Below, one piece after another: positions 1-27,691 of a stretch of 27,691 bases of DNA (its first letter is position 1; every line of letters begins with the position of its first letter). The position numbers and the translations under genes were made by a program. The notes under the pieces were generated by a model that saw only the letters and a program-made list of their open reading frames with translations, was not told the DNA's origin and did not search any database. Source of the DNA: a virus; IMG/VR virus record IMGVR_UViG_3300044800_000291, positions 1 through 27,691 of that record. The stretch is one strand, 5' to 3'.

Positions 1-1010
1 GCCTGCGCCGCGGCGCACTCGCTCGCAATCGCGTCGGCCTTGACCGTGACGCCATAGCCGGGATTCACCCGCCGCCAGGTCGCCTCGAGCGTCCAGTCTT
101 CCTTCGGCTCGGCCTCGAAAATCACCGGGAGGTAGGTCTCGTCGGGGATCGTGCCGCTCTGCACTTGGCGGGCGTAGCCCCACTCTTCGTAGCAGATCGA
201 CTCGTCGTCGTCGCCGGCGGTGGTGATCATCAGGAGCACCGGCTGCCGGCGCTTCACCATACCGCGCTGGAGGATCTCGAAGAGCTCGCGGGTCCGCTGG
301 GCGTGGAACTCGTCGAAGATGAGCCCGTGCACGTTGAACCCGTGCTTCGAGGGGGCGTCGGCCGAGAGCACACGGTAGGTCGAGCGGGTCGCCGGCACGG
401 TGATGGCTCGCCTCAGGACCTCGGACCGCCCGGAGAGCTCCTCGTCACCCTCGACCATGATCTTCGCCGTGTCGAACACGATGCCCGCCTGGTCGCGATC
501 GGCGGCGGCCGAGAAGATCTCGGCGCCCTCCTCGCCGTCGCAGAACGTCAGGTAGAGGCCGACGCCCGCGCCCAGTGGGGACTTCCCGGAGCCCTTGGGG
601 ACGGCGAGGAAGACCTTCCGGAAGCGCCGGAGTCCGTCCGCCGCCCGCTTCCAGCCGAAGAGGGGCCGGATAACGAGCAGGTCCTGGTAGGGGAGGAGCA
701 CGAACGGCTGGCCGGTGGGGAACTCCTCGCTCGGACCGAACTCTCCCTTGTGGTGCTTCAGGAACGTCGGGAAGAAGTCCGCGGCGAGCTGGGCCGCGTC
801 CGGGTCGTAGTAGTAGCGGCCGTGGTGCGACTCCCAACGCCGGCGGGCGGCGACCCAGGACGCCTCGAGCTTCAGGGTGACGCCGGGGAAGAGATCCCAG
901 GGCGCGAGGCCGTCACCCCACCAGCCGCGGCTGGTGGGACGCGGCGCGCGCGGTCGCGCGGCGGCGGGCCGGGCCCGCTTACGCTTTCTGCTGACCGCCG
1001 GGGATCCCAA
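1..1010 (-). CDS. terL: Phage terminase large subunit (partial, runs off left edge)
   Basis: This is the ATPase/nuclease motor that packages DNA into the procapsid. About 336 codons are visible, and the C-terminal nuclease lies beyond position 1. Translating the minus strand gives a Walker A motif VPKGSGKS (around 605-580), a Walker B motif LIFDEFH (around 340-320) and the coupling motif MITTAG (around 235-220). This is the layout of HK97-type Terminase_1 large subunits. The N-terminal part contains WWGDGLAPWDLFPG, typical of the lead-in to this family. No ATG lies in frame near the start. The first plausible codon is TTG at 1010, which would overlap the small terminase gene by about 30 bases, and a later GTG or TTG cannot be excluded. 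It is the last gene in view of the leftward late operon, directly after the small subunit. The identity is secure; the start is not. Confidence 0.93.
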   Translation of the reverse strand, partial: MGSPAVSRKRKRARPAAARPRAPRPTSRGWWGDGLAPWDLFPGVTLKLEASWVAARRRWESHHGRYYYDPDAAQLAADFFPTFLKHHKGEFGPSEEFPTGQPFVLLPYQDLLVIRPLFGWKRAADGLRRFRKVFLAVPKGSGKSPLGAGVGLYLTFCDGEEGAEIFSAAADRDQAGIVFDTAKIMVEGDEELSGRSEVLRRAITVPATRSTYRVLSADAPSKHGFNVHGLIFDEFHAQRTRELFEILQRGMVKRRQPVLLMITTAGDDDESICYEEWGYARQVQSGTIPDETYLPVIFEAEPKEDWTLEATWRRVNPGYGVTVKADAIASECAAAQ

Positions 1011-1449
1011 AGAACCGCTTCCGCCTTTCGTCTGCCGGGTCCGCCCGCTTCGCCGCCTTCACGCCACTCCGGCGGGAGGGGGTTAGACCGATCTCCGCCG
1101 CGTGCTGCCGGTGCTGCGTGCGCAGCTTGTTGACGTGACCCTCCCACTCCATCCGCATCTCGTCGCGCAGGGCGCAGCCCGCCACGCGCTTGGTCCAGGC
1201 CTCGAGCTCGCCCGTCAGCTGGCAGTAGGTCTTGAAGACGGCCATGTCGCCGACCGTCAGAACGCCCTTCGCCACCAGCTCCGGTGCCAAGCGGTTCCAC
1301 TCCGCGGCAGCCCTGCCCGTCAGGTCGGTCGGACAGGTTGTCTCGGCGACCGCGAGTTCTGGCTCATCGTGGTTGAGGGCGCGCTTCCCGGGGTTCCCTC
1401 GAGCGATCTTGAGGGCCGTGGGCTGCGGGGCAGGGCCTCGCTTACCCAT
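979..1449 (-). CDS. terS: Phage terminase small subunit, P27 family
   Basis: This 156-aa DNA-recognition subunit of the terminase begins MGKRGPAPQPTALK, the characteristic N-terminus of P27-type small terminases (Terminase_4). The GNPGKR segment and the W/L-rich helical core (EWNRLAPEL, then KTYCQLTGELE) also fit. The C-terminal tail is basic (RRSGVKAAKRADPADERRKR), as expected for a protein that contacts DNA and the large subunit. The ATG at 1449 overlaps the stop of the preceding HNH gene, so translation is probably coupled; the upstream GGGTGA is a weak ribosome site. Its 3' end overlaps the large terminase. The HNH-TerS-TerL order is classical for HK97-like packaging modules. Confidence 0.93.
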   Translation of the reverse strand: MGKRGPAPQPTALKIARGNPGKRALNHDEPELAVAETTCPTDLTGRAAAEWNRLAPELVAKGVLTVGDMAVFKTYCQLTGELEAWTKRVAGCALRDEMRMEWEGHVNKLRTQHRQHAAEIGLTPSRRSGVKAAKRADPADERRKRFFGIPGGQQKA

Positions 1450-1933
1450 TTCTGGTCACCCGCAGGTTTCGTCCAGGGCTTGGGAGGCAATTACCTGCGG
1501 CCGCGCGCGCGAAGCTGGCGCCGCGGTCAGACAATATGTCCCCTAGCTCTTTACCCACCCCCCCTATGGCGCGCCCGAACCCGCCGTCTCGCGTCGCGGT
1601 CTTCCGATCGTGACAGGGCTTACTCATCGCGCGCCAGTTCGTGCGGTCCCAGAAGAGCATCCGATCACCGCGGTGCGGGATGATGTGATCGACCGTCGTC
1701 GAACGCCTCGGCTTCTCCGCCTCCTGGCAATCCGCGCACTCGCAGAACGGATGCTCCTTCAAGAAGGCGCGTCGCGCCGCGTCCCAACGGGCGTCGTAGC
1801 CTCGCTTCGCTGCGGACGGCCGCGCCGCATCCTGGCGCTGCCGCCATTCCCGGCGATGCGGTGCGCAGAAGCCGTCCTTTGCAGACGTCAGCACTCGGCA
1901 ACCCGCGCCGCGACAGGGGCGCTCCGTGGGCAT
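1442..1933 (-). CDS. HNH endonuclease beside terminase
   Basis: A 163-aa HNH nuclease. HNH proteins coded next to the terminase commonly act in DNA packaging or maturation in HK97-type phages; that role is inferred here from position. Visible are a first Cys/His cluster (CRGAGC..., CAPHRREW) in the N-terminal 30 residues, a CxCxxC zinc site near residues 64-69, the VDHI core at 81-84, the central N at about 99 and the final CHDRKT at 107-112. This is the complete HNH signature. I place the start at the ATG at 1933, which overlaps the stop of the kinase gene as TGATG; a longer reading upstream runs in the shadow of that gene. The stop overlaps the start of the small terminase. Confidence 0.88.
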   Translation of the reverse strand: MPTERPCRGAGCRVLTSAKDGFCAPHRREWRQRQDAARPSAAKRGYDARWDAARRAFLKEHPFCECADCQEAEKPRRSTTVDHIIPHRGDRMLFWDRTNWRAMSKPCHDRKTATRDGGFGRAIGGVGKELGDILSDRGASFARAAAGNCLPSPGRNLRVTRNG

Positions 1934-2472
1934 CAGACGATGCTCCCGACCCGGCGCGCCTTGAGGCCAGGGCGTGGCAAGCACAGGCGGTCCGATGAGT
2001 GGGCTGGCAACCGGGGAACTTCGCCGCACTCGTCCATGACCGTGTCCAGTGGGCTGGGTTGATACCGCGTCCACCAAGAGCGAATGGCCTCCTCGGTGGC
2101 CCGCCACGTCTCCCGTGGACGGTGGGAGCACTGTCGCAGGCGGCGTACGCACTCTCTGGCGGCGACCTCAAGGACGACCACCCGAGCGTCGCATCGCTCC
2201 CGAAAGTCCTCCCGCTGCCTGCGCAACGGAGCGGCCCGGATGATGACCGTCGGTACATGTGCTCCAATGGCATGGTCAATCGCCGCTCGGAACGCTGTCT
2301 CGACCTGTGGGGCGACGACGCCGTCATAGGCCGCACGCGCGTGCAGCGGCAGTCGCGTGATGCGGGCGTAGAATTCATCCCAGTCGAGAACCGGCAGATC
2401 CATGGTGCCAGCCAGGGTCGTCTTTCCCGAGCACGGAGGCCCGCAGAGGACCGTCAGCGCGACGCTGCCCAT
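1933..2472 (-). CDS. P-loop (AAA_33-like) kinase
   Basis: A 179-aa protein opening directly with a beta strand and Walker A loop (VLCGPPCSGKTT, residues 9-19), followed by PVLDWDEFY, VPTVIIRAAP and a C-terminal arginine-rich lid region. This is the layout of small zeta-toxin, polynucleotide-kinase or AAA_33-type phosphotransferases, which in phages often act on nucleic-acid ends or nucleotides. The substrate cannot be told from sequence. The ATG at 2472 overlaps the connector stop (TGATG) and its own stop overlaps the HNH start, so it is embedded in the coupled late operon between the head-tail connector and the packaging genes, an unusual place for a kinase. The P-loop is clear; the exact family is less so. 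Confidence 0.75.
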   Translation of the reverse strand: MGSVALTVLCGPPCSGKTTLAGTMDLPVLDWDEFYARITRLPLHARAAYDGVVAPQVETAFRAAIDHAIGAHVPTVIIRAAPLRRQREDFRERCDARVVVLEVAARECVRRLRQCSHRPRETWRATEEAIRSWWTRYQPSPLDTVMDECGEVPRLPAHSSDRLCLPRPGLKARRVGSIV

Positions 2473-3107
2473 CAGGCGAACTCCGGTTCCCATTGCGAGC
2501 GATGGGTGTCCATGAGTCCGTCGTAGAGCGGCAGGCGCGTCAGGGCGGTGACCGCATCGGCCTCCCGATTCACGTACAGCGACGCCACGAGCATCAGCAG
2601 CGCCTGCCGGATCATCTGCGGGATCGCCCCGCGCGAGGCGACGCCGGCGATATAGGTGATGGTGACGGCGTTCGGGACCGGTCGCGTGGGCGGCCAGAAG
2701 AGACCGTACACGGGCACGATGCGCGCCGCAGGCTGGGCGTGGGTGTCCACCGTATAGAGCGAGGGACTGACGGTCTGCGCCGCACCGTTCACATCGAGGT
2801 ACGCCACACTCGAGACCGAGACCAAGGGCGGGCGCGGCAGGCGGATCTCCCAGCACGGGAACCGCGTCAGGTAGAGCACCCATGTCTGCGTGAGGAGCGC
2901 CTTCGACAACTGCTCCTCCATTGCCTCACGCGCCCCGACGATGAGACTCTGCAGGTAGGCATCGTCGCCCGGCACGTCCGGATCCATCTTCCCGTGATCC
3001 CGCACCTCGTCGATCGTCACGGGCTCGAAGGTCGGGTCCACCGTGCGCTGCAGCGCCCATTCGATCGGGAAGCGGCGGTAGTCCATCACCGGCCTGGGGT
3101 AGGTCAT
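2472..3107 (-). CDS. Phage head-tail connector (phiE125 gp8/gp6-like)
   Basis: A 211-aa protein with the pattern of head-tail connector proteins. It has an N-terminal EPVTIDEVRDH segment, then a helix (DDAYLQSLIVGAREAMEEQLSKALLT), the TWVLYLTRFP...IRLPRPPLVSVSSVAYLD strand region with the PRPPL turn, the NAVTITYIAG motif, and a C-terminal helix IPQMIRQALLMLVASLYVNRE. These match the phiE125 gp8 family. It would sit on the portal ring as an adaptor for tail attachment. The start at 3107 is fixed by an ATGA overlap with the previous gene. Connectors usually follow the capsid gene; here one precedes the small terminase, so the order is somewhat rearranged. Confidence 0.85.
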   Translation of the reverse strand: MTYPRPVMDYRRFPIEWALQRTVDPTFEPVTIDEVRDHGKMDPDVPGDDAYLQSLIVGAREAMEEQLSKALLTQTWVLYLTRFPCWEIRLPRPPLVSVSSVAYLDVNGAAQTVSPSLYTVDTHAQPAARIVPVYGLFWPPTRPVPNAVTITYIAGVASRGAIPQMIRQALLMLVASLYVNREADAVTALTRLPLYDGLMDTHRSQWEPEFA

Positions 3108-3646
3108 CGCGGCTCCACGCGGATGGTGAGGGCGCGGTCGTCGGTGCGACCCTGGCTCGTAACGATGCGGTTCCGGAGCGTGTAGACCTGGCCCTTCGTG
3201 CCGGCGGAGACGAAGATCGTCGCGATCGCACCCACCAGCGTGGCCTTCGCCGCCGAGGCGCCCGTCTGTGCGCCGCCGACCGTGAAGACGACCACGACGC
3301 CCGTCCCATCGTCCAGGGTGAAGTGGTCGGCGTCCGGCGCGGCGAGGACCTTCGCGGCGCCGACCACCGAGGGCGTTGAGGTTGTCCCCAGAATCGAGAT
3401 GCTGTCGCCGGCGAGGAATCCATGCCCCACCGCGGCGAGTTGGTTGGGTCGCGTCCCGTCCGTGCCGATGAAGATGTTCGTGATCGACTTCAGCGGTGGC
3501 GTGCCGAGCGCCAAGGCCGTGCCGGCGCTGTCGCCGCCTTCGATCGCCCAGGCACTCGAGAGGATCGTCTCGCCGGCCGCCAAGTACGCGGTCCAGTCCT
3601 CGGAGTAAGTGAGGACGGCGTCTGGATCCTTGAGGTAGACGCTCAC
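3104..3646 (-). CDS. Probable phage structural protein, beta-rich
   Basis: A 180-aa protein beginning VSVYLKDPDAVLTYSEDWTA and ending in a long beta pattern (GTKGQVYTLRNRIVTSQGRTDDRALTIRVEP). The KDP-DAxLxY...W opening with a closing QVYTLxNRIxTxxGRTxDRxLTIRV segment is a recurring arrangement in phage head/tail modules, usually annotated hypothetical and suggestive of an immunoglobulin-like or jelly-roll strand set. Between these parts is a glycine-rich insert (residues about 75-130) that may be a decoration loop. The start is a GTG at 3646 overlapping the HNH-AP2 stop as GTGA, and the stop overlaps the connector start. A virion role is inferred from position and composition only. Confidence 0.65.
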   Translation of the reverse strand: MSVYLKDPDAVLTYSEDWTAYLAAGETILSSAWAIEGGDSAGTALALGTPPLKSITNIFIGTDGTRPNQLAAVGHGFLAGDSISILGTTSTPSVVGAAKVLAAPDADHFTLDDGTGVVVVFTVGGAQTGASAAKATLVGAIATIFVSAGTKGQVYTLRNRIVTSQGRTDDRALTIRVEPR

Positions 3647-4137
3647 GCAACCACGCCCTTCGGAAGCGGGTTGAGCCACGCGAAGGCGCCGTACATCCTG
3701 GCAGCCTCGCGGTTGTATGCACGCGCCGCATCGATCTCGCCTGCGAATCGACCGATCAGGCGCTGGGGACCGGCGTCTCGGATGCGGGCGCGCCACGGCC
3801 TGAGACCGTGCCCATGGTTTCCATCGTAGCTCACGCCCTTATAGCGGGATGCGCGACCATAGGGCCGTGTGTTCCAGATGTTCTGCTGGTGGGTGCACGT
3901 GCGAAGATTTGCCTTGCGGTTGTCGAGCGAATCGCCATTGGCATGGTCGACTTCGTGGCCCGACGCTGGCTTCCCGATGATCGCGTGATGCATGAGAACC
4001 AGCGACGGCCCCGTTCCAGTCGCTGCGTATCGCTTTCCGCGGCTGCGGTGGAGGCGCCACCGCCGGTCGCGCAGGCGAGAAACGTCCTCGTCGTCAACGA
4101 TGGTGCGGGCTCCGCCGAACAGCTCAATGACAGCCAT
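3643..4137 (-). CDS. HNH homing-type endonuclease with AP2 DNA-binding domain
   Basis: A protein of about 164 aa with two recognisable parts: an HNH_3-type nuclease core (SGHEVDHANGDSLDNRKANLRTCT, then HQQNIWN, residues about 58-92) and a C-terminal AP2 domain (SRYKGVSYDG, PWRARI, IGRFAGEIDAARAYNREAARMYGAFAWLN). Such HNH-AP2 proteins are typically free-standing mobile endonucleases that spread by cutting cognate sites lacking the gene. It sits in the late operon after the only appreciable gap (about 90 bases, holding a strong hairpin), consistent with later insertion. The ATG at 4137 follows GGGAGGGTG; a GTG at 4140 is the alternative. The stop overlaps the next start. Confidence 0.88.
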   Translation of the reverse strand: MAVIELFGGARTIVDDEDVSRLRDRRWRLHRSRGKRYAATGTGPSLVLMHHAIIGKPASGHEVDHANGDSLDNRKANLRTCTHQQNIWNTRPYGRASRYKGVSYDGNHGHGLRPWRARIRDAGPQRLIGRFAGEIDAARAYNREAARMYGAFAWLNPLPKGVVA

Positions 4138-4156
4138 CACCCTCCCGAATGCGCGC

Positions 4157-4188
4157 GGGGTCCGCCCCCACGCATGGGAGCGGACCCC
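4157..4188 (-). other. Strong intergenic hairpin, possible attenuator
   Basis: A perfect 9-bp inverted repeat (GGGGTCCGC / GCGGACCCC) with a further CCC/GGG pairing inside and a loop of 6 bases. It lies in the gap between the zinc-ribbon gene and the HNH-AP2 gene. No T-tract follows on the minus strand, so it is not a canonical intrinsic terminator. It could attenuate, stabilise mRNA or mark the edge of the inserted endonuclease gene. Confidence 0.6.
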
Positions 4189-4229
4189 GGAAGGTCCTCA
4201 ACGTCTTTGACTCCACCGAATCTAAAGCC

Positions 4230-4451
4230 TCACGCCGCTGGCCGCAAAAGGCGCACGTACACCCGCTCGCCACATTGGGGACAGCAGCCCCCGACGTCGC
4301 CCGGGCGGGTCGCCTCGTCCGGACCCAGGGGTTGCGAGAGCAGCAGCCCCGGACCGTCCGTGACGTGCAGCGCCTCGCTCCGGCAGCGGGGGCAGGCCAC
4401 GGTGACGATCTGCGTCACGCGACGGGGGGAAGCTGCCCCGTCCTGGCTCAC
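4230..4451 (-). CDS. Small zinc-ribbon protein
   Basis: A 73-aa protein with two CxxC pairs, ACPRC at about residue 20 and CPQCG at about residue 57, making one four-cysteine zinc ribbon. The start is a GTG at 4451 overlapping the preceding stop as GTGA, in keeping with its neighbours. It probably binds nucleic acid or protein; the specific role is not recognisable. It is followed by the hairpin at 4157-4188, so it may be the last gene of the upstream half of the late operon. Confidence 0.7.
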   Translation of the reverse strand: MSQDGAASPRRVTQIVTVACPRCRSEALHVTDGPGLLLSQPLGPDEATRPGDVGGCCPQCGERVYVRLLRPAA

Positions 4452-4705
4452 GACGGCACCGGCAGGCTGAGCGACTTCCGGAGGGCGCGCGCCTCGGCGG
4501 TGAAGCGGATCAGCACGAGACCCGTCAGGCGCTCGACCTCATGCGTGCCGTTCTCGTCGTCCGGAATCATGTGGCCCCGCTCGTCGTGCGCGATGACGTC
4601 CACCCAGCCCTCGCTGTCATCCGCCTCGACCGCGTCGTCGACCCGCTCGCCATCGAGGAAGACGTAGCACCCATTGGCGCCTGGCTCCAGAACCTTGATC
4701 CTCAC
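4448..4705 (-). CDS. Small late-operon protein, unknown
   Basis: An 85-aa protein starting with GTG at 4705 (GTGA overlap with the previous stop). It begins VRIKVLEPGANGCYVFLDGERVDDAVEADD and continues with an acidic, beta-rich segment (GWVDVIAHDERGHMIPDDENGTHEVERLTGLV). The pattern suggests a small beta barrel or sandwich. I do not recognise the family. Its reality rests on the overlap at both ends and sensible composition. Confidence 0.65.
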   Translation of the reverse strand: MRIKVLEPGANGCYVFLDGERVDDAVEADDSEGWVDVIAHDERGHMIPDDENGTHEVERLTGLVLIRFTAEARALRKSLSLPVPS

Positions 4706-5403
4706 GCGACCTTCTTGTGCGGCTGCGGGGGCGCGATCCCGTTCAACTTCCAAAGGCGGTAGACCGTGTGGAAGGAGACGCCGGCGGCCGCGGCCACCCG
4801 GATGCCGCTCCAGTCGGGGTGCTCGCGGCTGAGCAGCAGGACGCGGTCCTTGATCGGATACGTCTTCCGCAGGCTGCGGTTCCCCAGATTGAAGCGGATC
4901 GCCGGCTTCGGACCGGTGCGCGGCGCCGGCGCCAGGACGGCCGGGTGCCGGCAGTCCCAGCACTGGTTCGGGGGATGACCCTTCTTCGCGTGCAGGAAGT
5001 CCTTGTGGCACCCCGTGCAGTTGCGGGTGTGCGCCTCGGTCCAGCGCCGCTTCGTGCAGTCGTCGCAGGCCTTGGCATGTGGGGCGATCGCGGCGCCACA
5101 ACCACACCGCTTCGAGGGCTTCACCGCCGGCGCGGCGCAGTGACTGCAAAGGTGCTTCCGGAGGGCCACCGGCTCCTTCTTGCACTTCCGGCAGAGCCGC
5201 ACCACGCGATGAGGCGTAAGGCGCGCGCGGAGCTGCGCCACCTCGCGCTGCAGCGCCTCCAGTTCCGGCCGACACTTCGGGCAGACCTCCACGCGCTGGC
5301 CGTTGCCGTCGGTGTCCTGGACCAGCTCCGTGCGGATCCCCCGATACAGGACACAGAGCCAGCAGATGGGCCGGACGTCGGGCGGTAAGTCGGCCTTCTT
5401 CAT
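4702..5403 (-). CDS. Cysteine-rich multi-zinc protein with C-terminal HTH
   Basis: A 233-aa protein starting at the ATG at 5403 (ATGA overlap). It carries a series of CxxC-type pairs (CWLC, CPKC, CRKC, CSHC, CGCG, CDDC, CTGC, CWDC), indicating several consecutive zinc ribbons, and an early helical stretch (LEALQREVAQLRARL) that may be a short coiled coil. The C-terminus has a clear helix-turn-helix pattern (WSGIRVAAAAGVSFHTVYRLWKLNG). It is probably a DNA-binding regulator or recognition protein. The phage role is unknown; a late regulator or a packaging accessory are possible. The first translated bases overlap the stop of the preceding gene. Confidence 0.7.
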   Translation of the reverse strand: MKKADLPPDVRPICWLCVLYRGIRTELVQDTDGNGQRVEVCPKCRPELEALQREVAQLRARLTPHRVVRLCRKCKKEPVALRKHLCSHCAAPAVKPSKRCGCGAAIAPHAKACDDCTKRRWTEAHTRNCTGCHKDFLHAKKGHPPNQCWDCRHPAVLAPAPRTGPKPAIRFNLGNRSLRKTYPIKDRVLLLSREHPDWSGIRVAAAAGVSFHTVYRLWKLNGIAPPQPHKKVA

Positions 5404-5591
5404 GCGCCGGGATTCTCCTCCCATGGCTCGCGCGGCTTGTCCTTCTGCGAATCCGTGATCTGGCGCGCGGAGGCGTAGCTCTGGGTGAGACCGACGGCCG
5501 CCATCATCGGCACGCCTTTCTCGAGCAGTTGGCGGAGATAGAGGGCGGCGACCTCCGCGTCCTCGATGATCTTCTCGGTCGGGATGCTCAT
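5400..5591 (-). CDS. Small late-operon protein, unknown (63 aa)
   Basis: A 63-aa protein starting MSIPTEKIIEDAEVAALYLRQLLEKGVPMMAAV. It is an amphipathic helical peptide with an acidic C-terminal tail (REPWEENPGA). The start at 5591 and the stop both overlap neighbouring genes as ATGA. The family is not recognised. Its size and helical nature resemble the small accessory proteins scattered through phage operons. Confidence 0.6.
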   Translation of the reverse strand: MSIPTEKIIEDAEVAALYLRQLLEKGVPMMAAVGLTQSYASARQITDSQKDKPREPWEENPGA

Positions 5592-5890
5592 GCGCCGGAC
5601 CCGCGCATGGGATCGAGCCCCTCCCTGACGCACGCCAGGTTCGGCAGCAGCAACTTCTCTTGTGACTGCGCCAGTACATGCAGCTTTCCCCCACCGTCGA
5701 GGATGACGATCTTGCGGTCCGCGTCGAAGATGCCTTTCAGAGCCATCCCTATCGAATACATCGTCTCCTTGGACAGCCGCTGCTCGACCTCGACGACGAT
5801 GATGTCCGTCGGACTGCATTCGATCCGGCGAACGTCCAGATCGTGCTCGGTGAGCCGCCAGAGAGCGCGGAGCCGCGCGACTAGGTTCAT
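5588..5890 (-). CDS. Small late-operon protein, unknown (100 aa)
   Basis: A 100-aa protein starting MNLVARLRALWRLTEHDLDV. Its alternating pattern (TDIIVVEVEQRLSKETMYSIGMALKGIF, then RKIVILDGGGKLHVL) predicts a compact alpha/beta fold with a repeated strand-helix-strand. The ATG at 5890 overlaps the previous stop, and AAGGCGG lies just upstream as ribosome site. No family recognised. Confidence 0.62.
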   Translation of the reverse strand: MNLVARLRALWRLTEHDLDVRRIECSPTDIIVVEVEQRLSKETMYSIGMALKGIFDADRKIVILDGGGKLHVLAQSQEKLLLPNLACVREGLDPMRGSGA

Positions 5891-6351
5891 GCGACCGCCT
5901 TTCCGGATGGTGATGCTCTCAGGAGCTTGTTGCTGATGAAGAACTCGGAGTCCAGCTGGGTAGGCTGCACGTCGATGTGTTCCATCCAGAGCCGCTGCGC
6001 GGTGGCCTTCAGGTCCACGCCCGGGTAGCGCCGGCGCCAGACGGACTTCGGGGTCGTCTCGACCTCGGTGTGGTGGCCTCCGCACATCGGCACCGCCGAG
6101 TGGTCGGCGCCGGCGTGGGACTGCTTCACCGTGTGATGGTGGGTCACCGCGAAGAGGCAGGGCGACAGTCCCCGCAGGGTGCAGGGGAGCGTGTCGATCC
6201 ACGCCAGGTAGGCGGGGTCGCGGTCCCCCTCGAAGAGGTGGCCGCCCTTCGCCCGCAGCCGGGTGCGCCGCGCCAGCCAGGCCCGCGTCTGCAGCCGCTT
6301 CCCGCCGGCGCGAAGGCGGGTGTACCGCTTCAGCCAGCCGCCGCGCTTCAC
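5887..6351 (-). CDS. HNH-like / DUF968-type nuclease candidate
   Basis: A 154-aa protein with a basic N-terminus (KRGGWLKRYTRLRAGGKRLQTRAW, then LARRTRLRAKGG) and a Cys/His core: C57 and C65, VTHHHTVKQSHAGADHSAVPMC (residues 69-90) and GGHHTEVE. The histidine pair, the A(D)xxAVPMC segment and the terminal HH are the arrangement of the DUF968/Ref-type branch of HNH nucleases found in phages, which act in recombination. Translation probably begins at the GTG at 6351, overlapping the previous stop as GTGA. It is the third HNH-type protein in this operon, but its sequence differs from the others. Confidence 0.65.
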   Translation of the reverse strand: MKRGGWLKRYTRLRAGGKRLQTRAWLARRTRLRAKGGHLFEGDRDPAYLAWIDTLPCTLRGLSPCLFAVTHHHTVKQSHAGADHSAVPMCGGHHTEVETTPKSVWRRRYPGVDLKATAQRLWMEHIDVQPTQLDSEFFISNKLLRASPSGKAVA

Positions 6352-6572
6352 CACGGCCCCATGGAGTTCGTGTGGCCGAGCATGACGAGCGGTGGCGGCG
6401 CCGGCTTCGGCGGAACTCGCGACTCCCCCGGCAGCCAGATCCCTGCGGCATGGAAGTCCTCGAGGAGCAACTGATCGTAGTCCGTCAGCGCCTCCTCGGC
6501 GGCGCCATGCGGCCACGGTGCCGGTGGCTCGACGTCCCCGATGCCGGGCGGCCGGAAGCGATTGATGCTCAC
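6348..6572 (-). CDS. Small late-operon protein, proline-rich, unknown
   Basis: A 74-aa protein starting with GTG at 6572 (GTGA overlap). It is proline-rich (RFRPPGIGDVEPPAPWPHG, then VPPKPAPPPLVM) with one central helix (EEALTDYDQLLLEDF). No domain recognised. It is accepted as real because start and stop both form the overlaps seen throughout this operon. Confidence 0.55.
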   Translation of the reverse strand: MSINRFRPPGIGDVEPPAPWPHGAAEEALTDYDQLLLEDFHAAGIWLPGESRVPPKPAPPPLVMLGHTNSMGPW

Positions 6573-7105
6573 GGCGTCAGCTCCCCGTCACGCACGCACC
6601 AGCGCTTGTCCACGATGAGGCGATGGGCGCGGATCGCGGCGAAGTCGGTGATCCGCACGGCCCCGTCCTGCAGCCCATAGGATTCGAGGTGCAGTAAGCC
6701 GGTGACAGCGGCGGCCAATTCCATGGGCTCGCACTCGACCAGACTGCGCCGTGATACCTGGTCAGCGATGGCGGCGGCGGCGAGGTTGAGGAGCGTCCCT
6801 TCGGCATGGTGCAATGTCTGGTAGAGCTTCTGAATGTCCGCGACCGAGAAGGCGAGCGCCGCGCCGATCGTGAGGCTCTTCCCGTCTCGCGTGGTCACCG
6901 TCTGCGTCGAGATGTCCACCAGCCGCAGCCGGTTGCTCTGGCGGTACACGACGTCGAGGTACGGAATACGGAGATGGACGCCGGGGCCGAGAACAGCCTG
7001 CCGGCGCCCGGCACGCACGCGCAGGCCCTGCTCCCAGGGCATGATGATCACGGCCCACACGAAGAGGCGGCCGAAACGCTCGAGGAGTTGCCAGAGGGTG
7101 CTCAC
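6569..7105 (-). CDS. SPFH/Band 7 domain protein, phage-encoded
   Basis: A 178-aa protein with a short hydrophobic N-terminal segment (RLFVWAVIIMPWEQGL) followed by an SPFH (stomatin/prohibitin/HflK) core. This includes GRRQAVLGPGVHLRIPYLDVV, the VDISTQTVTTRDG strand pair, then LTIGAALAFSVADIQKLYQ, and the helix with ADQVSRRSLVECEPMELAAAV. GPGxHxxxP and TxDG are diagnostic. Family members form membrane-associated oligomeric rings and often regulate proteases. A late-phage role could be head or membrane related, but that is speculation. GTG at 7105 is preceded by GGAAGGA at a suitable distance. It is the first gene of the leftward late operon, whose promoter must lie in 7106-7260; I see no consensus promoter there. 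Confidence 0.82.
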   Translation of the reverse strand: MSTLWQLLERFGRLFVWAVIIMPWEQGLRVRAGRRQAVLGPGVHLRIPYLDVVYRQSNRLRLVDISTQTVTTRDGKSLTIGAALAFSVADIQKLYQTLHHAEGTLLNLAAAAIADQVSRRSLVECEPMELAAAVTGLLHLESYGLQDGAVRITDFAAIRAHRLIVDKRWCVRDGELTP

Positions 7106-7192
7106 GCAGTACCGTCCTTCCGGGGCGCGCCGCGCGTGGCCGCTCCGTGGCCACTTCCGGAACGGTTTCGGACGCGCTTCGGGGATGCGGCG

Positions 7193-7225
7193 GGGTGTTC
7201 TTCCTCTACGCGCGGGTGTTTTCCC
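7193..7225. repeat. Pair of direct repeats beside att, candidate integrase arm sites
   Basis: GGGTGTTCTTCC (7193-7204) and GGGTGTTTTCCC (7214-7225) are near-identical and spaced 21 bp apart, two helical turns, just beside the tRNA-derived core. Tyrosine integrases bind such arm-type repeats flanking the core in attP. Confidence 0.45.
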
Positions 7226-7262
7226 GAGGAATCCGATACCTGTACCGGGGAGTCTGTGCCTG

Positions 7263-7292
7263 CGGTCGTCGGTTCAAGTCCGACCGGTGGCT
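7263..7292 (+). other. attP/att core: 3' fragment of a tRNA gene (tRNA-Thr-like)
   Basis: The sequence contains a perfect T-arm (GTCGG, loop TTCAAGT, CCGAC at 7268-7284) followed by the 3' acceptor strand CGGTGGC and a discriminator T. There is no matching 5' half, D-arm or anticodon arm upstream, so this is only a tRNA 3' end. The T-arm plus acceptor sequence resembles bacterial tRNA-Thr. Such fragments are the integration cores of tyrosine recombinases, and an integrase gene lies 70 bp away. Phage genes flank it on both sides. Confidence 0.72.
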
Positions 7293-7304
7293 CTGAGTAA
7301 CGCG

Positions 7305-7334
7305 AGGCCCCATCAGTATTTGTGGATGGGGCCT
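7305..7334. terminator. Intrinsic terminator between att and integrase
   Basis: A perfect 10-bp stem (AGGCCCCATC / GATGGGGCCT) with a 10-base loop, followed on the plus strand by TTGCTGTCT. It lies just downstream of the tRNA 3' end and of the integrase stop, so it can end host tRNA transcription after integration and/or integrase transcription. Confidence 0.75.
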
Positions 7335-7360
7335 TTGCTGTCTCCCCGGGGCGTTCGTAC

Positions 7361-8536
7361 CTAATTCGCACCTTTCGGGGTATTCCGACGCTGATTCAGT
7401 AGCCTCGCAGCCTCTTCCAGCCTGCCCGTCCGTCGCTTCAGATACCTGGCCATCTGCTTGGGGTCCTTGTCCCCGATGAAGTCGAGCGCCAGCTTGGCGT
7501 CCTTCGTTTCTTCAAGGACGTCGCCGGCGACCATCTTCCGTAGGCCGTGACTGGCGCGCAGTTCCTTTGGCGTGATTCCGGCGCGTCGCTCAGCCTTGTG
7601 GAGGCCATCGATGAATGCGCTGGCCGTATAGGGAGCGTCGGCGCGCCGCTGCCTGTTCTTGGCCTTTCGGGGCGTGTAGAAGACGAACGGGCCGTCGTAC
7701 CCGTCGTGTTCGCGCCAGTGCCACGCGGTCAGAAGAGCAGCGCGTGTGCCGTCCATCAGCGGCTGTCGCCAACTCCTGCCGAGCTTGTCGGTCGCGGCAG
7801 GCCAGTTGATGTAGTCACCATCAATGTCCTCCCACCGGAGGTTCAAGGCCGCATTGATGCGCACACCCTGGTGGCCGAGGAGCGTGGCCACCGCCCATAC
7901 ACGCCAAGTACGCGAGCTGTGCTGGCTCATCACCGCGATCAACTTGTCGTACTGCTCGTCCGTGTACTCCTCCGGCTCTGCGGCCGGATCGTTCTTGGGA
8001 ACCTTGAACTCATGGTCCGGGACCTTGGTCTCGATGAGACCACGCCCGCGAGCCCAGCGGTACACGCGCTTCACGGTGCGGAGGTGCGATTGAACCTGAT
8101 TGCTCACGTGGCCGAAGCGGAGGAGGTTGTCCCGGAAGAGGTCCATCTGGCCGAGCGTGACGGACGCGGCTGGTGTTTCGGGGTTGATGAACTGCTCCCA
8201 CTTCCCCCAGTGCGCAAGGTAGTTGCGTCTGGTCGTCTCCCTCATGCAGTAGAATTCGGCCGTCTTGAATTGCCGCCACAACTCCGCCGTCGTGGATCCC
8301 GGCTGAGGTAGTGGTGGGGTGATGCCTTCAGTGAGGCCGAGTACGAACGCCTTCGCCGCAGTCAGTCCCTTTTCGCTCCGTCTGTACCGCTTGGTCCGTC
8401 GCGTGCCGTTCGATCTCCACCGGACGATGTACTGGCCGCGTCCCTTGTCATCGACAACCCGCGCGCCTCCGCGCCTCGCGGGGGAGGCATGGACCACCTT
8501 GAGCGGAGAGCCTTTGGGCTTCGTCTCCGTCGTCAT
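7361..8536 (-). CDS. int: Tyrosine recombinase / phage integrase
   Basis: A 391-aa site-specific recombinase. The N-terminal part has the AP2-like arm-binding pattern of integrases (GQYIVRWRSNGTRRTKRYRRSEKGLTAAKAF). A SAM-like core-binding domain spans about 85-185. The catalytic domain has R226 (GHQGVRINAALNLRWEDI), H330-R333 (ASHGLRK), a GDKD turn at 355-358 in place of the usual GH, and the nucleophile Y365 (MARYLKR). The start at 8536 has a perfect GGAGG 7-8 bases upstream and overlaps the stop of the preceding HTH gene as ATGA; longer readings are unnecessary. Its 3' end points at the tRNA-fragment att core, the usual geometry for tRNA-targeting integrases. Confidence 0.93.
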   Translation of the reverse strand: MTTETKPKGSPLKVVHASPARRGGARVVDDKGRGQYIVRWRSNGTRRTKRYRRSEKGLTAAKAFVLGLTEGITPPLPQPGSTTAELWRQFKTAEFYCMRETTRRNYLAHWGKWEQFINPETPAASVTLGQMDLFRDNLLRFGHVSNQVQSHLRTVKRVYRWARGRGLIETKVPDHEFKVPKNDPAAEPEEYTDEQYDKLIAVMSQHSSRTWRVWAVATLLGHQGVRINAALNLRWEDIDGDYINWPAATDKLGRSWRQPLMDGTRAALLTAWHWREHDGYDGPFVFYTPRKAKNRQRRADAPYTASAFIDGLHKAERRAGITPKELRASHGLRKMVAGDVLEETKDAKLALDFIGDKDPKQMARYLKRRTGRLEEAARLLNQRRNTPKGAN

Positions 8537-8976
8537 GCGGCCTCCTGGGCCGCGCGGCGACCGGCTTCGTACGCATCGACGACTGCACGGCGGCAGGGCA
8601 CGATGATCGTTCGGTACTGGCGATGTCCTCCACGGATGCGGGCGTGTCCGACTTGCTCCCATTCAGGGAAGCGCTCGCGGAGCCACCGCTTGGCCCTCCC
8701 GGAGCGCAGCATCGCCGCCGATTCGGAAAGCCACTCGAGGTATTCACGAGCGGCGATCGAGACCTCGTCGACCCTGTGTTGCAGGCTTGTCGCAGCGTCT
8801 TCCAGCCCATGTTTACGCAGGGCAGCGACATCACTACGCCACTCTTCGAGCACAGTCTCCAGGTGAGTGTCCTGATGGAGGGCGTACGGCGTGCCGCCCG
8901 CAACAGGTGCTGCCCGCTTGCCCGTACTGTTGTCCTTCTTGCCGCTACGTCGTGATCCCGATGCCTGCTGCATTGC
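8533..8976 (-). CDS. Integrase-coupled DNA-binding protein, possible excisionase/directionality factor
   Basis: A 147-aa protein whose stop overlaps the integrase start. The N-terminus is basic and low-complexity (SGSRRSGKKDNSTGKRA). The middle forms helices (LETVLEEWRSDVAALRKHGLEDAATSLQHRVDEV). The C-terminus (EYLEWLSESAAMLRSGRAKRWLRE, then PEWEQVGHARIRGGHRQYRTIIVP) resembles a winged helix-turn-helix of the kind used by small excisionases, in which a helix pair is followed by a GGHRxYR-like wing. A role controlling recombination direction is inferred from coupling to int. GAGGAA lies upstream of the ATG at 8976; a start further upstream is possible but lacks a good ribosome site. Confidence 0.62.
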   Translation of the reverse strand, partial: AMQQASGSRRSGKKDNSTGKRAAPVAGGTPYALHQDTHLETVLEEWRSDVAALRKHGLEDAATSLQHRVDEVSIAAREYLEWLSESAAMLRSGRAKRWLRERFPEWEQVGHARIRGGHRQYRTIIVPCRRAVVDAYEAGRRAAQEAA

Positions 8977-9138
8977 TGTGTGTTCCTCGCGACCCGGTGC
9001 GACCCCGTAGCGGGGCGGCGCACCGGTCGCTGTGATCGTGTTCCAATCGCTCGTAGCTGTCTGATGTAGCACTCCAGCACCACGCAATTCCGGAAGCCGG
9101 TGGAGGCAATCAGGTTCGATGTGCGTGCCTCACACAGA

Positions 9139-9795
9139 TCACGCCGTTACTGGCTGGCCGGCAGTCGATGAGGCAGAAAGCCCGAAGTGCTGCCTAGCGC
9201 GCATCACGAGGGCCTCGACCTCGGGACGTGGGGCCAGGAGCACATTCAGCAGGACCTCGCAGTCGCAACCTCCACCGTGCTCCTCCAGCCACTGAATCAC
9301 CGTGGGCTCGCCGATCTGGTGCTCGCGCAGGTAGCTGCGGGTCACGCGTAGAGTGCCGTCGCAGTCCACTTCCTCGAGGGCCTCGCAGAGACCAAGGAAC
9401 TCGTCCTCGGAGAGCGGCCCCCCGTCGTGCAACTCCACGAGCGGATGCTCGCTCGAAGTGATGCAGGCTTCGCGCAATGCATCCATCCGCACCGTCGGCC
9501 ACGCGATCGGTGCCGAGCTGAAGTACGCCTGCGCGCACTCGAGCACCCGTCCATCACAGTATCCCACGTGCTCCTTCAGCCACGGCAGTACCGCGGCCTC
9601 ATTCAAGTACCGCTTGCGCAGGTACCGTCGTGTGTGCCGCAATGTCCCATCGCACGACGACTTCTTGAGCTTCCGCTCGAGCATATGGAAAATCTCGTGG
9701 AACTCCGCCTCGGAAATCGGTGCCGAGGAATCCGCCTCGGCGTGGTCGCAATTCACTTCGTCCGCTTGCCCCGCCACCAGCTCATCTGTGTTCAT
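9139..9795 (-). CDS. Tandem DUF2695 protein
   Basis: A 218-aa protein with two copies of a roughly 60-residue module at about 28-90 and 128-187. Each has the pattern (I/L)SExEF...CDGTLRxTRxYLR...VxxWLxEHxGxCDxxVL, which matches DUF2695, normally a single-domain protein. The CDGTLR and WLxEHxGxCDxxVL signatures are clear in both. The function of DUF2695 is unknown. The ATG at 9795 follows GGAGG by 5 bases. A member of the repeated promoter family (9871-9905) lies about 75 bases upstream and points at it, so it is probably an early gene transcribed by itself. Confidence 0.8.
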   Translation of the reverse strand: MNTDELVAGQADEVNCDHAEADSSAPISEAEFHEIFHMLERKLKKSSCDGTLRHTRRYLRKRYLNEAAVLPWLKEHVGYCDGRVLECAQAYFSSAPIAWPTVRMDALREACITSSEHPLVELHDGGPLSEDEFLGLCEALEEVDCDGTLRVTRSYLREHQIGEPTVIQWLEEHGGGCDCEVLLNVLLAPRPEVEALVMRARQHFGLSASSTAGQPVTA

Positions 9796-9870
9796 CGGTA
9801 CCTCCACAAGGGTGTCTCTGGGAAAGGCTGCAACGATCGGTTGTAGCCACGCACTCGGTCGAGTGCCTTA

Positions 9871-9905
9871 CACCCTGTACAGCTTGGCGGCGGGAAATCC
9901 TTACA
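9871..9905 (-). promoter_or_regulatory. Repeated early promoter-like element, copy 1
   Basis: On the minus strand: TGTAAGG (9905-9899), exactly 17 bp, then TGTACAGGGTG (9881-9871). This is the same layout as five other copies in this window. It drives the tandem DUF2695 gene. A second TGTAAGG begins right after it (9872-9866) but lacks a matching downstream half. Confidence 0.65.
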
Positions 9906-9918
9906 TGTCATATAAGGA

Positions 9919-9967
9919 ACGCGCACGCGTTGAACTGGAGGAATTCCCGCGCGTGCGCGCGTATGCG
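9919..9967. repeat. Alternating CG-rich palindromic element upstream of promoter copy 1
   Basis: AACGCGCACGCGTT (9919-9931) and a second purine-pyrimidine alternating stretch CGCGCGTGCGCGCG (948-961 within 9900s) lie upstream of the -35-like box. Similar CGCG-type elements sit upstream of promoter copies 2, 3 and 5. Confidence 0.4.
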
Positions 9968-10146
9968 TCCTCAGTCTCTCCAGGCCGTCTGTGGCGTCCC
10001 GCTCTGAAGGGCGTTTGGTGGCGCGGGAAGGGTTCCAGCCACCCCACGGCCCGGAGGATGCGCCAGAGAGCCTCCTGGGGCGCTTGCCGCGCCTCCAGGA
10101 CGGGATGCTCAAGATGAACCCCGTGGCGCGCAGGGGAGCCTTCCCC

Positions 10147-11202
10147 TCATCCACAGTGAGCCGGCCGATACCCGACCGAGGATCCCGGGGATTGTGGTCG
10201 GCTCGCCTGCGGCAGGCACGTGTTGCTGGACGGCCATGGGGATGGCGGCAGATGCGCTCGGGTGGGCGGCTGGACCGGATGAAGTGCGCCAAGGTCCGCC
10301 ACTAGGGCGGCGTTGAATCCACCGGACCCGCCGCTTCCTTCTCGCCGCACGCCGCCCTGGCCTTGATCTGTTCCTCGCCGAGTCCTGCGCGATCTCGACC
10401 TTCCCCACGCCTGCACCTCCGCGACCAATCGTGCTGCGGGTTCCAATCGCGCACCTGGTCCTGAGGTACGAGGCGTCGGGTAGGCATGCAGAGCTTCGCC
10501 GTCCAGCGTTGGCTCCATACCTGGCCGCAGGCCCCCCCGCTGCTTGAAGTACATCGTGATACCCTTTGCATCGCACCGTTGCTTCATGATTCTGGCCCAA
10601 TCAAGATCGTCCGGACGATGGTGCGGCCCTGACTCCCCGCCGTAGATCACCCAATCGATTCCCTCAAGGCTGAGCGAATCCAACGGGCCGAGCGCCGGCT
10701 CGTAGCTGATGAACCTCACAACGGCAGGAATGGAGCGAAGCGTGTCTGCCCGGTGGGCGTACTCGCCGCTTTCTATCGTCACGCCGAGCCACACGTTCGC
10801 GTACCCCTCCCCCCAATCCGCGGGGAGACATTCGGTGATGCGGGCTGGGCGCTTCGTGACGATGAGCCAGTCGAGGTTCGGCGTCCGATTGATGAGCGCC
10901 CACAGCTTTTCGCGCTCCGGCCCGATGCTCGGGTGCTCGTCGAAGACGTCGCACATTGAACACGCGAATACGCGGCGGCGAACGCCCTCGCGCTCGGCGT
11001 TGCCGTTCCACGCCTCGGGCTCGTGCCAATGATGCTCGCCGAAGACACGGCGCTCCGCGTCTGGTCCCCATAGCTTGCGATTGTCCAGCCTCTTCGCGAG
11101 ACGCTCCGCGTAGCAGTGGGCGCATCCCGCCGAGACCTTCGTGCAGCCCCACACGATGTTGAACGTGTGGTCGCACCACGAGATCCTAGTGTCCTTTGCC
11201 AT
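10147..11202 (-). CDS. DUF5131 family protein (phage Gp37/Gp68), with aberrant C-terminus
   Basis: The first ~245 residues are a clear DUF5131 protein. It begins ISWCDHTFNIVWGCTKVSAGCAHCYAE, where the Cys cluster GCxxxSxGCxxCYAE may bind a metal or Fe-S centre. CSMCDVFDE, NLDWLIVTKRP, WLGVTIES, RFISYEPALGP and DWVIYGGESGP follow. The family is widespread in phages and often radical-SAM-like; its reaction is not established. After residue ~245 the frame continues for another ~105 residues in Arg/Pro/Ser-rich sequence unlike the family. A different minus-strand frame (EEQIKARAACGEKEAAGP, stop near 10302) reads more naturally, so a frameshift in the tail is possible. The start at 11202 has a weak GGGGGG ribosome site. 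Confidence 0.8.
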   Translation of the reverse strand: MAKDTRISWCDHTFNIVWGCTKVSAGCAHCYAERLAKRLDNRKLWGPDAERRVFGEHHWHEPEAWNGNAEREGVRRRVFACSMCDVFDEHPSIGPEREKLWALINRTPNLDWLIVTKRPARITECLPADWGEGYANVWLGVTIESGEYAHRADTLRSIPAVVRFISYEPALGPLDSLSLEGIDWVIYGGESGPHHRPDDLDWARIMKQRCDAKGITMYFKQRGGLRPGMEPTLDGEALHAYPTPRTSGPGARLEPAARLVAEVQAWGRSRSRRTRRGTDQGQGGVRREGSGGSGGFNAALVADLGALHPVQPPTRAHLPPSPWPSSNTCLPQASRPQSPGSSVGYRPAHCG

Positions 11203-11291
11203 GTGCGTCCCCCCGTGTCAGGTGAGTTGCGGGCGCACTGGTGGGTGGCCACGAGCGCGATCGAGCACCGCGGGAGGTGTTGGGCGACGAT

Positions 11292-11477
11292 TCAATGCCG
11301 AACTGGCAGCTTCCGCCTGGCGCGGGAGTTGCGTTGAACGGGCTCGACCCCGGTTTTGGCCGGGGAATGTTCTGCCCCGAGTGGAGGAGTCGGCTTGTCG
11401 GACAGCGTGCAGGATCTTGTGGGCTCTCGTTCACGACTGATCTCCGGGTGCGTGGTGTTTCGGTCGCCCATGCCCAC
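11292..11477 (-). CDS. Small early protein, unknown (61 aa)
   Basis: A 61-aa reading frame from GTG at 11477 (or ATG two codons on), with AAGGA about 9 bases upstream. It begins 35 bases downstream of promoter-like copy 2 and precedes the DUF5131 gene by 90 bases. It is polar (TTHPEISREREPTRS, then KTGVEPVQRNSRARRK). No family recognised. Acceptance rests on position and ribosome site, so it is tentative. Confidence 0.4.
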   Translation of the reverse strand: MGMGDRNTTHPEISREREPTRSCTLSDKPTPPLGAEHSPAKTGVEPVQRNSRARRKLPVRH

Positions 11478-11511
11478 GAGGGAGGGTCCTTCGCGGGCGT
11501 AGTTGGGACCT

Positions 11512-11546
11512 CACCCTGTACAGCACGGCGGAGACCTTTCCTTACA
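11512..11546 (-). promoter_or_regulatory. Repeated early promoter-like element, copy 2
   Basis: Minus strand: TGTAAGG (11546-11540), 17 bp, TGTACAGGGTG (11522-11512). The downstream half is identical to copy 1. It would transcribe the 61-aa gene and DUF5131. A CG-alternating element (GCGTACACGCGCGC, extended to 11579-11600) lies 34 bp upstream. Confidence 0.65.
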
Positions 11547-11668
11547 GGTGCGCCTGGCAAAGCACCAAGTCGAACCTCGCGTACACGCGCGCACGCGTGC
11601 ATTCGGCGAACAATTGGTTCCCTGCCAGGCTCCGCATCAATTGCGAGTCATGAGGTCGAGATACCGCA

Positions 11669-11927
11669 CTACGCAGGGCTCTGCGGCGGGTCCGCCGCAT
11701 TCTGCCGGCGACGTTCCTCCGCAGCCTTGAGCTGGACCTCTACACGCGACCGTATGTCCGGTGCCTTCGAAGTGCGTGGGGTCGATGGCCAGCCACTCCG
11801 GGAATCGCTCCTGGAACGTCCAGGCGGGAATGTTGCCGAACCACTCGATGTCACTGACCAGATGTTCGGCGATCAACTTGTTGAGCCGGCGCTGGTCCTC
11901 CGGCGAATCCGACTGCATGACGATCAC
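11669..11927 (-). pseudogene. Short paralogue of the 12681-13232 protein, frameshifted
   Basis: Starting at GTG 11927 (GTGA overlap with the previous stop; GGAG 6 bases upstream), the N-terminus reads MIVMQSDSPEDQRRLNKLIAE. It aligns with MIVLGTVEREDWERLNAVIAE of the neighbouring gene. After IDPTHFE (near 11768) the natural continuation shifts by one base into the frame APDIRSRVEVQLKAAEERRR, ending at 11669. That continuation aligns with the neighbour's PDDIRLAIEEHLKAAA. Without the shift the frame runs into cysteine/glycine-rich sequence to 11637. Either the gene is broken, the sequence has a one-base error, or the ribosome shifts frame. It keeps both ends of its paralogue but lacks the middle. 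Confidence 0.62.
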
Positions 11928-12640
11928 GTCGAACTCCGGGGTATATCGGAGGCTCTAGAGGGCTGGACCAGGCGGGGGCGACGGAGGATGCCTGTGCGGT
12001 GGCTGTAGACCCAGCGGATCGGCACGCGCCGCAGGATCCGGTCGTCATCGAGGTCGTGGAAGCTGATGATCGGCGAGTGCGTCCTCAGGAACATGAGCGT
12101 CTCCCGGAGCGGCCACTCGAGTTCTTGCGAGAAGTTCCCGAAGCGTCGCCCTGCGGCCTGCGCCGCTTCAACTCGATCGGCGAAGAGCTGCTCTCGCCGC
12201 GTCTGGTCGCGCTCCTTCGGCATCATCCGAATAGCGATATCGAGGTCGCCAAGGAACTCGGCATCGGACAGGTAGCTTCCGAACACGCCCATGCGTTCGA
12301 CGCGGTAGAGGAAGTAGTCGTCCTTGCCAACGCGCTCGGCGCGCGGGAGCAGGGCAGCCAGCGTGCGCTCCGCCGTCCGCCGGCGAATGCGCCTTGCGGC
12401 TGCATGTGCCAGGCTCGCGCCCTCGAGTGTGAGAGTCCAGGTATTCGGAAAGGACGCTGCCGCCTTGACGTATCCGGACGCTTCGAGGGCCGCGATCACG
12501 ACGGCAGCCTTCTGTGGCCCGATGTGGCAGTAGCGACTGACCCGGTATGTCAGATCAGTCGCGCCCCTCACTTGTCGCAGTACCTGTCGGATCTTCAGAA
12601 TCGGTTGGCCGGCGATCCTCTGATCGGGGCGAATCAGCAT
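11924..12640 (-). CDS. HTH-nucleotidyltransferase-like protein
   Basis: A 238-aa protein with an N-terminal winged-helix pattern (residues 12-75: DLTYRVSRYCHIGPQKAAVVIAAL, then EASGYVK and a wing TWTLTLEG). It is followed by a nucleotidyltransferase core: VFGSYLSD (G121-S122) then LGDLDIAI with D132 and D134, the GS...DxD signature of the polymerase-beta superfamily (MNT type). Such fusions occur as toxin-antitoxin parts and as phage or plasmid regulators that add nucleotides to proteins or RNA. It is the penultimate gene of the leftward operon from the switch promoter. The ATG at 12640 has GGAGAGG upstream, a good ribosome site. Confidence 0.7.
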   Translation of the reverse strand: MLIRPDQRIAGQPILKIRQVLRQVRGATDLTYRVSRYCHIGPQKAAVVIAALEASGYVKAAASFPNTWTLTLEGASLAHAAARRIRRRTAERTLAALLPRAERVGKDDYFLYRVERMGVFGSYLSDAEFLGDLDIAIRMMPKERDQTRREQLFADRVEAAQAAGRRFGNFSQELEWPLRETLMFLRTHSPIISFHDLDDDRILRRVPIRWVYSHRTGILRRPRLVQPSRASDIPRSST

Positions 12641-12680
12641 CGCGGCCTCTCCTCTGGCGACGGCAGCTCGAGGGATCCCA

Positions 12681-13232
12681 TCAAGTCGGCTCCGCCGCTG
12701 GGTGCTGTATCGCCGCGGCCTTGAGGTGCTCCTCGATCGCGAGTCTGATATCGTCAGGCCAGAGCACTTCGAAGTCGCGCGGGTCGATCTTCAACGTCGC
12801 ACACATTGGTCCGTCTTCGAGCACGTCGCGGGCGATGGCGTCAAGCCGCATCCAGTGGCCGCGGAAGGCGTCTTCTTGCAGGGTCTCGAGGTCCTCGATC
12901 CTCCGTCTTAGCTCCGTCCTCCCCTCTGGGCCGGTCTGGCCTGCCATGAGATCGCGTTCGCACTCCAGCGCGGCCTCCAGCGTCTGGAAAAGTGCGTGGC
13001 GGTGCAGGACATCCAGGGCGTGGAGAAAGCCGTCCTGGGCCGCCAGGAGTAGTTCATGGAGTACTCGCTTACACGTGTCGGGTCTTTGCAACAGGGGCCA
13101 GGCCGGCAACCGCTGCTGGAGAAGCTCGTCCATGTTGTCGGCGTACGTTTCGAAGTCTTCCTCGAGGCACTCCGCGATCACCGCATTCAGGCGCTCCCAA
13201 TCCTCACGCTCGACGGTCCCGAGGACGATCAT
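12681..13232 (-). CDS. Helical protein of unknown function (paralogue of 11669-11927)
   Basis: A 183-aa, mostly helical protein (MIVLGTVEREDWERLNAVIAE, then CLEEDFETYADNMDELLQQRLPAW and RVLHELLLAAQDGFLHALDVL) with an acidic/leucine-rich centre. It ends KIDPRDFEVLWPDDIRLAIEEHL. The start and end pair with the short paralogue two genes downstream. I recognise no family. The ATG at 13232 overlaps the stop of a 28-codon ORF (ATGA), which makes that start credible despite a weak ribosome site. Confidence 0.68.
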   Translation of the reverse strand: MIVLGTVEREDWERLNAVIAECLEEDFETYADNMDELLQQRLPAWPLLQRPDTCKRVLHELLLAAQDGFLHALDVLHRHALFQTLEAALECERDLMAGQTGPEGRTELRRRIEDLETLQEDAFRGHWMRLDAIARDVLEDGPMCATLKIDPRDFEVLWPDDIRLAIEEHLKAAAIQHPAAEPT

Positions 13233-13315
13233 CGCGCCGTGCCCGGCAAGCGCACGAGCAGATGCTGTTCGGGAGCAACGTTGCTGTCGGGGTCTTCGCG
13301 GTCCCGCGGCGTCAT
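13229..13315 (-). CDS. 28-residue ORF bridging two operon genes
   Basis: The reading frame MTPRDREDPDSNVAPEQHLL...TAR begins 7 bases after the STAS-like gene's stop, and its own stop overlaps the next ATG (ATGA). It fills the only gap in this part of the operon, consistent with a small coupled gene or a leader peptide. No strong ribosome site is visible. Confidence 0.35.
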   Translation of the reverse strand: MTPRDREDPDSNVAPEQHLLVRLPGTAR

Positions 13316-13321
13316 GGTTGG

Positions 13322-13795
13322 TCAGGCCCCGATATCGACGACGATGCAGCCATGCGCCTGATCCTGCTGGATCTTGTTCGGCTTCGCGGGCAGACGGCGC
13401 AGCATGGCGTCCCCCACTTCTCCGAAGGGCAGCAGCAGCCGCATCGGGCCGCGTTGCTGGGCAATGCGGTGAAGCATCCACACGGCGATAGACGAGAGGT
13501 TTGAGCTGTCGGCTTCGACAACCGCCCGAAGATCGAGGGTCACGGGCTGGGGCCCATCCGGGGTGGCATCGAGTCGTTCAAGCGCCCGAAGTGCCATGGA
13601 GAATGCCTTGAGCCCGGTGAGCGAGCCCGCGAAGGCCGCCCTCGGTGGGACCGCGGTGTCGATGATGCGCAGAGAGCCTCGGTCGTCGCCGGGCCAGGGT
13701 TCGTCTATGCGAGAGTCGGTCATCGGGTAGGCGGTCTCCAAGAGCATCGGATTGCGAGCTGCAGGTTGGGGGACGTGGTCAGCATAGGGTGGCAC
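13322..13795 (-). CDS. STAS-like (anti-sigma antagonist-type) phage protein
   Basis: A 157-aa protein with an N-terminal tail (VPPYADHVPQPAARNP). The domain that follows has SLRIIDTAV, a helix, PVTLDLRAVVEADSSNLSSIAVWML, then RGPMRLLLPFGEVGDAMLRRL. The V-x-LDL...xDSS-x-L pattern with a following helix and strand fits STAS domains, where the Ser after the Asp is the phosphorylation site in anti-anti-sigma factors. The distance from canonical STAS is considerable. I choose GTG 13795, which has GAGGAG 7 bases upstream. An ATG at 13867 has a ribosome-like GAGGAA but lies inside the -10 box of the promoter, upstream of the likely transcript start. It is the first gene of the repressor-controlled leftward operon. 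Confidence 0.6.
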   Translation of the reverse strand: MPPYADHVPQPAARNPMLLETAYPMTDSRIDEPWPGDDRGSLRIIDTAVPPRAAFAGSLTGLKAFSMALRALERLDATPDGPQPVTLDLRAVVEADSSNLSSIAVWMLHRIAQQRGPMRLLLPFGEVGDAMLRRLPAKPNKIQQDQAHGCIVVDIGA

Positions 13796-13824
13796 TGTGT
13801 AGCTCCTCGGGTTATGTATGAGCC

Positions 13825-13872
13825 AGCCAGAAACGAACACAGCCAGACAATAACACAACCAGAACATAACAG
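13825..13872. repeat. Three tandem 16-bp repeats, likely repressor operators
   Basis: Three head-to-tail 16-bp units (13825-13840, 13841-13856, 13857-13872) share the pattern ARCCAGAnAnnAACAC. They cover the -10 box and the start region of the leftward promoter and end 28 bases from the repressor gene start. This is the position expected of operators bound by the XRE protein coded at 13900. Confidence 0.65.
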
Positions 13873-13890
13873 GTTCCTCGAACTGGTCAA
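13863..13890 (-). promoter_or_regulatory. Leftward sigma70-type promoter of the switch operon
   Basis: Minus strand: TTGACC (13890-13885), 16 bp, TATGTT (13868-13863), predicting a start near 13856. The -10 lies within the third 16-bp repeat. It transcribes the STAS-like operon away from the repressor. Confidence 0.6.
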
Positions 13891-13899
13891 GGGGGTGGG

Positions 13900-14259
13900 G
13901 TGGCGACATCAAACGACGCAGACCTGCGTGGTCGCCTCCGCCAGGCCAAGGGGGACATGACGCTCCGGGAAGTTGCTGCATCCGTGGGCTGCTCTCACTT
14001 CGTGATTTGGCGGGTGTTGGAGGGCGAAACGGTCCGTCGAGCGTCGGCGGCGAAGATCGAAGCGTGGCTGGACCGACCGAAGGAGGTGCACGCCGCTCAG
14101 GATCTGCGGAGGGCGCTACAGCGGGTCGTCGGGCGGCTCGGACGCCGGGCAGCCCGTCAGGTCGAGGTGGAGGTGGGTGAGGTGGTCACGAAGGCGTTCA
14201 AGGCCGCCGGTGAGGAGCCGCCTGCGTGGGTGGCCGGATTGGGGAAGAAGCAAGTGTAG
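13900..14259 (+). CDS. XRE-family repressor-like protein
   Basis: A 119-aa protein. Residues about 8-50 form a helix-turn-helix (LRGRLRQAKGDMTLREVAASVGCSH, then FVIWRVLEGETVR), the Cro/CI-like DNA-binding fold. The rest is helical and basic (DLRRALQRVVGRLGRRAARQVEVEV), possibly for dimerisation. GTG at 13900 follows a GGGGG-rich ribosome site. It is divergent from the STAS-like operon, with 100 bases between starts, and faces the three 16-bp repeats; this is the arrangement of a phage immunity switch. It is likely self-regulated and probably co-transcribed with the next gene up to the terminator at 14512-14547. Confidence 0.78.
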   Translation: MATSNDADLRGRLRQAKGDMTLREVAASVGCSHFVIWRVLEGETVRRASAAKIEAWLDRPKEVHAAQDLRRALQRVVGRLGRRAARQVEVEVGEVVTKAFKAAGEEPPAWVAGLGKKQV

Positions 14260-14278
14260 TAGGGCGGAGGCGATCGAC

Positions 14279-14521
14279 GTGCCGGGCGTGCCAGATGGAG
14301 GTACAGGCGTCCGATTTGACAAGAATGAATTGCTAAGGACATGGCGGGGACCTGAGCGCCCCACGCGTGTTGGTGAGGAGGTACAGGTCACGGACCCGGC
14401 GCACTCCGGTACGCAATCGGTGCACGTGCATGTGCTCGCCGGGGCGAGTGTGATGGAGTTGCCGGCGGTAACCGCTCGGACTGTTCGGGGCGTCCGGCGT
14501 GGTGTTCGAAAGCCCCTCTAG
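14279..14521 (+). CDS. Small protein downstream of repressor, unknown (80 aa)
   Basis: An 80-aa frame starting at GTG 14279 with GGAGG 8 bases upstream. It includes DGGTGVRFDKNELLRTWRGPE, then RVGEEVQVTDPAHSG and SVHVHVLAG, and ends basic (GVRRGVRKPL). The strong ribosome site and the position between repressor and terminator support a real gene. Its stop lies in the terminator stem. No family recognised. Confidence 0.5.
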   Translation: MPGVPDGGTGVRFDKNELLRTWRGPERPTRVGEEVQVTDPAHSGTQSVHVHVLAGASVMELPAVTARTVRGVRRGVRKPL

Positions 14522-14547
14522 GTTCGACGTCAATCCATCAGAGGGGC
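14512..14547. terminator. Terminator after the repressor operon
   Basis: A perfect 8-bp stem GCCCCTCT / AGAGGGGC with a 20-base loop, followed by GTTTGCG. It closes the two-gene repressor unit and may act in both directions. Confidence 0.6.
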
Positions 14548-15073
14548 GTTTGCGGGAGCGTGGTTCGGCTAGGGGGTGCTTCTCGCAAGTACGTGGTGTC
14601 CTGGCAATTGCAGCTGCTGGGCGAGCCGAAAACTGCGTGTTCTGCGTTGCTGGGTGGTGGGTGTCTGCCGCGTATCTTCTTATCCCCCAACGGCTTTCAT
14701 GGCCGCCGTTGACATGGCGTGATCCTCGCTCATCCCCTGTCCGCCAATCAGGGGCGAGCTCCCAATCCTCTGCCGTGCAAGAACTTGCAGCCCGCGCAAT
14801 GGTGGCCAGGCGATTCGCAGGTTACCCACCCTATGCCTATCCACCTGAGTGGCTCTGACATCGCCGTCTTGGAGGCCCAGGCGTACACCGGGGGGGGTAT
14901 GCGGTCCTGACAATCGGGAAAGTGGGGCGCGCGCTCGTAGCTCTGGGCGATAACGGACGAAAATTCTCGGCTTACCCACCTGGGTGCGGCTGTTCTGCTC
15001 GCGCCCCGGGTGGCTATCCGCCTCGTCAAGTTGCATCGCCATGGTAGCCAGTTGACGGTGGGGTTAATCTGGA
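14548..15073. other. Gene-poor stretch, nothing confidently coding
   Basis: About 525 bases between the repressor terminator and the retron promoter. Several frames on both strands stay open for 60-120 codons, but none has a convincing ribosome site or recognisable product, and they contradict each other. GGCATAGGGTG on the minus strand near 14833 resembles the downstream half of the repeated promoter but has no matching upstream box. It may contain decayed genes. Confidence 0.4.
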
Positions 15074-15102
15074 TTGACTTTCGGTAACGCCCTTGCTATG
15101 AT
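15074..15102 (+). promoter_or_regulatory. Consensus sigma70 promoter of the retron-like cassette
   Basis: TTGACT (15074-15079), 17 bp, TATGAT (15097-15102), the closest match to a consensus sigma70 promoter in the window. Transcription would begin near 15109, at a TGGCTC-TTCG-GGGCCA hairpin (15107-15122) with a UUCG tetraloop, followed by a boxA-like GCTCTTTGAAA. Confidence 0.75.
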
Positions 15103-15108
15103 TCGGTG

Positions 15109-15398
15109 GCTCTTCGGGGCCAGCTCTTTGAAAAGGTGCATGCGGGGTTATGAATCGCCTCCGGTCGCAGTGATTCTAGTTGCGGCAAGGTGTTCGTGAC
15201 TGGTGGTACTCGTGGCTGTGTTGCCGCCCGTTGCGCTGTGCGCGCGTTTGCCAATCGACGATGGTCGTCCCAGGAGCCCTTGGGGGTTGTGTTGGATGTC
15301 AGTCGATGCAGGCCGGCGCGTTAAGCGTTGACGACACGTTGTCAGCGCTTATCAGTGGGGACACGCCAGGTGGCGTGCCTGTGTTTCGGACCTTTTCA
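15109..15398 (+). ncRNA. Candidate retron msr-msd-type noncoding RNA
   Basis: The leader between the promoter and the first gene is about 290 bases and highly structured. A 9-bp inverted repeat, TGAAAAGGT (15129-15137) and ACCTTTTCA (15390-15398), brackets 252 bases, the geometry of retron a1/a2 ends. Inside are GCGGCAA/TTGCCGC (15182-15188 with 15221-15227), an 11-bp stem with one G-T pair (15322-15332 with 15341-15351) and CACGCC/GGCGTG (15362-15377). It precedes a reverse transcriptase operon and has no convincing ORF. The branch G and the msr/msd boundary cannot be assigned by eye. Confidence 0.55.
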
Positions 15399-15416
15399 CG
15401 GAAGGAGGTGATTCTG

Positions 15417-15785
15417 ATGTGCTTGGACCCGCATGCAGTGGCCAAGATCCGGGCTCGCGTGTTGCTCATCGATTTGGAGCAACTGCTGCTCGCGATGCAG
15501 GCCAGGAATGCGGGCGTCTCGAGTGTCGACCTGACCGTGCTCTGCGTGCTTGAGCAGCGGCTCGGTTGGTGCGATGAGTGCAGCTCGCGGCAACGCTCGA
15601 AGCGACTGCTTTGGTGGGTGTTGAAGCAGGCAGCTGAGCTGTTGATCCGGGCGATCGGGACGTCCCTCTGCTACTTGCGTGCGCGCCTTCTCGCGCACCG
15701 GAGAATAGATGACGCTTGGGAACGCGATCAGACGCCTGCGTGCTGCGGGTGGATGGTCCCAGAAGGACTTCGCACGGCGGCTTGA
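15417..15785 (+). CDS. Unknown 122-aa protein, first gene of retron-like cassette
   Basis: The ATG at 15417 is preceded by AAGGAGGTGATTC (15402-15414), almost the full complement of the 16S rRNA 3' end, one of the strongest ribosome sites possible. The product is helical and leucine-rich (IRARVLLIDLEQLLLAMQA, then VDLTVLCVLEQRLGW), with CDEC. A hydrophobic/amphipathic C-terminal half (LLWWVLKQAAELLIRAIGTSLCYL) could sit in or on a membrane. No family recognised. The last ~25 codons overlap the XRE gene in another frame. By position it is a candidate effector or accessory protein; the alternative, an Avd-like protein of a diversity-generating element, is less likely because the RT motifs are retron-like. 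Confidence 0.6.
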   Translation: MCLDPHAVAKIRARVLLIDLEQLLLAMQARNAGVSSVDLTVLCVLEQRLGWCDECSSRQRSKRLLWWVLKQAAELLIRAIGTSLCYLRARLLAHRRIDDAWERDQTPACCGWMVPEGLRTAA

Positions 15786-16026
15786 GATCTCGCCGTCCTA
15801 CCTCTCGCTGATCGAGACGGACAGACGAGAGCCTGCCCTCCCGCTCGTGCGGAGGATCGCCGACGCGTTGGGGTTGCCTGCGACGATCCTGTTCGCCGCC
15901 GCTCTAGGAGGGGGCGCGGCACGCGGCACGATTGGTGAAGAGTATGACATAGCGCTCGATCGCCTTGTCGAGGTCGCCGGACTGAATCTCGTTCAGGCAC
16001 AGCTGGATTTCGGCGGTGGCAACTAG
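15709..16026 (+). CDS. XRE-family HTH protein, retron accessory
   Basis: A 105-aa protein with a textbook XRE helix-turn-helix in residues 4-60 (GNAIRRLRAAGGWSQKDFAR, then RLEISPSYLSLIETDRREPAL, PLVRRIADALGLP). The short C-terminus (GEEYDIALDRLVEVAGLNLVQAQLDF) is helical. GGAG lies 5 bases before the ATG at 15709. It overlaps the RT gene by 11 bases, so the two are translated as a unit. Some described retrons (the HTH-bearing type) pair an RT with such a protein, so a regulator or a toxin-controlling role is plausible. Confidence 0.85.
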   Translation: MTLGNAIRRLRAAGGWSQKDFARRLEISPSYLSLIETDRREPALPLVRRIADALGLPATILFAAALGGGAARGTIGEEYDIALDRLVEVAGLNLVQAQLDFGGGN

Positions 16027-16891
16027 TTCTGCAGCGGTCTCGAAGCTCGCCACGACTCTGTCGGTCAGTCCGCACGCACTAACCAGCATCCTGGCCCAAC
16101 CCTGGCGGTTGTACCACGTCGTAACCATTCCCAAGAGTGACGGCTCTGCTCGGCGACTGCGCGTACCGGGTGACGACTTGAAGACTCTCCAGCGCGCGGT
16201 TCTCCGCACGATTCTGGACGGCATCGACGACCACCCCGCGAACCACTGTCGCCGAGGCCAATCCGTCATATCCAACGCAAACGTCCATCTCCACAGTGCG
16301 CATGGCTCATCGTACGACATTGCGGATTGCTTCCCTAACACGACTCCAGCCATGGTCCGACGTGCACTTCGCGCGTGGCGTGTCGATGCGGATCTTGTGG
16401 CCCCCATCACCAGCATCTGCACGCTTCGCAAGGAGCTTCCCCAGGGGGCACCGACCAGCCCGGCGCTGCTAAGCGCAGTGCTCCGGCCGCTCGACGAGGC
16501 TCTCACGCAAGAAGCTGCGCGACAGGGCCTTCACTACACGCGATATATGGATGACCTGTTCGTGTCAGGAGGGAGGAGAGCCGGATCGTTCGAACCATAC
16601 GTTCATCGAGCGGTGACGGGCTTGGGTTATGATCTCGCGGACCGCAAGACGCGGCATTGGGGCCCTGGCTCTCGCCCGACCCTACTCGGGATTGTGCTGG
16701 ACACTACGCCGAGTCCACGCCCCGAGTATGTGGAGGAAGTTGTCCGGCTGGTGGCAACTGTGACCCGGAGCCCGCGGTCAGCGACCAGAAAGGACATCGC
16801 TCGGCTCAAAGGCCGTGTCGCATGGATTGGGGCTCTGTGGCCGCGAAAGGGCCGCGAGCTTCTCACACAGTTGGCTAACGCAGGGCTTTAG
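16016..16891 (+). CDS. Retron-type reverse transcriptase
   Basis: A 291-aa RT. Motifs in order: the N-terminal block VTIPKSDGSARRLRVPGDDLKTLQR (36-60); GQSVISNANVHLH (81-93), matching the retron NAxxH signature; the first catalytic aspartate in YDIADCFPN (D101); QGAPTSP (143-149); YTRYMDDLFVS with the catalytic pair D179-D180; LADRKT (207-212); and TLLGIVLD (222-229), where retrons usually have VTG. The C-terminus RLKGRVAWIGALWP matches the retron thumb end. All catalytic residues are present, so it should be active. GTG at 16016 lies inside the XRE gene end. The YMDD box (rather than YADD) and the TLLG variant make it a divergent member. It would copy part of the upstream structured RNA. Confidence 0.85.
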   Translation: MATSSAAVSKLATTLSVSPHALTSILAQPWRLYHVVTIPKSDGSARRLRVPGDDLKTLQRAVLRTILDGIDDHPANHCRRGQSVISNANVHLHSAHGSSYDIADCFPNTTPAMVRRALRAWRVDADLVAPITSICTLRKELPQGAPTSPALLSAVLRPLDEALTQEAARQGLHYTRYMDDLFVSGGRRAGSFEPYVHRAVTGLGYDLADRKTRHWGPGSRPTLLGIVLDTTPSPRPEYVEEVVRLVATVTRSPRSATRKDIARLKGRVAWIGALWPRKGRELLTQLANAGL

Positions 16892-17239
16892 CTGCTGGTG
16901 CCCTCTCTGGATCGGAGGCGACCACTCTCGATGGTGTCCCTGTTGAGGGGGAATTGCCTGTAGCCATCACACTTACGCTCGAACTTCACCGCCTCAAGGC
17001 CACGAGACACGTTCAGCATCCCGCACACACGCCCGTCGTGGAGCGGACAGCACACCGTTAGCATCACGCTCGCCATCGGCGGGCGGAACCGCTGCTCGAT
17101 GACCAGCACGCGCAGTTGGTCCTTCTCGCCCTCCGGCTACTTGCAGAAGGCTGATCACCAGCCGCCCACCTCCTTCCACGGCCTGGACGCCTACCGTCGA
17201 GATTGCTTGCGTGCGCGCCCGACGTTCGAGGAACTCCAC
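16888..17239 (-). pseudogene. Possible small gene, probably frameshifted
   Basis: On the minus strand an upstream frame reads VEFLERRARTQAISTVGVQAVEG, then GGRLVISLLQ. Near 17140 a different frame takes over as PEGEKDQLRVLVIEQRFRPP and runs through MLTVCCPLHDGRVCGMLNVSRG and FERKCDGYRQFPLN to a stop at 16888. Both parts look coding and would join with a one-base shift. The second part alone (start GTG 17109) has AAGGA upstream and could be an independent 73-aa gene with a Cys-rich zinc-like centre. It converges on the RT stop. Family unknown. Confidence 0.4.
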
Positions 17240-17240
17240 C

Positions 17241-17276
17241 TGTAAGGATCTAGGTCCGTCCGGCGGTACTGGGTAG
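17241..17276 (+). promoter_or_regulatory. Repeated early promoter-like element, copy 3
   Basis: TGTAAGG (17241-17247), 17 bp, GGTACTGGGTAG (17265-17276). The upstream box is perfect and the downstream box differs at one or two places from the consensus. It lies 43 bases before the small gene at 17319. Confidence 0.55.
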
Positions 17277-17318
17277 ACGGGCGCAGTCGAGCTGCGCCCC
17301 CAACCAGGAGCCTGCCAC

Positions 17319-17543
17319 ATGATTCCGCACTACCGCCCCAATAGGGAATACGGGCACTTCGTCGCCATCACGGGAAACACCGTCCGGCTCGTGAGCACCC
17401 CCGACCACCGTTTCGCACTCTGGCTCGAGATCCCGGACCAAGCACTGGTCGCGGAGCTTCGCACGTACACCCGCCTGGCCGACGCCTTCACCGCCTTCGG
17501 AAACCTGATCGAGAACAGCTACCCCGGGGGGTCGGTTCTATGA
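17319..17543 (+). CDS. Small early protein, unknown (74 aa)
   Basis: A 74-aa protein with AGGAG 8 bases before the ATG and promoter-like copy 3 upstream. The sequence YGHFVAITGNTVRLVSTPDH, then FALWLEIPDQALVAELRTYTRLADAFTAF predicts two strands and two helices. No family recognised. It is a monocistronic early gene by context. Confidence 0.6.
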   Translation: MIPHYRPNREYGHFVAITGNTVRLVSTPDHRFALWLEIPDQALVAELRTYTRLADAFTAFGNLIENSYPGGSVL

Positions 17544-17641
17544 CCGAGCATGGGACGATTGCGGAGGCTGTGGGGGTCGCGGGCGGCGGATTGCCCGGGG
17601 GTGGTTCGTGTCCAGGCCCATGAGGGAGAGGAAGACTGGGG

Positions 17642-17678
17642 TGTAAGGGTTTGTCGCCGTCGAGATGTAATAGCATGA
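17642..17678 (+). promoter_or_regulatory. Repeated early promoter-like element, copy 4
   Basis: TGTAAGG (17642-17648), 17 bp, TGTAAT (17666-17671) followed by AGCATG. This copy keeps both boxes and the spacing but loses the GGGT tail. It precedes the DUF6891-like gene by about 75 bases. Confidence 0.5.
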
Positions 17679-17752
17679 GGCCATCGATGCGTCGGTGGAC
17701 AGTGGGGCTGGACCAATGTTGGAGAACGATCACACACACAAGGAGCAGGACA

Positions 17753-18613
17753 ATGACGGCACCGCAGGAGCAGGGCACCGAGGAGATCGATCACAATCAC
17801 GCACGGAGCACCACAACCATGACGGTATCGCCGGAGCAGGGCACTGCAGCGTGGGAGGCAATCGTGAACGACATGGACGCTCACATTGAAGTCCTTGTCG
17901 AGCGGGGATTCTCCGACCGAGACGAGGTGATCAGCGACGTACTCGAGGCCGCCTATCGTAGCATCGGCGATTCTGTGCAGGGCAAACTCTCTGAACCGGA
18001 AGCCCGGATTCACTTCATCGCCGAGCTGCTGTCTCGCGTCCCTCAGCCTGCCGAGTCGATGCGGTCGCTGGTCGAGCACCGCGTGGACGCCGCCTTCGCG
18101 GCGCAGGTCATTGAGGAGGGTACCTGGCCGGCCGTTACGGACAACGACTGCCTCAACAGTGCGTTCGAAGACCTGGAGGCACGGGGCATTCTTGCTCGGC
18201 AGGACTTCATGGACTGCCCGAACTGCGCTCACAACGCGCTGATGGAGGAGGCGGAGGAACTGCAGAAGGAGGGTGCTGAGGTTCGCGGATTCGTGTTCTA
18301 CGACTGGGACAACACGGAAGAAGCCATGAACGGGAATGGCGTGTGCCTCTGGTTTGGCTCCACTCGGGAGGCTGGTTCTACAAAGCGCACGATTGGACGA
18401 GAGGTCGTCGAAGTGCTCCAGGCAACTGGCCTTTGCCCCATCTGGTCCGGTAGCCCCGACGAGACGATCGAGGTGCCCATGGTATGGCAGCGGCGGGTGG
18501 TCTCGCAGCCCTACTGCCCTGACATCCACGCGACCCCGGATGCCGTCGCACGAGCGAGGTGCGTATTTCGGACCATGACGGACACCGATTTGGACGGATG
18601 TCGGACAAGCTGA
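17753..18613 (+). CDS. DUF6891-like protein
   Basis: A 286-aa protein. The C-terminal two thirds contain the DUF6891 pattern: DCLNSAFEDLEARGILARQDF (132-152), the CPNC pair, GFVFYDWDNTEEA, VCLWFG, REVVEVLQATGLCPIWSGS, then IEVPMVWQRR. Function of the family is unknown. The N-terminal ~120 residues are acidic and helical. AGGA lies 8 bases before the ATG at 17753. The start region is duplicated: a second ATGACGG...GAGCAGGGCAC occurs 66 bases later at 17819, in frame, so that ATG could be an alternative start. Promoter-like copy 4 lies upstream. Confidence 0.72.
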   Translation: MTAPQEQGTEEIDHNHARSTTTMTVSPEQGTAAWEAIVNDMDAHIEVLVERGFSDRDEVISDVLEAAYRSIGDSVQGKLSEPEARIHFIAELLSRVPQPAESMRSLVEHRVDAAFAAQVIEEGTWPAVTDNDCLNSAFEDLEARGILARQDFMDCPNCAHNALMEEAEELQKEGAEVRGFVFYDWDNTEEAMNGNGVCLWFGSTREAGSTKRTIGREVVEVLQATGLCPIWSGSPDETIEVPMVWQRRVVSQPYCPDIHATPDAVARARCVFRTMTDTDLDGCRTS

Positions 18614-18772
18614 CGGGCAAGCAACCTCCAGGCATGAGCACACGAAGGCGAGGCTGGCCGAGCAGAAGTGAAATGCCGGCCAGCCGCGCCGTCATGACCC
18701 CGAAGCCCCCGCCCACGGCCGCCAGTCGTGAACCGCCCAGCCGGACCCGCAGGAGCCCGCCGTCAAAGTGGT

Positions 18773-18800
18773 CCCACGCGTACGCACGCGTGTGCGTGGG
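18773..18800. repeat. 28-bp palindromic CG-alternating element
   Basis: Arms CCCACGC and GCGTGGG enclose ACGC/GCGT about a common centre at 18786-18787; 11 of 14 pairs match. It lies 32 bp upstream of promoter-like copy 5, similar in place and composition to elements upstream of copies 1 and 2. Likely a regulator-binding site. Confidence 0.5.
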
Positions 18801-18831
18801 ATTGACGCGAGCCCTAGCCTCACGTACGCGC

Positions 18832-18866
18832 GGTAAGGTATTCGGCCCCACGTGCTGTATAGGGTG
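18832..18866 (+). promoter_or_regulatory. Repeated early promoter-like element, copy 5
   Basis: GGTAAGG (18832-18838), 17 bp, TGTATAGGGTG (18856-18866). It is placed 20 bases before the ATG of the replication operon, so it probably drives the ssDNA-binding, primase and helicase genes. Confidence 0.65.
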
Positions 18867-18886
18867 GCCACTACACGGGGGTTCAC

Positions 18887-19480
18887 ATGGCAGTGAAGGT
18901 CGATGGCGCAATGGTGATGCAACAACTCGGGTATCTGACCCGGATGACCGAGCTCCGGCATCGCCCGCGCGAGTTCTACATCTACAAGCCGTACAAGGAT
19001 GGAAGCGGTACGGCGCTCAAGGTCCAGCTCCGCCTAGTGCCCACGTTCCACGAGAAGGGGTGGGTGACCGACGTCGACGGGGGGTTGTTCCTGGAGCTGG
19101 CAGCCCAGTTGCCGGCCAAGGGTGCGGACGGGTTCGCACGGTTTGCGTGGGATGGCAATACCAAGGTCGTGGCGAAGCTCGGGGTGCCGGACATCACCGC
19201 CATCCTGGTGGGTATTCGCGAGGTCCGCTTTCGCGGCAAGCCCACGCCCAAGTCCACGCGCACCAAGAAGGACGAGATCGGAACGACCGTCAGCCTCTTT
19301 CACAAATTCGGCGAGAGCAGCACCGGCATCGCCCTCAACTTCTCCGCGGACAACACCGAGATCCTCGTCAGCAAGTCGAAGGAGCTACGGCGGGGCATCA
19401 AGCTGACGCTGCCCGAAGAACTCGCGTTCGAGTCGTATCTCCGCAAAGCACTGGATGCTTTTCAGGAGGTGGATGCATGA
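18887..19480 (+). CDS. Probable Whirly-type ssDNA-binding protein
   Basis: A 197-aa protein. After a helical start it runs FYIYKPYKDGSGTALKVQLRLVP, then GGLFLELAAQLP, ARFAWDGNTKVVAKLGVPDITAILVGIREV, VSLFHKFGESSTGIALNF, and EILVSKSKELRRGIKLTLPEEL, VFESYL-type helix. This order (paired four-strand sheets, a W-D-x-K-x-x-x-KLG-PDI segment, the LFH-K strand and a C-terminal helix) resembles Whirly/MRP-like single-strand binders found in some bacteria, archaea and phages. Being first in an operon with primase and helicase supports an SSB role. The family call is by pattern memory only and is moderate. GGGGG precedes the ATG; the stop overlaps the primase start. Confidence 0.58.
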   Translation: MAVKVDGAMVMQQLGYLTRMTELRHRPREFYIYKPYKDGSGTALKVQLRLVPTFHEKGWVTDVDGGLFLELAAQLPAKGADGFARFAWDGNTKVVAKLGVPDITAILVGIREVRFRGKPTPKSTRTKKDEIGTTVSLFHKFGESSTGIALNFSADNTEILVSKSKELRRGIKLTLPEELAFESYLRKALDAFQEVDA

Positions 19481-20592
19481 TCGACTCCACGTGTCGAGCG
19501 AGCAGCACGAGTCGACTGTCGTATGACGAGTCGAAAGCCAACGTCAAGAGCATCCCGACCTTGCAGGTGGTCCGCGCCTTGGGGCTCAAGCAGGCCGTGG
19601 GAGGTGAGCAGATGAAATACGAGTGCCCGAAGCACCACGGCGGGTCGCTCCATGTCTACGCCACGAACGCCTACTGCTACGGGGGGTGCGGGTCGATGGA
19701 CAACATCGATCTGGTTCGGGCCGTTCACGGCTGTGATTACAGCACTGCCGTTCGCTGGCTGCATGACGAGTTCCCGGAGACGTGCCAGGTGGGCTACCAG
19801 CCTGCCACCAAGCCCGCGCGCCTCGCGGTCGACGTCGAGTTGCAGCGGAAGGTATTCGAGCGCCTCGTCGAGCGTACGGAGCTGACTGGCACTGGTCGCC
19901 GCTACCTGCACTCAAGGGGTCTGGATCCTGACCGGGCCGCGCGCACGGGAGGCTTTCGCTCGGTGGACGCCCACAGCTGGTGGGGTCTTCGCGATGACCT
20001 CGATCGCCGATTTGGGTCATCGGACGTGGTTGGGGCAGGGCTTGGCGGGCTAGGTCGTTTCACCAACAAGACGGCGTGGCCTGTGCCCGTGGATGTACTC
20101 GTTATTCCCTACGTGGGGCTCGACGCCCGCCTCATCACCTGCCGGTTCCGTTGCATCAGCGACGGGGACTTCGGCCGCAAGTACCACAGCTACCCAGGGA
20201 CTGGCGTTCCCGCCTTGCCCTTCGGGGCCAATCTCACGGTGCCCGAGTGCAGTGGACGGATCGTACACGTCTGTGAAGGTGAACTGGACGCGTGGACGCT
20301 TATGAGTGAGTACGACCAGCTGGCGATTGGTGCTCCTGGCGCGCAAGTCGTGTCGTCCTCGTGGTTCAAACACCTCGTCCGGTGTGCTGGCGTCGTCATC
20401 TGGTGCGATGGAGACGAGGCCGGATCGGCGTTCGGCGATCGCGTCGATGAGGCGCTGTTGAAGGGTGTGGGGCGAACCTGGTGGCGAAGCCGGCGCGTTA
20501 CTCGGGAGACGCTCCCGCACGGATTCGATGTCAACGCGCTGCACTGCAGCGACAGCGCCGCGCTGGGCAATCGCATCGGCCGGCGGTCGTGA
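19477..20592 (+). CDS. DnaG-type phage primase (CHC2 + Toprim)
   Basis: A 371-aa primase. Start ATG 19477 overlaps the preceding stop (ATGA) with GGAGG 7 bases upstream. The zinc-binding N-terminus has C50, H53, C67, C71 (CPKHHGG ... CYGGCG), then the short primase core. The Toprim domain has E267 in VCEGELDAW and D311/D313 in IWCDGDEAGSAF, the metal-binding acidic pattern of active Toprim. It lays RNA primers for replication. It is shorter than cellular DnaG (about 580 aa), as is usual for phages, and carries no helicase domain, since that is coded by the next gene. A longer reading upstream is the shadow of the ssDNA-binding gene. Confidence 0.92.
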   Translation: MIDSTCRASSTSRLSYDESKANVKSIPTLQVVRALGLKQAVGGEQMKYECPKHHGGSLHVYATNAYCYGGCGSMDNIDLVRAVHGCDYSTAVRWLHDEFPETCQVGYQPATKPARLAVDVELQRKVFERLVERTELTGTGRRYLHSRGLDPDRAARTGGFRSVDAHSWWGLRDDLDRRFGSSDVVGAGLGGLGRFTNKTAWPVPVDVLVIPYVGLDARLITCRFRCISDGDFGRKYHSYPGTGVPALPFGANLTVPECSGRIVHVCEGELDAWTLMSEYDQLAIGAPGAQVVSSSWFKHLVRCAGVVIWCDGDEAGSAFGDRVDEALLKGVGRTWWRSRRVTRETLPHGFDVNALHCSDSAALGNRIGRRS

Positions 20593-20597
20593 CCCCC

Positions 20598-21620
20598 ATG
20601 ACCATCGATTTCGAGTCCGCAACGGTCCCTGTCGAACACGCCCAGGCCGAGCAGGCGAGTGTCCCCCGCAAGCTCAAGATCTTTCAGCTCCTGGACGAGC
20701 GCGACTTGGATCAGCTGCCCGCCCCGACGTGGCTGATTGAGAACATGATCCCCGAGGATTCGCTCGCGGTGCTCGTTGGCGAGCCAGCGGTCGGGAAGTC
20801 CTTCCTCGCAATCGATGCCGCCCTCTGCGTGGCCACCGGCCGGCCATTCCTGGGTCGCCCGGTCATGACGGGCCAGGTCGTCTATGTTGTGGGGGAGTCG
20901 GCCCGCGGATTCAAGAAGCGGCTCCGCGCCTGGACGCACGAGCGCGGCCTAGTGGCCGGGGCCAACTTCTTCTTTCTCCGTGAGCCGGTTCAGGTTCTCG
21001 AGCCCAGCCATGTGCTTGGTCTGATTGAGTTGCTGAAGGGGCGGAAGATCCGCCCGAAACTGGTGGTTCTGGACACGCTCGCTCGGTGCTTCAATGGCGG
21101 AGACGAGAACAGCTCGGCCGACATGAGCAAACTCGTGGCGGCCGCTGACGAGATCCGGAGGGCAACCGGTGCCACGATCCTCTTTGTGCATCACCCGACA
21201 AAATCCGGCAATCAGGAGCGGGGCCACAGCGCTCTCCGCGGCGCTGCTGACACCATGCTGTGGTTGGAGAAGATGAACGGTGGACTCGTGCTCGAGTGCG
21301 TCAAGCAAAAGGACGATGAACCGTTCGGACCTGTAAGCGTATGGCTCAAGCCCGCACTTGATTCGTGCGTTGTCGAACTCGCCGGCTCGGGGGTGCCGGC
21401 GAAAAGGACGTCGCGCGCAGCTGGTGTGAAACCCGAGCCCTGCTTGGATGCGCTCAAGGTAGTCGAGGGAACCGCCGGGGCTACCTGGTCCGAGTGGCAG
21501 TCCAGTTGCCAGATTGCGGAGTCCACGTTTAACCACCATCTGAAGCGCCTGCTCCGCAACAAGCTTGTGGTCAAGGATCCGGGGTCAAAGCGGTACTCGA
21601 CCGTCAAGGAACCTCGTTAG
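20598..21620 (+). CDS. RepA-like AAA ATPase / replicative helicase
   Basis: A 340-aa hexameric-type ATPase (AAA_25, RepA/RSF1010-like). It has a Walker A GEPAVGKSF (61-69), a GQVVYVVGES strand, the Walker B KLVVLDTLARCF (154-165), NSSADMSKLVAAADEIR, and TGATILFVHHPTK followed by RGHSALRGAADTMLWL, the sensor region. The C-terminal ~60 residues (SEWQSSCQIAESTFNHHLKRLLRNKLVV) form a winged helix. It unwinds DNA at the origin, which lies immediately downstream. The ATG at 20598 is 6 bases after the primase stop; a GTG at 20589 would overlap the stop as GTGA, the pattern seen elsewhere, so either is possible. Confidence 0.9.
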   Translation: MTIDFESATVPVEHAQAEQASVPRKLKIFQLLDERDLDQLPAPTWLIENMIPEDSLAVLVGEPAVGKSFLAIDAALCVATGRPFLGRPVMTGQVVYVVGESARGFKKRLRAWTHERGLVAGANFFFLREPVQVLEPSHVLGLIELLKGRKIRPKLVVLDTLARCFNGGDENSSADMSKLVAAADEIRRATGATILFVHHPTKSGNQERGHSALRGAADTMLWLEKMNGGLVLECVKQKDDEPFGPVSVWLKPALDSCVVELAGSGVPAKRTSRAAGVKPEPCLDALKVVEGTAGATWSEWQSSCQIAESTFNHHLKRLLRNKLVVKDPGSKRYSTVKEPR

Positions 21621-21666
21621 TCAACAGCCCACAGGGTGATTCGCATTTGCAGGGGGTCACCCCAAA

Positions 21667-21777
21667 GGGATACCGGTCTGCATCACCAAGTGCTCGTGAG
21701 CCTGGTATCGATTTCCCTCAAGGGAGCTTCCGCTGGAGACGAATCACCGTGAGGGATAGTCCAGGCTGCATCACCAA
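21667..21777. repeat. Direct repeat pair upstream of iterons
   Basis: GGGATA...CTGCATCACCAA occurs at 21667-21689 and again at 21753-21777. The 12-base core CTGCATCACCAA is identical. Probably part of the origin region, as binding sites for a replication protein. Confidence 0.45.
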
Positions 21778-21782
21778 CTGGA

Positions 21783-22009
21783 CGTTGAAACAGCAGATTC
21801 ATGCCGCGATCACATTGCGTCGGTGGACCATCCCTTACGGCGGGTTGTTTCAACGACTGCTCCCTTATGGCGGGTTCGTGTCAACAATTGCTCCCTTGCG
21901 GCGGGTTGTTTCAACGACCGCTCCCTTTAGGGGCAATCGTAACATTCCTTATATACCTACCAAATCAACTACCACACTCCCACCCGTTAGGGTGGAGTGT
22001 AGTGGTAGT
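21783..22009. other. Probable phage replication origin (iterons, AT-rich, hairpin)
   Basis: Three tandem 30-31 bp iterons (21830-21859, 21860-21890, 21891-21920) share CTCCCTTnnGGCGGGTT and TTTCAAC, with a partial fourth to about 21939. Each contains GTTG-TTT-CAAC or a variant. An inverted copy CGTTGAAACA lies at 21783-21792. An AT-rich stretch (about 21940-21968) follows, in an otherwise GC-rich window, suiting an unwinding element. A hairpin of 8+5+4 bp with two bulges (21968-22009) closes the region. It sits right after the primase and helicase genes, where origins are common. This is inference from layout; no initiator is proved. Confidence 0.6.
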
Positions 22010-22165
22010 AGTAGTAGAAGTGGTGGTCATCATCGACCATCGACCTGCTGTAGCCCACGCCACCCGGTCGAACCCGACAGCGCCCGCGCAACCGCCCGCC
22101 CCCTCACGGCCCTGGTCGCCAGGCCGGCAATGTGCGGGGGTGGATCCGTCCAGTCGAAACTCAGG

Positions 22166-22200
22166 TGTAAGGTTTCGGCCTCCTCGAGATGTATTGGGTA
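22166..22200 (+). promoter_or_regulatory. Repeated early promoter-like element, copy 6
   Basis: TGTAAGG (22166-22172), 17 bp, TGTATTGGGTA (22190-22200). Both halves closely match copies 1, 2 and 5. It lies 45 bases before the ATG at 22245. Confidence 0.65.
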
Positions 22201-22244
22201 TGGACTACAGGACCGATGAACTGAACACCAACGAGGAGCCACAC

Positions 22245-23081
22245 ATGTCTAGCACCTCAATGCAGGGCACCACGACCGAGGCCGTCGTGGCCATCAAGGA
22301 CTGGCTCGCGGAGCCGACGAGCGTGATCGACGAGCCGATGGCCCAGGCGCTCCGGGACCTAGCCGACGAGATCGTCCTTGCAGGGCGCACGAAGGAGCTT
22401 CCCGAGTGCCTTCTGACCGCCGAGCGGACGTTGGTGCGTGGCTTTGTGCCCACGCTCGGTGAGCTGTGCTACCTGGGCGAGAAGTACTTGGTGCATAAGA
22501 GCGCCCTTGAAAGTCGCGTTCCCACGAGTGACGCGGAAAGCACGGGAGACAGTGTGGACCTCGAATACTGCGTGACGCGCCTACGCATTCTCGAGGCGCA
22601 CGTCGGACGTTCCCAACTGGAGCTAGTCAGATGGTTCCTCGATAGTCGTGACGGAGAAGTGTCGCACGCGGTGCGGTTGGGTGACTTCCCTCCTAACTAC
22701 CTCACGGGCGAAAGGCGCACGCCCATTCCGGACTTCGGTCCGACCGTTGGGGAATTGCAGTGTCTGGCTCAGGAGTATCTCAGTGAGATGTACCGAGATG
22801 ACGAATACTGGATCATGTGTCAGACCGTGGGCTCGAACGATTGGAAGTACGTGAAATACTACGGAGCGCGACTCGATGCGATTGAAGTGGTTCTTGGCAC
22901 GACCGAGTTTACCTCGGTACTCGCGCCAGTGCACGAGCGGTGGCGGACGCACCTGCGTGCGACCGAGGAGGAGATGCGTGAAGTACGTGAAGCAGAACGC
23001 AACGACGCGAACAACGCTGATGCCGAGATGGCGTTGAGCGGATCCGGCAACGAGGATATCGGGGACGCCTACCCGTTCTAG
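22245..23081 (+). CDS. Two-repeat protein of unknown function
   Basis: A 278-aa protein. GAGGAG lies 6 bases before the ATG and promoter-like copy 6 upstream. It holds two copies of a module: FVPTLGELCYLGEKYL ... YCVTRLRILEAHVGRSQLE and FGPTVGELQCLAQEYL ... YYGARLDAIEVVLGTTEF, with shared PTxGEL...YL and Y...RL..(L/I)E..(V/L)G. The C-terminus is a highly charged helix (EEEMREVREAERNDANNADAEM). The fold and function are not recognised. It lies between the origin and the recombinase, transcribed alone. Confidence 0.62.
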   Translation: MSSTSMQGTTTEAVVAIKDWLAEPTSVIDEPMAQALRDLADEIVLAGRTKELPECLLTAERTLVRGFVPTLGELCYLGEKYLVHKSALESRVPTSDAESTGDSVDLEYCVTRLRILEAHVGRSQLELVRWFLDSRDGEVSHAVRLGDFPPNYLTGERRTPIPDFGPTVGELQCLAQEYLSEMYRDDEYWIMCQTVGSNDWKYVKYYGARLDAIEVVLGTTEFTSVLAPVHERWRTHLRATEEEMREVREAERNDANNADAEMALSGSGNEDIGDAYPF

Positions 23082-23132
23082 GTGCTGCCAGGATGACAAC
23101 CCTACCAGCAGGATCTGCGGCCATGTCTGCAT

Positions 23133-23231
23133 ATGTCTGCGCCTGACGAATCTAGGCGGCAGGTGCAGCAGCTGGCGTTCCGCGACGATACCGTCGGCGT
23201 GATTGCGGCAGATCGGGGAGCCCGGATCTGA
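23133..23231 (+). CDS. Small ORF before serine recombinase (32 aa)
   Basis: The frame MSAPDESRRQVQQLAFRDD, then TVGVIAADRGARI ends in TGA at 23229-23231, which overlaps the possible CTG start of the recombinase by the pattern CTGA. Sensible composition and the overlap suggest a coupled small gene, perhaps a recombination accessory. No ribosome site is clear. Tentative. Confidence 0.4.
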   Translation: MSAPDESRRQVQQLAFRDDTVGVIAADRGARI

Positions 23232-23980
23232 CCACGCGGAGCCGCGGCCGCCGCAAGCCCCAAGGCGCTGACCCCACGCTTGCGTTGGGCTACATCAGGG
23301 TGAGCCGTGAGGAACAGGTGCGCGAGGGCGTCAGCCTCGACGCCCAGCGCGACCGCGTCGCCGCCTACGCGATCGCCAAGGGTCTGACACTGGTGGATGT
23401 GATCGCCGATGAGGGGCTCTCCGGCAAGGACACAAATCGGCCTGGCCTTCAAGACCTGTTAGCCCGCTGCGAGCGCGGGGAGGCCAAGCACGTCATCGTC
23501 TGGAAGCTCGATCGACTAACTCGCCGGACCCGGCACCTGCTCGGCCTGGTTGAGGACTTGTTCATTGACGACGGCATCGAGCTGCATTCCGTCTCGGAGT
23601 CGCTCGACACGTCGACACCGCACGGCCGGTTCGTCCTGACACTATTCGGGGGTCTCGCGCAGATGGAGCGTGAGCTTATCGTCGAGCGGACGCGGTCCGC
23701 GCTGGCGTTCAAACGCGAGCAGGGGCAGCCAACGAGTCACCCGCCGCTCGGCTTCATGTCGACGGGAAAGCGGAGCAGGATGACTCCGGTGCCGGCGGAG
23801 CTAGCCGTCGTGGAGCGCATCCTCTTCTTGTGGCGGCAGGGTAAGACGTTCGCCGCCATCGCTGCCACGCTCGATGCGGAAGGGGCAAGGACGAAGCGGG
23901 GCCGCTCCTGGCACGCGTCGACGGTCTGGAACGTGGTCCAGCGACGGCAAGTGTACGTCGATGCTCAGAAGGCGTCGTAG
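23228..23980 (+). CDS. Serine recombinase (small, resolvase + partial recombinase domain)
   Basis: A serine recombinase of 231-250 aa. The catalytic serine lies in GYIRVSREEQVREGVSLDAQ. DEGLSGKDTNRPGLQ, VWKLDRLTRRTRHL and HGRFVLTLFGGLAQMERELIVERT are the remaining resolvase motifs. The C-terminus (PPLGFMSTGKRS, AELAVVERILFLWRQGKTFAAIAATL, RSWHASTVWNVVQR) is the recombinase/HTH part in short form. Such proteins commonly sit near prophage ends and drive integration. The start is uncertain. I favour CTG 23228 because GGGGAG lies 7 bases upstream and the N-terminal TTRSRGRRKPQG extension reads naturally. TTG 23285 is the conservative alternative. Confidence 0.85.
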   Translation: MTTRSRGRRKPQGADPTLALGYIRVSREEQVREGVSLDAQRDRVAAYAIAKGLTLVDVIADEGLSGKDTNRPGLQDLLARCERGEAKHVIVWKLDRLTRRTRHLLGLVEDLFIDDGIELHSVSESLDTSTPHGRFVLTLFGGLAQMERELIVERTRSALAFKREQGQPTSHPPLGFMSTGKRSRMTPVPAELAVVERILFLWRQGKTFAAIAATLDAEGARTKRGRSWHASTVWNVVQRRQVYVDAQKAS

Positions 23981-24123
23981 GCGCACGGCATCCAAGCCCG
24001 TCCGGGCGTGTATGAAGTTGAATCGGCCCCTCGGCCCGGGCGGAGACGCGAACGGGGCACTGCGACGCACTTGATGAGCTGCTCTCTCTGGCGGATCGTG
24101 TGCCTTCCTCATAGCATAGTGGC

Positions 24124-26244
24124 ATGTCCACGTGCGTCGGTTGCAGCCAGGAGGTAGAGGTCTCGGCTGCCTTCTGTCCGCGGTGCGGCACGCCCAATCC
24201 TGACGCCAAGAGCATCCCGACCCGGAACAGCGACGAGATTGCGGAGCACATCCCAGTGGACGACCTGCGCGTGGACCTTCAGTCCGCGCTCGGGGCCGAC
24301 TTCACAGTGGAACGGCCCTTGGGGGAGGGCGGGTTCGCCATCGTGTTCCTGGTGCAGGACAAGAAGCTCTCGCGCCGCATCGCGGTGAAGGTGCTCCGGC
24401 CGGAGTTGACGGCGAGCCACTCGGGCGTCCGCCGCTTCGTGCGCGAGGCCGAGTCTGTCGCGAGCCTCAATCACCCGCACATTCTCCCGATCTTCTTCGT
24501 TGGCCAGGGAAAGGGACTGGTCTACTTCGGCATGCCCTTGGTGGACGGTGAGTCTCTCGACGCCGTCCTAGCTCGCGAGGGGCAGCTGGCGGAGGTCGAG
24601 GTCGTTCGGTTGGGGAGCGCCGTGGCCGACGCGCTGGGGGAGGCGCACGCGAACGGACTCGTCCACCGGGACGTCAAGCCGGCGAACATCCTGCTCCAGG
24701 GGAGCGGACGCCGCCCGCTGGTCACGGACTTCGGCATCGCCAAGGCGGCGAAGGGCGCCGACGACAAGCTGACGGGCACCGGCGTCGTGATCGGCTCACC
24801 ACACTACATGAGCCCCGAACAGGCTGGCGGGTCATCGGACATCGACCATCGAAGTGACATCTACTCTCTCGGCATCATGCTGTGGCAGATGCTGGCCGGA
24901 TCGCTCCCGTTCGATGCGCCAGATACCCGCAGCATCCTCATGCAGCACCTGACGCAGCCGCTGCCTTCGCTGCGGGAACGCCGGCCGTCCGTGCGTGCGG
25001 AATTGATGCGCGTCGTCGAGCGCTGCACCGCCAAGGCGCGCGAGGACCGATATCAGACTGCGGCCGAGGTCGCGGAGGCCCTGCGTGCGGCGGCGACTCG
25101 GGAGATGACGCAACCTCCTCGTCGCAGACGATGGGTGCCGCTTGTGGCGACTGCCGTAGTGGCTGTGGTAGCAGTCGCTGTCGGCATCGCGGTGCTGCAA
25201 TCCGTCCGGCGGCATGGCCCCATCGAGCCGACACGCTCCGCGGCCACCGCCGGCGGCAGCACCCGGATCACAGCTCCTGTCATCGCGGTATTGCCCTTCG
25301 AGGTGGCCGGCGCACGCGACTCTGCGGAGATGAGCCGGACCGCTTCCCGCCTGCTTACCAAGGCCCTCGCGACTGGGCTTGGCGTTGCTACTGTGGACGT
25401 GAACCGCTTCTTGAGCCTGTGGGCTTCGGAGCGACACAGTCTCGCCGCGCCCCTCGACTCGAATGCGGCATTCGCCTACCAACAGGGCGCCAATCAGTTG
25501 GTGTTTGGCAGTTCAGTCCAAGTGGGAACGCAGGTCAGGTTGTCCGTTGACATCTACGACACGCGCGATCTCGCGTCGCTCGGCCAGGCCGAACTGACAG
25601 GGAATCCGGACAGTCTTTTTGTGCTGGTGGACCGACTCGCCAACGACGTGGCCACCGTCTTCTGCAAGCGCCCGGCCTTCAACCCGCGCAATCTGTGTTT
25701 CGACGTTGCCGCAAGGCCGGTCCAGCCAATTGTCGTAGCCTACGCCGGCCACCCGCCGTCTCCGGCACTGAAGGTCTCCGTCCGCGTCACGCGCGACGGC
25801 GCATACGCCGACGTGGAGCCAGGGTCTACTCCTCCAGACGTGCTGGCTGCGGCCTTGCCAGTGCTGGCGGCAGCCCGGTTCCAAGCGGCGCGAAAGGACG
25901 GTAGGACGGTGGACGCGTGGACTGAGACGGAGATCACTGTCCGGGCGCCGGAGGCGAGCCCGGCTCCGTCGACACCAGTGCCATATGCAGGGGCGTCAGG
26001 CGCCATCTCGCTGGGGACGCGGCCGGTCTCCACGATCTATGTGAATGGCATCGCGCGCGGTTCTCGCCTGAATCGGGCTGAAGTACCTGCGGGGAGGGTT
26101 CGGCTGACGTTCCAGGTGCAGGATTCTACAGGCATGTGGTGGGCGGAGCCCCGGGAGATCACGGTGCGTCCGAACACGGTCACAGTCCTCGGCTACATCC
26201 CGCTAGTGCGGCCCGGATCTGTCGGCAGGCTACAGCAGCCATGA
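24124..26244 (+). CDS. Ser/Thr protein kinase with zinc ribbon, TolB-like and PEGA-like regions
   Basis: A 706-aa membrane kinase. Residues 4-22 are a zinc ribbon (CVGCSQE...CPRCG). The kinase domain (about 60-320) has the glycine loop LGEGGFAIVF, K89 in AVKVL, HRDVKPANILL (D183), TDFGIAK (D202) and GSPHYMSPEQ. A single transmembrane helix spans about 338-360. A TolB-N-like region (VIAVLPFEVAG, then LLTKALATGLGV) lies outside. The C-terminus is a PEGA-like strand module (RPVSTIYVNG, EVPAGRVRLTFQVQDSTGMWW). All catalytic residues are present, so it is probably active. This layout is typical of Gemmatimonadota chromosomal kinases, so it likely lies outside the phage. Its stop overlaps the next start. 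Confidence 0.92.
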   Translation: MSTCVGCSQEVEVSAAFCPRCGTPNPDAKSIPTRNSDEIAEHIPVDDLRVDLQSALGADFTVERPLGEGGFAIVFLVQDKKLSRRIAVKVLRPELTASHSGVRRFVREAESVASLNHPHILPIFFVGQGKGLVYFGMPLVDGESLDAVLAREGQLAEVEVVRLGSAVADALGEAHANGLVHRDVKPANILLQGSGRRPLVTDFGIAKAAKGADDKLTGTGVVIGSPHYMSPEQAGGSSDIDHRSDIYSLGIMLWQMLAGSLPFDAPDTRSILMQHLTQPLPSLRERRPSVRAELMRVVERCTAKAREDRYQTAAEVAEALRAAATREMTQPPRRRRWVPLVATAVVAVVAVAVGIAVLQSVRRHGPIEPTRSAATAGGSTRITAPVIAVLPFEVAGARDSAEMSRTASRLLTKALATGLGVATVDVNRFLSLWASERHSLAAPLDSNAAFAYQQGANQLVFGSSVQVGTQVRLSVDIYDTRDLASLGQAELTGNPDSLFVLVDRLANDVATVFCKRPAFNPRNLCFDVAARPVQPIVVAYAGHPPSPALKVSVRVTRDGAYADVEPGSTPPDVLAAALPVLAAARFQAARKDGRTVDAWTETEITVRAPEASPAPSTPVPYAGASGAISLGTRPVSTIYVNGIARGSRLNRAEVPAGRVRLTFQVQDSTGMWWAEPREITVRPNTVTVLGYIPLVRPGSVGRLQQP

Positions 26245-27143
26245 AACGTCTCGTCGCACTGTTCGGCCTGGCGATGCTCGGCCCCCTGGAGCTTCAGGCA
26301 CAGGCTGGCCCGGGTGCTATGATCAGCCAGGCGCGGCAGTACCTCGACGAATTCCGGCCCGATTCGGCGTCCGTCCTGCTTGAGCGCGCCCTGAACCCAT
26401 GGTCTGGGGCCAACTCCGCGCAGCGGGTGCGCGCCTGGGTGCTCTACGGAATCACCCAGCTATCGCTCAACAACCAGACAGCGGCTCGGGCCGCCTTTCG
26501 GGAGGCCCTGCAACGCAGCCCAGACGAGAGGGTGGACAGTCTCGAGTTCTTGGAACCGGACAATCTGCTCCGAGTCTTCAATGCCGAACGGAGCGCACTG
26601 GGACCTTCCCAGGCCGCGTCGCCGGAGGCCCCATCGGTGGGCTATCTCTCCCTCACGACGCGTCCGGTCTCGACCGTCTACGTGAACGGGACGCAGCACG
26701 TCGGTCCCGTTCGCGGCCTCGAAGTCCCCGCAGGGTTCGTGAAGCTCAGCTTCCGCGTTGAGGACTCGACGGGAATGTGGTGGGCTCATCAGGTTGCGGT
26801 CTCCATTAACCCCGGCCGCTTCACAACGTACGCCATTTCCCTGAGGCGGCCGCGAAGCTGCGTTGGCCCGGTCGATCGCCTCGGCCTCGATCCGAGGTCG
26901 CTTTCCCTACCACAGGGCTCTCGGGCACAGATCGCCGTGGGCGCCCAGGGATCGGGCTGCCTGCCTGATTCTGTCGTCTGGACCTCCGGGAATGTGAACG
27001 TCGCGCGCGTGGATGCTGATGGATGGGTGACGGCGACCGGACAGGGCGTCGCCGTGATCACGGCCGGAACACGGGCTGTACGCGGCCGCCGAACCGGCGC
27101 ACAGGCTCAGGCCGTGGTCAACGTGGTACCGAAGCCCCGGTAA
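26241..27143 (+). CDS. Secreted TPR-like / PEGA / Ig-like (BIG2) protein
   Basis: A 300-aa protein coupled to the kinase (ATGA overlap). A signal peptide (MKRLVALFGLAMLGPLELQAQAG) is followed by a helical repeat part (ISQARQYLDEFRPDSASVLLERAL, then VLYGITQLSLNNQTAARAAFREAL). A PEGA-like module is nearly the same as that in the kinase (RPVSTVYVNG, EVPAGFVKLSFRVEDSTGMWW). A bacterial Ig-like BIG2-type domain (GLDPRSLSLPQGS, WTSGNVNVARVDADGWVTATGQG) closes it. It is probably exported and surface or periplasmic, and may be sensed or phosphorylation-controlled with the partner kinase; that partnership is inferred. Confidence 0.85.
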   Translation: MKRLVALFGLAMLGPLELQAQAGPGAMISQARQYLDEFRPDSASVLLERALNPWSGANSAQRVRAWVLYGITQLSLNNQTAARAAFREALQRSPDERVDSLEFLEPDNLLRVFNAERSALGPSQAASPEAPSVGYLSLTTRPVSTVYVNGTQHVGPVRGLEVPAGFVKLSFRVEDSTGMWWAHQVAVSINPGRFTTYAISLRRPRSCVGPVDRLGLDPRSLSLPQGSRAQIAVGAQGSGCLPDSVVWTSGNVNVARVDADGWVTATGQGVAVITAGTRAVRGRRTGAQAQAVVNVVPKPR

Positions 27144-27691
27144 CGCACTCCTGTCCGCCACTACTCGCTGCGCTTCCCACGTCCTTAACCCCATTCAGAG
27201 GTCAGGAATAGCGCGAAACGGCAAAGAGTCGGACTTCCAAGGAGTTCCGAGCGTCGGATGCCGGACTCCAACGCCAGGCTTACCGTAGTCTGCCGGGAGA
27301 AACGGTAGCCCTTGCCGCAGCGCCCGCCGCGGCGTTGTGACAGTTCGCGGCCATCCACGCCCGAGCGGGAGTGTATGCAGGCGCACCGGACGCCTCCAAC
27401 GAACTAGGGGTCCGCGCAGTGCGCCGAGAGGATCTCTGATAAGTTGGGCTGTCTTCTGTGCACTTCCACACGTACGTGGCGAACTGAATCACCGCAGGCG
27501 ACCAGCCCGCGCAACCACTCTTGGCGGTGGTCGTCAGAGCCTTCGGAAATTCGCTGGCAATAGGGGGTGATGAGGGTGAGGGGGCGTTCGTGCCGCAGCG
27601 GGCATCCTGCGTCGTTCACGGGCCATCCACAGTTCACCTGCGCTGGCCGGAGTCTGTACAAGGATGCCGAGAATCGCCGACCAATAGCCCT
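27144..27691. other. No confident gene to the right edge
   Basis: About 548 bases. Short frames on both strands show no ribosome site, domain or consistent codon pattern. An ATG near 27569 opens a frame to the edge without support. It may hold intergenic DNA or the start of a gene beyond the window. Confidence 0.35.

Follow-up and report, generated by a model that had tools for sequence, protein, structure and literature searches.

A candidate divergent type VI-like retron on a phage-like record, with a leader predicted to fold in two alternative ways

The DNA studied here, IMG/VR virus record IMGVR_UViG_3300044800_000291 (27,691 bases, hereafter the window), carries a promoter followed by a noncoding leader of ~300 nt, a Shine-Dalgarno sequence, a small ORF, an XRE HTH gene and a reverse transcriptase (RT) gene. 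Two complementarities found in this leader lead to a predicted fold switch. In our interpretation, to which we give a probability of about 0.6, the locus is a divergent type VI-like retron, and its leader would act both as template RNA and as a translation switch for a small effector. The leader itself is most likely the template RNA of the retron and would be reverse transcribed.

The retron operon and its surroundings

The operon comprises the following features:

15074-15102, + strand: sigma-70-type promoter TTGACT-17-TATGAT with TG (extended -10), near consensus; one found compared to 0.3 expected by shuffles
15108-15401, + strand: leader, noncoding and structured, a candidate for the msr-msd template RNA (flat GC, z -2.6, position 5' of the retron operon)
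15402-15411, + strand: Shine-Dalgarno sequence AAGGAGGTGA, near-perfect
15417-15785, + strand: small ORF P0003, 122 aa, candidate effector, with a GC3 coding signal to ~15706
15709-16026, + strand: XRE-type HTH protein P0002 (Pfam HTH_31/HTH_3; PADLOC HTH_VI, 59 bits)
16016-16891, + strand: retron-type RT P0001 (NAxxH, LPQGAPTSP, YMDD; LLG replaces VTG)

The leader thus lies, as first proposed, between a good promoter (15074-15102) and an operon encoding a retron-type RT (16016-16891), and no second promoter was found in 14900-17300. The GC content by codon position is flat over 15180-15416 (0.59/0.57/0.65), which indicates noncoding DNA, and strongly coding from 15417 to ~15706 (0.63/0.44/0.81). 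The small ORF overlaps the HTH gene, which is itself overlapped by the RT gene over 11 nt.

The RT belongs to the retron clade according to its matches with PADLOC retron models (best score 163 bits, for RT_other; lower, 137 bits, for RT_VI), with the NCBIfam model retron_St85 (144 bits, under the cut-off of 235) and with the retron Ec86 RT, its best PDB sequence match (6e-22), and its catalytic motifs NAxxH, LPQGAPTSP and YMDD are intact. It does not carry the VTG of region Y and reads TLLGIVL there; since AG or LG also occurs at this position in several aligned retron-type RTs, the absence of VTG is not decisive. This RT is an orphan on a long branch, with no relative above ~39% identity. 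Residues 57-96 of the small protein are predicted to form a basic, Trp-containing amphipathic helix, whose hydrophobicity (0.42) and moment (0.44) are inside the type VI range, and a structure modelled from the single sequence contains three helices, at low confidence (pLDDT 50). We infer that this protein is the effector.

No close relative of the RT, the HTH protein, the small ORF or the leader was found among viral contigs (searched with an RT alignment and with the sequences of the RT, the HTH protein and the small ORF; four matches to a DNA pattern aside), genome contigs (among the matches listed), plasmids, phages and ~1,900 genomes of Myxococcota, Verrucomicrobiota, Acidobacteriota, Planctomycetota and Chloroflexota plus eight of another, small phylum. 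The probable host phylum, Gemmatimonadota, lies outside the set covered. These searches yielded no homologous leader, and hence no covariation to back either of the two helices described below.

The window is phage-like and probably a prophage fragment. At its right end, the DNA probably belongs to a Gemmatimonadota host, since the best plasmid match of the PknB-type kinase encoded at 24124-26244 is Gemmatirosa. The record carries two kinds of recombinases, tyrosine integrase-type and serine resolvase/recombinase (7361-8662, 23285-23980). A DUF6891 protein, a possible cargo, is encoded 3' of the RT (17651-18613), beyond a gap of >400 nt without evident gene, and a DUF5131 protein is encoded on the opposite strand in another part of the phage region (10147-11202). 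A retron with an ATPase and PtuB was also observed in a filamentous Vibrio phage record (L176), the annotation of which assigns it to type I-A.

Two alternative folds of the leader

The elements of the leader that enter into its folding are:

15108-15121, + strand: hairpin GGCUC-UUCG-GGGCC at the 5' end predicted for the transcript
15129-15137, + strand: candidate a1 TGAAAAGGT, inverted repeat
15137-15162, + strand: TGCATGCGGG (pairs with 15428-15437) and GAATCGCCTCC at 15152-15162 (pairs with 15404-15414), which make up the 5' strand of the competing helix
15154-15159, + strand: ATCGCC motif, 19 nt downstream of where the ORF-complementary segment starts, putatively homologous to a type VI motif
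15322-15351, + strand: long hairpin of the candidate msd, with 14-nt arms that are 86% complementary and form G-U pairs at the remaining positions
15362-15377, + strand: short GC hairpin CACGCC-AGGT-GGCGTG
15390-15398, + strand: candidate a2 ACCTTTTCA, inverted repeat
15404-15437, + strand: GGAGGTGATTC at the ribosome site and CCCGCATGCA in codons 4-7, which make up the 3' strand of the competing helix

The original prediction, made from the letters of this DNA, was that of a retron msr-msd RNA bounded by a1/a2 arms. The 9-bp arms are indeed exact reverse complements, separated by 252 nt (TGAAAAGGT at 15129-15137 and ACCTTTTCA at 15390-15398), and the second one ends 3 nt before the ribosome site AAGGAGGTGA. 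The fold of 15109-15410 (-133.6 kcal/mol, z = -2.6, 0/100 shuffles as stable) pairs the arms and contains several stems inside them, in agreement with the prediction, and the a1/a2 pairing probability reaches 0.89-1.0 in the isolated leader. G15138, located directly 3' of a1, is a candidate branching G, since retron priming requires a G right after a1 (PMC8989520). With the same geometry, which was picked after the fact, chance gives a perfect pair of at least 9 nt in 0.5% of dinucleotide shuffles (24 of 5000) and, on sliding along the window, at 1.15% of positions. The comparison with covariance models of known retron ncRNAs that had been suggested gave no match to any retron RNA model in Rfam; a weak purD match (20 of 41 bits) was dismissed.

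A neighbouring 10-nt inverted repeat (15137-15146 with 15428-15437), incompatible with the arms, had been overlooked. It begins at the last base of a1, and its partner lies within codons 4-7. Furthermore, GAATCGCCTCC (15152-15162) pairs with GGAGGTGATTC (15404-15414) with one G-U, and the combined helix of ~25 bp covers the ribosome site and the start codon. Its energy is -40.6 kcal/mol compared to a shuffled mean of -28.2 kcal/mol (8/3000 shuffles as low), a value that is not extreme since 3 of 87 ordinary GC-matched genes are as low. Because the two helices cross and share T15137, they were treated as alternatives, the secondary structures being predicted without pseudoknots. In folds of the growing transcript, a1/a2 is kept up to an end at ~15425 and a full switch to the competing helix occurs from ~15430, with a probability of ~0.99 in transcripts extending further; forcing a1/a2 in the longer transcript costs 4-5 kcal/mol. 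In the a1/a2 state, the ribosome site is still partly paired and the start codon is freed.

The retron-type RT, the promoter, the structured noncoding leader and the G adjacent to a1 are consistent with a retron template RNA, but no retron RNA model of Rfam matches, and the arms are predicted to be paired only in RNA ending before ~15425; they are unpaired once codons 4-7 are included, an outcome that had been announced as speaking against the claim. The a1/a2 helix as claimed is plausible, and the link between leader folding and translation of the first gene, also put forward at the outset, is better supported. Folding models thus predict a leader with two states, the classical retron fold and one that seals the ribosome site of the first gene, and this switch would operate in the cell.

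Comparison with type VI retrons

The gene order of the window also occurs in a published Mu-like phage of Shewanella that is described as type VI (PMC8541194). Since the best match of the HTH protein in the PADLOC library is moreover HTH_VI (59 bits), the window was compared with type VI retrons, using ~50 loci checked for gene order (phage, E. coli and viral-contig members). In nearly all these loci, the XRE HTH gene overlaps the RT start, and all but four carry, 5' of the HTH gene, a gene encoding a basic Trp-containing peptide of 48-67 aa. The window has this organization, with a small protein gene and an HTH gene located 5' of the RT and overlapping, and it shares carriage by phages with type VI retrons (Klebsiella ST147-VIM1phi7.1, Shewanella MuM16-1 and E. 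coli P2_2H1; Peduoviridae and Mu-like phages). However, its small protein is about twice as long (122 aa compared to 48-67 aa), and its RT carries LPQGAPTSP and YMDD whereas type VI RTs have, where readable, LPTGS and YVDD or YIDD. A free tree places the RT of the window apart from the type VI clade, which has full support; constraining it to group with type VI RTs gains 3.8 log-likelihood units over the free quick tree, and this grouping is not rejected (p-AU 0.58). The window matches type VI by gene order but not by RT signature, the trees deciding for neither, and we call it a divergent, type VI-like retron.

An inverted-repeat listing revealed that type VI leaders are complementary to the first codons of their small ORF. 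Among 14 divergent type VI families, and relative to a null made of own-sequence dinucleotide shuffles of each leader segment, ORF positions +5 to +35 pair with the 5' leader segment (Fisher p = 2.8e-5) and with the 3' leader segment (Fisher p = 1.2e-10), whereas four control segment pairs give p values from 0.75 to 1.0. A cross-locus permutation null, confounded by base composition (one control p of 0.0009), was replaced. Since the pairing is kept while sequences differ (TGCTGTTC/GAACAGCA, TGCTGATC/GATCAGCA, TGCTGGTT/AACCAGCA and CAGCCAGTTA/TAACTGGCTG), it shows covariation. Mutual complementarity was seen in eight of these leaders (L173, L183, L208, L172, L209, L186, L216 and L217), between S1a and codons, S2a and neighbouring codons, and S1b and S2b. 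More precisely, S1a pairs with S3a and S2a with S3b in the early codons, and S1b/S2b is a short third pairing resembling a1/a2. In seven of eight families, the 3' leader segment lies 0-1 nt 5' of the second arm of S1b/S2b, where reverse transcription would begin. Type VI leaders, which occupy the same position in the operon as that of the window, also have a covarying long hairpin. Our own type VI covariance model (MAFFT, RNAalifold) retained three pairs only and was dropped.

The window has a 10-bp pairing between 5' leader and ORF with the same geometry (p = 0.002), a complementarity at +10 to +21 that is common to type VI retrons, and none of the 87 ordinary GC-matched control genes reaches 9 bp of such pairing. 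Seven type VI families carry CGCC or CGTC 18-22 nt downstream of where their ORF-complementary segment starts, and the ATCGCC of the window may correspond to it. The second pairing of type VI retrons, between 3' leader and ORF, was not detected in the window by the same shuffle test, and, unlike in type VI, the helix of the window covers the ribosome site itself. Overall, type VI retrons seem to share a fold trait between leader and first gene similar to that of the window. Near type VI promoters, an exact palindrome, TTCGC-N5-GCGAA, was observed in 8 of 14 families (L172, L209, L186, L216, L217, L220, L222 and L184), and with one mismatch in two more; it is likely the operator of the HTH protein and is absent from the window.

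The window shares a retron-type RT, candidate a1/a2 arms and a G after a1 with retron Ec86 (Eco1) and other msr-msd retrons, but its RNA has no sequence or Rfam similarity with theirs and its effector gene is of a different kind. In type I toxin loci such as hok, the toxin mRNA occludes itself, a long-range fold-back hiding the start of a small ORF. The fold-back predicted in the window hides the start of its small ORF similarly; however, unlike in hok-type loci, this RNA precedes an RT whose template it would be, and no antisense RNA gene was seen.

Alternative readings and possible mechanism

The leader could be a classical retron template in which a1/a2 is the working fold, pairing with the ribosome site and codons being accidental in a GC-rich sequence. 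Pairing of the arms in the isolated leader, the G right after a1 and the retron-type RT downstream are all consistent with this reading, which we nevertheless consider unlikely: the longer transcript favours the other fold by 4-5 kcal/mol, an equivalent in type VI relatives exists for the competing helix alone, and the chance level of a1/a2 (0.5-1.2%, with its post hoc geometry) is not below that of this helix (0.2%). The long helix over the ribosome site and the start codon would equally suit a 5' UTR controlling only translation of the small protein, with a template located elsewhere (e.g. 16892-17320) or an RT devoid of one, and the lack of an Rfam match, together with the impossibility of a covariation analysis, is compatible with it. 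However, type VI leaders at the same position show both an a1/a2-like pairing and the covarying long hairpin, and the sole promoter found in 14900-17300 is upstream of the leader, which makes this explanation slightly less likely still.

That the locus is a decayed retron or an unrelated prophage leader with complementarities all due to chance appears very improbable. Although the RT is an orphan on a long branch and each helix alone has modest p values, the catalytic motifs are intact, the genes are open with coding composition, and the promoter and ribosome site are near consensus. The divergent type VI-like retron with a dual-function leader therefore remains our preferred reading, despite the lack of a homologous leader in the searches, the RT scores and signature, the absence of the second pairing and of the operator, a duplex energy that is not extreme, a ribosome site still partly paired in the a1/a2 state, and the length of the small ORF and its overlap with the HTH gene, which all argue against it.

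According to this preferred reading, the leader (15108-15401) would close through the 9-bp a1/a2 helix, and G15138 would then be the likely 2'-OH primer. When transcription has passed the first codons of the small ORF and no ribosome keeps them open, the segment following a1 would refold and pair with codons 4-7 as well as with the start codon and the ribosome site, silencing the small protein and opening a1/a2. Conversely, if ribosomes occupy the start region or if the RNA is cut before the codons, a1/a2 would close and reverse transcription could start. The reverse-transcription fold and the silencing of the first gene would thus be alternatives in one RNA. This direction of control is tentative, the ribosome site also being partly paired in the computed a1/a2 state, with the start codon freed. 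In type VI proper, copying would begin immediately 5' of a2, at a segment that is the putative antisense of early small-ORF codons (S2a/S3b), and turning this 3' segment into DNA would consume the antisense of the effector codons.

Type VI retrons are common in P2-like prophages, and the literature searched (the founding classification paper being outside this search) offered no explanation of how they sense infection or control their effector; such a switch would therefore matter. Tentatively, and with more doubt than for the window itself, type VI and type VI-like retrons may be switches that gate translation by reverse transcription, the window being a divergent form in which pairing is spread over the ribosome site. 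Gain or loss of RT-DNA would then decide whether a small, probably toxic peptide is translated.
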